Source of the DNA: Lepus europaeus | Lineage: Eukaryota; Chordata; Mammalia; Lagomorpha; Leporidae | Assembly: GCF_033115175.1 (NCBI RefSeq) | Contig: NC_084836.1 | Span: 69,239,297 to 69,303,296, forward strand | Length of the DNA: 64,000 nucleotides | Direction: 5' to 3' | Shown here: positions 1 through 64,000 of the stretch, piece after piece | Layout of the letters: each line of letters begins with the position of its first letter | Numbering within the stretch: position 1 is the first letter of the stretch | Position numbers and translations under genes: made by a program | The notes under the pieces: generated by a model | What the model saw: only the letters and a program-made list of their open reading frames with translations | Told to the model about the DNA's origin: nothing | Databases searched by the model: none

Positions 1-112
1 CCTCTATCTCTTCATCTTCATAATCTTGAATTGGGGTGTCTTTTTCACTTGGGGGCGTCATAGTGTCTTCCTTGCTCTTGTTACCTTGGCTTCTATGTTT
101 GTTGTTTGGCAT
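1..112 (-). CDS. L1 ORF1 protein, N-terminal fragment (partial at edge)
   Basis: The ATG is at 112-110 and the frame stays open to the window edge for 37 codons. The first residues (MPNNKHRSQGNKSKEDTM) match the ORF1 at 11764 (MPNNKRKNRGNKNKEDTM). ORF1p is an RNA-binding trimer needed for L1 retrotransposition. Only the basic N-terminal tail is visible here; the coiled coil and RRM domain would lie outside the window, so intactness is unknown. Confidence 0.75.
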   Translation of the reverse strand, partial: MPNNKHRSQGNKSKEDTMTPPSEKDTPIQDYEDEEIE

Positions 113-868
113 GTTGAAGATAATTTATGGTGTTTTTTTTTTGTTTGTTTGTTTGTTTGTTTTTGCTGTGGTGTTTTTTTTTCTCGTTGTACTATGCCTC
201 TAAGTGAGCTGTCTGCTTTGTTGGATCCTTAGGGGCTGTGATGGGTGTGGCCAGAGAGCTATGCTTGATTCTTCAGGTTTAAGGCTGTGCAAAGAGCGAC
301 TCTCCCAGATTGCTCACTCCCTTGCTCCTTGCTGGATCGCTCTCTCTCTCTTTTTTTTTTTTTTTTTTTGACTCAGTTGGGAGTGGAGTTGAGGGTAGTT
401 GAAATCTGGCCTCTGTGAGTATTCGTTTGATCTACCCCTGGGACCACACAAAGAGTTTATGCAGCCCTCAATGTGTTCTCGAGTTTCGCTAAAGTTACTG
501 AGTTTGGCTGCGCTTTACATATGTAAAATCACGGTGCTCTTTGTTTTGCTTGGTGAGTGAAGGGAGAGGCCTCTGTTCCCTCCCTCCCCCAATGTCTTAC
601 CCTCCTCCGTTGGTTCCCACGCTGGCGAGATTCTGTGGCTCTGGCTTGTCTCCTGCCGCTCGGCTCGTCTCGGTTGGTTTTCCACGCGGTGGGCTCCCTG
701 TAAGTCCTCTGTGTCACATCCACTAGATCCGGAAGCGTTTCCTCTGCAGTTTTTTTCTTGAGTCTTTTCCTGAGGCTACAGTAATTCCACTTTTATGAAA
801 CTTTATTTTCCCAAACTAAGGCGCACGTCCTCACTATCCGCCATCTTGGCTCCACCCCCCTGAGCCAA
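1..868 (-). mobile_element. L1 5' end (5' UTR and start of ORF1), runs off left edge
   Basis: Read on the minus strand, this is an L1 5' UTR (about 868 down to 113) followed by the start of ORF1. The UTR begins near the 'gccatcttggctcc' stretch at 840-853 and is GC-rich in its first 300 bases. The ORF1 start matches the intact ORF1 at 11764 in this window almost codon for codon. A T-rich GTTT repeat at about 138-165 lies inside the UTR. The body of the element is to the left of the window, so completeness cannot be judged. Confidence 0.85.
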
Positions 869-1039
869 ATTTTTCATGCATGAGATTGATACTTACTATA
901 GATATCTTTTTAAATTCTAATTGAATTTGAGTCTACTTTTCTTTTTGCCCAAGGAACACCTTAGGCCAATGATGCCCTAGTCAGCAGTCAGCCACTTAGG
1001 ATTGCCTGTGAAATAAAAGTTCAGGCAGCTGCCAGACAG

Positions 1040-2619
1040 TTCCCACAGTGACTGTGGGCTAGGGGCTGACACGCCAGGGACAAGAAGGCCACTGGAGATT
1101 GTTCACCATTATGTTAGGGGGGGGGAGGTATCCATCAGAGTAGATGGACACCCCTCTGCTTGGAGGGAGATTTTTAAGGAGAATCTTATAGGTGACAGAG
1201 TAAGGGGCAATTAGAGAAAAGGAGATATGTCTGGAAATAGTAATTGACCTGGTAAGCCTGCTGTTTAAAGGGCCAGCAGTCTTGAACATTACTTCACATA
1301 GGATGGAAGAGAGATATCTAGGAAATGCTTGCTAATGGGACCAGGAAATGGAGTTTGTAGGAATTGAGGAGACCTGGTGAGGTCAGCTTCATATTCAGTT
1401 TCAAGGTGGGGACAAAACCCATCAAAAGACCTGATTATCCTGTCTGGCTTGCTCATGATAAAACAAAATAGCCATCAGAAGGGTGGGATAGGTGATTTGA
1501 GAGCTCATGAGGATGGAATCACCACCCTTTGCTTTTTTCTTATAATAAAACTGAAACAGGAGAGGGAGGGGCAAAGACAAGTTGGAGAATGAGGGCCAGG
1601 GGGTGATGGCATGGAGACGGCTGGCTTCTAAACTTGCCTTTGGTTCTCTGGAAGGAGGGTGTTAGAGAGGACCATAGATAAGGCAGAGGAAGTAGACTTT
1701 GGGCAAGAGATGGTTCTGAGATAAGGCTGGAATGCCCGGGCAGGAAGGGGAGGTACAGCAAGACAGTGAGAGCCTGAGCATTGAATGTAGAAGAAAGTGG
1801 TTTGGCATTTTAGTGAGAGCTTTGTAAGTTAAGAGAACTTGAGCTGGAGAAGGTTTAGAGCTGAGGTAGGAGAAAGCTTAGACGTAGGAGATTTTCTTCC
1901 ACTTTCTTGAAGGCTCACAGAAGTGATAAAGATCTTGAATAGTGTCAGGGTAAAATGTGGGCTGGTTGTCGATGTAGGAGACAACTGAGAGGAGGGTTGG
2001 ATGGAACGTGGAAGATGCTCCCATGGCAACCCGTAGAGTCAGACTGGCGGATATCGGGTGTCCCCGAGATCACAGCTGTCTGACGGGAGGATATAGGAAC
2101 AGAGGGTTGAGGTCATCACCCGTGTACCCACTGGAGCCCAGGGCTTAGCCCATAGAAGGGAAATGGGGTTGAGTCATCACCCACACCCACTGTTGCCCAG
2201 ACACAGGGTCCGTAGAGGCACAAAGCCATGGGAGTTATGGTGCCTGGTACCAGGACTTGGGCGCAAAGTCGAGTAGAACCACAACCCATAGAAAGTCACA
2301 CTGAAATGATCCTCTGCCCACCCTGTCTTACCTCAGGAATTTGAAAGACCAGCGTGTGAATGACATCACAGAGTGTTTGGTGGCATGGAAGGAGGTCCTG
2401 GATGTGTTCTTTGGCTGGCAGAAATCCAGGGTCCCGAAGCAGCTCAGATCCCTGGGGGGAGAGCAAAGTTGACAAGAGAGCCTGGACTTGAGTCATGGCA
2501 CCAATATAAGGCCACCATAAAACATACCAAACACCAGAGTTAAGAGAAAGGTTTATTGTCAGGTAGGGGAAGCCCGATGGCCCCGAGGTGGTGGCCGGGG
2601 TGGAGGGCAAGAGAGTAAG
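1040..2619. other. Unclassified non-coding tract, possibly old LTR-element remnant
   Basis: I recognise no gene, SINE or L1 here. A purine-rich, moderately GC-rich tract is followed at 2030-2600 by LTR-like composition (an 'aaaggtttattgtc' stretch near 2547, the inverse of a polyadenylation region). An open frame of 129 codons on the minus strand (2296-2685) runs into the neighbouring SINE, so it is probably chance. An old ERV or MaLR remnant is only a guess. Confidence 0.25.
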
Positions 2620-2633
2620 AAAGAGATCTTCCT

Positions 2634-2968
2634 GGCCGGTGCCGCGGCTCAATAGGCTAATCCTCCGCCTGTGGCGCTGGCACACCAGGTTCTAGTCCCA
2701 GTTGGGGCGCCAGATTCTATCCCGGTTGCCCCTCTTCCAGGCCAGCTCTCTGCTATGGCCCAGAAGTGCAGTGGAGGATGGCCCAAGTTCTTGGGCCCTG
2801 TACCCGCATGGGAGACCAGGAGAAGCACTTGGCTCCTGGCTTTGGATCAGTGTGGTGCGCCGGCCGCAGCGGCCATTGGAGGGTGAACCAACGGCAAAAA
2901 GGAAGACCTTTCTCTCTGTCTCTCTCTTTCACTGTCCACTCTGTCAAAAAAAAAAAAAAAAAAAAAAA
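2634..2968 (+). mobile_element. CSINE (rabbit C repeat), young GC-rich type
   Basis: Full-length tRNA-derived SINE from 'ggccggtgccgcggctcaat' to an A-tail, flanked by a perfect 14-bp target duplication aaagagatcttcct (2620-2633 and 2966-2979). Confidence 0.93.
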
Positions 2969-2979
2969 GAGATCTTCCT

Positions 2980-3303
2980 AAGTTTCTTCTTGAACAAATA
3001 AAGATACCTATGAATGTTCTTATTTGCCCTTCCATTTCACAGAGAAGGTACCACATTATAGATCTTTTTAACCAAACTCTTTCTTTTTTAAAATTTTCTT
3101 TATAAGTTTATTATTTTTGGCTTTAAAATTAAAGTTTTTAATATTTTGCCACATTCACTTCATATACATACTCATTTTTCCTTGACATAGATATTAATAA
3201 TAAAGTGAAGAATTCATGATAATGCGGGGAAAGAAGGGTGTATTGTCAAGTACTTCATATAATTCAGTGAAGCAGTGTTGATAACTGTATGCAAAATGTG
3301 ATG
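2980..3303. other. AT-rich sequence, nothing recognised
   Basis: No open frame, SINE or recognisable L1 segment between the two CSINEs; T-rich runs near 3065-3150 may be an old repeat tail. Confidence 0.4.
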
Positions 3304-3320
3304 ACATTCACACAATTTTT

Positions 3321-3664
3321 CTTTCTTTATTTATTTATTTTTATTTTTTGACAGGCAGAGTGGATAGTGAGAGAGAGAGACAGAGAGAAAGGTCTTCCTT
3401 CCGTTAGTTCACCCCCCAAAATGGCTGCTACAGCCGGCGCACTGCACCGATCTGTAGCCAGGAGCCAGGTGCTTCTTCTGGTCTCCCATGGGGTGCAGAG
3501 CCAAGGACTTGGGCCATCCTCCACTGCACTCTCGGGCCATAGCAGAGAGCTGGCCTGGAAGAGGGGCAACCGGGACAGGATCGGTGCCCCGACCGGGACT
3601 AGAACCTGGTGTGCCGGCGCTGCAGGCGGAGGGTTAGCCTTATTGAGCTGCAGCCCTGGCCGTA
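3321..3664 (-). mobile_element. CSINE, young type
   Basis: T-run then 'gacaggcagagtgga', ending in the tRNA-like head. Flanked by a 17-bp near-perfect target duplication (acattcacacaattttt at 3304-3320, acattcatacaattttt at 3665-3681). Confidence 0.93.
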
Positions 3665-3681
3665 ACATTCATACAATTTTT

Positions 3682-4815
3682 ATATTCTCTCTGTATTAAT
3701 TTACAAATAAGAGAAAGCATGATAATTGTTTTTCTGATTTGGCTTATTTCATTTCGCCTAATTATTTTCAGTTGTTAGTCTCACTATTTTCCTGAATGTG
3801 AATTTATTAGTTGACTTGATAATTAAATAGTGTAAAATCATCTCAGATAATATACTACAATTATTAAGACACTTAAAACTATTGCTGAAAATCCTCTTAA
3901 ATCCTCTTGCTGACCAACCTAACAGTTGTTTCAGAAGCACTTGTGGTGATGTACATGGTCTCCTTAGCTGCAAAGAACAAAGACATTCTTGGGGCAGGAG
4001 TGGAATTGGATCAGAATTGTCTAGAAAACATTTGTCCACTTCATTGCAGCCTGATTGCTTCATTTGGGGTCCACGGTTGCTCTTATGTCAGTGTACCTAA
4101 TTATATAAGGCTTTCCTACATCCAATAAGCCTTTTCCTTGCCTTAAATCTATTGTACTCAGCAAAGTGTGTGCCAGATAATAAGAAAAACGAACCCAAGA
4201 AACTAAAGTGCCACAAACAGTTTTATGTTTATTCTGAAGTCTCAGGTACAAACCTCACCTTAAGAACTGCGGATGGGAATGCAAGAAAACAAACTGTGGT
4301 GGAACACAGGAACAAAAGGCAATAAATCCTGGCAGGATGGGGTGTGGCAGCCTGATGCATTAAGTCTGAAAGCCAGACCAGTGACACTAATTATAGCAAA
4401 TCGGCTTAGATTTCTTTTTCAGAAATCTCTGCAATTTGGACTTGGAGTTTCAGTTGGTATTTGTTTATTCAGTTTCTGATTTGTTAAGATCTGTTCACTG
4501 ATCCCCTATCAAATCTTCTTTTGAGTGATTTCACCGTGTCTTAGCCCCAAGCTCTTAAGAGGGGTAAGATGAACAGCAGCAGGGTAACAATTTAAATAAG
4601 ACAATTTGCAAAAACATCAAGTCACTAATAAAGTCAGGCTTGGGGGTAATGATAGAACTCAATTGTGAATGCCCACTGTTTCTTCTGAAGAATGAGCTCA
4701 AAGCTGTTTGTTCTTTTTTGCTTTTAATTCGTGGACAGACAACAGAAAATGATTAACTTGGAAATAGCAAAGACTTTTAAGGATAAAAATCAACTTTAAC
4801 CAGAAACAAGGTTAT

Positions 4816-4816
<1 letters not shown>
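3682..4816. other. Unique non-coding sequence
   Basis: No gene or repeat recognised; short open frames here have no recognisable protein similarity. Confidence 0.4.
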
Positions 4817-4850
<34 letters not shown>

Positions 4851-5167
4851 ACAGGCAGAGTGGATAGTGAGAGAGAGAGACAGAGAGAAAAGTCTTCCTT
4901 TTTGCCGTTGGTTCACCCTCCAATGGCCGCTGCGGCTGGCTCATCGCACTGATCCGAAGCCAGGAGCCAGGTGCTTCTCCTGGTCTCCCATGCAGGTGCA
5001 GGGCCCGAGGACTTGGGCCATCCTCCACTGCACTCCCGGGGCATAGCAGAGAGCTGGCCTGGAAGAGGGGCAACCGGGACAGAATCTGGCGCCCCGACCG
5101 GGACTAGAACCCCGGTGTGCCAGCGCCGCAAGGCAGAGGATTAGCCTGTTAAGCCACGGTGCCGGCC
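4817..5167 (-). mobile_element. CSINE, young type
   Basis: Long T-run (4817-4849) followed by the complete C-repeat body to 'cacggtgccggcc'. Flanks aaggttattctt / aaggctattctt are the target duplication. Confidence 0.93.
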
Positions 5168-5259
5168 ACAAGGCTATTCTTTCTTCCTATTAATATTTTA
5201 AATGTAAAACCGAAGCCTTGAATCACTCGAGTCATTCGGCGTTCTCCTGCCAGCCCGCC

Positions 5260-5496
5260 CTATTTCACAGCATGCCCATAGATGTGAGGTCGCACCAGCT
5301 CCCAGGACAGTGGGGCCTGAATGTGCTGCAGCTTCAGCTTCGAGAAGCTGGCCCTCTCCAGGGCCTTCCAGCTCTCTCGGGTAAGCTCGCAGCCGTCGAA
5401 CAGAAGGAACCAGGCAGGATCCAGGACCTGCTGCCAGAAGTGATTCCAGGTGGAACGCTCGGCTGATACGTGTTCCATGAAGTAAAACGCCCCTCC
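5260..5496 (-). CDS. METTL7A: METTL7A-like last coding exon (locus probably a pseudogene)
   Basis: After a splice acceptor (pyrimidine tract then AG at 5498-5497) the frame is open for 78 codons to TAG at 5262-5260. It begins GGAFYFMEHVSAERSTW, contains FDGCELTRESWKALERASF and ends VRPHIYGHAVK. This matches my knowledge of the C-terminal end of METTL7A (TMT1A), a membrane- and lipid-droplet-associated methyltransferase; the human protein ends nearly identically. The exon is intact. Its likely partner, exon 1 at 25030-25420 on the same strand, is broken by frameshifts and a stop, so the locus probably makes no full protein. The intron between them holds the provirus at 7266-18592. A functional METTL7A copy may exist outside the window. 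Confidence 0.85.
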   Translation of the reverse strand, partial: GGAFYFMEHVSAERSTWNHFWQQVLDPAWFLLFDGCELTRESWKALERASFSKLKLQHIQAPLSWELVRPHIYGHAVK

Positions 5497-6104
5497 CTGA
5501 GAGAGAAGAGATGCAATGCAAGGATTTTAGATTTAAGAAAGAAATAGATTTATAAGTTAATTGAAGCTTCAAATGTTGGTGGTCCCTAAGGCCAGCTTCA
5601 CAGAAGACATGGAAACATTTAAATGTCATCAGATAATATTTTGCTCAGTAGTCCCTGTTTTGTTACATTTTATATGGAGCCGCCAATCTAAGGTAAGTAG
5701 TGTGTATTGCCTGATCCTAGAAGTAAGCACATAATATTAGCTACAACATAAAGCATTTACTGCATTATGTAAAGCTGTCCTTAGTGTTTGTCATGATATT
5801 CAGTCCTCTTGACAATGGGTTATCATTTCATCCCTGTTCTTATACGTGAGGAGACAGGGCCACAGAAAAGATGTAATTTTCCCAACATCTCACAGCTTGT
5901 AAACGACAAAACCAGGCTTAGACCTTCGTTTCAGTCTGGCTCCAGGAGCTGTATTTCCTCATTAGTATGTTTATTTTAGAAAATTTGGAAAATGCAGAAA
6001 GCTTTGTAAAGAAAAAAAGCAATCACCATCTGATAATCCAGGGAGGACTACTGTTAAGATTTTGTGTACTGTGAATTTGTGTTGTCCCCCTAAAAATAGA
6101 ACTG
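5497..6104. other. Intronic sequence of the METTL7A-like locus
   Basis: No coding sequence or recognisable repeat between the exon and the MITE/SINE cluster. The stretch 5805-5930 resembles an old MIR-like repeat, but too weakly to call. Confidence 0.4.
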
Positions 6105-6527
6105 CAGTGTATGAAGGAACTTCAAATGTTCATGGAAAAATAGAATTAAAAGATCAGTTTAGGGGCTGGTGCTGTGGCGCAGCAGGTTAACGCCCTGGCC
6201 TGAATCTCTGGATTCCCATATGGACGCCAGTTCAAGACCCGGCTGCTCCACTTCTGATCCAGCTCTCTGCTATGGCTGGGAAAGCAGTAGAAGATGGCCC
6301 AAGTCCTTGGTCCCCTGCACCATGTGGGAGAACTGGAAGAAGCTCCTGGCTCCTGGCTTCGGGTCGGCACAGCTCCGGCCATTGCAGCCAATTGGGGAGG
6401 AACCATCAGATGGAAGACCTCTCTCTCTACCTCTCCTCTTGCTGTGTAACTCTTTCAAATAAATAAACCTTTAAAAGAAAAGTTTATTGTGGTACAAATA
6501 AATTTTGAAAATATTCATAGTGTTTTC
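6105..6527. mobile_element. Mariner-like MITE (MARNA-type), split by a SINE
   Basis: The halves 6105-6161 (ending 'aattaaaagatcagttta') and 6478-6527 ('gtttattgtggtacaaata...') flank a SINE. The same palindromic motif, with aacttcaaaagttcatgg-like and ttggtgcaaaaa-like parts, recurs at 36712-36815, 39835-40035 and 58195-58320. The family name is from memory and only approximate. Confidence 0.5.
6162..6477 (+). mobile_element. CSINE, older type
   Basis: Starts 'ggggctggtgctgtggcgca' and ends 'tttcaaataaataaacc'; inserted in the MITE with gtttA-type flanks on both sides. Confidence 0.9.
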
Positions 6528-6539
6528 ATTTTTGGTTTG

Positions 6540-7265
6540 AGATCTTTTTAAATTTTATTTAAGGCAAACAAATTTCATGTATTTTCTATATACAGCTATA
6601 TATGGAACATAGTGATACTTCCCACACTACCCTCCCTCTCACCCACACTCCCACCCCTCTTCATTTTCCTTCTCCTATTCCCACTCTTAATTTTTACAAA
6701 GATCTATTTTCAGGTTACTTTATACTCATAAGATTAACCCTACACTAAGTAAAGAGTTCAACAAAAAGGAGGAAGGAAAAAACACTGTCAGCCTGTCCTA
6801 TTTTACTGTTCCTAAATACTCAAGACAAGGGCTGTAAACAGTCATTGAATCTCAAAACGTCAGTTTCACTCCTATACATTACCTTTTAGGTATTCTGTTA
6901 CCATAGATCAGGGAAAACCTATGGTGTTTGTCTTTTGGGGACTGGCTTATTTCACTAAGTATAATGGTTTTTAGTTGCATCCATTTTGTTACAAAAGACA
7001 GGATTTCATTTTTTTCACCACTGAATAGTATTCCATAGTGTATATACACCCTAATCTCTTGATATCCAGTCTTCAGATGATGTATCTCTGGGTTGATTTC
7101 ATATCATAGCTATTGTGGATTGAGCCGCAATAAACATGGGGGTGCAGATCACTCTTTAATATGCTGATTCAATTCATTTGGATAGATTACCACAGTATGA
7201 TGCCTGGGTTATATAGATTATTTAGATTTCTGAGGTATCACCATACTGTCTTCCACAATGGCTGC
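6540..7265 (-). mobile_element. L1 3' end, left half of the L1 holding the provirus
   Basis: Antisense L1: 3' UTR (6540-6780, with the C-rich tract that is the inverse of the L1 G-rich end) and then the decayed end of ORF2. It stops exactly at the provirus target site ('cttccacaatggctgc') and resumes at 18593. Confidence 0.85.
7260..7265. repeat. Provirus target-site duplication, left copy
   Basis: GGCTGC, identical to 18593-18598. Six base pairs is the length expected for betaretrovirus-like integrases. Confidence 0.9.
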
Positions 7266-7685
7266 TGTCGGACCCTCGCCAGCAAGGGTCCAACGCAATC
7301 ATGACACGGTCACTGTTTCTCGGTTCTCAAGGAACTTTTACTTGTGGGGGCAGAAGGAAAGAGTGGGGAGGAGAGAAGAAAAGAGAAGGAGGAGCTCCAA
7401 GCCCAATTCCCAATGTCTCTTTATACCCCAAGTCCGTGGAGCATCCACTCCACAGCCAATAGCGGCTCTCTTCCTGTGCAGTGCACGCTGGTATCGTCCA
7501 ATCAGATGAAAGGACGCGTATAGTCTCAGGTCTGTTTCACCTGGTTCTTCCTAGTTGTTTATGCAGAGTCCATTCTGTTTCATCTGTTTCACCTGGCTGT
7601 TTTCCTGGGCCTTGTGGTCGACCGATTGCTGCAAGCTATGCAGATGAGGAGGTGCTCACAGGTGGCCAGCCTGCGGTTCCCCACA
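7266..7685 (-). repeat. 3' LTR of the provirus
   Basis: Minus-strand LTR starting TGTGGGGAAC (from 7685) and ending GGTCCGACA (7266). A TATA box (TATAAAG) is at 7425-7419 and inverted CCAAT boxes lie upstream. It has one copy of the 21-bp purine-rich unit that is triplicated in the other LTR, and lacks an 11-bp segment present there. Confidence 0.95.
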
Positions 7686-7699
7686 GCTCCCCCTTTTTT
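7686..7699 (-). promoter_or_regulatory. Polypurine tract of the provirus
   Basis: Minus strand AAAAAAGGGGGAGC directly before the LTR TGTGG; primes plus-strand DNA synthesis. Confidence 0.9.
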
Positions 7700-7840
7700 G
7701 TTATTTATGGCGTGGAGTCGTGCCTGTCTTAGGTTCCCAGTGACGCGCCACCTGCTTACCTGTCATTGAAACATTGGGAAGCATGTCCCAAGTTCTGTCT
7801 TAGGTTGCTAGGGGCACTCGCTAGTATTACCCGTCTTTGG

Positions 7841-8035
7841 CTACCGCTCCATCATGCTGAGCCATATCTGTTGCTGAGGGTCAGAGCGATACATAGCAAG
7901 CATAGCCTGTCGGACCACTAGGTTAGTGCGTTGCTGACTCCTGACTACTGCCAGGATGACCCTGCTGATTAGGAGAAAGGCAAGGAAGGTAATCAATAAA
8001 ACTATCAATAGGCAAAGAAACAGTCTCTTCATCAC
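7841..8035 (-). CDS. Small membrane protein frame in place of env
   Basis: A 64-codon frame begins 8 bases after the pol stop. It starts MMKRLF, has one strongly hydrophobic segment (about residues 5-27) and then a short basic/polar tail. It occupies the position of env. It could be the residual membrane anchor and cytoplasmic tail of a deleted env, or a chance frame. Nothing else env-like (surface domain, furin site, fusion peptide) is present between pol and the 3' LTR. Function unknown. Confidence 0.45.
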   Translation of the reverse strand: MMKRLFLCLLIVLLITFLAFLLISRVILAVVRSQQRTNLVVRQAMLAMYRSDPQQQIWLSMMER

Positions 8036-8042
8036 TTATAAG

Positions 8043-9026
8043 CTAGTCACTTTCTATTGTCGATGAGTCTGTTGTTGTTTCCACTGGGAAGGGTTCGTCA
8101 GGGATTTTTTCGAGGAGTCGAATCCTCCTTTCTGGCGTCCAAATCGGTTGGGAAGCCCCCTGCGGAAAAAAGCAGACAGCGCCTTGTACCCTTCTTAGTA
8201 GGGGATACGGGCCTTTCCATTGGTTATCTTGTAAGACCTTCCACATAACCCACTGCACTGGCTCCTTGTCGGCCAAATAGGAATGTAACTCAGCAGGAGT
8301 TTTGCCACACTTTTTCTTATTCAAAAAATTTATAGTATATAGAGCTATAGCTAATACATCGCAATTAGCTACCGCATATTCTCCTATTCCCCCTTTTTGT
8401 TTATTAATTAAGGTTTTTAAGTACAGGTGAGTTCGTTCAATTGTTGCCTGCCCTTGGGGATTATAGGGCACACCTGTAACATGCTTTATGCCGAATTCTT
8501 TTAAGAATGTAGCAAAATGGGCTGAAGTGTACGCCGGCCCATTATCTGTTTTAATAATTTGGGGCACCCCCCAAGCGGCAAAGAACTGTAGACAGTGTTG
8601 AATTACCTGTTGAGTTCCTTCTTTGTTTAGAGCCGTGGCTGACACAATTCCAGAGAACGTGTCCACTGACACGTGCAAACAGCTCTGGCATCCAAAAGAC
8701 GGGATGTGAGTAACATCCACTTGCCAGATATGGCATGGCCGGAGGCCACGGGGGTTGGCTCGCGCTGGAAGTTTGGGGACAGTGAAAACAACACATTTTT
8801 CACAAGATTTAATAATATCCTCAGCTTGGCTGCGAGGAATATTGTATTTTTGACTTAAGGTGGTACGGTTTACATGCCACTTAGAGTGAAATTGCTTTGC
8901 TTCTTCAAAAGTAGAGCAAGCAAGCAGAAAGCGAGAATAGTAATCAGCTAACATATTGCCCCGACTAAGAGGTCCGGGTAAGTTGGAGTGAGCCCTAATA
9001 TGATCTATAAATATAGGTTGTGACCT
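8043..9026 (-). pseudogene. pol: Provirus pol: integrase domain
   Basis: This is the C-terminal part of the pol frame after the stop at 9029-9027; the largest Met-initiated stretch is 8954-8043 (303 codons). In that numbering the HHCC zinc-binding residues are H23, H27, C51, C54. The catalytic triad is D80 (WQVD), D137 (TDNG), E173 (TIERTH), with the usual 35-residue D-E spacing. A GPYPLL motif and a tryptophan-containing C-terminal beta region (PIWTPERR) follow. The domain itself looks undamaged. It would normally be made only as part of the gag-pro-pol polyprotein, which upstream stops and the pro insertion prevent. Confidence 0.92.
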
Positions 9027-9488
9027 TCATAATAATAACTCAGCAACTTGCTGCAAATAGGGATATATGGAAGAAGCCTTGGAAATGTGGCATACTTTAT
9101 CTAACATCCTAACAGCATTAACCACATACACACTCTCCGATAAGATATTCAGGGGACCTGTTTCTTTTTCCAGTACGGTTGCAATAATGGCCAATTCAGC
9201 ATGTTGGGGAGAAGGGGACGCAGTTAATACAAAATAACATTGGCCCTTTAGCACTGCGGCTCCCGTTCCCCCTTTTGCACCATCAGTAAACACAGTCGGA
9301 GCTCCCTCTATAGGACTTTTGCGCACCCTTTTGATCCGTACTACAGGAACCTATGTGCAGAATGTAACAAAGGGATGAGTTGGATAGTGATTATCCACTT
9401 CTATATGTAATGTTAAGATAATATATGCCCAAGTCCAAATTTCCTTCGTCCACGCTTCTACAGCCTCTCTACCAAAGGGAACGATGCA
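9027..9488 (-). pseudogene. pol: Provirus pol: connection and RNase H domain
   Basis: Same frame as reverse transcriptase and integrase, but with TAG at 9353-9351 and TGA at 9029-9027. The stretch 9326-9030 carries the RNase H signatures TDGAKGG (first catalytic Asp) and AELAIIA (Glu). The third catalytic position reads SESVYVV where the family normally has Asp before Ser; the codon at 9137-9135 is GAG. RNase H degrades the RNA strand during reverse transcription; this copy would be impaired even without the stops. Confidence 0.85.
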
Positions 9489-10641
9489 TCACTCCGGGTA
9501 TTTTCCAGAAATTTCCATAGTTCTGTGGGCCGCAGCAAGGATTAAATTGGCTGCGGCCGCTCCTTGAGTGTACAACACCCGAGGTAAGTGGGAATGCGGA
9601 TACAAAAACAACGGGGGACCTCCTTGCCATATCACCGCAAAGGGATGTAAATGCTCTAGAAAAACCAAAACTTCTACAGGTTGTGACACATCACACCTTT
9701 GCATCTGCATGATTTTAAGGCGTTCTTCAACTTTTTGTAAGATTGCAGCTGCCTCTGGGGTCAGCATACGAGGTGAGGCGAGCTGTGCATCGCCTTCCAA
9801 GATGTTAAACAATGGGCGCATTTCATCAGTGGTTAGTTTACAATAAGGCCGTATCCAGTTTAAGTTACCGCATAATTTTTGGAAGTCATTTAACGTCCTA
9901 AGTCCTGCAGTGGATATGACAAAATCTAAAGGGGCCACCATAGTTGGTGTTAACCTTAGCCCTAGGTACTGGACCACGGTGCCCTTTTGAATCTTTTCTG
10001 GTGCAATTTGTAACCCTGCCGTCTGCAAGCATGAGGTTAGCATGGTAAATGCTCTTTCTAGGGTGTCCTCTCTCGCGGCTGCCAACAACAGATCATCCAT
10101 ATAATGATAGACTTTAACATCTAAACAATGCTGCCGCACTGGTTCTATGGCTTGTGACACATACATCTGACATAAAGTCGGGCTATTAGTCATGCCCTGG
10201 GGAAGAACCTTCCATTCAAAGCGCTTATCTGGGCCTTCATGATTAATAGTTGGAACTGTAAAGGCAAACCTCTGCATGTCAAGGAGATTCAGCGGGATAG
10301 AAAAGAAGCAATCCTTGAAGTCAATCACTATGATGGGCCAGGCCTTTGGAATCATCGTGGGAACTGGTAGTCCCGGCTGTAACGCCCCCATGGGCTGCAT
10401 CTGTTGGCCCTTAAATCGTGTAACAATCGAAACTTGCCCGATTTCTTTTTTATAACAAAAATTGGGGTGTTCCAAGGCGAGGTGGATGGTTGAATATGCC
10501 CCGCCTCTAATTGTTGCTGAATGAGCTCATGAACTGCAACCAACTTTTCTTGAGTGAGGGGCCACTGGGGTATCCATATCGGGTTGTCATCTAGCCAATT
10601 TAATGGCAATGCGGATGGCTGCAGCGCAGTGGCCCCTAAGA
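9489..10641 (-). pseudogene. pol: Provirus pol: reverse transcriptase, frameshifted
   Basis: The N-terminal part is read from the pro-pol shift site at 10642 through 10609 to about 10400 ([40 protein letters not shown]). The frame then changes by one base near 10395-10405 and the rest continues to a TGA at 9491-9489. Visible landmarks are VIDFKDCFFSIPL with the first catalytic Asp, LPQGMTNSPT, and the YMDD box (residues 125-128 of the 10475 frame). Reverse transcriptase copies viral RNA to DNA. The frameshift alone makes the enzyme non-functional; the rest is well conserved. Confidence 0.92.
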
Positions 10642-11043
10642 AAAACCCAGGCCTTGTCGGCCTTCGCTCCCTCGGGGTTCAAGAGAGTATCTTATTCCTT
10701 GTTCCTGTTTTCCCAGTCCTCCTCCTGCGTATCCCATCTTTCTCATCATTTCCCACCCCGGGGATTCATTAGTTAACTGCAAATGAAGTTGCTCTAAGAC
10801 ATCCCTCCCCCATAAAGTTACAGGGATGGCACACACATAAGGTTGTACTTTGCCTGTGGTGCCTTCTTGATCTTTCCAGTCTAGCACTTGCACGCTTTGG
10901 GATGGGGCAACAGTGGTGCCTAATCCTACCAAGGTGTTATCCCCTTCCTGGAGGGGCCATGAAGGAGGCCAGTCTTGTTCGGAGATAATACTAACATCTG
11001 CGCCCGTATCTAACAGCCCCTTGATTGCCTTTCCTTTGATAAT
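10636..11043 (-). pseudogene. pro: Provirus pro: retropepsin and G-patch (C-terminal part)
   Basis: The frame holds the aspartic protease active site LLDTGADVSIIS near 11005-10985. It continues through the flap/core region (VQPYVCAIPVTLWGRDVLEQ) to a glycine-rich G-patch (MGYAGGGLGK) typical of betaretroviral pro, and stops at 10636. Retropepsin cleaves Gag and Pol polyproteins. The N-terminal part of the same frame lies at 15949-16400, beyond the nested insertion. Codon phase on the two sides agrees, so the insertion did not otherwise disturb pro. Confidence 0.9.
10642..10648 (-). promoter_or_regulatory. Candidate pro-pol -1 frameshift site
   Basis: Minus-strand heptamer G GGT TTT in the pro frame fits X XXY YYZ and lies one codon before the pro stop (TAG 10638-10636). 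The downstream pol frame is exactly -1 and open from here. I saw no convincing pseudoknot downstream by eye. Confidence 0.6.
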
Positions 11044-11057
11044 AAGAGTCCATAGTG
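11044..11057. repeat. Target-site duplication of the nested insertion, left copy
   Basis: aagagtccatagtg, repeated exactly at 15949-15962. Confidence 0.92.
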
Positions 11058-11060
11058 TAT

Positions 11061-11092
<32 letters not shown>

Positions 11093-11130
11093 GGCCCCTG
11101 CGCAAGGATGACACGCAAATTCGTGAAGCG
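11058..11130 (+). pseudogene. RNU6: U6 snRNA fragment fused to L1
   Basis: Matches U6 nucleotides 23-95 (taaaattggaacgatacaga ... ttcgtgaagcg) with one difference near the start. The 5' stem-loop and the terminal oligo-T are missing and there is no upstream promoter, so it is not a gene. The L1 5' UTR begins directly after it. Fusion at the 5' end of an L1 insertion is the known signature of reverse-transcriptase template switching to U6 RNA. Confidence 0.95.
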
Positions 11131-11763
11131 AATGAGGCTTGAAACTCCGTGGGGAAAAGTTCACCAGGCTAACTAGGAGAGAGAGGAAAAAAAAAAGTGA
11201 CCGATACAGACACGAGTTTCTCTCTCTCCGCTCACCCCTCAAAGGCTAGCAAGACAAACAGCAGGCGCCATTTTGGACATACGTCATAAGCAGGGCAACC
11301 TCAGGTCTGCACCGGCCCTGAGCCTAGCAGAAAAACCTGGCTCTGGGGGTGTGGGGTGTGTGTGAAATAACAGGAGATTAGGATCTAACTTGGCAACCCA
11401 GTGGGAGACTGCAGGAGAATTGGAGCCCACACTGAGGGCAGCACAGATTCCTGTGTGGTCCTTGGGAAAGAGCTTCCGATCTCTGGCTCCTGTGGGTATA
11501 TCATTCACCTGCTAACTACCTCCAATTACGTTCAGCTGTGTGGAATTACTTCCCTTTTGAATCAAAAAAAGAAAGAGATTTACCACACCTAACCTGGGAG
11601 TGTCATCTTTGACACACCCTCAACCCTGAGGAACCAAACACAGTTCTCAGGCCACACTCATCTCAAGCCTCTAAGGCTCCACCGAAAGCAGACAGTCCAC
11701 TTAATATAGAGCCATAGTGTAACAAGAAAAAACACCACAGTGAAGAAACCAAATATCTCCAAC
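11131..11763 (+). promoter_or_regulatory. L1 5' UTR (promoter region) of the nested element
   Basis: Starts 'aatgaggcttgaaactccg'. The part at 11700-11763 matches the antisense L1 5' UTR end near position 113-170. It contains a 'gcgccattttgg' motif (11266-11277), similar to YY1-type sites of L1 promoters. Promoter activity is inferred from the family. Confidence 0.6.
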
Positions 11764-12801
11764 ATGCCAAACAACAAACGCAAAAACCGAGGTAACAAGA
11801 ACAAGGAAGACACTATGACGCTCCCAAATGAAAAAGACACCCCAATTCAAGATTATGAAGATGATGAGATAGAAGAAATGCAAGAAGCAGATCTCAAAAA
11901 ATTGATAAGAACATTAAGAAGTTCTCAAAAACAAATTCTTGAACTACAGAAATCCTTCATGGACAAGATAGAAAATCTTTCTCATGAAAATGAAATATTA
12001 AGGAGGAATCAAAATGAAATGAAACAACTAGTAGAACAAGAAACTGTGATAGTGACGAGAAATCATAATGAAATGAAGAGTTCAATAGATCAAATGACAA
12101 ACACATTAGAGAGCCTTAAAAACAGAATGGGCGAAGCAGAAGAGAGAATATCAGACTTAGAAGACAGAGAACAGGAAAGGAAACAGGCAAACCAAAGAAA
12201 AGAAGAGGAAATTAGAAATCTAAAAAATATTGTCAGGAATTTACAGGATACTATTAAAAAACCTAACATTCGGGTTCTAGGAGTTCCTGAAGGCATGGAA
12301 AGGGAGAAAGGATTAGAAGGCATTTTCAGTGAGATACTAGCAGAAAATTTCCCAGGTTTGGAGAAGGACAGAGGCATCTTAGTACAGGAAGCTTATAGAA
12401 CCCCTAATAAACATGATCAAAAGAGATCCTCACCACGACATGTTGTAATCAAACTCGCCACAGTGAAACATAAAGAAAAGATTCTAAAATGTGCAAGAGA
12501 GAAACGTCAGATTACTCTCAGGGGATCTCCAATTAGACTTACAGCTGACTTCTCATCAGAAACCCTACAAGCTAGAAGAGAATGGCGAGACATAGCCCAG
12601 GTACTAAGAGAGAAAAACTGCCAGCCCAGAATATTATATCCTGCAAAGCTCTCATTTGTGAATGAAGGTGAAATTAAGACTTTTCATAGCAAACAGAAAT
12701 TGAAAGAATTTGTAGCCACTCGTCCTGCCCTGCAAAAGATGCTTAAAGATGTGTTACACACAGAAACACAGAAACATGGTCATCAATATGAAAGAAGGTA
12801 A
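11764..12801 (+). CDS. L1 ORF1 protein, intact
   Basis: This is a 345-codon frame from ATG 11764 to TAA 12799-12801. The start was chosen because MPNNKRKNRGNKNKED is the L1 ORF1 N-terminus and matches the fragment at 1-112. A basic tail is followed by a long heptad-type coiled coil (about residues 38-160), an RRM-like domain starting NIRVLGVPEG (about 175-260), and the C-terminal domain with ARREWRDIAQVL and PRILYPAKLSF. There are no stops or frameshifts. ORF1p binds the element RNA as a trimer. Its preservation fits a recent insertion, but whether it is expressed from inside the provirus is unknown. No ORF2 follows. Confidence 0.93.
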   Translation: MPNNKRKNRGNKNKEDTMTLPNEKDTPIQDYEDDEIEEMQEADLKKLIRTLRSSQKQILELQKSFMDKIENLSHENEILRRNQNEMKQLVEQETVIVTRNHNEMKSSIDQMTNTLESLKNRMGEAEERISDLEDREQERKQANQRKEEEIRNLKNIVRNLQDTIKKPNIRVLGVPEGMEREKGLEGIFSEILAENFPGLEKDRGILVQEAYRTPNKHDQKRSSPRHVVIKLATVKHKEKILKCAREKRQITLRGSPIRLTADFSSETLQARREWRDIAQVLREKNCQPRILYPAKLSFVNEGEIKTFHSKQKLKEFVATRPALQKMLKDVLHTETQKHGHQYERR

Positions 12802-12837
12802 AGGAAGGAAACCTCACAGCAAAAGATCACAGGAAGC

Positions 12838-15500
12838 TCAATTTCTCTTTGACATAGAATTAAACTCTGATGCTCTGTTAAAGCAATGTGTTAAAGTAAT
12901 CTATTATGTTCTCTTGATGTCTGTTAAATTCTAATTGTTCAAAAACAGCTGAATTTTTATTAAGAGCTATGGGCTATTTAAATATGTGCTTATTTTCAAA
13001 GATTTGAATAATCACCTTGTAACAATAATCAGATTTGGTCTATGTTATGTCATGATTTTAAGGAATCTTATTTCAACCAGATATTTTGGATTTTGAGCCT
13101 TCTTGGCATTCTTGACAGGCATTCAAAAAATCAAAGTTCCAAACAATCTGGTCTCTAAAATTTCCAGTAAATCTTGGACTTTGGTTTTTCCAGTTTGGGC
13201 CCAACTGAAAAAATTGAAGGACCTATGTCTCTCATCTTATAGAGACACCAACTAATCAGGCTATTTGGATTATATTAGAAGTACTGTCAAGATGTGACGT
13301 GGTACCAAATTTTAAGTTTCTATAATGGAAAATGCTATTAATACAAATGTTTGAGAATTAAAAAGTCTAATGATCTTGTGTTACTAGACATGATAGTTAT
13401 CTTAATGAGAAAGCCCCAGAGGCCTAAAGGGTTAAATACTTGTAAAATCCTACAGGTGCTTTCAAAAATACTGTGAAGTAAGCAAGTGCCTCTTATTGGT
13501 TGATGAGTTTATAATTTTAAACATGGCAACTTAGTCTTTTGTCATCCACAGTTATATATGATTTGCTGCTCATAAAACTAAAGCGTTGTTGGTTCTGTGT
13601 TTAGCTGTCCTCCTATAGGTTCCTATGGACTTTTTCCAGCCACTTTTATTGTATTCAGTACTTTGGGATGGCTCTGTAAACAGATGAAGCCAATAATGTA
13701 TTAACAGTACCAACTGAGAGAAAGTATGGTTAACTGAGGTTACTAAAAACAAAAAGCAATTCAAATCAATTGGCAATGTACAAAAAGAGTTAAAGATTTT
13801 AAAAGCTATTATTAAAATTGCTATATTGGTCTAATATGCTATGTTATATGTGTGTACATATTGTATGTCCACATGGGAAAATTTTATTAAGAATTTTATT
13901 TTAATTGGCTTATAGATAAGATTGTCCATAAATTTAAGCTGCTAAAAATCAAAGGTACCTTTTAATTTGTATGACCTGAATCTCTGCATCATATGTTTTA
14001 TACTTGTTGGTAGAAAGAAACTAAAAACATTTTATATGGTTGTGCTTAAGTTTACTGGTTAAACAAACTACACCATGTTAGATATTTAAGAGGTGTTTCC
14101 AAATACATCATGATTCTTAAAATTTATAGAAGGCATTGGACCTTCTGGTAAATGTTTTCTTAAGTTGTTATCTAATGGTTGAAACTGTTTGCTAAGTATT
14201 CATGTGATATTGCTATTGTCAGCAAGCGATCTAGGACTTGCTCCCTCATTTCTCTATTCTAAGCCTAACTTGTTCTTTCATTTCTCTATTCTCCTCAAGG
14301 TAGGACACTAATTCTATTATGAAGGAATTTATAGGATGCACAATTTAATCTTTAGACCTTATAAAAGAGATGGCTAACATTTTTCTGCAATAGCATAGCC
14401 AAAATAAGAGCTTAAATTATAATCTCATAGCTAGATTTACTTCGCCATCAGCGAAGTAAACAGTAAGTAGAAAAAACTTCCCTTTCAGACCAAAGGGAAA
14501 GAAAGTTTTAAAGTGAGAATATAATTTTCCTCATGGGCATTGTCTACCTTAGAAAAACTACTACAGAACATGCCTGTGACTATAGACTTGTAGTTCAGGC
14601 TACCGAAGATTAGAGATGGGACTTGGGCACTCCCTTGACTTGCATCCTCTGGTCGGCTTTAACAAAAACCAGGAGGAAAAGAAAGCTAGGCATCAGAAGC
14701 AATGGGTGGCAGGCCTATTAATGGCTGATCTGTACAGTGATCTGCCCTCAAGGAGACCCAACAGGCCAGTCCACTGCAGTAGCTTTCAATGTGGTAAGTC
14801 TGGGCTTCAGCAGAAGTCAGCTTGTGAAGAGCCCTGGCAGCTCTGCCAAGAGTTGGATCACTGGAAATGAACCTGCCCTGGAGTCGAAGGATGCCCAGGT
14901 CAGAGCCACAGATCTTATTGGTTCTAAGCTGAAAAGCCCTTCACTCAGCCCAACTTCCAAAGTGACCACTGCAGCTGAGGGGATGGTCAAGTAGGGTCAG
15001 CAACATTGCAGGCAGAACTGTAAATTTCTTGTTAGAGTTGCCACCTGCCTTTACCTGGCCAGCTCTCCTCCCAGGCCAGCTAAGTAATGAAAGTCAACAG
15101 AGTGCCTTCCCCTAGGAGGTTCACACCTCCCTTAGGATATACCCCATGTGAAGAGATATAGGTCTGGGCCTCTTAACTTACAAGGCCTAAAGCCCACCAG
15201 ATTATTATCAAGCCCCTTCTATCAGGTTCTATTTGCCTCTCAATCAGAAAACTTAATTGTAGCTTAGACAGCCCCTTTCTTAGCTCCTCTAATAATGACT
15301 CTGTCCTTTGTTCTAGACCCTGTCTAGCGCACTTGGGCCTCATTCCTTCGTAATCATAACCTCTACTCTACCACCAATGGCTCTACTCCCAACCTGTGTG
15401 TACTGATGGTCCTCTTCCCCACTTAATGCTGTATAATTGTTCAAACCTGGTCAATGCCACTCTTAGGATCATTGGTTACTATCCTCACTCTGTCTTTTAT
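12838..15500 (+). other. Non-L1 body of the composite element
   Basis: From 12802 to about 12837 the sequence still matches the L1 inter-ORF region of the older L1 at 53310-53350; after that the match is lost and no ORF2-like reading frame appears in any frame. 12838-14600 is AT-rich and unrecognised. Around 14740-14990, translations read like a decayed retroviral nucleocapsid and the start of a protease (SFQCGKSG...C, LCQELDHWK, then SKLKSPSLSPTSKVTT). L1 homology returns near 15501 ('atgaccttgtctaaata'). Origin from an ERV1-type element is inference. Confidence 0.5.
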
Positions 15501-15948
15501 GACCTTGTCTAAATATGATCAGAGTCGGCAAACTTGGAAGGCTTCCATAGCCTTGGCAACTCATGACGACAGCCTAGGGTGGTTACTGGCACCATAAACT
15601 AGAGTGTCAATTTGTTGGGTCAACAACAGGAGTCACTGTGCACTTGCTCCTCATGTGGGATCTCTGTCCTTAATGTGCTGTACATTGTGATTTAATGCTA
15701 TAACTAGTACTCCAACAGTATGTTTCACTTTGTGTTTCTATGTGGGTGCAAACTGTTGAAATCTTTATACTAAATTGATCTTCTGTATATAAAGAGAATT
15801 GAAAATGAATCTTGATGTGAATGGAAGGGGAGAGGGAGCGGGAGAGGGGAGGGTTGTGGGTGGGAGGGAAGTTATGGGGGGGGGGAGCCATTGTAATCCA
15901 TAAGCTGTATACTGGAAATTTATATTCATTAAATAAATGTTAAAAAAA
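15501..15948 (+). repeat. L1 3' UTR tail and A-run
   Basis: Matches the antisense L1 tails at 34155-34590 and 58325-58771. It has the characteristic G-rich tract (about 15820-15888), an AATAAA near 15931 and terminal A's. Confidence 0.9.
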
Positions 15949-15962
15949 AAGAGTCCATAGTG
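15949..15962. repeat. Target-site duplication of the nested insertion, right copy
   Basis: aagagtccatagtg, identical to 11044-11057; the first two A's merge with the A-tail. Confidence 0.92.
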
Positions 15963-16268
15963 GGCGCTCGCCAAGAGTCATAGTGAGGGCTGCAAAATGC
16001 TTTCCTTGATTACCTCTAGTATCCTTTACAAGGCTTATTATTAGCAGCTGAGCAACGGGCTGCAATGGCAACAGTTGCACTATCCCCTTAGTAGATTGGA
16101 ACATTACTTTGAGCTGTGAACAAGGCAACTGAATAAGCCCCATTATAACCACTAATCCCTTTAATGAATTTGTAGCCCTTCCTATAGTAACGCCTAAACC
16201 GTGAATATCATCCATGGGCTCTCGAGGTTCCACATCTATTGCCTGGATTCCCATTTGAGGTGTTAATA

Positions 16269-17993
16269 CTAAATAGTTGGTGGCTCGCAGCTCTGTGCAG
16301 TAAACGCTTGCCGGTTCTTTTGAGATGGTCCTACTCCTCCCATGGTTTGTCCTCTCACCCATTGAGTTTTCGGGCCCCTGGGTGTGGGGGCCCGCCACTC
16401 GTTTTTTTGGAATGTACTATTCTGGCCACTTAATCTGGTGGGTGATAGGAGCAGATTGCCTGCCTTGTCTTGCTTGGAATAGCACTCATTTGCCCAATGG
16501 TTGCCTTTACCGCATCGAGGACACAGTCCTGGTTGGCGTCCCAATTGTCTCTGTTCTGTACATTCCCTTTTCATGTGACCTTCTTTTCCACACTTAAAAC
16601 ATCTTTGTCCTAGCCCATTATTGCATATAATTTTGGCCATGGCAATTGCTGCGTGCTCTCCAGAGGCTACTTCATCCATGACATCCCTACAGATTTTTAG
16701 AAAGGTGGGAATGTCCTTATGCTGCCAGGGTCTTAGAGCCTCACGGCAGGTTTTGTTTGCTTGTTCATAGGCTAACCTTCGGACTAAAGGCATAGCCTCA
16801 TCCATGGTCTCAAAGATATTGCCTGCAGCCTTCATTAATCTGTTCACAAAATCAGCATAGGGCTCTGTTGGGCCTTGTATAATCTTGGATAAACTGCGTC
16901 TGATCTCCCCTTTCCTTGGAATGACCTTCCACGCCCTCTGAGCTAGTTCTCTCACTTGCATCAAGACCTCATTAGGGCAACTAGCCTGGGCATGTTCATC
17001 ATTAAAAGCTCCTTCCCCATTTAGCATATCCTCGTTCCAGGCTGGCTGACCATTCCTAGCATTATAATGGGCCCGAGCCCTCGTGAGCTCTCTGTAAGCC
17101 ACGGACCAGAGGAGGAAGTCTCCCCCACCAAGCACTGCCTTAGCTAGGTTCCTCCAGTCCTCTGGGACTAGTCCATTGGTGCCTATGTTATCTAGGACCG
17201 CTTTAGTAAAGTTAGCATGTGGTCCATATAATTGTACTGATTGTTGTAATTCCTTCAACAATTTATGATCTAGGGGAGTCCATCCCCGGTTGCCCTGAGC
17301 ATCCACTATCACAGGGGAAGCCTGATTTATGTGGTAATATTCTTCCCACTTAGGGGGAGTGCCTTGTCCTCCTGCCAGTTTTTCTCGAGGAGGTTCCGGG
17401 GAGAAGCCCCCGCCTTTTGTCTCTCTCGTGGAGGAAGAGTCCTCCAGAGGGGGGAGAGTCTTTGTTAAGGTGATCGGTTGCCATGATGGCCGATCCTGCA
17501 AAGTTAGGTTAGCCAGTTTGCAGCAACACGGAGAAACTCCTCCTACGGGCAAATATGCCGAATAGGGGGGTGCAGAAGGAAGGGGTCTCTCATCCTCCCT
17601 ATCTCTCTGTCCCAACCCATATTGGTCCTCTCTGTCTTCATCCTCTTCGTCTCCATCTAGGCTCCCAGATTGAGATTCTCTCTGCGTTTCCTCTAGTAAA
17701 TCAGCCCCTTCATCTAAGAGGGTTGCTATTTCCTCCGAGTCATTACAGAGAGCTTGGTCGATCAGTTGCCATAACCTAAGGACTTCAGGCGATTTCTCTG
17801 CTGCCCTCAATTGTCTTCCGACCCTACACCATTGTTCCTGATGTAACTCGCCACTCTCCACGAACCAGGATGAGGTCTGAGCAACGGCTCTAGTGAATGC
17901 ACGTATAGTGGCCACTTTCACGGGCGTCCCCGCTACTTTTAAAAGACAGCTTAATAACAGGCGCAACCTGGTTGTCGAGGGAGTGTTCCCCAT
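16269..17993 (-). CDS. gag: Provirus gag polyprotein, open
   Basis: The frame is 574 codons long. I chose ATG 17993-17991 rather than the frame's first Met at 18011 because it gives MGNTPS, a myristoylation signal. In order: matrix region; acidic stretch (about residues 93-130, DGDEEDEDRED); late domain PSAP (139-142); capsid with the major homology region (about 371-391, QGPTEPYADFVNRLMKA); and two CCHC knuckles at 465-478 (CFKCGKEGHMKREC) and 491-504 (CPRCGKGNHWANEC). Gag forms the particle core. It is undamaged and longer-lived than pol here. It ends at TGA 16271-16269, after overlapping pro by about 130 bases. Confidence 0.95.
   Translation of the reverse strand: MGNTPSTTRLRLLLSCLLKVAGTPVKVATIRAFTRAVAQTSSWFVESGELHQEQWCRVGRQLRAAEKSPEVLRLWQLIDQALCNDSEEIATLLDEGADLLEETQRESQSGSLDGDEEDEDREDQYGLGQRDREDERPLPSAPPYSAYLPVGGVSPCCCKLANLTLQDRPSWQPITLTKTLPPLEDSSSTRETKGGGFSPEPPREKLAGGQGTPPKWEEYYHINQASPVIVDAQGNRGWTPLDHKLLKELQQSVQLYGPHANFTKAVLDNIGTNGLVPEDWRNLAKAVLGGGDFLLWSVAYRELTRARAHYNARNGQPAWNEDMLNGEGAFNDEHAQASCPNEVLMQVRELAQRAWKVIPRKGEIRRSLSKIIQGPTEPYADFVNRLMKAAGNIFETMDEAMPLVRRLAYEQANKTCREALRPWQHKDIPTFLKICRDVMDEVASGEHAAIAMAKIICNNGLGQRCFKCGKEGHMKRECTEQRQLGRQPGLCPRCGKGNHWANECYSKQDKAGNLLLSPTRLSGQNSTFQKNEWRAPTPRGPKTQWVRGQTMGGVGPSQKNRQAFTAQSCEPPTI
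16356..16394 (-). promoter_or_regulatory. H-type pseudoknot stimulating gag-pro frameshift
   Basis: Six bases after the slippery site, stem 1 pairs CGGGCCCC (16394-16387) with GGGGCCCG (16378-16371). Stem 2 pairs loop bases CACCCA (16384-16379) with TGGGTG (16361-16356). Loop 1 is 2 nt and loop 3 is 9 nt, A-rich (AAAACTCAA). All pairs are Watson-Crick. Confidence 0.85.
16401..16407 (-). promoter_or_regulatory. gag-pro -1 frameshift slippery site
   Basis: Minus strand A AAA AAC in the gag frame (CAA AAA AAC), the classic betaretroviral heptamer. The -1 frame downstream is pro. Confidence 0.92.
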
Positions 17994-18099
17994 TGTTTTT
18001 TCCGGTACCAACCCTAAGCTTTTTATATCACCCGCCTAGATTCCTGTGTTTTACACACGTTCTACTTTTTCTTACCTGCTTCCAGCAACCGGTCCGGCT

Positions 18100-18117
18100 A
18101 TCTGAGTCACGGCACCA
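18100..18117 (-). promoter_or_regulatory. Primer-binding site, tRNA-His type
   Basis: Minus strand TGGTGCCGTGACTCAGAT, two bases after the LTR end. It is complementary to the 3' end of tRNA-His (GTG) with one mismatch at position 15. Confidence 0.82.
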
Positions 18118-18119
18118 TT

Positions 18120-18592
18120 TGTCGGACCCTCGCCAGCAAGGGTCCAACGCAATCACGACACGGTCACTGTTTCTCGGTTCTCAAGGAACTTTTACTTGTG
18201 GGGGCAGAAGGAAAGAGTGGGGAGGAGAGAAGAAAAGAGGGGGAGGAGAGAAGAAAAGAGGGGGAGGAGAGAAGAAAAGAGAAGGAGGAGCTCCAAGCCC
18301 AATTCCCAATGTCTCTTTATACCCCAAGTCCGTGGAGCATCCACTCCACAGCCAATAGCGGCTCTCTTCCCGTGCAGTGCACGCTGGTATCGTCCAATCA
18401 GATGAAAGGACGCGTATAGTCTCAGGTCGAAAGTTCATCTGTTTCACCGGGTTCCTCCTAGTTGTTTATGCAGAGTCCATTCTGTTTCATCTGTTTCACC
18501 TGGCTGTTTTCCTGGGCCTTGTGGTCGACCGATTGCTGCAAGCTATGCAGATGAGGAGGTGCTCACAGGTGGCCAGCCTGCAGTTCCCCACA
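18120..18592 (-). repeat. 5' LTR of the provirus
   Basis: Starts TGTGGGGAAC at 18592 and ends GACA at 18120. TATA box TATAAAG is at 18321-18315. Compared with the other LTR it has two extra 21-bp units (42 bp) and an 11-bp extra segment (gaaagttcatc, about 18429-18439). There are five substitutions. Confidence 0.95.
18221..18283. repeat. 21-bp purine-rich tandem repeat in the 5' LTR
   Basis: About three copies of a 'gaaaagagggggaggagagaa' type unit, downstream of the TATA box and so in the transcribed R/U5 part. One copy is present in the 3' LTR. Confidence 0.9.
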
Positions 18593-18598
18593 GGCTGC
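18593..18598. repeat. Provirus target-site duplication, right copy
   Basis: GGCTGC, identical to 7260-7265. Confidence 0.9.
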
Positions 18599-18872
18599 AC
18601 CAGTTTATGTTCCCACTAAGAGTGGATTAGGGTACCTTTCCTCCTCCATACTCTCCAGAATTTATTGTTTGTTGATTTCTGTAGCAGAGCCATTCTAACT
18701 GGGTTGAGATGAAACCTCATTGTGCTTTTGATTTGTGTTTGAGATGAAACCTCATTGTGCTTTTGATTTGTGTTTCTCTGATGGCAAGTGATCCTGAGCA
18801 TTTTCATGTCTCTTTTGGCCATTTGAAATTCCTCTCTTGAAAAATACCTGTTAGAATCCTTTGCCCATTTCT
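18599..18872 (-). mobile_element. L1, right half of the L1 holding the provirus
   Basis: Continues the ORF2 end from 7265 ('accagtttatgttcccacta'). Contains a local duplication of about 33 bp ('gagatgaaacctcattgtgc', 18709-18774). Truncated near 18872 against the next L1. Confidence 0.8.
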
Positions 18873-19554
18873 TTCTTTCTTTCTTTTTTACCCAGAAACC
18901 TTTTATTTAATGTATATAAACTTCATGAATTACATAAATACAACTTTAGAAACATAGTAATTCTTCCCACTCTACCCACTGTCCCACCTGTACTCCCACC
19001 CTTCTTCCTCTTCCTCCTCCTATTCCCATTCCTATTTTTTACTAAGATATATTTCAAATTAACTTTACACACATAAGATTAACTTTATAATAAGTAAGGA
19101 GTTCGACAAACAACATGAAAAAAAAAAAAAAACTGTTCCTCAACAGTCAAGACAAGGGCTATTCAAAGTCATCACATCTCAAAGTGTCAATTTCACTTCT
19201 ATAGAAGTGAACTTCTATATAAAACTCTTTTCATATGCTGATTTAATTTCCTTTGGGTTAATTTCCAGGAGTGGGATGGCTAAAGCATATGGTAGGTCTA
19301 CTTTCAGGTTTCTGAGGTATCTCCATACTGTCTTCCACAGTAGCTGTACCTGTTTACATTCCCACCAACAGTGGATTAGAGTACCTTTTCCCCCACATCC
19401 TTGGCAGCATTTGTTTTTTGTTGGTTTCTGTATGAAAGCGATTCTAACTGGGGTGAGGTGAAACCTCATTGTGGTTTTGATTTGCATTTCTCTGATGGCT
19501 AATGATCCTGAGCATTTTTTCATGTGTCTGTTGGCCATTTGAATTTCCTCTTTT

Positions 19555-19896
19555 TTATTTTTTAATTTTTTAAAAAAATTTTTTTGACAGAGTGGACAGT
19601 GAGAGAGAAAGACAGAGAGAAAAGTCTTCCTTTGCCGTTGGTTCACCCTCCAATGGCCGCCACGGCCAGCGCGCTGCGCTGATCCAAAGCCAGGAGCCAG
19701 ATGCTTCTCCTGGTCTCCCATGGGGTGCAGGGCCCAAGCACTTGGGTCATCCTCCACTGCACTCCCAGGCCACAGCAGAGAGCTGGCCTGGAAGAGGGGC
19801 AACCGGGACAGAATCTGGTGCCCCGACAGGGACTAGAACCTGGTGTGCCGGCGCCGCAAGGTGGAGGATTAGCCTATTGAGCCTCGGCGCCGGCCC
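19555..19896 (-). mobile_element. CSINE, young type
   Basis: Perfect target duplication gaatttcctctttt (19541-19554 and 19897-19910). Confidence 0.93.
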
Positions 19897-20362
19897 GAAT
19901 TTCCTCTTTTGAAAAATGCCTGTTCAAGACCATTGCCCGTTTCTTAACTGGATTGTTGTTTGTTGTTGAATCTTGAGCTCCTTACAGATACTAATCTATA
20001 AGTCCCACTTGTTCCATTGAATGTTCTTTCTGATGTGTTGTTAGATTCGATTAGCTAGCATTTTGTTGAGGATTTTTGCAAATATGTTCATCGGGGATTT
20101 GGTCTATAGTTTTCCTTCTCTGTTGTATATTTTCTGGCTTAGGAATTAAGGTATGCTATCTTCATAGAAGTAGTTTTGGAGGATTCCTTCCCTTTCAGTT
20201 ATTTTGAGTAACTTGAGAAGAATTGGAATTAGTTCTTCTTTAAATATCTGGTAGAATTAGCAGGGAAGCCATACAGTCCTGATCTTTTCTTTGTTGGGAG
20301 GGTCTTTATTACTGACTCAGTCTCTGTCTTGGTTATTGATCTGTTTAAGTTTTCTATGTCTT

Positions 20363-20684
20363 TTTTTTTAAAGATTTATTTATTTATTTGAAAGTTGGAG
20401 TTACACAGAGAGAGAAGAAGAGGCAGAGAGAGAGTAGTCTTCCATCTGCTGGTTCACTCCCCAGATGGCTGCAATGGCTGGAGCTGTGCTGATCTGAAGC
20501 CAGGAGCCAGGAGCTTCTTCCTGGTCTCCCATGTGGGTACAGGGGCTCAAGGTCTTGGGCCATCCTCTACTGCTTTCCCAGGCCTTAGCAGGGAGCTGGA
20601 TCGGAAGTGGAGCAATCAGGTCTCGAACCAATGCTTATATGGGATGCTGGCGCTTCAAGCCTGCTGTGCCACAGCACTGGCCCC
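20363..20684 (-). mobile_element. CSINE, older type
   Basis: From the T-run and 'agatttatttatttatttga' to 'cagcactggcccc'; flanks agttttctatgtct / agttttctatatct are the duplication. Confidence 0.9.
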
Positions 20685-21502
20685 AGTTTTCTATATCTTG
20701 ATGACTCAATTTTGGCAGATTTTATGTGTCTAGGATTCTATACATTTTTTTCAGGTTCTCAAATTTTTTGGAATACAACTCTTTGTAGTAACTCTTGATG
20801 ATTCTATTTCCGTTGAACCTATTTTTGCATTTATTTTTTAATCTCTGAATTTATTGTTTTGTGTTTTCTCCCTTTTTTTTCTTTTGGTTAGTTCAGCCAA
20901 TGGTGTATCAATTTTGTCCATTTTTTTCAAAAAGCTCTTCATTTCACTATATTTTGTTAATTTTTTGTTTCAATTTTGTTTATTTCTTGTCTAATTTTAA
21001 TTCCTTTCCTCCTACTAATTTTAGATTTGGTTCCTTTTTTTGCCTTCCTAGGTCTTTGAGATGCACTGATAGCTCTTTTATTTGGTAACTTTCCATCCCT
21101 CTTAACACTGCTTTTCCTGTGTCCCATAAGTTTGATATGCTGTTTTGTTGCCTTCAATCATTTCCAAAAATTTTCTGATTTCTCTTTTGGCTTCTTCTAT
21201 GAACCATTGTTAATTTGGGAGCATGTTTTTCAACCTCCATGTGTTTGAATTGGTTCTTGTTAGTTTGCACTTAATTTCATTGTGGTCAGAGACGATGCAT
21301 GGTTTCTACCCTGATAAAGTTCTGTACACTGATGAAAAGAATGTGTTTTCTACAGCTCCAGGATGAAAAGATGTTTAAATATCAGTTAGGTTAATTTGGT
21401 TCATAGTGTCAGTTAGCTCTGTTGTTTCTTTTTTGTTGATTTTCTGTCTGGTTGATCTTTCCATTAATTAAAGTGGGGTGTTGAAGTCCCCCATTACTAT
21501 TT

Positions 21503-21823
21503 TTATTAAAGATTTATTTATTTGAAGGTCAGGGTTACACAGAGAAGGAGAGGCAGAGAAAGAGAGAGAGAGGTCTTCCATCCACTGGTTCACTCCCCAG
21601 TTGGCCACAATTGCCGGAGATGCTCTGATCCAAAGCCACAAGCCAGGAGCTTCTTCCGTGTCTCCCATGTGGGGCCCAAGCACTTGGGCCATCTTCTATT
21701 GCTTTCCTAGGCCGTAGCAGAGAGCCAGATTGGAAGTGAAGCAGCCTGGACTGGAACCAGCACCCATATGGGATGTTGACACTGCAGGCGGTGGCTTTAC
21801 GCACTACACCACAGCACCGCCGC
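21503..21823 (-). mobile_element. CSINE, older type
   Basis: Duplication cccccattactatt on both sides; a C-run (21824-21835) has expanded at the right junction. Confidence 0.88.
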
Positions 21824-22647
21824 CCCCCCCCCCCATTACTATTGAATTGGAGTCTATGTCTTCCTTTAGATCCATTAACATTTGTTTTAATTAATAATGC
21901 CCCCAGGGATTGGGTTCATATACATTTATTATAGTCATATCTTCGTGTTGAATTGATCCCTTAATCATTACATAGTGCCCTTCTTTGTCTCTTTTAACAG
22001 TTTTTGTGTTAGTCTATTTTGTCTGATATTAGGATGGCTACACCAGCTCTTTGCTTTCCATTAGCATGGAATCTCTTTTTCTATCCTTTCACTTTCAGTC
22101 TGCATGTATCTTTGTTGGTAAAGTATATTTCTCGTAGGCATAAAATCGATGGGTCTTTTTTAAAATCCATTCAGCTGTTTTGTATCTTTTTATTGGAGAA
22201 TTTAGGCCATTTACATTCAAGATTACTATTGATAACTTACGATGTTGTCCTGCCATTTTTCCATTAATATTCCTATTGTTTACTTTTATTGGGGATTTTC
22301 CACCTTCACATTCTTTCATAATGATGACTTTCTTTCTGTATTTCTGTGTGTAGCGCATCTTTAAGCATCTTTAATAAGGTTGGACAAATGGTGACAAATT
22401 CTTTCAGTTTCTCTTTGCTATGGAAGGTCTTTATTTCACATTCATTCATAAATGAGAGCTTTGTAGGGTACAATATTATGAGTTGACAGGTTTTCTTTTC
22501 TGTTAAGACATGGACCTTGTCTCTCCATTCTCTACTAGCCTGTATAGCTTCTATTTAGAAGTCAGCTGTGAGTGTAATTGAGATCCTCTGAAATTAATCT
22601 GGCATTTGTCTCATGTACATTTTAGAATATTTTCTTTATTTTTTTAT

Positions 22648-23018
22648 CTTTTTTTTAAGATTTATTTTATTTATTTGAAAGACAGAGTTACAGAGAGAGA
22701 GCTAGAGAGAGTGAGAGAGCGAGAGAGCGAGAGAGCGAGAGAGAGAAAGAGAGAGAGAAAGGTCTTCCATCCAATGGTTCACTGTGCAATTGGCCACAAC
22801 AGCCAGAGCTGAGCTGATCTTGAGCCAGGAGCCAGGAGCTCCTTCCGGGTCTCCCACATGGGTGCAGGGATCCAAGGACTTGGCCATCTTCCACTGCTCT
22901 CCCAGGCCATAGCAGAGAGCTGGATCAGAAGTAGAGCAGCCAGGACTTGAACTGGTGCCCATATGGGATGCTGGTGCTGCAGGCTTGGGCTTTAACTCAC
23001 TGCACCACAGCACCAGCC
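22648..23018 (-). mobile_element. CSINE, older type, expanded GA tract
   Basis: 'tttttaagatttattttatt' to 'cagcaccagcca', with a long GAGA/GAGC tract at 22695-22760. Confidence 0.9.
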
Positions 23019-23435
23019 ACTTGTTTATGTTTTACTGATGAAAGTTTGACTACAATGTGTCATGATGAAATTCTCTTCTGGTCATGTCTATGAGGAATTC
23101 TGTGTGCCACATGTACTTGGGTGACCCTTTCTTTCTCCAATTAGGGAAGTTTTCTGTTATTATTTCACTGAATAAGCCTTCTAATTCTCTGTTTCTAAAC
23201 CTTCAGGAACTCCTCAGACCCATATGTTGGTTCATTTGTTCATTTGATAGTATCCCGTACATGTTTTTAATTTTTCTGATTCTCTCTGTTTTTTGTTTTT
23301 TGTTTTTTTTTTGGTCTTATTGAAAAACTTCCAAATTTGTCTTCTAGCTCGAGTATTGTTTCTGCTGCCTTACCAAGTCTGTTGTTAAGGCTTTCCGGTA
23401 TATTTTTATTTGACGATGCTGAATTCATAATTTCT

Positions 23436-23782
23436 TTTTTTTTTTTTTTTGACAGGCAGAGTGGACAGTGAGAGAGAGAGAGACAGAGAGAAAGGTCTTC
23501 CTTTTTCCATTGGTTCACCCCCCAATGGCCGCTGTGGCCAGTGGGCTGTAGCCAGCGCACTGCGCTGATCTGAAGCCAGAAGCCAGGTGCTTCTCCTGGT
23601 CTCCCATGTGGGTGCAGGGCCCAAGGACCTGGGCCATCCTCCACTGCACTCCTGGGCCACAGCAGAGAGCTGGCCTGGAAGAGGAGCGACCGGGACAGAA
23701 TTCGGCACCCCGACCAGGACTAGAACCTGGGGTGCCAGTGCTGCAGGCAGAGGGTTAGCCTATTGAGCCATGGCGCTGGCCT
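23436..23782 (-). mobile_element. CSINE, young type
   Basis: T-run to 'atggcgctggcc'; flanks ctgaattcataatttct / ctgaattcatactttct. Confidence 0.92.
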
Positions 23783-24243
23783 GAATTCATACTTTCTAAT
23801 AGTTTCCTTAATTTCAACAAAATCGGATTTTTATGGGAAAAGTTTTCATTCATATCATGTATGAATAGAATTCGTTAATTTGCTTCTCATTGCTTCTAAG
23901 TAATCCTATGACTAATCTTTTTAATTTCCTTTCAGGCATTTCTTCCATCTCTTCATTTTCACATTCTAATGTTGAAGCATTGTGTTCCTTTGTGGGTGTT
24001 CCTTTTATTCTTACTTCTTGAATTTCTGCATCTATTTTTAGACATTTGTGGAGATACTTGTTGGTTTTTGCTTCTGATGGCTTTTATCTTAGAACTATGC
24101 TTCTGTGGCTTAGTAGAATGTCTGTCCTTTCAGTGAATACTGAAGGGTGTGTGCTGGGTGTGGCCAAGGAGCTCTGGTCTGCACTCCAGGATGGGGCAGG
24201 TGTTCAGGGTACACCCAAGCTGGGCATGATAGGTATCTTCTTC

Positions 24244-24592
24244 TTCTTCTTCTTTTTTTTTTTTGACAGGCAGAGTGGACAGTGAGAGAGAGACAGAGAG
24301 AAAGGTCTTCCCTTTGCCGTTGGTTCACCCTCCAATGGCCGCCGTGGTAGGCGCACTGCAGCCGGTGCACCGCGCTGATCCGATGGCAGGAGCCAGGTGC
24401 TTATCCTGGTCTCCCATGCAGGTGCAGGGCCCAAGCACTTGGGCCATCCTCCACTGCACTCCCTGGCCACAGCAGAGAGCTGGCCTGGAAGAGGGGCAAC
24501 CAGGACAGGATCGGTGCCCCGACCGGGACTAGAACCTGGTGTGCCGGCGCCGCAAGGCGGAGGATTAGCCTAGTGAGCCGCGGTGCTGGCCT
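24244..24592 (-). mobile_element. CSINE, young type
   Basis: Flanks gataggtatcttctt (24229-24243 and 24593 on) are the duplication; a TTC repeat precedes the T-run. Confidence 0.92.
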
Positions 24593-25029
24593 GATAGGTA
24601 TCTTCTTAACAAAATCCAGGGTGTGGTCACCTCTGCTGGCAGAATCACACCCTCACCTTTCAGTGGGTGCAATTCTCATCCGTGCTTCTGCATGAGCTGC
24701 ACAGAGGAGTTGTTCTGTCCTCAGTGTGAGCATGGATCCCACAGCAGTGACCCACTGCAGGCAGTCAGGGAGCTCTGAACATGTCGAGCCACAGGCAGTG
24801 GTTGCCCAGAGGCCCAGCTACACCCTGCACCCTCCTCATGCAGTCTCAGGGTTCTCACAGAGTGATCACACATGGGGTGCAGAGGATCTGCTACATTCTG
24901 CTAGCCTGTCCCATACACAGGAAGCTGAGATGTTCTCAGAACCAGATGCCTGTGGGTGCTCTGCCTAGGCAGTTTGATCCCCCAAGTCTGTGATATGTTC
25001 AGAGCCTGGGGGCACCTCACAGTCCTATG

Positions 25030-25420
25030 TGCATATTTTCCCCAGCAGGCACCACAAACTGCTTGAACTACAGGTGCTGGTTCTCAGCAACGCTTTGATC
25101 AAGAACTTCTCAAGTTGGGGTTGGAGTCAACACAGGTCACCCTGCATCCCGGTGGGTAGAACTTGAAGTTGGTCCCGGTGCCACAGCCCACCTCCAGCAG
25201 GGACAGCTTCCCAGAGGGGCCTGCAAACTCCTGCAGGGTACTGAAGAGCTCCCGCCTCTTGCTTGCCATCTGTTTGTTGTACATCACAGAAAACTTCACC
25301 ATGAAGTAGGGGAACCATTTTTTTGCAGAACCAGTTCCACATGCCCAGGAAATGTAGCACATACATGGGAAATGTCAGAGTGCAAACAACCAGCCGCAGG
25401 ATTAATATAGTAATATCCAT
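25030..25420 (-). pseudogene. METTL7A: METTL7A-like exon 1, broken
   Basis: The ATG at 25420 begins MDITILILRLVVCTLTFPMY, the hydrophobic membrane-anchoring N-terminus of METTL7A. The methyltransferase SAM-binding motif LLEVGCGTGTNF and PPGCRVTCVDSNPN follow. Damage: a 7-A run near 25319-25325 adds one base and shifts the frame; a base is missing just after the NPN codons near 25118; another is missing about 15 bases later; and a TAG stop replaces a Gln codon near 25068. Homology stops near 25030, where L1-like sequence begins, so the rest of exon 1 and its splice donor are lost. The methyl-transfer domain could not be made. Partner of the exon at 5260-5496. Confidence 0.88.
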
Positions 25421-25860
25421 CCTGTGGGAGGGAAAAAATAACCTAATCAACAGTTACAGACTTGCCTTCTTTAATTGCCAGTAGGTCATAGACCCTTGAT
25501 CCTGCTCCAGATCCAGTCAGCAACAGAGGAAAGAACTGGCTGTTCTGGGTAAATGGAGCTCAAATCAGTTCAGGGGCAAGCAGCCCATTCTGCTCAATTA
25601 ATAGTCCTTTGGCAGAAGTTGATTCGTAGCTTAGTTTTCTGAGTGAAATGACAATGGTCTCAGCTTTTCCTTATAAGGAAAAGCTGGAGTTTATGTACGC
25701 AGAGTTCCGACACCCCACCCAGGTCCTCCAGTGACTTCTACAAAGAAAACAGAATCTGTGAACAGAGCCTGGTTCAAACTAAAGCAGAGGTGGCTGCCAA
25801 GGCCCCTTTATCATAACGTCTCACTTCTCCTGTCTCCAGCCTTTAAGCCCTGTTTTTTTC
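25421..25860. other. Upstream flank of METTL7A-like exon 1
   Basis: 'cccacag' directly before the ATG resembles a splice acceptor, so the 5' UTR may lie further upstream. No repeat or promoter recognised. Confidence 0.35.
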
Positions 25861-27439
25861 TCCCAAAGAAATCTTTTATTTAATAAGTGCAAATTTCATA
25901 AGTACAATTTTAGGAATATAGTGATTCTTCCCACCATACCCACCCTCCCACTCTCACTCATACCCCACCTCCTCCTCCTCCCCATCCCAATCCCAGTCTC
26001 ATTCTCCATTAAGATTCACTTTCAATTAACTTTATACACAGAAGACCAACTCTATACTAAGTAAAGCTTTCAACAATTTGCACACATAGGCACAAGAAAA
26101 AAAAAACCTGTTTGAGAACAACTTTTACAGTTAATTCTCATTATACAACTCATTGAGGACAGAAGTCCTGCATGGGAAGCTAGTGCACAGTGACTCCTGT
26201 CATTAATTTAAGAATTAACACTCTTATGTATGACATCAGTGATCACCTGAGGCACTTGACATGAGGTGCCAAGGCTATGGAAGATTGAATCCACGATCTC
26301 CGTCAATATTTAGTCAAGGCCATAAGCAAAATAGAAGTTCTCTTCTTCTTTCAAAGAAAATTGCATCCTTAATTGATGGTCACTTCTTTCCACTGGGCCA
26401 TCTCTCACAAGATCCTTCACATAGGATTTTTTTGTGTGTGTGTGACAGGATCTTGGATTTCCATGCCTGAAATGCTCTCACAGGATTTTCAGCCATACCA
26501 GAATGCCTTAAGGGCTGATTCTGAGGTCAGAGTGCTGTTTAAAGTGATTGTCATTCTATCTGCTCTGTGGACTGCCTCCCATGTTGGAACATTCTCTCCT
26601 TTTTAATTCAATCTATTATTATTACCAGACATTTGATCTTGTTTATGTGATCCCTTTAACACTTAATCCTAGATTTATGATCACTTTAACATTTAAGATG
26701 GCATTTTTACCACCAAGCTTAATGGGCTTTGGGGTCCCATGACAAATTTTAAATTGTACCCTTAGAAGTAAGTCTGTAGGCAGAACTATACAGCTTTACA
26801 GTTATAAACTTCCTCCTTCCTCTCTTATTCTCACTGTTATTTTTTACTGAGATCTATTTTCAATTGACTTTATACACATATGATTAACTCTATGTTAAGT
26901 AAAGGATTCAACAAATAGTATGAAGAAGAGAAAAAAAACTGTTCCTCAACAGTCAAGATAAGGGCTGTTCAAGTCATTGCTTCTCAACATGTCAATTTCA
27001 TTTCTACAGGTTGCCTATGTGCTCTATTAGTTGTCTCAGGTCAGGGAGAACATAGAGTATTTGTCCCTTTGGGATTGGCTTATTTCACTAAGTATTATGT
27101 TTTCCAGATTCATCCATTCTGTAGCAAAACACTGGATTTCATTTTTTACCACTGTGTAGTATTCTAGAGTACATATCCTATAATTTCTCTATCCAGTCTT
27201 CAGTTGATGGGCATTTAGGTTGATTGCATGTCTTAGCTATTGTGAATGGAACTACAATAAACATGGCGGGGGGGGGCAGGTAATTCTTTTATTTGCTGAT
27301 TTCATTTCCCTTGGGAAATTCCCAGGAGTGGGATGGTTGGGTCATATGGTAGGTGTATATTCAGATTTCTGAGTACTCCATACTGTCTTCCATAGTGGTT
27401 TTACCAGTTTACATTCCCACCAACAGTGAATTAGGATAC
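25861..27439 (-). mobile_element. L1 3' UTR and ORF2 end, left part
   Basis: Antisense L1 tail (25861-26290) followed by the proximal 3' UTR (26290-26760) and then a second tail-like segment and ORF2 end (26770-27435). It is interrupted by the solo LTR at 27440. The 26290-26760 part shows what normally precedes the tail and is absent from the composite element. Confidence 0.75.
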
Positions 27440-27875
27440 TGTTGTGCCCAGATTGTTAGATCCCTGCAGAGACCCCCAGAAAGTTGATCACACCAAACTG
27501 CAAAATCCTGAACTGCAAAAGCAAGGTTTATTCTGGAGTACAAGCCGCGACAGGGACCCCAGACAACCAACCGACGCAGCAGAGGAAGGAGTAAGGCCCC
27601 AGTCTTTGTTTGGGAGAGTTTTTAAAGGAAAAAAGGGCTTCATTAGCAGGAAAAAAAGAGTTACATACAGCATGGAAGCTTTGGGTACAGGGAGTTACTT
27701 TGTTTAGCAATCTCTACTGTGCTGTCCTTGGTCTACCAAGCTAGCTGCCCCTGGTAAGCTTTGATATCCCCGGAATGCCTGAATGCCTGCTTTTACAAGG
27801 ACTTGGGTCTGCTATGGGAAACGGAGGCTGCTTTTTTTATTGTTTTAAAATGGAGTCACTTTGGCTCTTCAATAC
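27436..27875 (-). mobile_element. Solo LTR, ERV1-type
   Basis: 432-bp LTR (27440-27871) with TG...CA ends and a 4-bp duplication ATAC (27436-27439, 27872-27875). On the minus strand, AGAATAAACC gives the polyadenylation signal near 27533-27527, followed by a short R/U5. The 4-bp duplication and structure fit a gammaretrovirus-like class I element. No internal region remains, so homologous recombination between LTRs probably removed it. Confidence 0.85.
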
Positions 27876-29535
27876 CATTTTCCCACATCCTCACCAGCAT
27901 TTGTTGTTTCTTGATTTCTGTATGAGAGGTATTCTAACTGGGGTGAAGTGAAACCTCATTGTGGTTTTGAGTTGAATTTCCCTGACAGTTAGTGATCCTG
28001 AGCATTTTTTCATGTGTCTGTTGGCCATTTGGATTTCCTCTTTAGAAAAATGTCTGCTGAAATCCTTGGCCCATTTCTTAACTTCGTTGTTTGTTTTGTT
28101 GTGGAGTTTCTTGATCTCTTTATATATTCTGGATTTTTTAAAAAAGATTTATTTATTTGAAAGTCAGAGTTACACATAGAGAGAGGAGAGGAGAGGCAGA
28201 GAGAGAGAGAGACCTTCCATCTGCTGATTCACTCCCCAATTGACCACAACGGCCAGAGCTGCACCGATCCAAAGCCAGGAGCCAGGAGCTTCTTCTGGGT
28301 CTCCAATGTGGGTGCAGGGCCCCAAGGACTTGGGCCATCTTCTACTGCTTTCCTGGGCCCTAGCAGAGAGCTGGATTGGAAGTGGAGCAGCCGGGACTTG
28401 AACCAGTGCCCATATGGAATGCTGAACTTCAGGCCAGGGCATTAACCTGCTGCGCCACAGTGCCGGCCCCGATATTCTGGATGTTAATCCTTGAATTTCT
28501 CCCATTCTGTCGGTTGCCTCTTCACTTTCTTGAGTGTTTCTTTTGCAGTACAGAAGCATCTCAATTTGATGTAATCCCATTGTTAACTCTGGCTTTGATT
28601 GCCTGTGCCTCTGGGGTCTTTCCCAAGAACTCTTTGCATGTGCTAATGTCTTACAGAGTTTCCCCAATGTTCTCTAATAATCTGATGGTATCAGGTCATA
28701 GATGGAGGTCTTTTTGTGTAAGGCATAAGACAGAGGCCTTGCTGCATGCTTCTGCATGTGGAGATTCCGTTTTCCCAGCACCATTTGTGAAGAGACTGTC
28801 CTTTCTCCAGGAATGTGTTTTTTGCCCCTTGGTTTTTTTATCAGTTGGTTGTAGATGCTTGGATTGATTTCTGGGTTTTCTGTTCTTTTCCATTGGGCTA
28901 TCTGTTTTTGTAGCACTATCTGGCTGTTTTGATTATAACTGCCTTGTAGTATTTCTTGAAATCTGGTATTGTGATGCCTCTGGCACACATGCCTCCCACA
29001 GTCATGAACACCCAGCCCCTAGTCTGTTTTCCCCACGGGACTCAGGAGTCTCCGCTTGGCTGTTGGCATGTGCAGACATGAGCTGGCACAGTTGTTACAT
29101 ATTTCAAAAATGGTGCCTGCATTCTATCAGCTTGTTACAGGATGCAGTAGCAGGGTGATCTGAGAGAGAGAAAACATGCCCCCCCCCTTTGTTTTTTCTC
29201 TCTAGTTTGGCGGGTACACTATACCCCACAGGGCTCCAAGCTGGATTCCCTCCAGGCTCTTCCTGCAGCTTTTTTGCCCGTGGGTTGGGCTGCAGTCTGT
29301 CTCACCTCATTCTCCAACACTGGTGGGGAGGCTCCCAGCTGCTGGGGTCCTGAATTGTGGGCATCTATGCCTCCATGCAGGGCCACTGTATCCCTCCAAT
29401 TTGCATAGAGTTTCCTCTGCTGTTTTCTCCCCAACTCTTCCCTGAGACTGCACTCTCTCTGCTTTTTTAAAGCTATCTTCTCCTAGACTAGAGCAGCAAG
29501 CTCCCTCCCAACTCCACCATCTTAATCTCCCTGTT
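27876..29535 (-). mobile_element. L1 ORF2 part and 5' UTR, right part
   Basis: ORF2 C-terminal homology continues to about 28980, then jumps directly to GC-rich L1 5' UTR (28990-29535), so the middle of the element is deleted. Confidence 0.75.
28139..28470 (-). mobile_element. CSINE, older type
   Basis: 'aaaagatttatttatttgaa' to 'cacagtgccggcccc'; flanked by 'atattctgga' on both sides. Confidence 0.9.
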
Positions 29536-29699
29536 TAAACTAATCCCTGTTTTTCAAAAAAGGAAGTGAAAGGACATTCCTACTTGGCTATGGTCAACAA
29601 GAATCCTGTGTTTGACACTCCAGGCTGAGGCTATCAGATGTTAATAACTTAATAAGAGGATTATGTTAAACTCACTGTTTGGGGCCTGTCCATTTTTAT

Positions 29700-29791
29700 T
29701 TTTTAGATTTTTTAAAGATGTATTTACTTATTTGAAAGGCAGAGTAATAGAGAGAGGGAGAATCAGAGAGAAAGAGAGAGAGACAGAGAAG

Positions 29792-29822
<31 letters not shown>

Positions 29823-30052
29823 TCCATCTGGTGGTTCCCTTGCCCAGCTGGCCACAATGGCCAGGACTGGGCCAGGCCAAAGCCAGGAGCCAGGAACTTT
29901 ATCCAGGTCTCCCCCATGGGTGGATAGCACCCAAACACTTGGGACATCTTCCAGTGCTATTCCCACGCCATTATCAGTAAGCTGGATTGGAAGTGAAGCA
30001 TCTGGGACATGAACCAGCACCCATCTGGGATGTTGACATTGCAGGTGCCTGC
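29700..30052 (-). mobile_element. CSINE, older type, expanded GA repeat
   Basis: 'tttaaagatgtatttactta' followed by a (GA)n tract (29750-29818) and the diverged C-repeat body. Confidence 0.85.
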
Positions 30053-30589
30053 CCCCCAAACCTTTTAAAGGACAAGTATTAAGCTTCAGATTGTGCACAA
30101 GGACTGCAATACTCAGCAAATTTAGATGAAAACAATTCTCACAGTGTTCAGATTTGGGAGCCTAAAGGATCATAAAATAGTGTCAAGCATCCATCTGTTT
30201 CTAACAGGAAAGCCTGGGCTTTAGGGTGGCTAGAGAACATAGACATTTTAAAGTAATGGTGACATTTACTTTTTTTAACTGGTGGTGGTTGCAGGGACTG
30301 CTGTCCTATTATTTGTTGTACTCTGCATGTAAACACTCTACCCCGTTTTCTAACAGCTTTTTGAGGTGGAATGGACATAGAATAAGCATTCCCTGTTTCA
30401 TGTGCACAGTTTGGGAAGTCTTGACATAGGTTTGCACTTATGAAACCATTGCTTCGCTCAGAGATGCACATATCCATCACTCCCAAAACTTCCTCTTGCC
30501 CCTTTGAGCGTCTCCCTCCTGCCTTCCTCATCCCAGAGCTACCAGTAGCCTGTTTTCTGTCACTAGAGATTAATTGAGATTTTCTGGAT
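30053..30589. other. Unique non-coding sequence
   Basis: No gene or repeat recognised; the 210-codon minus-strand frame here is largely non-repetitive but extends into the SINE and resembles no protein I know. Confidence 0.35.
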
Positions 30590-30905
30590 ATTTTTAATTT
30601 ATTTATTTGACAGGTAGAGTTACAGTGAGAGAGAGACAGAGAGAAAGGTCTTCCTTCCATTGATTCACTCCCCAAATGGCCGCCACAGCCGCCGCTGCAC
30701 CAATCCGAAGCCAGGAGCCAGGCACTTCCTCCTGGTCTCCCACAGGGTGCAGGGGCCCAATTACCCGGGCCATCCTCCACTGCCCTCCTGGGTCATAGCA
30801 GAGAGCTGGACTGGAAGAGGAGCAACCGGGACTAGAATCTGGCACCCATACGGGATGCTGGCACCACAGGCGGAGGATCAACAAAGTGAACCACAGCGCT
30901 GGCCC
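30590..30905 (-). mobile_element. CSINE
   Basis: 'ttatttgacaggtagagtta' to 'accacagcgctggcccc', with flanks agattttct on both sides. Confidence 0.9.
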
Positions 30906-31268
30906 CAGATTTTCTGTTTTATGTAAATGGAATCATATAGTACACATGTTCTTTGGTGTGTTTCACTCAGCATCATTGTTTTTAGAGTTGCCCATGTTGC
31001 ATGTATCAATCATTTTTATTGCTCTTATATGTAATACAACACATAGCAGAACTGCACTGAATGGGTGTGTAGCACTTTGTTTATCCATTCTTCTGTTGAT
31101 GATGGCTTTTTAGGTTGCTTCTGATTTGAAGCTAGCACTGATTAAGCTGCTGTGGATATTAGTGTATGATTTTTGTATGCACCTGTATTTTCCCTTTTCC
31201 TGGATTAATATCCATGTGTAAAGTGTGTGGATCTTAGGGCATGTGTATATTTAACTTTTTAAGAAACT
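30906..31268 (-). mobile_element. Old L1-like fragment
   Basis: Diverged antisense 3'-end sequence ('tggaatcatatagtacac', 'tttatccattcttctgttga') typical of old mammalian L1 tails. Confidence 0.5.
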
Positions 31269-31269
31269 G

Positions 31270-31477
31270 TGTAGGCCTGGCACTGTGACTCAGTGGGTTA
31301 AGCCATGGCCTGCACTACCAGCATCCCATTGAATTACCTATAGAGGTAGTCTTAGGTCAAATTCAATCTAATAGAACAGCAAAAATGAACAACAACAACA
31401 ACAAAAAATACTTAGATAACATTAGCAAATGGGATGCCAGCAGAGGTTTTACCGATCACATCACAGTGCCAGCCCCA
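31270..31477 (+). mobile_element. CSINE fragments around an AAC-rich insert
   Basis: A SINE head (31272-31335) and a SINE-like end (31430-31477) flank about 90 bases of unrelated A-rich sequence. Confidence 0.45.
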
Positions 31478-32045
31478 TCACTACTGTTCTAAGAATGTGC
31501 ATGTTAGGTATGGTAATGTCTGTGTAGCAACAGAAGGAAGCAAGATCAAGGAGTGGCAGGAAGAACTTTACTATAGCAGAGATCCATAGAGGGAATCCAG
31601 GGGACTCGCATGCCACCAGGTTCCCAGGAGAAAGCACCAGCATTGGTTGGTCAGGGGGCAAAAAGGAATGCAGAGAAAGCCTCAGGCCTGGCCTTTATTG
31701 GGGCTTTCATGGGAAAGGTAAGGCAGAGCAGGGCCAAGGGGTTTGGTCTGGCTAGTTTGAGCAATTCTGGAGGTTTTGGCTTATGGAGATGGGCTCTAGT
31801 TTCCAAGGACCTGGCCCTGGGATGATGTAGGGCAGAAAAAATGAATGAGCTTTGGAGAAGGAGGTGGTTGAGACCGTAGGCTTGGGATTGATAGACGTGC
31901 TTGTGAAAGGCATGCCCCAGGCAAGTTGTCATTATCTCAGAATTAGCGAGGCCTCAGAGAGGCAGTCAGTCTGCCCCAGGTCTGTAAAGCTCCCAAATGC
32001 CAGATCATCAAGAATACAGGAAGTGAGAAAATGTAGTTAAAACAC
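31478..32045. other. Unclassified LTR-like sequence
   Basis: GC-moderate sequence with 'ggcctttattggggctttca' resembling the inverted polyadenylation region of an LTR. No clear ends or duplication found. Confidence 0.3.
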
Positions 32046-32079
32046 TTGACTCTGTGATGAATGGGTGTCAAGTAGACAT

Positions 32080-32336
32080 GGAATCTAAGGGTAAATTGTG
32101 ATGCTTTCATTCCATGGAAATCTTAGAGCATTTAAACATACTATTAATTGGAAACGAATAAGCTGTCTTTTGGTAGATAAATTGCTAAACTTATATAGTC
32201 ATGCCATAAAATACCACTTGGCCATAAAAAGAAATAGACTATTGATCAATGCGATAACTTGGAGGAAACTCAGGGAAATTATGCTGAGTAAAATGAGTTG
32301 ATCATGGAAGACTACTCATAGGATAAAACTGTAGAG

Positions 32337-32374
<38 letters not shown>

Positions 32375-32575
32375 ACACACATACACACACGTGTGTGCAT
32401 GTATAGCTGGCCAATATGTTATATAGATTTTGTTGAAGTCAATTACTTCATTGGCTATTATACTAGAGTTGTGTAAGATGTTAACATTGGGTGAAGTCTT
32501 CATGAGACTGTCTCAGCAACCTCCTGTGGAGTTATAATTATTTCAAAATGAAAAGATTTTAAAAACGAGCACCAA
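32080..32575 (+). mobile_element. Old L1 ORF2 end
   Basis: 'gaaatagactattgatcaat ... ggaggaaactcagggaaatt' is recognisable as the last part of an old L1 ORF2 and its 3' UTR. Confidence 0.6.
32336..32395. repeat. (CT)n(AC)n microsatellite
   Basis: About 22 bases of TC repeat followed by about 30 bases of CA/TACA repeat. Confidence 0.95.
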
Positions 32576-33114
32576 GGCCCAGGGAAGAAACTGAGCAACT
32601 CCACAGGACTGGGAGGCACTGCATTCTTTAGCAAAGGCAAATGAAAGTGACTTCACAGGGAATTCAATTCTTTTTAAAGTGGAGAGGCACAAAGTTTGCT
32701 TATGGGAACACCACCAAAGCAGCTTTCAGACATAAACCGTAACAACATTAAAACGGCTCTGGGAATGAAGCTGACGGCAGACTGCCATTCAAGTCCAGCC
32801 GTGGTGATTCCTGTTGCAGGTCAGACAACCTCCTGTTCATCTTGTGGCACACTCTTTTCTTTCTTTTGCACTTGGCTTTTTGTTTGCCTTTGTGTAGAGA
32901 AATTGTTTGAGTACAGTTCTGGAAACTTTTTCAGAATGGTGAAAGCCAAGCAACCTCCAGAACTCATAGTGGAGGGCGGTCACTGGGTCACAAAACCCTT
33001 GCTAGACAGATGAAATTGGATGGTCAGATCAATAAGATATGTAATCCACAAAGAAGCCCCTCAGAACCAGCGCACTAATGATACAAGCAGCAGTCTAGCT
33101 GAGTGTCACAGGTT
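32576..33114. other. Unique non-coding sequence
   Basis: A 105-codon plus-strand frame (32696-33013) has a hydrophobic stretch but no recognisable family; I see no other support for a gene. Confidence 0.35.
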
Positions 33115-33420
33115 CACACTTGGCACGGTGGTTAAGTTACTGCTTGGGATGACTCCATCCCATATCCAAGTGCATAATTCAAGACCTGATCCCACATACC
33201 CACTACTGCACAGCCCGGGAGTCAGCACATGATGGGTCAAGTACTTGGATCCTTGCCACCTGTGTGGGAGACACGGACAGAGTTCCAACTTCCTGAATTC
33301 AGCTTAGCCTTGCCCCAGATTTTCAAGCATTTGGGGAGTGAAACCAGAGGTGAAAGATTTCTCTCTCTCAAAAATAAGAAGGTAGGGGTTTTCCTCTCTC
33401 AGAAACCCCCTCCATGCCTC
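33115..33420 (+). mobile_element. Old diverged CSINE
   Basis: 'acttggcacggtggttaagt' head, 'tgggtcaagtacttggatcc' body; strongly diverged. Confidence 0.6.
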
Positions 33421-33449
33421 TCTGGCTGGAGGTTCTTGATTTTAATAAA

Positions 33450-33775
33450 TACTAGCGCTGTGGCACAGCAGGTTAAAGCTTTAGCCTGAGGCGCTGACAT
33501 CCCATATGGGCGCTGGTTCTAGTCCCGGCTGCTCCTCTTCCAATCCAGCTCTCTGCTATGGCCTGGAAAAGCAGTAGAAGATGGCCCCCAAGTGCTTGGG
33601 CCCTTGCACCCGCATGGGAGACCTGGAAGAAGCTCCTGGCTCCTGGCTTCAGATCAGCACAGCTCCGGCCATTGTGGCCATCTGGGGAGTAAATCAGCGA
33701 TGGAAGACTTCTCTCTCTGTCTCTACCTCTCTCTGTAACTCTGTCTTTCAAATAAATAAAATAAATCTTTCAAAA
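33450..33775 (+). mobile_element. CSINE, older type
   Basis: 'ctagcgctgtggcacagcag' to 'caaataaataaaataaatct'. Confidence 0.9.
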
Positions 33776-33845
33776 AAAAAGTAGGAAAACAAGATTGCAT
33801 ATGGTAGTATTCCATGTACTTGACCTCAAAAACCAGCAAAGTGGG

Positions 33846-34083
33846 GGCCAATGGAGACAGCATTGTGGCATAGCAGGTTAATCCACTGCCTACAACACTG
33901 CCATTCCTTATGGGTAACAGTTTAAGCCCCAGTTGCTCCACTTATGATTGAACTCCCTGCTATGGGCTGGGAAAACAGCCAAAGATGGCCCAAGTGCTTG
34001 GGCCCCTGTACCCACTTGGGAGACCTGGATGAAGCTCATGGCCCAGGCCAGCTAGGGTATGAACCAACAGATGGAAAATCTTG

Positions 34084-34125
<42 letters not shown>

Positions 34126-34150
34126 CTCTGACTTCCAAAATAAATAAATG
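33846..34150 (+). mobile_element. CSINE, older type
   Basis: 'agacagcattgtggcatagc' to a (TC)n tract and 'aaaataaataaatg'. Confidence 0.88.
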
Positions 34151-34154
34151 TTTT

Positions 34155-34590
34155 TTTAAACTTTTATTTAGTAAATATAAATTTCCAAAGTACAGTTTAT
34201 GGATTACAATGGCTCCCCCCCCCATAACTTCCCTCCCACTCGCACCCCTCCCATCTCCCGCTCCCTCTCCCATTCCATTCACATCAAGGTTCATTTTCAA
34301 TTATCTTTATATACAGAAGATCAGTTTAGTATATATTAAGTAAAGATTTCAACAGTTTGCACCCACACAGAAACACAAAGTGTAAAATACTGTTTGAGTA
34401 CTAGTTATAGCATTGATTCACATTTTACAACACATTAAGGACAGATCCCACATGAGGAGTAAGTACACAGTGACTCCTGTTGTTGACTTAACAATTTGAC
34501 ACTCTTGTTTATGTCGTCAGTAATCTCCCTAGGCTCTAGTCATGAGTTGCCAAGGCTATGGAAGCCTTTTGAGTTCGCCGACTTCGATCT
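34155..34590 (-). mobile_element. 440-bp L1 3' tail copy
   Basis: Antisense L1 3' UTR from the T-run to 'cgccgacttcgatc'. Target duplication aaataaatgtttttt on both sides. Its 5' end falls at the same GATC as the copy at 58325-58771. Confidence 0.88.
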
Positions 34591-34934
34591 TAAATAAATG
34601 TTTTTTAAAAAAAGGGTTGGCGTTGGATGAGGACCAGAGCTATGATGTAGTGGGTTGAGCCTACTACATACATAGACAGCTTAGGAATAAAAGAGACATA
34701 TGTACAGATAAAATAGAATTTTAAAACCATGAGAAACTCTATGTGCATCCTTATAATAATACATTTGAAGACTTAAGTGAATTGACTAATTTTCTGGAAA
34801 ACAGAAAACAGAAAATATGAAATCTGATTTTAAAAAAAAAGAGAGAAAATGTGATTAAACCACTAGCCATTAAGGAACCTAAATTGGTAAAAATTTTCTT
34901 CTTCAGAAGCATCAAACTTACATGGTTTAGTTTT

Positions 34935-35262
34935 CAAAATTTGCTTTTTATTTGAAAGAATGAAAGAAAGACATGGAGAGACAGAGATATATCTTCCATC
35001 TGCTAGTTCACTCCTCAGATTGCCGCAACAGCCAGGTCTGAGCCAGGCCAAAGCCAGGAGCCTGGAACTCCATCCGGTTCTCCCACCTAAGTGAGAGGTA
35101 CCCCAGTACTCGAGCCACTATCTGCTGCCCTCCCTGGAGCAGTAGCAGGAAGCTTAGGGCTCATTAGCAGAGGAGCCAGAACTCAGGAGTCCAGACCGGC
35201 AATCCAATATGATCGCAAGCATTGCAAGGAGAGCTAACTCCCTGTGCTATGACATCTGGATT
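34935..35262 (-). mobile_element. Old CSINE
   Basis: 'ctttttatttgaaagaatga' followed by a recognisable diverged body to 'ccctgtgctatgacatc'. Confidence 0.75.
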
Positions 35263-35447
35263 TATAAAGACATTTTTCCAAATCTTCAATTAACAGGCAA
35301 CTAGTTACTCTCTTAGATCAACAATTCTAGAGAATAAAAAATGATTTAACTCATTTATAAAGCTAGTACAACCATAATATTAGTTAAGACAAAAACAATA
35401 TAAAAAGATAAATGGAGGCTAAACTCACTAATGAATAAAGATGAAAA

Positions 35448-35782
35448 GATCCTTGGCACCAGTGTTCTGGCATCGCAGGTAAAGCTGATGCCTGCAACAC
35501 CAGTATCCCATATGGGCACCGGTTCATGTCCCAGCTGCTCTATTCCCTCCAGCTCCCTGCTAATGGCCTGAGAGAGCAGCTGAAGCTGGCCCAAGTCAAG
35601 TGTTTGGGCCCCGCCACTGATGTGGGAGGCCTGGATGAAGATCCTGGCTTCAGCCTGGCTGAGCCCTGGCTGTTGCAGCCATTTGGGAAACAAACCAATA
35701 GATGGAAAATCAATCTCTCTCTCTCTCTCTCCCCTTGCTCTGTAACTCCTTCAAATAAATAAATAAATCTTTTTTTAAAAAA
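35448..35782 (+). mobile_element. CSINE, older type
   Basis: 'ccttggcaccagtgttctgg' to 'caaataaataaataaatctt'; flanks match 'agatc/aaat' poorly. Confidence 0.85.
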
Positions 35783-36087
35783 TATAAATATCCTCAATAA
35801 GATGGCTTAAACTCAGAAGTATAATTTGAAGTATATTTTATCCTGAGAATGCCAATTTGCTTCTACATTCAAAATCTGTCATTGTAATATACTACATTTA
35901 CAGATGACAGGAGGAAAGCCAGATGGTCATATCAAGGGATAAAGGAAAGTAATTGATAAATTGAAAAGCTAAATCAGCACTTATTCGCGATCAGTTCTAC
36001 ATGCTGATGGCAACCATATACTTACACCTGAGGACCGGGCCATTATTCCCTTCCAGACACTTTCCTTCAGATGCTTCATCTTAGATT

Positions 36088-36408
36088 CTTTTTTAAAAGG
36101 TTTATTCATTTGTTTGAAATGCAGAGATAGAGAAGGAGAGACCAAGAGGGTTATATCTTCCGCCACTGGTTCATTCCCCAAATGGTTGCAATGGCCAGGG
36201 CTGGGTCAAGCCACAGCCAAAAGTTGGGAGTCCTTCCAGGTCTCCCACATTATGGGGCAGGGGCCCAAACACTTGGGCTATCTTCCACTGCTTTCCCAAG
36301 CGCATACAGGAAACTGGATCAGAAGTGAAGCAGCTGGGACTTGAACCTGTGCTCATATGGGATGCCTGTATTCCTGGCGGCGGCTTAACCTCCACAATGC
36401 CCACCATT
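36088..36408 (-). mobile_element. CSINE, older type
   Basis: 'ttttttaaaaggtttattca' to 'cctccacaatgcccacca'; flanks 'ttagattctt' on both sides. Confidence 0.88.
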
Positions 36409-36504
36409 GCCTTAGATTCTTAATTCAAGTCCCTCTTATTCATCTCCCTCCTACTTTTCTTTATGTTAATTCATGACACTGTTCTCTGAATCAGAGGCCT
36501 AAAA

Positions 36505-36712
36505 TGCTTTACAAATTTATTTATAATGAAATATACCTACCATAAAATTTACCATCCTAACCATTTTTCAGTTTACAGTTTAGTATGTCTAGTACATTCA
36601 CACTGCAGTGTAACCAGTCTCCAGAATTCTTTTCATGCTTTGCAAAACCTGAATACCCATTAAACCCCTTCCCTTCTCCTTAGCCCCTGGCACCCACTCT
36701 TTGAGTCAATGA
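36505..36712 (-). mobile_element. Old L1 3' end
   Basis: 'accataaaatttaccatcct ... ccaaccattt' type sequence, a familiar tail of old mammalian L1. Confidence 0.6.
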
Positions 36713-36815
36713 GGAGTCTTCAAATGTCCATGTACAGGTATATTACGAAAAAGCTCTGCATGGATTTCAAAAGTTTTTGGTACTAAAATAAACTTACCTT
36801 TTCATCCCATTTTCT
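36712..36815. mobile_element. Mariner-like MITE fragment
   Basis: 'atgaggagtcttcaaatgtc ... ttttggtactaaaataaac' shares the palindromic MITE motif seen at 58195 and 39835. Confidence 0.5.
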
Positions 36816-36821
36816 CGTGAT

Positions 36822-37115
36822 TTTTTTTTTTTTTAATTTGGGAGGCAGAGAGATGGAGACAGACAGAGATGGCATCCGTTGACCCACTTTCCAAATACTC
36901 ACACTGGGACTGATCCAAGCCAAAGCCCGGTGAAGAAACTCAATACAGGTCACTCACATAGGTGGCAGAGACCCAACTACTTGAGCCATTTTTGCTGCTT
37001 CCCAAGGTGGGCACTAACAGAAAGTTGGAATCAGGCGCAAAACCAAGACTAAAACCCAGGCACTCTGACATAGGGGGCCTAACTGCCAAGCCAGCAACTG
37101 CCAACCCCTCCACAA
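36822..37115 (-). mobile_element. Old CSINE-like element
   Basis: Diverged SINE: T-run, 'ggaggcagagagatggagac', and the body through 'gccaagccagcaactgcc'. Confidence 0.6.
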
Positions 37116-37182
37116 ACTTTTTGAAGTACCCGTATATGAATTTGACCCTTTTATTTACTTATATTTATTTAATTTATTCTCT

Positions 37183-37378
37183 CTCTTTTTTTTTTTTCTG
37201 ACAGAGTTAGTGAGAGAGAGAGAGAGAGAGAGAGAGAAAGGTCTTCCTCTTCCGTTGGTTCACCCCCTAAGTGGCTGCCATGGCCGGCACGTTGTGGCCA
37301 GCGTGCTGTGCTGCTCTGAAGCCAGGAGCCAGGTGCTTCCTCCTGGTCTCGATTAGCCTAGTGAGCCACGGCGCCGGC
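37183..37378 (-). mobile_element. CSINE with internal deletion
   Basis: Normal 3' half, then 'ctcctggtctc' joins directly to 'gattagcctagtgagccacg'; about 150 bases of body are missing. Confidence 0.9.
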
Positions 37379-37379
37379 T

Positions 37380-37685
37380 ATTTAATTTATTGTTGAAAGG
37401 CAGTGGGAAACAGAGAGAATGCACTCACACCCCCTCAATCATTCCCAAAATGTCCGCAACAGCCTCAGCTGGGCCAGGGTAAATCCAGGAGCCATGAACT
37501 TGATCTGGAATTCCCATATGTGTGGCAGGGATCTAAGTATTTAAACTGTCACCTGCTTCCTACCCCAGTATACGATGAGCAAAAAACTGGAATCAGGAGC
37601 AGAGCTAGGACTTGATACCAGATACTTCGATAAGGAACATGAGCATCCCAGCTGGCATCTAAAGCCCTATGCCAAATGCCTGACC
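37380..37685 (-). mobile_element. Old CSINE-like element
   Basis: 'ttattgttgaaaggcagtgg' to 'ccctatgccaaatgcctgac'; strongly diverged. Confidence 0.6.
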
Positions 37686-37689
37686 CAAG

Positions 37690-38260
37690 TTTGACTATTT
37701 TAGATATCATTAAGCATAATGTCATTTATGTTTATTCAAGTTGGGGCTGGTGCTGTGGCGCAGTGGGTTAATGCCCTGGCCTGAAGCGCCAGCATCCCAT
37801 ATGTGTGCCGGTTTGAGACCCGGCTGCTCCTCTTCCAATCCATCTCTCTGCTATGGTCTGGGAGTGCAGTGGAGGATGGCCCAAGTCCTTGGGCCCCTGC
37901 ACCTGCATGGGAGACCCGGAGGAAGCTCCTGGCTCCTGGCTTCGGATCGGCGCAGCTCCAGCCATTGTGGCCAATTGGGGAGTGAACTATTGGATGGGAG
38001 ACCTCTCTCTCTCTCTGCCTCTCCTCTCTCTGTGTAACTCTGACATTCAAATAAATAAATAAATCTTTAAAAAACAAAGTTTATCCAAGTTAATTCATAT
38101 TGAAAAAATTTCCCTTAAGACTGAATAGCATTTTCATTCTAAGTATGTACCACATTTTCTTTATGTGGACATTTTGATTGCTCCCACACTTTGTCCATTG
38201 TGAATAAACACAGGAATGCTAAAATCTCTTTGAGATCTTATTTCAGTTCTTTGTTTTTCT
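37690..38260 (-). mobile_element. Old L1 3' region, split by a SINE
   Basis: 'gcataatgtcatttatgttt' (37715) continues at 38090 with 'actgaatagcattttcattc' and 'gtccattgtgaataaacaca'. Confidence 0.6.
37742..38075 (+). mobile_element. CSINE, older type
   Basis: 'ggggctggtgctgtggcgca' to 'caaataaataaataaatctt'; flanks 'gtttattcaagtt' / 'gtttatccaagtt'. Confidence 0.93.
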
Positions 38261-39164
38261 TAAATGCATTAAATTTTTTATTAACATGCAACACTTGTAC
38301 ATTTTTGTGGAGTATAGTGTAATATTACAACACCAACAGGATAAACCAGTCTAACCAGCTTTTCCATTTCCTTATCTTTTTGTGTGTTTGGAGCCCACCA
38401 GCTCCTCTTTTCCTGTTGTTTATAAAGCATATGATATAATATTGTGAACTCTGGTCACCCCACTGTGCTGTGAAATCTTATCTAGAGCCCATTCCTTCTA
38501 TGTGACTGTCCAACCTCCCTCTATCCACCTCCATCCCTTCTGAGCCTTATTCTAAGTTCAGATCCACATTTTTTTAAAAAAAGCTTCCACATGATAAAGT
38601 ATATGTAGTTTTCTCTTTCTGTATCTGGCTTATTTTCCTTAAGATTTTGATGCAAATATCTGGATCTCACTCATTTTTATGGCTGAATAATATGTCATTG
38701 TGTTTATATACTGCATATTCTACTCATTATTCAATGGAAGTCCAGATTGATCCAATATTTTTACTATTGTGACTAGTGCTGCAATGAACATGGGGGTGCA
38801 ATATCTCTTTCATATCTGATTTCATTTCCTTGCGTTATATACCCAGAAGTAAGACTGTACTTGATCACAGAGAAAAAGCTTTGGATTCTCATGCTTGAAT
38901 ATAGCGTTAGCTGTGGGATTTTCATACATGGCCTTTGTTAGGTTGAGCGATTTCCATCTCCTCTCCCTAATTTGTGAGAGGTTTATCATGAAAGCTTGTC
39001 TCCTTTTTTTCTGTATCTATTGAAATGATCATTTAATTTTTATTCTTCATTCTATTAGTGTGGTGCATAACGCTTGTTCTAGTGCATGGCCCTTGTATCC
39101 TAATGATAAATAACCCTTGGTCGTGGTGAGTGATTCTTTTATGTGCTATTGAATTTATTTTGCT

Positions 39165-39555
39165 AATTTAAAAATATTGACTTATTTGAGAGAGGGGGAG
39201 GAAGAGAAGGAGAAGAAAGAAAAGGGATGAAGGGAGGGAGAGAGAGAGAAGAAGAAAAAAAGAAGGAAGATAGATAAAAAGAAGGGGGAAGGAGGGAAGA
39301 TGGGGAGGGAGAGGAAAGGCAGGAAGGAAGAGTCATTTTTGCAACCACTGGAAGTTCAAAGGCCCACAGCATTCTGGACTGGACCAGGCTAAGGTCAGAA
39401 ACCAGAAACTCAATCCTACATTGGTGGCAGGGACCAACCAGGGACTTATACCATCAGCTGTTGCTGTGAGGAGGAAGCCGGAACTCAAACCCAGCACTAC
39501 AGTATGGGATGTGAGTATTTAACGTGGCATCTTACCTGCTGTGCCAGTTGTCCAT
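39165..39555 (-). mobile_element. Old CSINE with expanded purine tract
   Basis: 'aaaaatattgacttatttga' then a GGAGA/GGAAGA-rich tract (39188-39330) and a diverged body to 'acctgctgtgccagttgtcc'. Confidence 0.6.
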
Positions 39556-39834
39556 TGCTAGCATTGAGAATTTTTGCAACTATACTCGCCAGTAATGTTG
39601 GCTTGTTTTCTTTTCCTGTAGTGTGCTTCTCTGGCTTTGGTATTAGAGAAACACAGGTCTCATAAAATGAATTTGAAAGAGTTCCCTTTTCTTCAATATC
39701 GTGCAAGAGTATGAGAAAGATTGGTATTAACTCTTTCTTAAATGTTTGTTATATTTCACCAATGAAGCCATCTACTCCTGAGAGTTTTTAATGGAATGGT
39801 TTTGAATACTAATTCAATCTCTTTACTCAAGAAA

Positions 39835-40035
39835 GTACTTCAAAAAGTTTGTGGAACAGTGAATTAAAAGATGTTTGGGTGCAAAATTTTTGAAATCAAG
39901 CAAATGAGGAATCTTCAAAAGCTCATTAAAACGTGTATTGTGAAAAAAATTATATATGGATTTCAAGATGTGTTTGCACCACAATAGCTGTTATCTTTTA
40001 ATTCTATTTTCCATGAACCTTTTGACATTCAGTTG
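39835..40035. mobile_element. Mariner-like palindromic MITE
   Basis: 'acttcaaaaagtttgtggaa' on the left and its near-inverse 'ttctattttccatgaacctt' on the right, with a central 'tttgcaccacaatag'. Confidence 0.6.
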
Positions 40036-40106
40036 CATGTTGTTAGAAATTTATCCCTTTCTTCTGTTTTGCAATTTGTTGATGTATATTTATTATAGCT
40101 TATTTC

Positions 40107-40398
40107 TTCAAAGATTCATTTTATTTATTTGAAAGACAGATTTACAGAGAGAGGTAGAGGCAGAGAAAGAGGTCTTCCATTTGCTGGTTCACTTCCCCGA
40201 TGGCTGCAAAGGCTGGAGCTGTGCTGATCAGAAGCCAGGAGCCAGGAGCTTCTTGAGGTTCTCCCACGTGGGTGCAGGGGCCCAAGGACTTGGGTCATCT
40301 TCTACTGCTATCTCTGGCCATAGCAGAGAGCTGGATCAGAAGAAGAACAGCTGGGATTAGAACTGGCGCCCATATGGGTTGCTGGTGCTGCAGGCCCC
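40107..40398 (-). mobile_element. CSINE, older type
   Basis: 'ttcaaagattcattttattt' to 'ttgctggtgctgcaggccc'. Confidence 0.85.
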
Positions 40399-41189
40399 TA
40401 TAGCTATTTTTTAAGATCCTTTAAAGCTCTGTGGTATCAGTTGTAATGTCTCCTCCTTCACTTATAATTTTATTTAATTGAGCCCTCATGCTTTTTTTCT
40501 GGGTTAGTCTTATTTAAAGCTTTGTCAAGTTTGCTTATCTTCTCGAAAAACCAATTCTTAGCTTTGCTGACCTTTGCTATTGCTTATCTAATCTCCATTT
40601 CAGTTACTTGTCCTCTAATCTTTGTTATTTCTTTCCTCCTGCTAACTGTGAGCTTAGTTTGTCCTTGTTTTCCTACTTCCTTACATTGTAAAGATAGGCT
40701 GTTACTGAGATCTTTGGTCTTAATGTGGACGTTGATCATTTTCAGCTTTCCTTTCAAAACTGATTTTGCTACAACCTGTAAATTTGGCATGTTGTATTTC
40801 CATTGTCCTTTGTTTCAAGGTTCTTTTTTTTTCCCTTGATTTTTTTCTTTGACCCAATGGTTGCTTGTGTGTTGTTTAATTTCCACATTTTTGTGAATGT
40901 TCTAATTTTCCTTCTACTTTCAGGCCATTGGGGTTAGAAAAGATACTTCCTATGATGTCAAGCTCTATAACTGTTTGAGGCTTGTGTTGTAGCCTATCAC
41001 ATGATGTATCTTGGACACTTCATATCTGTATGAGGTCGAGAAGAATGTGTATTAAGCTGTTAGATAGGGTTCTGTGTATGTATGTTAGATCTGCTTGGCC
41101 TAGGGTGTTCTTACGGTCTTGTGTTTCCTTTTTATTTTTGTCTGGATGAATCACCCATTGTTGACAGTAGGATATTAAAGTCCATCGTT

Positions 41190-41475
41190 ATAGGGTAGTG
41201 GTTGTGGCACAACAGGTAAGCTGCCCCTTGGGACACCCTCATTCCATGTCAGATCCTCTGCTTCCAATCCAGCGTATTGCTGGTGCATACACTGAGAGGC
41301 AGCAGGTGATGGCTGAGGAGCTTGGGTCCCTGTCACCCGCTTGGGAGAACTGCATAGAGTTCCTGGCTTCTGGCTTTGGCCTGGACCATCCCTGGATGTT
41401 GTGGTCATCTAGAGAGCAAACCAGCAGATGAAGGATCTCTTTCACTCTGCCTTTCAAATAAATAAAAATTAAATT
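41190..41475 (+). mobile_element. Old diverged CSINE
   Basis: 'tatagggtagtggttgtggc' to 'tgcctttcaaataaataaaa'. Confidence 0.7.
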
Positions 41476-41479
41476 TAAA

Positions 41480-41940
41480 AACCTGATTGGGCAGGGCTGT
41501 CAGCTGCAGCTGGACAGGGCCATGGTCTGAGTTGGCTGCATGGGCAGTGCTGTTCTGGGTGTGTCTTTACATGAGACAGGGCTGCTGGTCAAGCTCCCCT
41601 GCTGGGTGGGGCTGCTGAACGTACCCTGGAGTAGGGCCTGAGCTATGTGGTCAGGGAAAGCCGTGGGCCGTGCTTCGTGACTGGGCTGGACAGCAGGCTG
41701 TGTCTGCAATAAGGTGGAGCCACAGCTTGGGCTCCTCCACTGAGCCGTTCATCTGGCTGAGATCTTAGCCTGGCCAAACAGTTGACTTTGCTCCCTAGCC
41801 ATCTGGGGCTGCCAGATCAGCTACACAGGTGGGCGGAACTCTCACTCTTCCTCTCTCCCCCCACCTTTCCCTCTCTCTCTTTCTGTGTCTCTTCCTATAA
41901 CTCTGCCTTTCAAACAAATATTTTTTTAAAAATCTAGACA
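41480..41940. other. GC-rich degenerate repeat-like tract
   Basis: Many variants of 'gggcagggctg/ggtggggctgctg' suggest a decayed minisatellite or an L1 5' UTR piece, followed by a SINE-like end (41870-41935). Confidence 0.35.
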
Positions 41941-42448
41941 CTTGACAAAATGATGCATATACTCAGGTGTGTGTGAAGCATCAGGCCAGTTGGTGGGAAC
42001 ACCCTCCGTCTGCTCCCCTCCCCTCAGACAAACTTCTGGGTCTGTCAGTCCAGATGAGCTATAGTTCCTATTTTCCCCACTCACTCTTTGTTTTTCTCAT
42101 TAAACTTCCTTTTAATGGATGTCAAAATTCTGTGACAGATTTTTGGTCAAGCTGTTTCCATTAAAAAGCACTGATGTTAAAAACTAATAACTTAAAACTG
42201 TCACCCCACAACACACACAAACAAGTAGCCTGCAAAATGTTCTGCTTTTGTTCTGAAGATTTAATGATGTATTATCATTAACCAGTCTTTCACCATTAAG
42301 CTTGAATGGCCAATCAAGATAAATAGTTCTAGACTGTTCTTCCACCGCTGATGCAGACCAGGGTAGCAGGTGTTAGGGAAGAGTTCTCATTTTGCTTTTT
42401 GAGCTCCAGCAGCACTGATGTTTGAACTTGAATTTTTAAATACACATT
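41941..42448. other. Non-coding; may include 3' UTR of the HTD2 retrocopy
   Basis: Nothing recognised. The part next to 42448 lies downstream of the retrocopy in its own orientation. Confidence 0.35.
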
Positions 42449-42784
42449 TCAGGATTTGGGAACCTCTGGCACCATAACTCTAACCCAGCCTTCCATGACA
42501 GTCTTTTTACTTCCTGTTCCAGAGCACGATACGGCAATAACAGCAATGAACTGTTTCAGCTTTTCTATAGAAACTGAAACAACTCCCCCAGTGTAGAAAG
42601 GGGCTGGAAAGTTAATTGCCTGGGAAAGAAGTGCACGACCTGGCCCTGCCATTTTAGTACCCAGGAGAGCTAAGTCCCTGATCGAAACTCCATGTACAGT
42701 TGCCTTTCCAGTCTTGGTGTGTTTTTCAGCATCCATGGCTGAAATATGCAGCTGTTTGAACTCCAGCATTTGGTCCAGCTCCAT
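42449..42784 (-). pseudogene. HTD2: HTD2 (RPP14 transcript) retrocopy, truncated
   Basis: A 111-codon frame reads [27 protein letters not shown] and [19 protein letters not shown]. This resembles, from my knowledge of the family, the C-terminal two thirds of HTD2, the mitochondrial 3-hydroxyacyl-thioester dehydratase (MaoC/hot-dog fold) encoded downstream on the RPP14 transcript. The N-terminal mitochondrial signal and the start of the hot-dog domain are missing or garbled, with the usual dehydratase Asp/His region altered ([11 protein letters not shown]). No introns are seen. It is most likely a processed pseudogene; the open frame is probably residual. Confidence 0.72.
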
Positions 42785-43125
42785 GATCTTGAAATTCTAG
42801 ACAGACTTCCATCTAGTGGTGCTTAGAGGGATATTTGTCAATTATTCTCATGTAGTAGCTGGGGCTGGCATCTTTTCCAGTGTTGATAACATCTGCCCTC
42901 CACTAGACTAGCGTGACACAACTGACTCCCATTCACTGCAACAATCTGCCAAGGCCTGGGGCTCCCAGCTAGCCCGGGAAACTGCTGGGGTGTTTATCTA
43001 TGACTTCTCCCTTTTCTGTCTCTAAAATGTCTTCTAGTTCTTCTTGTGCCTGCTTTGGTAATTTATCAGAAATTAAATTAAATCTAAGTTGTTGAATTTA
43101 CTTGCATAAATTTTGACAATATGAA
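42785..43125. other. Non-coding sequence
   Basis: Nothing recognised; could include upstream RPP14-derived sequence of the retrocopy. Confidence 0.3.
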
Positions 43126-43440
43126 CAGCTTTTCAAAATATGTTTATTTGAGAGGCAGAGAGTGAGAGAGAGACGGAAATATAGACAGAAACAGGCAGAG
43201 AGAGAGAGAGAGAGATCCCATATGCTGGCTCACTCCCCCAAATTCCCACAACGGTCAGGGAACTAAAGCCAGGAGTCTGGAACTCCCATGTAGGTGGCAT
43301 GGATCCAACCACTTGAGCCAACACTGCTGACTCCCAGGGTCTGCGTTAGTGGGAAGCTGGAATCAGAAGCAGAGTAACACTGGCACCCCCAAAAAGGGAT
43401 GTGGGCATCTTAACTGGCATTTTGTTAGGTCAAACGTCTA
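43126..43440 (-). mobile_element. Old CSINE
   Basis: 'aaaatatgtttatttgagag' with a (GA)n tract and a diverged body to 'ttaggtcaaacgtctacccc'. Confidence 0.7.
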
Positions 43441-43524
43441 CCCCCGAACAACTTTTAATGTCTGTAGGATCTGTAGAATTATACCCTCTTCTATACTGAT
43501 ATTGATAGCTGTGTCTCATTGATC

Positions 43525-44010
43525 CTTTAAAAATTATAAATGGATAATTTTTAATTATGTATATGGAGTACAAAGTAATGCTATTACTTAATAATACAGT
43601 GTAGAATAATGAAATCAAGCTAGTTAACATATCCATCACCTCACCTCAAATACTTAAATTTTTTATTGTATGATCATTTGAAATTTATTCTTAGCAATTT
43701 TGAAATGTGCGATATTATTGTATTAACTATATTCACCACGTTGTACAATAGAATTAAGAAAAACACCATATTCCTCATGTCTGAGATTGTTTAGACATCA
43801 TAACCCCACATCCCAAGTCCCAGCTTCTGTAACCACCATTCTGTTCTCTGCTCCTGAGTTGGATTCCTTATATATGTCAAAACATGTTCTCAATAATAAC
43901 TTTGTTTGCATACAATCTATATTTTGTATGCCTCCATCCCATATTCAATATTTTTGATGTCAGAACTTACATCATTTTGTAATGTGTATTCCTTGATGAT
44001 TTATTTTGGT
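43525..44010 (-). mobile_element. Old L1 3' end
   Basis: 'ggataatttttaattatgta ... ctagttaacatatccatcac' is a familiar old L1 tail in antisense. Confidence 0.55.
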
Positions 44011-44294
44011 TATAGTTGTTATTAATAATTTGGTCTTTTAACTCTTCTACTGGGAATAAAGCTACCCTCCCTTCATACTGCCATTACAGCTCTAGGGTAT
44101 TCTGGATATGGCACTGAGTTTTATGCTTTCAAATGTTTCATGGTTTTAGTAGCTCTTTGATTTGAGTTTTAAAGAACTCCTTTTTAAAATCTCTGTAAAG
44201 CAAGTAATGGACTCCTTTAGCTTTGGTGTCTCTAGACACCAAAGTGTCTAGTTTTCATTTCACTCTCCTCTCTCAAAGACAGTTTTGCTGGAAA

Positions 44295-46620
44295 AGTACC
44301 CTTTTTTCTATTTTAAAAATGTTATTTAAGGTATACAAATTTCGTGTATTTTCTATATACAGTTTCAGGAACATGGCGATACTTCCCACCTTAACCTCCC
44401 TCTCACCCATGCTGCCACCCTTCTTCTTCCTCCACGTCCTAGTCCCACTCTTAATTTTTACAAAGATCTATTTTCAGTTTATTTTATGCTTTACACAAAG
44501 TAAAGAGTTCAACAAACAGTATGAAGGAAAAAAACACTGTTCCTCAACAGTAGAGACAAGGGCTGTAAATGATCATTGAACCTCAAACAGTCAATTTCAC
44601 TCCACTACATTACATTTTAGGCACTGTATTAGTTATCTCAGATCAGGGAAAACATTTGGTAACTGTTTTTTTGGGAGTGGCTTATTTCACTAAGTATAAT
44701 GGTTTCCAGTTGCATCCATTTTGTTGCAAAAGACAAGATTTCATTTTTTTTAATTGCAATGTAGTATTCTATGGTATACATATACCATAATTTCTTTATC
44801 CAGTCGTCAGCTGACAGACATCTGAGTTGATTCCATATCTTAGCTATTGTGAATTCAGCTGCAATAAACATGGGGGTACAGATCACTCTTTCATATGCTC
44901 ATTTTATTTCCTTTGTATAAATTCCCAGGAGTGGGATGGCTGGGTCATATGGTAGGTCTTTATTCAGTATTCTGAGGTATCTCCAAACAGTCTTGCACAG
45001 TGGCTATACCAGTTTACATTCCCATCAACAGTAGATTATGGTACCTTTTCCCCAAATTCTTACCAGCATTTGTTGTTTCTTGATTTCTGTATGAGAGGTA
45101 TTCTAACTGGGATGAAGTGAAATCTCATTGTGGTTTTGATTTGCATTTCCTTGATGGCTAGTGATCCTGAACATTTTTTCATGTGTCTGTTGGCCACTTG
45201 GATTTCCTTTTGAAAAATGCCTGTTCAAGTCATTTGTCCATTTCTCAACTGGATTGTTCTGTTGTTCTTGAATTTCTTGAGCTCTTTATATATTCTGGAT
45301 ATTAATCTTTTATCAGTTGCACAGTTTGCAAATATTTTCTCCCATTCTGTCAGTCGCCTCTTCACTTTGCTGAGTGTTTGTTTCTTTTGCAGTGCAGAAG
45401 CTTCTCAATTTGATATAATCCCATTTATCAATTTTGGCTTTGATTGCCTGTGCCTTTGGGGTCTTTACCAAGAACTCTGCTTATGCCAATCTCTTGCAGG
45501 TTTCCCAAATGTTATCTGATAATTTGATGGTATCAGGTTGTAGATTTATGTCTCTGATCCATTTTTAGTGGATATTGAGTAAGTCTTGCTTTATACTTCT
45601 GCATGCAAAGATTCAGTTTTCCCTGCACCATTTGTTGAAGATATTGTCCTTTCTCCAGGGACTGATTTTTAGCTCCTTTGTTGATGATAAGTTGGTTGTA
45701 GATGCATGGGTTGGTTTCTGGAGTTTTTATTCTGTTCCATTGGTCTACACAGCTATTTTTCATCAGTACCAGGCTGTGTTGATTATACCTGCCCTGCAGT
45801 ATACCTTGAAATCTGGTATTGTGGTATCTCTGGCTTTGTTTTTGTTGTATAAAACTGGGGTCTCTTGTGTTTCCATATGAATTTCAGCTGAATAAATTAT
45901 TCTTGATGAGTAGTTGTTGTTTTTTTCAGTGTTTAAATGTATCATCCCACACTCTCCTAGCCTGCAGGGTTTCTGCTGAGAAATACTTTTTTCTATGTGA
46001 TGTGTTTTTTATCTCTTGCTGCTATCAAAATATCTCTTTGTCTTTGATTTTGGTAAGTTACTACTCTGGGTTGAAGTTTATTGGAGACCTCTGTATTTCC
46101 TGTACTTAAGTGTTGTCATCTGTTTCCATGCTAGTGAAATTTCTAGTCATAATTCCTTTAAGTTTATTTTCTGACCCTTTTCTTTTTCTTCTCCCTTGAC
46201 AACTACTATTTTGTGAAGATTTCGTGTCTTGATTCCTCTAGGTTTTCTTTATTCTCTTACCTTTTACTCCTCTGACTGGATAATTTCAATGATTCTGATT
46301 TCCAGCTCACTGAGTCTTTCTTCTGTTTGATTGAGTCTTTTCTTGAAACTGTTGAATTTTTCAATTAAGTCATTGTATTCTTCATATGTAGGAATTCTGG
46401 TTCTTTTCTGTTGTTTCTCATTTATCAAACTCATTGCTTTTTCTATATATTTTCTAAATTTGATTAAATTTTCTATCTGCATATTCTTGTACTTCGCTGA
46501 ACTTCTCCATGATTATTAATATGAATTCTTTGTCGTTTCACAGATCTCAAGTCCATTTTTTGAACTTTCTTAGTTTCTTTTGAAAGTATCATGATTTCCT
46601 CATTCAGCATAGTATTTGTG
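44295..46620 (-). mobile_element. L1: 3' UTR, ORF2 end, ORF1 part
   Basis: Antisense 3' UTR (44295-44600), ORF2 C-terminus (44640-45880) and, after an internal deletion, an ORF1 coiled-coil piece. The frame 46482-46264 reads as a charged heptad-type helix ending LSELEIRIIEI. All decayed. Confidence 0.75.
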
Positions 46621-46689
46621 TCCTTGTATTATTGTTTATGGAGGCTGCCATCTTGCTATTGTTTGAACAGGACACGGTTCCTTAACTCA

Positions 46690-47080
46690 TGAAGACATTT
46701 AAATCCCAAAGTCGTGAATTGATGGCACATACAGGGTGAAGACTTGATCCATTTATGGTGAAAGCAGGGCTTTTGGAGGCGATTGAATTGGATTGTTAGA
46801 GTGGTGCTGCTGTGATTGGATTATGGTGAGTTTCTTTTAAGGAAACGTCACATAGGAATGGACAAATATGCTGCCTCTGTGTTTCCTAACTTGCTGAGTG
46901 ACTCTCCCTTTGCACATGTTCCATTCTCTAACACTTTCATCAGATGCCAGACCAAAGGGGTCACCTGCTGTTGGACAGTGAAATGCCCAAATTGTGGGCA
47001 AAAATAAATCATCTTTCTCCACAAGTAGCTCCTCTCAGATATCTGATACAGTGGCAAAAAGTTCACTAATACACACCATA
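46690..47080 (+). mobile_element. MaLR-type LTR (MST/MLT-like)
   Basis: 'cttttggaggcgattgaatt', 'cagatgccagaccaaagggg', 'gggcaaaaataaatcatctt' and a terminal 'agttcactaatacac' follow the order of a MaLR LTR. Diverged and without clear ends. Confidence 0.5.
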
Positions 47081-48190
47081 TTTCTTTTGGAGTTTACAGG
47101 TTTTTTGGTAGTTAGTATGGTAGCTTGTGATTCCGGAAGAGCTAGCTGATGATAACCTGGACAGGCAGGGTGTTTTGTGAATACTCTAGTTGGATGGACT
47201 ACTGTCTTCTGTTATTTGGGTTCTGCAACTGGGAACGGATGCAGTTAAATCAAGTTGCTTCTCAGGTCAGGTGGGACCAAAGGATATACTCATAAGAAAT
47301 TCATGATTGAGGCTTTCCTCTCTGTTGAGATGGAGCCTTGGGATGAGTGTTTGACTAAGCTGAGTGATTATTTGACTTCTGGGGTCAAGGAGCTATAACC
47401 TGTGCGTTTCTCTGAAATGCACAGAGGTGGTAGTCTCCTATCCTGAGTAAGGTTGTTGGGTGGGTGTTTGACTGAGTCAAAATGCTGCTTGATTTCTGGA
47501 TCAAGCCAATATCTGTCCTCTACACTTCTTTGAGGTATGCAGGAGTGGGAGTCTCCCCAAATGGCCAGTGTCCCTGGGAAGGCTTTTTGGCTGGATGGAG
47601 ATGCTGCTTGACTTTCCAGGTCAAGATGGTCTATCCCTTCACCCTTCTGAAATCTGCAGAGGTGGGGTTTTCCCTGTCTTGGCAGAATCATTGGGTGGTG
47701 TTTTAGCTGAGTGGAGACACTGCTTGTTTCTCCAAGATGCACAGAGATAAACTCTCCTTGCCTGTGCAGGATCACTGGGAGGACTTTTGAGCTGAATGGA
47801 GCTACTTCTTGACTTCCTGTGTCATGCCTATCTATCCCCTTTACTTCTCTGAAATCTGTGGGGCTGAGAGTTTCCCTGTCTGGGATGTATCATCGGATGG
47901 GATTTCTGTCTGGGTGGGCAACTGCCTGCCTTACCAAGTCAAGCCAATTTAGCCCCTTTGCTTCTCTAAAATGAGGCCTGGGGAAAACTTAGCAGGAGCA
48001 TTTGGGCTGTGTGGGGAAACTGGCTATGGCTGGAAGACCCATGGTCCATATTTCCTGCAACATGATGCTGTTGGCTAGTTTCTGTGATGTGACACCTCTG
48101 TTGCAAAGTAGCTTCCTCCCTTTAATAAGACTGACTTTTATAGCCCCCAATATCCACACACAGGTCACTGTGAGTCCCACCTCCATTCTT
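47081..48190 (-). repeat. L1 5' UTR-like region with tandem repeats
   Basis: GC-moderate sequence upstream (minus sense) of the ORF1 piece at 46264-46482, split from it by the MaLR LTR. Assignment to the 5' UTR of the 44295 L1 is by position. Confidence 0.45.
47310..47990. repeat. Diverged 117-bp tandem repeat, about 5.7 copies
   Basis: The anchor 'tctctgaaatctgcagaggt' (with variants) recurs at about 47413, 47531, 47648, 47733, 47850 and 47967. Spacings are 118, 117, 85, 117 and 117; the 85-bp unit has lost 32 bases. Each unit also carries a 'tgcttgacttctgggtcaag' type segment. Confidence 0.85.
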
Positions 48191-48284
48191 TGTTTCTAAC
48201 ATGGTATTGGCAATTTACTTTCAAATAGTTCAACAACAAAAAAAGAAGTGTATGTTGACGTTGGCATATCATATCAGAGGGTGT

Positions 48285-48555
48285 TTGAGATCTGGCTGCT
48301 CTGCTTCTAATCTAGCTGGTGCACCTGAGAAAGCAGCCAAACATGGCCCAAGTACTTGGGCCCCTGCTATCCATCTGGGAGATCCGGATGGAGTTTCAGG
48401 CTCCTGGATTCATGACTATGTAGGGCCAGTGAATAGAAGATTCTCTCTCTCTCTCTTTCTCTTTCTCTTTCCCTTTCTCTTTCTCTACCTCTTTCCCTTT
48501 CTCTTTCTCTTTCCCTCTCTCAGTGACTCTGTCTTTCAAAATAAATAAATCTTTA
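48285..48555 (+). mobile_element. Old CSINE with pyrimidine repeat
   Basis: 'gtttgagatctggctgctct' through a TTTCTC-rich tract (48440-48520) to 'ttcaaaataaataaatcttt'; the head is missing. Confidence 0.75.
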
Positions 48556-49030
48556 AAAAAAGAATATAAATTATAGGCCAATACTTGTTTCTCCAATTAT
48601 TCTTCCAGAATTAGAAACAAGATTATAAATAAAAAATAAATCATACAAATATTTCTGAATAAAATAAAATCTTACTTAAAAGAGTTTGGATTAATTTAAC
48701 CAAACACAGCTTTCATTTTAATTATATTTTTTTTATTATTTTGCACTTGTACATATAAAGTCCATATTTAACTGAATATTTTATGTAAATTCTAGGAAAA
48801 TATTTCAAATACAATTACAACTACAAAGGGAAACAATCAAGACATATCAAAGAAGCATGTGATTCTGTGCCAGATTTACAATTGTATATCTAATATGCCA
48901 CAATCCAAAAAATCTTCACACAGAGCTCTAAAGTTAGCAATTAATTGCTAAAAGAATAAATGATTGTCATTATGTAGAACATAAAAAGTCACACATGCAA
49001 GATAAGGATACTGAAGTCTTCAGAATTTTC
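48556..49030. other. AT-rich sequence downstream of TMPRSS12
   Basis: Would contain the TMPRSS12 3' UTR in minus orientation; an AATAAA-type signal (minus) can be read at several T-rich sites (for example near 48725), none decisive. Confidence 0.35.
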
Positions 49031-49282
49031 TCATGACGTTGCTAGTAGGATGACACAAACTAAAGCTATGAGGGTATGTCCAAGTAAAATATTTATATTA
49101 AATATTCCCTTAGAGCTTGCCCGAGAGAAATGATCTGTCAGCCACTTTTGGTAGAAGGATGGCGCAATATAGACACCAGGAAAATTTCTTCGACCACAGC
49201 CATTTCCATAACTAGTAATTCCCATCATAAAAAATTTTTTATATTTTGGTAAGTAGCACATTAATGGTCCGCCACTATCACC
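49031..49282 (-). CDS. TMPRSS12: TMPRSS12 last exon (serine protease C-terminus)
   Basis: After an acceptor (AG at 49284-49283) the exon opens with GDSGGPLMCYLPKYKKFFMM, the chymotrypsin-fold active-site serine motif. GITSYGNGCGRRNFPGVYIA and YQKWLTDHF follow, closing the protease domain. The tail ends in a hydrophobic segment (LLGHTLIALVCVILLATS, stop 49033-49031), consistent with a C-terminal membrane anchor. This order matches human TMPRSS12, a testis-enriched serine protease needed for sperm function. There are 83 codons with no stops or frameshifts. The preceding exon is at 57888-58030, and phase 0 at the junction agrees. Neighbouring METTL7A on the same side is the order known in human. 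Confidence 0.92.
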   Translation of the reverse strand, partial: GDSGGPLMCYLPKYKKFFMMGITSYGNGCGRRNFPGVYIAPSFYQKWLTDHFSRASSKGIFNINILLGHTLIALVCVILLATS

Positions 49283-50284
49283 CTATCAAATAAAAAGTCC
49301 AAAATAGCGTTAGTTACTTCTAGTATCCTTTAAGCAACAGTAGAGCTGAGATAAATTAGTTACATTAATCATGCAATTACATAAATATACATTTTCAGTA
49401 TACCTATAAGAGATAAAGGTTCATAGATATTGAGTTCAGTATTTATAATTCAAATAAGATGTATTCAGGCAGCCAAGCTATTTGGAGAAACCACACAGCT
49501 GGATAGATAAGCTTCTCATCTGCATAATTTTGAGCCAGGATATTATAAATCACAGTGTTTGAATATTTCAGTACACTTAGGAGAAATACAATTCAAAAGT
49601 ATGTAAAATATTGTAGGACCTGCCTATTTGAATTTTTTTGCTTAATAGTGTATTGTGAAAAGCATAACTTTAAGATTCATGAAGCAGTCTTGTAAGTATG
49701 TGTGTGAATTTCAAGTAGAAGAGAGAGGTAAACTGACATTTTGCAAGGGATGGCGTCTTTCTAAGTACTGACATTGGCTAGTGCTAGAAAATGGGAATGA
49801 ATAGCAAAAACTATAATTTATACAATATTAAGTCCCTTTCGTAATGTATTCAAGACTGTTATGCACTCAGTGTTGCTAAGGACTGCTGATGCACTGAAAG
49901 CAACAAGGACACTAAGGTAAACTTTCAGGTGCCTGAAGGTTAAGGACTATGTTTCTAAGTGTTTACACTTTTCTATATAAAGCAAGCATTGAATATTTCT
50001 AGGTGACGATGTTTTACCTAGGAACACAACCAATTAGATTGGATTCTTTACTGTTTTACTCAGCAAGATTTTAAAGGGCAAGGATACAGGAAATATAAAC
50101 CTTAGATTGCAGAAATGGGAATGAGTAGGAAAAGATGAGTGCATGGGGTACTCTTGGGAGTGAAAGAAATAAGGAAAAGAGGGATAAATAGTCAAACAGA
50201 GGTACAAAACAGAAAAAAAAGTACACTTCCTAAGTAATTTAACTTTACATACTACAGATGATAACATCAGAAAAGTGAAAAGGA
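49283..50284. other. TMPRSS12 intron, unique sequence
   Basis: AT-rich, no repeat or exon recognised. Confidence 0.5.
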
Positions 50285-50285
50285 A

Positions 50286-50815
50286 GGTCTAGCATTGTGG
50301 TGCAGTGGATTAGGCCACTTCCTGTGACACTGGCATCCCATATGAGCAGTGGGTGCAGTCCCTAGTGCTCCACTTCTGATCAAGCTCCCTGCCAACATGC
50401 CTGGGAAGGCAGCAGAAGATGGCCCGAGTGCTTGGGCCCCTGCCACCCACATGGGAGATCTGGATGGAGTCCCAAGCTCCTGGCTTTTTTTTTTTTTTTT
50501 TTTTTTTTGACAGGCAGAGTGGACAGTGAGAGAGAGAGAGACAGAGAGAAAGGTCTTCCTTTTTCTGTTGGTTCACCCTGCAATGGCCGCTGCGGCCGGT
50601 GCGCTGCGGCCGGCGCGCTGCGGCCGGCACACCGTGCTGATCCGAAGCCAGGAGCCAGGTGCTTCCTCTGGTCTCCCATGCGGGTGCAGGGCCCAAGCAC
50701 TTGGGCCATCCTCCACTGCACTCCCAGACCATCCAAGCTCCTGGCTTTGGTTTGGTCCAGCCTTGGCTGTTAAAGGCATTTGGGGAGTGAGTCCCTCTGC
50801 CTTTCAAATTTTAAA
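50286..50815 (+). mobile_element. Older CSINE, split by a younger one
   Basis: Left part 50286-50485, right part 50734-50815 ('ctggctttggtttggtccag'), ending 'cctttcaaattttaaaaaaa'. Confidence 0.8.
50486..50733 (-). mobile_element. CSINE, young, 5'-truncated, nested in a SINE
   Basis: Starts with a T-run; target duplication 'ccaagctcctggc' on both sides. Contains three tandem 'gcgctgcggccgg' units (50597-50632). The head is missing. Confidence 0.92.
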
Positions 50816-50864
50816 AAAAGGAAATAAATCAATAAAAATTTGAAATGGACATTGTCTAAAGATA

Positions 50865-51850
50865 TACAAACTTCAAAAAGGAGAAATGTGTTTTGTGAAA
50901 TTGTATAAAGAAGATATTACTAATATGCAAAGGTGCTAATTGTTAGTCATTAGGGAATGCAAATAAAATCACAGTGAGATACCAATTGACATCATCAAGG
51001 ATGGCTATAATCAAAAAGACAGGAAATAACATTACTGATAAGGATGTGGAGAAATTAGAACTCTTGAACAATGCTTGTGGGAATGTAAAATGGTGCAGCC
51101 ACTATTCTTAAGTGGAATTTTTAAGAGAAAAGAAGGGCCGGTGCCATGGCTCAACAGGCTAATCCTCCGCCTTGCGGTGCCGGCACACCAGGTTCTAGTC
51201 CCAGTTGGGGCGCCGGATTCTGTCCCGGTTGCCTCTCTTCCAGGCCAGCTCTCTGCTATGGCCCAGAAGTGAAGTGGAGGATGGCCGTGGCAGCCATTGG
51301 AAGGTGAACCAACAGCAAAGGAAGACCTTTCTCTCTGTCTCTCTCTCACTGTCCACTCTGTCTGTCAAAAAAAAAAAAAGAGAGAAAAGAAGGATATATA
51401 TAAAATATGTACACAAATGTTCAAAGGGATATTACTAGTAAGAGCCAAAAAGTAGAAACAGCCAAAATGCATGAATGAATATGTCCACTCAATGGTATAT
51501 TGTTTGATAACAAAATGAACAAAGTACTGAGATATGTTACAACACAGATGAACATACTAAGTGAAAGAAACTAAGTGAAAGGTTGGATTATCCCCAAAAC
51601 ATGCAGTATAGGCAATGTCCAGAATATATAACTCTATGGAGATTAGTGGTTGCCAAGTTCTGGAGGCAGGTGGAAGGGGAATGGGAATGAGTTCTGATGG
51701 GTCTGAGTTTCTTTCTGTGTTGGTGAAATGTTCTACAATTACATTGTGGTGCTGGTTGTACTATCCTATAAAAATGCTAAAAAATTGAGTTGTTTAGTTT
51801 AAATGGATGAATTATATCTCACAGATGATGATAAAGAAAGATTTAAGGCA
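50865..51850 (+). mobile_element. Old L1 ORF2 end and 3' UTR
   Basis: 'gcaaataaaatcacagtgag', 'ggatgtggagaaattagaac' (ORF2 end), then after a SINE 'gagatatgttacaacacaga' and the 3' UTR. Confidence 0.7.
51137..51380 (+). mobile_element. CSINE with internal deletion
   Basis: Head 'gggccggtgccatggctcaa' is normal; 'agtggaggatggcc' joins directly to 'gtggcagccattggaaggtg', losing about 85 bases. A-tail at 51367-51379; flanks 'agagaaaagaag'. Confidence 0.92.
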
Positions 51851-52784
51851 AATTTTGCCCAAGGTTGACTCTGATAATAGTAAAAACTAAAATATAAGGA
51901 ACAAAGAAGAGAGAGGTGGTGGAATAGGGAGGGAGCTTACTGCTCTAGGCTAAGGGAAGACAATAGTTAAAAAAGAGTGGAGAGAGTGCAATCTCAGGGA
52001 AGAGTTAGGGAGAAAACTGCAGTGGAAACTCCATGGAAAGAAGACAAACGCTGTGACTATATGGAGGGTGTGGAACTGCATCAAGAGCATGGACACAACA
52101 CAGGACTCTGAAAGACAAGAGCCTTAGCACCAGCATTTGAGAGTGAGGCGAGACCAGACTGCAGCAACCCAAGCTACTGGTGATATGGCTGCAGGGAGAA
52201 CCTGGTATGAGTCTGATCTGGAGCCCTGTGGGTGACTGTGTACCTGCCAACCTAGAGGAAAAATAGGGGTACATTTCTATCTTCCCATCCCCTGGACAAT
52301 GGTGCCCTGCAACTGGCTGAGAGAGGACAGGCACCATTTTAGGCATAAGTAATAGGAGGAGGAGAAGAACGAGGAGGAGGAAGAAATTAGAAAAATTAAA
52401 AACAGTGTTGGAATTTTATGGGATGGTATCAAATAACCCAACATATGAGTCTTGGGAGTTCCTAAGGCGTGGAAAGATAGAATGAGTTATAAGGCCTATT
52501 TAGTGAAATAATTAAAGAAAACTTCCCCAGTTTGGAAAAGAAAGGGACATATAGGTACAGGAAGCCCACAGAACTCCTAATAGACATGACCAGAAAATAT
52601 CTTCACCATGACACATTGTAGTCAAACTTTCCACAGTAAAACGTAAAGAAAAGATTTAAAATGTGCATGAAAAGAAATGCCAGATTACTTTCAGAGGATC
52701 TCCAATTAGACTCACAGCTGACTTCTCATCAGAAACCCTACAGGCTAGGAGAGGACGTTGAAATATTGTCCAAGTCTTTTTAAA

Positions 52785-53115
52785 TATATTTTATTATCTG
52801 AGAGGTAGAGTTACAGACAGAGAGAGAGGGAGAGAGACACAGAGAAAGGTCTTCCATCTGCTGGTTCACTCCCCAGATGGCCACAATGGCTAGAGCTGAG
52901 TCAATCCAAATCCAGGAGCCAGGAGCTAGGAGCTGATTCTGGGTCTCTTACATGGGTGAAGGAACCCAAGTGCTTGGGCCATACTCTACTGTTTTTCCAG
53001 ACCTTAGAAGAGAGCTGGATCACAAGAGGAGTAGTCAGGACTAGAATTAGTGCCCATATGGGGTACCGGTACCACAGGTGGAGGCTTAGCCCACTATACC
53101 ACAGTGCCAGCCCCT
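52785..53115 (-). mobile_element. CSINE, older type
   Basis: 'tttaaatatattttattatc' to 'accacagtgccagcccc'; flanks 'tccaagtct' on both sides. Confidence 0.88.
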
Positions 53116-54204
53116 ATCCAAGTCTGAAGAGAAATAACTGTAAAGCCAGAATATTGTAACTGCAAAGCTCTTATTTATAAATGAAAGCAAAATAAAGACC
53201 TTCCATAACAAAAGAAATTGAAACAATTTGTCATCACTTGTCCAGCCTTACAAAAGATGCTTAAGAATGTGCTACACACAGAAACACAGAAATGTAGTAA
53301 TTATGAAAGAATATGAAGGTGGAAAATCTCACAGTAAAAGTACAAAGGAAATCCAAAGTAAACAATAGGAATATTTATGGAAAAATGGTAGGGCCAAGTC
53401 ACTACTTATCATTAGTAACCTTGAAGATAAATGGCCTCAACTCTCCAGTTAAATGATACAGACTGACTGAATGGATTAAAAAACAAAACCCATCTATTTG
53501 CTGCCTACAAGAAATACATCTCACCAACAAAGATACCTACAGACTGAAAGTGAAAGGATGGAAAAAGATATTCCATGCTAACAGAAAACCAAAAAAGAGC
53601 TGATGTAGCCATTCTAATATCAGGCAAAATAAACTTTAACACAAAAACTGTTAAAAGAGACAAAGGGCACTCTGTAACAATTAAGGGATCAATTCAACAG
53701 GAAGATGTAACTATTATAAATGTATATATACCCAATTACCAGGCATTTATCTATTTAAAAGAAATGTAAAGGAACCTAAAGGGAGACATAGATTCCAACA
53801 CGACAGCAAATGAGGGACTTCAATACCTGACTTTCAGCAGTGGACAGATCAACCAGAAAATTGGCAAGCAAACAACAGAGCTAATCGACACTATAGACCA
53901 AATGGACCCAATTTATAGCTACAGAACTTTTCATACTACAGTTGCAGAATACACATTGTTCTCACCAGTACATGGAACTTTCTCTATGATAGACCACATG
54001 CTAGACCATAAAGCAAATCATGGCAAACTCAGAAAAATAGAAATCATACCATGCGTCATCTCTGACCACAATGGAATGAAGCTGGAAATCAACAACTCAA
54101 GAATCTCTAGAACATATGCAAACACATGGAGACTAGTCAACATGCTCCTGAATGAACAGTGAGTCATAGAAGAAATCAAAAGAGAAATAAAAAAAATTTC
54201 TGGG

Positions 54205-54461
54205 GTGCCGGCACTGTAGCACAGTGGGTTAACACCCTGGCCTGAAGTGCCAGAATCCCAAATGGGCACCAGTTTGAGACGTGGCTGCTCTACTTCTGGT
54301 CCAGCTCTCTGCTATGGCCTGGGAAAGCAGTGGAAAATGGCCCAAGTCCTTGGGCCCCTGCATCCGCATGGGAGAACTGCAAGAAGATCCTGGCTCCTGA
54401 CTTCAGATCGGCACAGCTCTGGCCGTTGCGGCCAATTGAAGAGTGAACCATCTGATGGAAG

Positions 54462-54501
<40 letters not shown>

Positions 54502-54538
54502 GCATAACTCTGACTTTCAAATAAATAAATAAATCTAA
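54205..54538 (+). mobile_element. CSINE, older type
   Basis: 'gggtgccggcactgtagcac' to a (TC)n tract and 'caaataaataaataaatct'; flanks 'aaaatttctgg' / 'accatttctgg'. Confidence 0.9.
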
Positions 54539-55104
54539 AAACCATTTCTGGAAATGAATTAAGATAATACAACATATCAAAACTTATAGGATACAGCTAA
54601 AGCAGCGTCAAGAGAGAAAGTTTATGGCAATTGCTGATGACAGGATTCTGTATATAGGGGACCCAAATGACTCCACTAAGAGACTATTGGAATTCATCAA
54701 AGAATTTCATAAAGTGGCAGGATTCAAAATTAACACACAAAAATCGATGACAGAAATACACAGGCAATGCCACGACTGAGAAAGAACTTCTAAGGTCAGT
54801 CCCATTCACAATAGCTACAAAAAAATTAAATACCTTGGAATAAATTTAACCAAGGATGTCAAACATCTCTATGATGAAAATTACAAAACATTAAAGAAAG
54901 AAATAGGAGACACAGAAAAATGGAAAAATCTTCCATATTCATGGATTGGAAGAATCAATATCATCAAAATGCCCATGTTACTGAAAGCAATATACAGATT
55001 CAATGTGATTCCAGTCAAAATATCAAGGACATTTTTGTCATATCCAGAAAAAACAATGCTGAAATTCTATAGAAACACAGGAGACCCTGAATAGCTAACG
55101 CAAT

Positions 55105-55438
55105 CTTTTTTTTTTTTTTTTGACAGGCAGAGTTAGACAGCAAGAGAGAGAGAGAGAGACAGAGACAGAGAGAAAGGATTTCCTTCCATTGGTTCACTCC
55201 ACAAATGGCTGCTATGGCCGACATGCTGTGCCAATCTAAGCCAGGAGTCAGGTGCTTCCTCCTGGTCTCCCAGAGCCCAAGCACATGGGCCATCCTCCAC
55301 TGCCCTCCCGGGCCACAGCAGAGAGCTGGACTGGAAGAGAAGCAACCGGCACAGAATCCGGCACCCCAACCGGGACTAGAACCTGGGGTGCTGGTGCCAC
55401 AGGTGGAGGACTAGCCAAGTGAACCACGGCACTGGCCT
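55105..55438 (-). mobile_element. CSINE, young type
   Basis: T-run to 'accacggcactggcct'; flanks 'aacgcaatctt' / 'aaagcaatctt'. Confidence 0.92.
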
Positions 55439-56514
55439 AAAGCAATCTTATACAACAAAAAGGTGGAAGCATCACAATGCCAGAATCCAAGACATAACTA
55501 CACGGCAGTTATAATAATTTTTTTAATGCCTGCTACTGTCATTTAAAAAAAAAGGTAAATAGACCAATGGAATATAATAGAAACTCCAGAAATCAACCCA
55601 AGCATCTACAATCAACGTATCATTGACAAAGGAGCTAAAATCAATCCCTGGACAGTCTCTTCAACAAATGGTGAAAACTGAATCTCCTCATGCAGAAGTA
55701 TGAAGTAAGACCCTACCTTAAACCTTACACAAATATTGATTCAAAATGGATCAGAGACCTGATACCATCAAATTATTAGAGAACATTGGAGAAAACCTGC
55801 AAGAAATTAGCATAGGCAAAGAGTTCTTGGTAAAGACCCCAAAGGCACAGGCAATCAAAGCCAAAATTGATAAATGGGATTATATCAAATTGAGAAGCTT
55901 CTGCACTGCAAAAGAAATACTCAGCAAAATGAAGAGGCAACTAACAGAATGGGAGAAAATATTTGCAAACTATGCAACTGATAAAAGACTAATATCCAGA
56001 ATATATAAAGAGCTCAAGAAGCTCAAGAACAACAGAACAATCCAGTTGAGAAATGGACAAATGACTTGAACAGGCATTTTTCAAAAGGAAATCCAAGTGG
56101 CCAACAGACACATGAAAAAATGTTCAGGATCACTAGCCATCAAGGAAACGCAAACAAAACCACAATGAGATTTCACTTCATCCCAGTTAGAATACCTCTC
56201 ATACAGAAATCAAGAAACAACAAATGCTGGTAAGAATTTGGGGAAAAGGTACCATAATCTACTGTTGATGGGAATGTAAACTGGTATAGCCATTGTGCAA
56301 GACTGTTTGGAGATACCTCAGAATACTGAATAAAGACCTACCATATGACCCAGCCATCCCACTCCTGGGAATTTATACAAAGGAAATAAAATGAGCATAT
56401 GAAAGAGTGATCTGTACCCCCATGTTTATTGCAGCTGAATTCACAATAGCTAAGATATGGAATCAACCCAGATGTCTGTCAGCTGATGACTGGATAAAGA
56501 AATTATGGTACATG

Positions 56515-56845
56515 GGGCTGGTGTTGTGGCCCAACAGGTTAAAGCTGTGGCCTGCAGCACCAACATCCTATAGGGGTGCTGGCTTGAGTCCTGGCTGCTC
56601 CACTTCCCATCCAGTTCTCTGCTTATGTGCCTGGGAAGGCAGTGGATGATGGCCTAAGTCCTTGGGCCCCTGTACCCATCAGGGAGACCCAGAAGAATCT
56701 CCTGAGCCCTGGCTTTGGATCAGGCCAGCTCTGGCCATTGCGGCCATTCTGGGAGTGAACCAATGAATGGAAGTCCTCTACTCTCTTTCTCTACATCTCT
56801 CTTTAACTCTGTTTTTGAAGTGAAAAAACAAATCTTAAAAAAAAA
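56515..56845 (+). mobile_element. CSINE, older type
   Basis: 'ggggctggtgttgtggccca' to A-tail; flanks 'gaaattatggtac' / 'gaagttatggtat'. Confidence 0.92.
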
Positions 56846-57338
56846 GAAGTTATGGTATATGTACTCCATGGAAACTACACAGTGATTAAAAAAAAAAAAA
56901 AAAGAAGAAGAAATCCCATCATTTGCAACAAGATGGATACAACTGGAAACCATTATACTTAATGAAATAAGCCAGTCCCAAAAGGCAAATACCATGTATT
57001 CTCCCTGATCTGTGGTAACTAAGAGTACCTAAAAGGTATTCTATAGTAGTGAAATTCACACTTTGAGATGTGATGATTTTGAATAGCCCTTGTCTTGGTT
57101 GTTGAAGAACAGTTTTGTTTTTTTTTTTCTTCATAGCATTTGTTGAACTCTACTTAATCTTGGGTTAATCTTATGTGTATAAAGTTCATTGAAAATATAT
57201 CTTTGTTTTTAAAAAAATGGAAAAGGAGAGGGAGGAGGAAAAAGGGTGAGAGTGTGGGCGGGAGGGAAAGTACGGTCAGAAAAATCACTAAGTTCCTAAA
57301 TGTGTATATATGAAATGCATGACATTTGTATACTTTAT

Positions 57339-57682
57339 TTATTTATTTATTTTTGACAGGCAGAGTGGACAGTGAGAGAGAGACAGAGAGAAAGGTCTTC
57401 CTTTTTGCTGTTGGTTCACCTTCCAATGGCCGCCGCGGTAGGCGCGCTGTGGCCGGCACACCGCGCTGATCCGATGGCAGGAGCCAGGTGCTTCTCCTGG
57501 TCTCCCATGGGGCGCAGGGCCCAAGCACTTGGGCCATCCTCCACTGCACTCCCTGGCCACAGCAGAGAGCTGGCCTGGAAGAGGGGCAACCGGGACAGAA
57601 TCCGACGCCCCGACCGGGACTAGAACCCGGTGTGCCGGCGCCGCAAGGCGGAGAATTAGCCTGTTGAGCCGCGGCGCCGACG
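57339..57682 (-). mobile_element. CSINE, young type
   Basis: 'ttatttatttatttatttttgacaggc' (T-rich tail) to 'cgcggcgccgac'; flanks 'gacatttgtatacttta' are a perfect duplication. Confidence 0.93.
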
Positions 57683-57887
57683 ACATTTGTATACTTTAAA
57701 TAAAAGTTTTCTAGGGGGAAAAAGGAACCAAGAAGATTTGGATTATTGAAGTAGTTAAAAAAGAGGGGGGAAATGATTTGGTATTTATAGACCTGTTAAC
57801 TGAGAGCACCAGAAACTGACTAAGGGCCTTGTTCAGGTTTCCTTCTGGCTTTAGAAAATATTTTAAAGGGAAATTATTTGGTCTTAC

Positions 57888-58030
57888 CCTGCAAGTATCA
57901 AAGTTTCCATTTTCATCACCTGCACAAAATGAAGTGTCAGGAATTACTCCCCCATAACTCCCCTCAGAATTACAACTCTGTTGAGAAATATAATGTACTT
58001 CTGCTTCTTGTAAGAGGATTGTGCCATTGC
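57888..58030 (-). CDS. TMPRSS12: TMPRSS12 internal exon
   Basis: This 143-bp exon has an acceptor (AG 58032-58031) and a donor (GTAAGAC 57887-57881). It encodes NGTILLQEAEVHYISQQSC and SYGGVIPDTSFCAGDENGNF, ending DTCR. This is the region just before the active-site serine in trypsin-like proteases (the CAGD...DTC stretch), and matches human TMPRSS12 in my recollection. It starts with two bases completing a split codon and ends in phase 0, matching the exon at 49031-49282. No damage is seen. Exons with the catalytic His and Asp were not found to 64000 and are probably beyond the window. Confidence 0.92.
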
Positions 58031-58194
58031 CTGTCAACAAAAAGAACACGCATAGGTTATTTTGGAGTGTGGACGTTTTTTAAAATGATTTAAATATTGA
58101 TATTTTATTCCAAAGACTGTTTCAACAACTATGTAAAATTGTGTACATTTACAAGCAAACACACAAACACAGTACAACAGAAAGTTTGTAGGAT
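58031..58194. other. TMPRSS12 intron, unique sequence
   Basis: No repeat recognised. Confidence 0.5.
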
Positions 58195-58820
58195 ATAGAA
58201 TTAAAAGGTAAGTTTATTTTGGTGCAAAAAACAAATAAATATGAGGAGTCTTCAAAAGTGGGTGAAAATGTGTGTTATGAAAGAACTATGCATGAATTTC
58301 AAAAAGTTTTTGCACCAAAATGCACCTTTTTTTTCAACTTTTATTTAATGAATATAAATTTCCAAAGTACAGCTTATGAATTACAATAACTTCCCCCACC
58401 CCATAACTTCCCTCCCACCCACAACCCTCCCCTTTCCCGCTCCCTCTCCCCTTCCATTCACATCAAGATTCATTTTCAATTCTCTTTATATACAGAAGAT
58501 CAATTTAGTATATATTAAAGATTTCAACAGTTTGCACCCACATAGAAACACAAAGTGAAACATACTGGTTGAGTACTAGTTATAGCATTAAATCACAATG
58601 TACAGCACATTAAGGACAGAGATCCTACATGAGGAGCAAGTGCACAGCGACTCCTGTTGTTGACCCAACAAATTGACACCCTAGTTTATGGCGCCAGTAA
58701 CCACCCTAGGCTCCCGTCCTGAGTTGCCAAGGCTATGGAAGCCTTCTGAGTTCGCCGACTCTGATCATAACCAAAATGTACCTTTTAATACAATTTTCCA
58801 TGAACGTTGAAAAGTAGCCG
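58195..58820. mobile_element. Mariner-like MITE split by an L1 tail
   Basis: Left part 58195-58324 ('gaattaaaaggtaagtttat', 'tttttgcaccaaaatgcacc'), right part 58772-58820 ('ttaatacaattttccatgaa'). Confidence 0.6.
58325..58771 (-). mobile_element. 440-bp L1 3' tail copy
   Basis: Antisense L1 3' UTR ending 'cgccgactctgatc'. Duplication ccaaaatgcacctttt / ccaaaatgtacctttt. Same 5' boundary as 34155-34590. Confidence 0.9.
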
Positions 58821-59284
58821 TGTATCTGTGTGTGTGTGTGTGTCTGGTGGTATGACTCTCTAGAAAGATCGTAGAATATTCACCTAAATGTTTATGACAG
58901 TTATCTCTGGATAGCAGAAATTTCAGGTGTTTTTTGTTACCTTTTTTCATGAATTTCTTGACGTTCTCACAAAAGGTTCTGTAAGTTTTAGAAAATGAAG
59001 CTATGTACAAACTGCCAAAGGCTGAAATGGTAAATGCTGAAGTCAATGTTATGCTGTAAATTCTAAGTCTGGTTTAATTTCCTAATGATGTCATGTCGTG
59101 AAGTGTGTTGAACATGAAAGTGAGATCAACATTTAACTCATGTAATTGCCTACATTAACTGCCAATCCATGACACAAAATATTGCTATGGAAAGGATAGG
59201 AAAATACAGGACAACAATTAAGAAACCACTGAGGACAGATTATTGTAAAATCAATGCATAGAAAAACTTCTTTTTTTTAAAAAA
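58821..59284. other. TMPRSS12 intron sequence
   Basis: Contains a short GT microsatellite (58827-58843); otherwise nothing recognised. Confidence 0.45.
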
Positions 59285-59588
59285 AAAATCTTATTCAAAA
59301 GTCAGTATTACAGAGACAGAGAGAGATAGCTATTCCATCTACTGTTTCACTCCCCAAATGGCCACAACAGCCAGAGCTTTGCCAGCCAAAGCCAGCAGCC
59401 AGGAGCCTCATCCAGGTCTCCCATGTGGGTGCAGGGGCCCAAGCACTTGGGCCATCTCCCACTGCTTTCCTTGGCACATGAGCAGGGAGCTGGATTGGAA
59501 GTGGAGCAGCTGGGACTTGAACCAGTGCCCAAATGGGATACCAGCACTGTGGTCTGCAGCTTAACCCACTGTGCCACAATGCCAGCTC
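59285..59588 (-). mobile_element. CSINE, older type
   Basis: 'aaaaaaaatcttattcaaaa' to 'gccacaatgccagctc'. Confidence 0.85.
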
Positions 59589-59694
59589 AAAAAAAAATGT
59601 GTACAATAGCAGTATCTTATTCCAGGAACATGCCTCAGAGTTGTAATTGTCACAAGCAAATACTAAATTTTTATTTCTTTTTATTATTATTATT

Positions 59695-59992
59695 TTATTT
59701 ATTTATTTGAAAGTCAAAGTTAAACAGCAAGAGAAGGAGAGACAAAGACAGAGAGAGAGAGGTCTTCCATTTGCTGGTTCACTCCCCAGTTGGCTGCAAT
59801 AACCAGAGCTGCACTAACATGAAGCCAGGAGCTTCTTCCAGGTCTCTCACATAGGAGCAGAGGCCCAAGAACTTGGGCCATCTTCTACTGCTTCCCAAGC
59901 CACAGCATAGAGCTGGATGGGAAGTGGAGCACCCATGTGTGATGCTGGCACTGCAGGCTGCAGCTTTACCCACTGCGCCACAGTGCCAGCCC
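59695..59992 (-). mobile_element. CSINE, older type
   Basis: 'tatttatttatttgaaagtc' to 'cgccacagtgccagcccc'. Confidence 0.9.
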
Positions 59993-60001
59993 CTATATTT
60001 T

Positions 60002-60315
60002 ATTTTTTAAAATATTTTATTTATTTGAGAGGTAGAGTTACAAGAGAGGGAGAAATAGAGAGAAAGATTTTCCATCTGCTAGTTCACTCCCCAAATGGTG
60101 CAACCACCATTGGGCCAATCCAAAGCCAGGAGTCAGGAGCGTCTTCTGGGTCTCCCATGGGTCTCCCAATCACTTAGGCCATCTTCTACTGCATTCCTAG
60201 ACTATAGCAGAGAGCCAGATCGGAAGAGGAGCAGCTGGGATTAGAACTGGTGCTCATATGGGATGCCGGTGCCACAGACAGAGGCTTAGCCTACTACACC
60301 ACAAGGCCGAACCCT
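60002..60315 (-). mobile_element. CSINE, older type
   Basis: 'aaaatattttatttatttga' to 'caccacaaggccgaacccc'; directly follows the previous SINE. Confidence 0.88.
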
Positions 60316-60850
60316 GAATATTTTATATAAGCTTGGTCAGAATGTGTATTCTACACTGCTGGATGCCTAGTTGATTGATGGTGCTGTTAAGTTCAAGCAT
60401 GTCTTTACCGATTTTCTGCCTAGTAGATCTAGCCCTCACTCTCAGGAGAGTGCTGAAGTCTCCACCTCTCACAATGGATTCATCTCTTTCTCTTTGCAGT
60501 TCTGTCCTCACATAATTGACTCTACTGTTAGAAGCATCACAGTAAATATGTATTCTAGGAGTACTGATTACTTTATCATTGTTTAATCTTCCTGTATTTT
60601 TCCTTGATAATTTTCCTTGCTCTGAAGTCTATTCTGGCTAAAATTAATATAGTTCCATCTTTCTTTTGATTAGTATTGTATATCTATATCTCCATCCTTA
60701 TACATTCCTCCCACCCCTGTCTCTTTACTTTTATCTATATTTATCTTTACAATTAAAATGTGTTTCTTGTAGACAGCATACAGTTGGGTATTATTTTTTG
60801 ATCCCATCTGACAATCTTTGTCTTCATTGATATACAAGGGTACATTTAAA
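60316..60850 (-). mobile_element. Old L1 ORF2 fragment
   Basis: Antisense 'ttggtcagaatgtgtattct', 'tctccacctctcacaatgga', 'aatatgtattctaggagtac' is decayed ORF2 endonuclease-region sequence. Confidence 0.6.
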
Positions 60851-60883
60851 AGTCTGTGGGAAAAGGAATTAAAAGCACACATC

Positions 60884-61222
60884 TGGCCAGCACTGTGGCT
60901 CAACAGGCTAATCCTCTGCCTTGCGGCGCCAGCACCCTGGGTTCTAGTCCCGGTCGGGGCACCAGATTCTGTCCTGGTTGCCCCTCTTCCAGGCCAGCTC
61001 TCTGCTGTGGCCAGGGAGTGCAGTGGAGGATGGCCCAAGTGCTTGGGCCCTGCACCCCATGGGAGACCAGGAGAAGCACCTGGCTCCTGCCTTTGGATCA
61101 GCACTGTACGCCGGCCACAGCGCGCCGGCCGTGGCAGCCATTGGAGGGTGAACCAACGGCAAAGGAAGACCTTTCTCTCTGTCTCTCTCTTTCTCACTGT
61201 CCACTCTGCCTGTCAAAAAACA
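60884..61222 (+). mobile_element. CSINE, young type
   Basis: 'ggccagcactgtggctcaac' to 'ctctgcctgtcaaaaaacaa' and an A-rich tail. Confidence 0.93.
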
Positions 61223-61624
61223 AAAACAAAAACAAAACAAAACACATTTTTCATGAAGTTTTTGAAATCTCTTCATATTTACATCATTGTTGTTTGTCAT
61301 GATTATTGATATGACTGGATGTCTCCCATATTTGTTATGTTTACTATTCATTGTCCTTAGTTTGTTTCTTTCCCCTCCATTCTTTTTCTGTCTTTTGTGC
61401 TTTTAACTGAACATTTTCAATAATTCTACTTTTTTTTTGACAGGCAGTAATTCTATTTTTTAGCATAGAAACTGAACAGGTTGAGCATCCCTGATCTGAA
61501 AATCTGAAATCCAGAGTGCTCCAAAATTAGAGATTTTTTTGAGCACCGAGATGACACCACAATTAGAAAATTCCACAGCTGGCCTCACATGAGAGGTTGA
61601 GAGATTGCAGTCAAAGTTCAGGCA
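61223..61624 (-). mobile_element. Old L1-like sequence, low certainty
   Basis: A-rich tail of the SINE, then 'catttacatcattgttgttt ... gatattgatatgactgga' similar to old L1; the rest is unassigned. Confidence 0.35.
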
Positions 61625-61890
61625 CAAGGAGTGGACGTGCAGCACAGTGGTTAAGATGCCCATGTCCCCCATCATAAACCTGAGTTTGTTTCCTGGCTCC
61701 AGCTCCTGACTCCAGCTTCCTGCTAATGCACACCCTGGGAGGCAGCAATGAGAGCTCAAGTAATTGGATATTGCCACCCCCATAAGACAGATTGCCTTCT
61801 GCCCAGCCTACCCCTAGTTGTTGCAGGAATTTGGGGACTAAACCAGCACATGGGAACGCTCTCTGTCTCTCTGCCTCTCAAAAAAATTTT
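61625..61890 (+). mobile_element. Old diverged CSINE
   Basis: 'gagtggacgtgcagcacagt' to 'ctgcctctcaaaaaaat'. Confidence 0.65.
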
Positions 61891-62359
61891 AATGTAAGCA
61901 CACTAAAAATATTTTATGAAATCGTATATAGGCTGTGTCTACAATACATAATGAAATTGTTTTTAGATTTAGGTCCCTTCCCCCATGATATATCATAATG
62001 TAGTCATATATTAAATGTTCCAAAATCTGAAAAAGTCCAAAATATAGATTATTTCTACTGCTAAGGAATATTCTACCTATAACTTCTTAGTGGTTTCCCT
62101 AGAGTTTGCATTATACATTTATAATTAACCTAAGACTACTTTCAAATAACTATACCACTCTATCGGTTGTATAGGTACCTTATGATAACTAAATATTTCT
62201 AATTTTCTCTCCTAATATCATTGATTTCACTTATACATAGCTGTAATCATTGACTATATTGTAGCTATTCTATTTTGAACAAACCATTAACTGTCAATCA
62301 GTTAAAAATAATAATAAAAAGTTTTATCTTCATTTATTCCTTCTGTAACTCTTCCTTTT
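61891..62359. other. AT-rich sequence, nothing recognised
   Basis: No open frame or repeat I can identify. Confidence 0.35.
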
Positions 62360-62570
62360 TTCTTTTAAAAAAATTTTAATCAGTTTTTAACAGATTCAGT
62401 ATCTTATACAGTTCTAAAAACATGATAGTCTCTTTCTCTCCTCATTCCCTCCTTTATCCTCTTCTCTCTCCCACTGCCTTTCCTTCCCCTGCCCCCCTTT
62501 TTTTAGTTTTTGAGGTATTTTAAATTTACTTACAGTTAAAAGGCTTAATACTTCACCAAATAAGAAATTT
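62360..62570 (-). mobile_element. Old L1 3' end
   Basis: Antisense tail with the pyrimidine-rich tract 'cctcattccctcctttatcc'. Confidence 0.5.
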
Positions 62571-62574
62571 AACA

Positions 62575-62890
62575 GGGACTGGCACTATGGCAAAGCAGGT
62601 AGGGCCTCCACCTGTGGTGCCAGCATACCATATGGGCACCGGTTCAAGTCCCGGCTTCTCCACTTCCTATCCAACTCTCTGCTATGTCCTGGGAAAGCAG
62701 TAGAAGATGGCCCACATGCTTGGGCCTCTGCACCAACGTGGAAAACCCAGAAGAACCCCCTGGCTCCTGGCTTCAGATCAGCACAGCTCCGGCCACTGCA
62801 CTCTTTCGGGGAGTGAACCAGCAGATGGAAGGCTCGCTCTGTCTCTACCTCTCTCTGTAACTCTGCCTTTCAAATAAATAAATAAATCTT
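62575..62890 (+). mobile_element. CSINE, older type
   Basis: 'gggactggcactatggcaaa' to 'caaataaataaataaatctt'. Confidence 0.9.
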
Positions 62891-63200
62891 GGGGCTGGCG
62901 CTGTGGCGTGTTGAGTAAAGTCACCGCCTGCAGTGCCAGCATCCCATGTGGGTGCTGGTTCAAGCCCTGGCTGCTCCATTTCTGATCCAGCTCTCTGCTA
63001 TAGCCTGGGAAAACAGTGGAGGATGGCCCAAGTCCTTGTGCCCCTGCACCCATGTGGGTGACCTGGAAGAGGCTCCTGGCTCCTGGCACAGCTCCAGCTG
63101 TTGTAGCTATCTGGGGAGTGGACCAGCAGATGGAAGACCTCTCTCTCTCTGTGTCTGCCTCTCTGTAACTCTGCCTTTCAAATAAAATAAATAAATCTTT
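62891..63200 (+). mobile_element. CSINE, older type, in tandem with the previous
   Basis: 'ggggctggcgctgtggcgtg' begins right at the A-tail of the previous SINE; ends 'caaataaaataaataaatct'. Confidence 0.92.
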
Positions 63201-63289
63201 TTTTAAAGAAAAAAGTAAAAGAAAAAAATTAATAAATCTCTAAAAAATAAAAAAATTAACAAGTGAAAAGCTCCTAGTTTAGTGGGAAT

Positions 63290-64000
63290 ATAGACAATGG
63301 CTATAAACAACAATTGAATGGATCTTCCTTTCTTTATGTAGATCTGAGTTACTAACGTGTCATTTTTCTTCTCTCTAAAGAACTTCTACCATTTGTTGCA
63401 AGGTAGTCTACTTGCAAGAAACTCCCTCAATTTTTGTCTGAGAAAATTTGTATTGACTTCTGAAGGATAATTTCACAGCATGTGGAATTTTATGTTGGTT
63501 TTTTCCTCTTAACACTTTAAATATTTCACTCCAATCTCTTTTTGCTTGCATTGTTTCTGAAAAGACAGATGTGATTGGGATCTTTGCTCCTCTACAGTAA
63601 GCTGCTTTTCCTCTCAGGTTTAAGATTTTTTTCTTTATCTTTGCTTTTCTGCAGTTTGAATGTGCTATGCCCAGGCATAGGGTTTTGTTTGTTTCTTAAT
63701 GTTTTGGAGGTTGGAAGCCTTTTATCATTATTCTCTGAACATCCTCCGTCTGTGGTTTGGAGTCTGACAGTTTTTTGGAAATTTTCAATCATTATTACCT
63801 CAGTTATTTTTTCTATTTCTTTCCCCTTTTTCTTCTGGCATTCCCTTTACATATACATTATACCCTTGTAGTTATCCCACAGTTCTTGCATATTCTCTTC
63901 TGGGTTTTATTTTTTTTCCAGTCTTTTTTTCTCTTCACTTTTCAGTTTTGGAAGTTTCAATTCTATTCTTATCCGTGACTGACATACTAATGAGCCCATT
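63290..64000 (-). mobile_element. Old L1 (or HAL1) ORF1 region, runs off right edge
   Basis: Antisense 'ttctaccatttgttgcaagg', 'ctccaatctctttttgcttg', 'aatgtgctatgcccaggcat' is typical of ORF1/inter-ORF sequence of old L1 or HAL1. Frames are decayed. Confidence 0.55.

What the first reader, a model, noticed from the sequence alone, without database searches (positions are those of the whole stretch)
11058..15948. ORF1-only composite retrotransposon: L1 head and tail around a non-L1 body, no ORF2
One insertion with a perfect 14-bp duplication contains an L1 5' UTR, an intact ORF1, then 2.66 kb without any ORF2-like frame, then a standard L1 3' tail. The L1 match ends about 35 bases after ORF1 (compare 53310-53350) and returns near 15501. 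It resembles the logic of HAL1 or SVA-type composites: an RNA that keeps its own RNA-binding protein and an L1 3' end, and borrows reverse transcriptase in trans. Because it sits in a provirus whose LTRs differ at only 5 of 420 sites, it moved recently.
Basis: partly seen in the sequence, partly recalled or inferred. Interest (0 to 1): 0.88.

Follow-up and report, generated by a model that had tools for sequence, protein, structure and literature searches.

The report
Abundant ORF1-only LINE-1 parasite family
A piece of jumping DNA found inside an old virus insertion belongs to a large family that kept only one of the two genes a normal LINE-1 needs, carries in place of the other a long stretch related to an older repeat, and most likely copies itself with the enzyme of ordinary LINE-1s.

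Summary
Window 11058-15948 is one retroposed insertion between 14-bp target duplications: 73 nt of U6 snRNA, an L1-type 5' UTR, an intact ORF1, a 2,644-nt body without ORF2, an L1 3' tail and poly(A). It is not unique: a 30-mer across the ORF1/body junction occurs at 7,975 sites of the same genome with up to 3 mismatches, the reversed control at 0. Of 18 long copies, 17 share a 5' end that this copy lacks; U6 belongs to this insertion. The one intact-looking autonomous L1 examined has ORF1 (91.9% identical up to base 12841), then ORF2, and no body. About half of the body (1,247 of 2,644 bases) matches, in order, an older interspersed repeat. ORF1 is under purifying selection (observed/expected N/S 0.41; the other two frames 1.46 and 0.96). 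So this is a HAL1-type ("half-L1") element: it makes its own ORF1p and most likely borrows ORF2p from co-resident L1s. HAL1 is a known kind; the foreign body and the abundance make this a variant. No repeat library was available, and a family this abundant may already be catalogued. A function for the body is not shown.

The parts
11044..11057 (+). target-site duplication, 5' copy (AAGAGTCCATAGTG)
   Evidence: read; identical 14 bases at 15949-15962
11058..11130 (+). U6 snRNA fragment at the 5' end of this copy (truncated at both U6 ends)
   Evidence: Rfam RF00026, 86.2 bits, E 1.4e-20; 17 of 18 long copies continue into a shared L1-type 5' end instead, the 18th (L046) starts 119 nt beyond 11127
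11131..11763 (+). L1-type 5' UTR, 5'-truncated by about 274 nt relative to full-length copies
   Evidence: full-length copies start near CAAGATGGCGGAATAGG
11764..12801 (+). intact ORF1 (345 aa plus stop), L1 ORF1p with RBD and CTD domains
   Evidence: PF02994 and PF17490; 2ykp 222.6 bits; open full length
12802..12841 (+). remnant of the L1 ORF1-ORF2 spacer; L1 homology ends at 12841
   Evidence: alignment with L1 copy L054
12842..15485 (+). non-L1 body, 2,644 nt, no long ORF; 1,247 bases in four stretches between 12889 and 15207 match an older interspersed repeat ('X')
   Evidence: no match found to 13320-14262 or 15321-15485
14766..14888 (+). possible decayed retroviral nucleocapsid-like (zinc-knuckle) stretch inside the body
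   Evidence: weak: only solved-structure hit is a Gag polyprotein, E 0.76; a frame of X hits NC/Gag among six hits of E 0.066-9.5; no Pfam hit
15486..15941 (+). L1 3' UTR tail with G-rich tract and A-rich end
   Evidence: 71-94% identity to three L1 tails in the window, 80.5% to a tail beside copy L015 (boundary); 15651-15950 84.7% to the intact-looking L1's 3' UTR
15942..15949 (+). poly(A); its last A overlaps the duplication
15949..15962 (+). target-site duplication, 3' copy

Best explanation
This is one young copy of a large HAL1-type family. Shown: full-length elements have an L1-type 5' UTR, an ORF1 whose amino-acid changes are depleted, a 2.64-kb non-coding body related to an older repeat, and an L1 3' UTR with poly(A); most sampled copies have their own target duplications. 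Inferred: the RNA is made from the L1-type promoter, ORF1p coats the RNA that encoded it, ORF2p from co-resident L1s binds the L1-like tail and poly(A), and target-primed reverse transcription makes the copy. In this copy the enzyme stopped about 274 nt short of the end and continued on a U6 snRNA.
For: 7,975 junction sites at up to 3 mismatches, reversed control 0. Of 20 copies fetched (picked from the 29 other loci because their match ran to the 5' edge of the locus), 18 run from 11127 (+/-10) to the tail and 17 of these share one 5' end. TSD score >=14 in 12 of 20 against 1 of 380 swapped pairs. ORF1 open full length in 9 of 20 (this copy and 8 of 19 others). ORF1 changes in 21 aligned copies: 196 N, 145 S, expected N/S 3.27 from the body's spectrum, ratio 0.41, p 8.5e-15; +1 and +2 frames 1.46 and 0.96, two body pseudo-frames 1.42 and 1.08. 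Family majority against the L1 ORF1: 35 N, 45 S. L1 partners: 61 of the 150 scored RVT_1 hits have open frames of 1,274-1,315 aa (hand count; only one was looked at). That one has no body.
Against: No experiment shows trans use of ORF2p. The selection test rests on 21 copies chosen as best body matches with a 5' part. Two of its controls depart from 1 in the other direction (+1 frame p 0.006, one body frame p 0.022). Of 175 informative non-CpG sites 158 are homoplasic, so the internal-branch ratio (0.25) is weak; shared against singleton N/S (Fisher p 0.16) and internal against terminal N/S (p 0.12) are not significant. Part of the ORF1 constraint may predate loss of ORF2. The examined L1's 5' UTR (41-bp units) and upper 3' UTR differ from the element's, so its direct L1 parent was not found. 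Five of 20 copies gave no target duplication.
Confidence: 0.88

Rival explanations
1. Passive passenger: the RNA is moved by L1 machinery like a processed pseudogene, and ORF1 is an irrelevant leftover.
For: 11 of 20 ORF1s are broken, as decay after insertion would give in any case; shared against singleton N/S does not differ significantly.
Against: ORF1 changes are depleted at amino-acid sites relative to the same copies' body (ratio 0.41, p 8.5e-15); nucleotide diversity at 0-fold sites 0.0184 (CI 0.0140-0.0232) against 0.0266 (0.0230-0.0301) and 0.0225 (0.0182-0.0270) in the two body parts (the 0-fold interval touches the first and overlaps the second).
Confidence: 0.08
2. An ordinary L1 family with the body in its 3' UTR, whose sampled copies have lost ORF2.
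For: ORF1 and tail are L1.
Against: The fetched copies that span it show the direct ORF1/body junction; that junction is found at 7,975 sites; the L1 examined has ORF2 and a body-free 3' UTR. Only one such L1 was examined.
Confidence: 0.02
3. A single transduction or later rearrangement at this locus.
For: The insertion carries a U6 fragment that the other copies lack.
Against: 7,975 junction sites; independent target duplications.
Confidence: 0.01

Closest known systems
HAL1 (half-L1) elements, Bao and Jurka 2010 (Gene 465:9-16; not held, not read; known here through passages of PMC5753468, PMC4859970, PMC4161310 and PMC3183009)
   Same: Non-autonomous L1 derivative that encodes only ORF1p; PMC5753468 says HAL1s arose independently several times in mammals; the table seen in PMC3183009 lists young HAL1 families in guinea pig and marmoset.
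   Different: Here 2.64 kb of foreign non-coding sequence lies between ORF1 and an L1 3' tail; full length about 5.1 kb. Whether published HAL1s have such a body I could not check. The same table lists no HAL1 among its three rabbit families under 1% divergent.
Autonomous L1 of the same genome (L054/L055)
   Same: ORF1 and spacer 91.9% identical up to 12841; 15651-15950 84.7% identical.
   Different: Has ORF2, no body; 5' UTR of 41-bp tandem units; lacks the element's 15486-15650.
SVA and other composite retroposons (recalled)
   Same: Composite, non-autonomous, L1-type insertion.
   Different: No tandem repeat, encodes ORF1p, has L1-type ends of its own.
U6/L1 chimeras (PMC4476161, passages read)
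   Same: U6 then a 5'-truncated L1-type sequence, same orientation, one TSD.
   Different: The U6 here stops about 12 nt before its 3' end (U6 end recalled); the paper says internal initiation had never been observed for U6/L1.

Membership tests
HAL1 (half-L1) | derived from L1 | tested here: met
   ORF1 and spacer 91.9% identical to an L1 with ORF2; L1 tail
HAL1 (half-L1) | encodes ORF1p | tested here: met
   selection
HAL1 (half-L1) | lacks ORF2 | tested here: met
   no ORF2-like frame; 18 of 20 fetched copies colinear with this one from 11127 to the tail, two of them with a shared internal deletion
HAL1 (half-L1) | multi-copy family with its own structure | tested here: met
HAL1 (half-L1) | mobilised in trans by L1 ORF2p | not testable with these tools
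   circumstantial only: TSDs, TT|AAAA-like sites by eye, intact-looking ORF2s
HAL1 (half-L1) | sequence match to a catalogued HAL1 consensus | not tested
   no repeat library available
SVA-type composite | VNTR and SINE-R, no protein (recalled) | tested here: not met
   no tandem repeat in 11000-16000; ORF1 present; SINE-R not searched
U6/L1 chimera | U6 and L1-type sequence, same orientation, inside one TSD | tested here: met
U6/L1 chimera | complete U6 3' end at the junction | tested here: not met
   U6-like letters stop at 11130, about 12 nt short (alignment; U6 3' end recalled)
Endogenous retrovirus origin of the body | recognisable gag/pol domains | tested here: inconclusive
   no Pfam hit; weak Gag/NC hits

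The most novel reading that the evidence does not exclude
The body is not filler: a stretch of an old, perhaps retroviral, repeat gives this intronless RNA something it needs once ORF2 is gone (export, stability or particle loading), making a composite parasite of ORF2p that rivals L1 itself. The only support is that 14427-15026 is the longest run of low diversity (four 150-nt bins at 0.62-0.71 of expectation; single bins elsewhere are as low); body2 against body1 gives p 0.01 for C/G sites but 0.18 for all sites, uncorrected.
Probability: 0.1. Interest if true: 0.8.

Novelty: new variant of a known kind. Interest (0 to 1): 0.5.

Why it matters
Whether L1 ORF1p acts preferentially on the RNA that encodes it is hard to separate from ORF2p in ordinary L1s. 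A family with no ORF2, an ORF1 under selection and thousands of junction sites beside many intact-looking L1s separates the two naturally. It is also a case of a composite retroposon, made of L1 ends and a piece related to an older repeat, that became a large family, and it lets one test what, if anything, a long non-coding insert does for such a parasite.

Tried and rejected
Unique transduction or rearrangement: rejected. L1 with the body in its 3' UTR: rejected for the one L1 examined. First candidate L1 (L051/L052) proved diverged and without the tail, and gave only an outgroup piece. A tail-only repeat starting at 15514, suggested by two window tails with that start: dropped, since an L1 tail beside L015 continues upstream to about 15486. 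Hidden coding in the body: no sign in four frames (N 43/S 10, 33/13, 32/4, 23/10). Strong body constraint: suggested by ORF1 synonymous changes at twice the body-based expectation, not upheld (4-fold diversity 0.0392, CI 0.0207-0.0586, against body 0.0266 and 0.0225). Retroviral domains by Pfam: none. RNA structure of the tail: no more than shuffles (77 of 100 fold at least as well). ORF1 mosaicism with L1: undecided. Not obtained: the L1 ORF1/ORF2 junction count, the body/tail junction count and the tail search did not complete.
Full report
What is there. The insertion 11058-15948 lies between identical 14-base duplications. It starts with 73 bases of U6 snRNA (Rfam, 86.2 bits), continues with an L1-type 5' UTR, an intact 345-aa ORF1 with both L1 ORF1p domains (222.6 bits to human ORF1p 2ykp), a 2,644-base body with no long frame, an L1 3' tail and poly(A).

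It is a family. The window's own genome (2.93 Gb, 649 contigs) was searchable. The body query had 5,609 first-look candidates, of which 40 were scored; 10, this copy included, were listed over the whole query. The junction query had 2,506 candidates, 40 scored: this copy and 39 others at 98-99%. From the 29 other loci I fetched 20 at greater length, namely those whose match ran to the 5' edge of the locus; the nine not chosen start inside the element, between 12329 and 13644. Of the 20, 18 match from window 11127 (within 10 bases) to the tail, L038 starts at 11207 and L045 at 12011; two of the 18 (L042, L046) share a deletion of 13062-13495. Of the 18, 17 share a 5' end about 274 bases beyond 11127 and L046 starts 119 beyond. 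The shared end reads CAAGATGGCGGAATAGG, which resembles the YY1 start of human L1 (recalled). A 30-base pattern across the ORF1/body junction with up to 3 mismatches is found 4,163 times forward and 3,812 times reverse, the reversed pattern never; these are pattern sites, not inspected copies. Target duplications of score 14 or more are found in 12 of 20 copies, against 1 of 380 pairs with swapped flanks; three more score 11-12 and five (L032, L036, L038, L045, L048) give none.

The U6 piece belongs to this insertion, since the 18 long copies have L1-type sequence there. It is best read as a template jump (or RNA joining) in the event that made this copy, of the U6/L1 kind described in PMC4476161 (passages read). 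The U6 match ends about 12 bases short of the U6 3' end (recalled).

Against an autonomous L1. A search for RVT_1 had 34,328 candidates, 150 scored; 61 of the 150 have open frames of 1,274-1,315 aa (hand count). By length these look like intact L1 ORF2s; only one was looked at, in two parts (L054, L055). Its ORF1 and spacer are 91.9% identical to 11751-12841 and the match stops there; ORF2 follows. Its 3' UTR has no body and matches only 15651-15950 of the tail at 84.7% (plus a second, partial stretch at 78%). Its 5' UTR is an array of 41-base units, unlike the element's. L1 tail homology elsewhere begins at about 15486.

The body. Beside one copy (L004/L053) lies an older sequence that matches the body in order over 12889-13006, 13017-13319, 14263-14410 and 14530-14921 at 61-69%; the part between 13320 and 14262 showed no match above shuffles. 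That sequence is itself repeated: the scored list, capped at 40, holds 39 other places at 74-85% out of 1,525 candidates. A second copy (L056) matches 14859-15207 (0 of 200 shuffles as high), and beyond that 15191-15330 only in a narrow test (0 of 200; 16 of 200 in a wider one), and not 15321-15485 or the tail. No ORF1 or L1 tail was detected next to these two copies. In sum 1,247 of the 2,644 body bases match the older repeat, in order; that the body was taken from it, and where the rest comes from, is inference or open. Frames in both resemble decayed nucleocapsid knuckles, but the hits are weak (E 0.76; NC and Gag chains at 0.066, 0.31 and 1.3 among six hits, the other three not retroviral) and Pfam finds nothing: a retroviral origin is a lead, not a result.

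Selection on ORF1. Among 20 ORF1s (this copy and 19 others; L045 left out as truncated) 9 are open full length, one of them 344 aa, and 11 are broken. With the mutation spectrum taken from the body of the same 21 copies (L045 included where present), ORF1 shows 196 nonsynonymous and 145 synonymous changes where N/S 3.27 is expected: ratio 0.41, p 8.5e-15. The +1 and +2 frames give 1.46 (p 0.006) and 0.96; two body pseudo-frames 1.42 (p 0.022) and 1.08. Diversity outside CpG is 0.0184 at 0-fold sites, 0.0392 at 4-fold sites (CI 0.0207-0.0586), 0.0266 and 0.0225 in the two body parts. Against the test: 158 of 175 informative sites are homoplasic, so branch placement is unreliable; shared against singleton changes (p 0.16) and internal against terminal ones (p 0.12) do not differ significantly. 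Between the family majority and the L1 there are 35 N and 45 S differences; the older L1 pieces place 7 N and 9 S on the family's side and 9 N and 9 S on the L1's, the remaining 46 being ambiguous or without outgroup. This supports ORF1p being used by the element, though part of the constraint may predate the loss of ORF2.

Age. Copies differ by about 2.7% outside CpG on average. I give no years.

Mechanism. Shown: structure, abundance of the junction, target duplications, ORF1 constraint, presence of long ORF2 frames. Inferred: own ORF1p in cis, ORF2p in trans, template jump to U6.

Known or new. PMC5753468 (passage) defines HAL1 as a non-autonomous L1 derivative that encodes only ORF1p and arose several times; the features testable here are met. 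The defining paper was not held. In the listings of my literature searches I saw no paper on a lagomorph HAL1 with a foreign body; they cover open-licence papers, show at most 20 each, and I read passages only. No repeat library was available, and a family this abundant may well be catalogued.

Noticed in passing
11058-11130: U6 snRNA fragment, truncated at both ends, fused to the 5' end of this copy; its junction is inside U6, not at the U6 3' end.
   Followed up: partly
L054:1-456: The 5' UTR of an intact-looking L1 of this genome is an array of 41-bp GC-rich units, 11.1 copies at 99%, unlike the ORF1-only family's 5' UTR.
   Followed up: no
L053:1-1305, L056, and the places listed: An older interspersed repeat with possible nucleocapsid-like remnants, related to about half of the body; two pairs of hits with identical scores on opposite strands of contig C44.
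   Followed up: partly
window 34592 and 58769: Two L1 tails in the window with unrelated upstream sequence start at the same base (equivalent to 15514), a possible recurrent truncation point.
   Followed up: partly
L031-L050, ORF1 and whole element: 158 of 175 informative sites conflict with one tree, and at 40 of the 80 sites that separate the family majority from the L1 some copies carry the L1 base: recombination, gene conversion or recurrent change.
   Followed up: partly
L042, L046: Two copies share a deletion of 13062-13495, suggesting a deleted subfamily.
   Followed up: no
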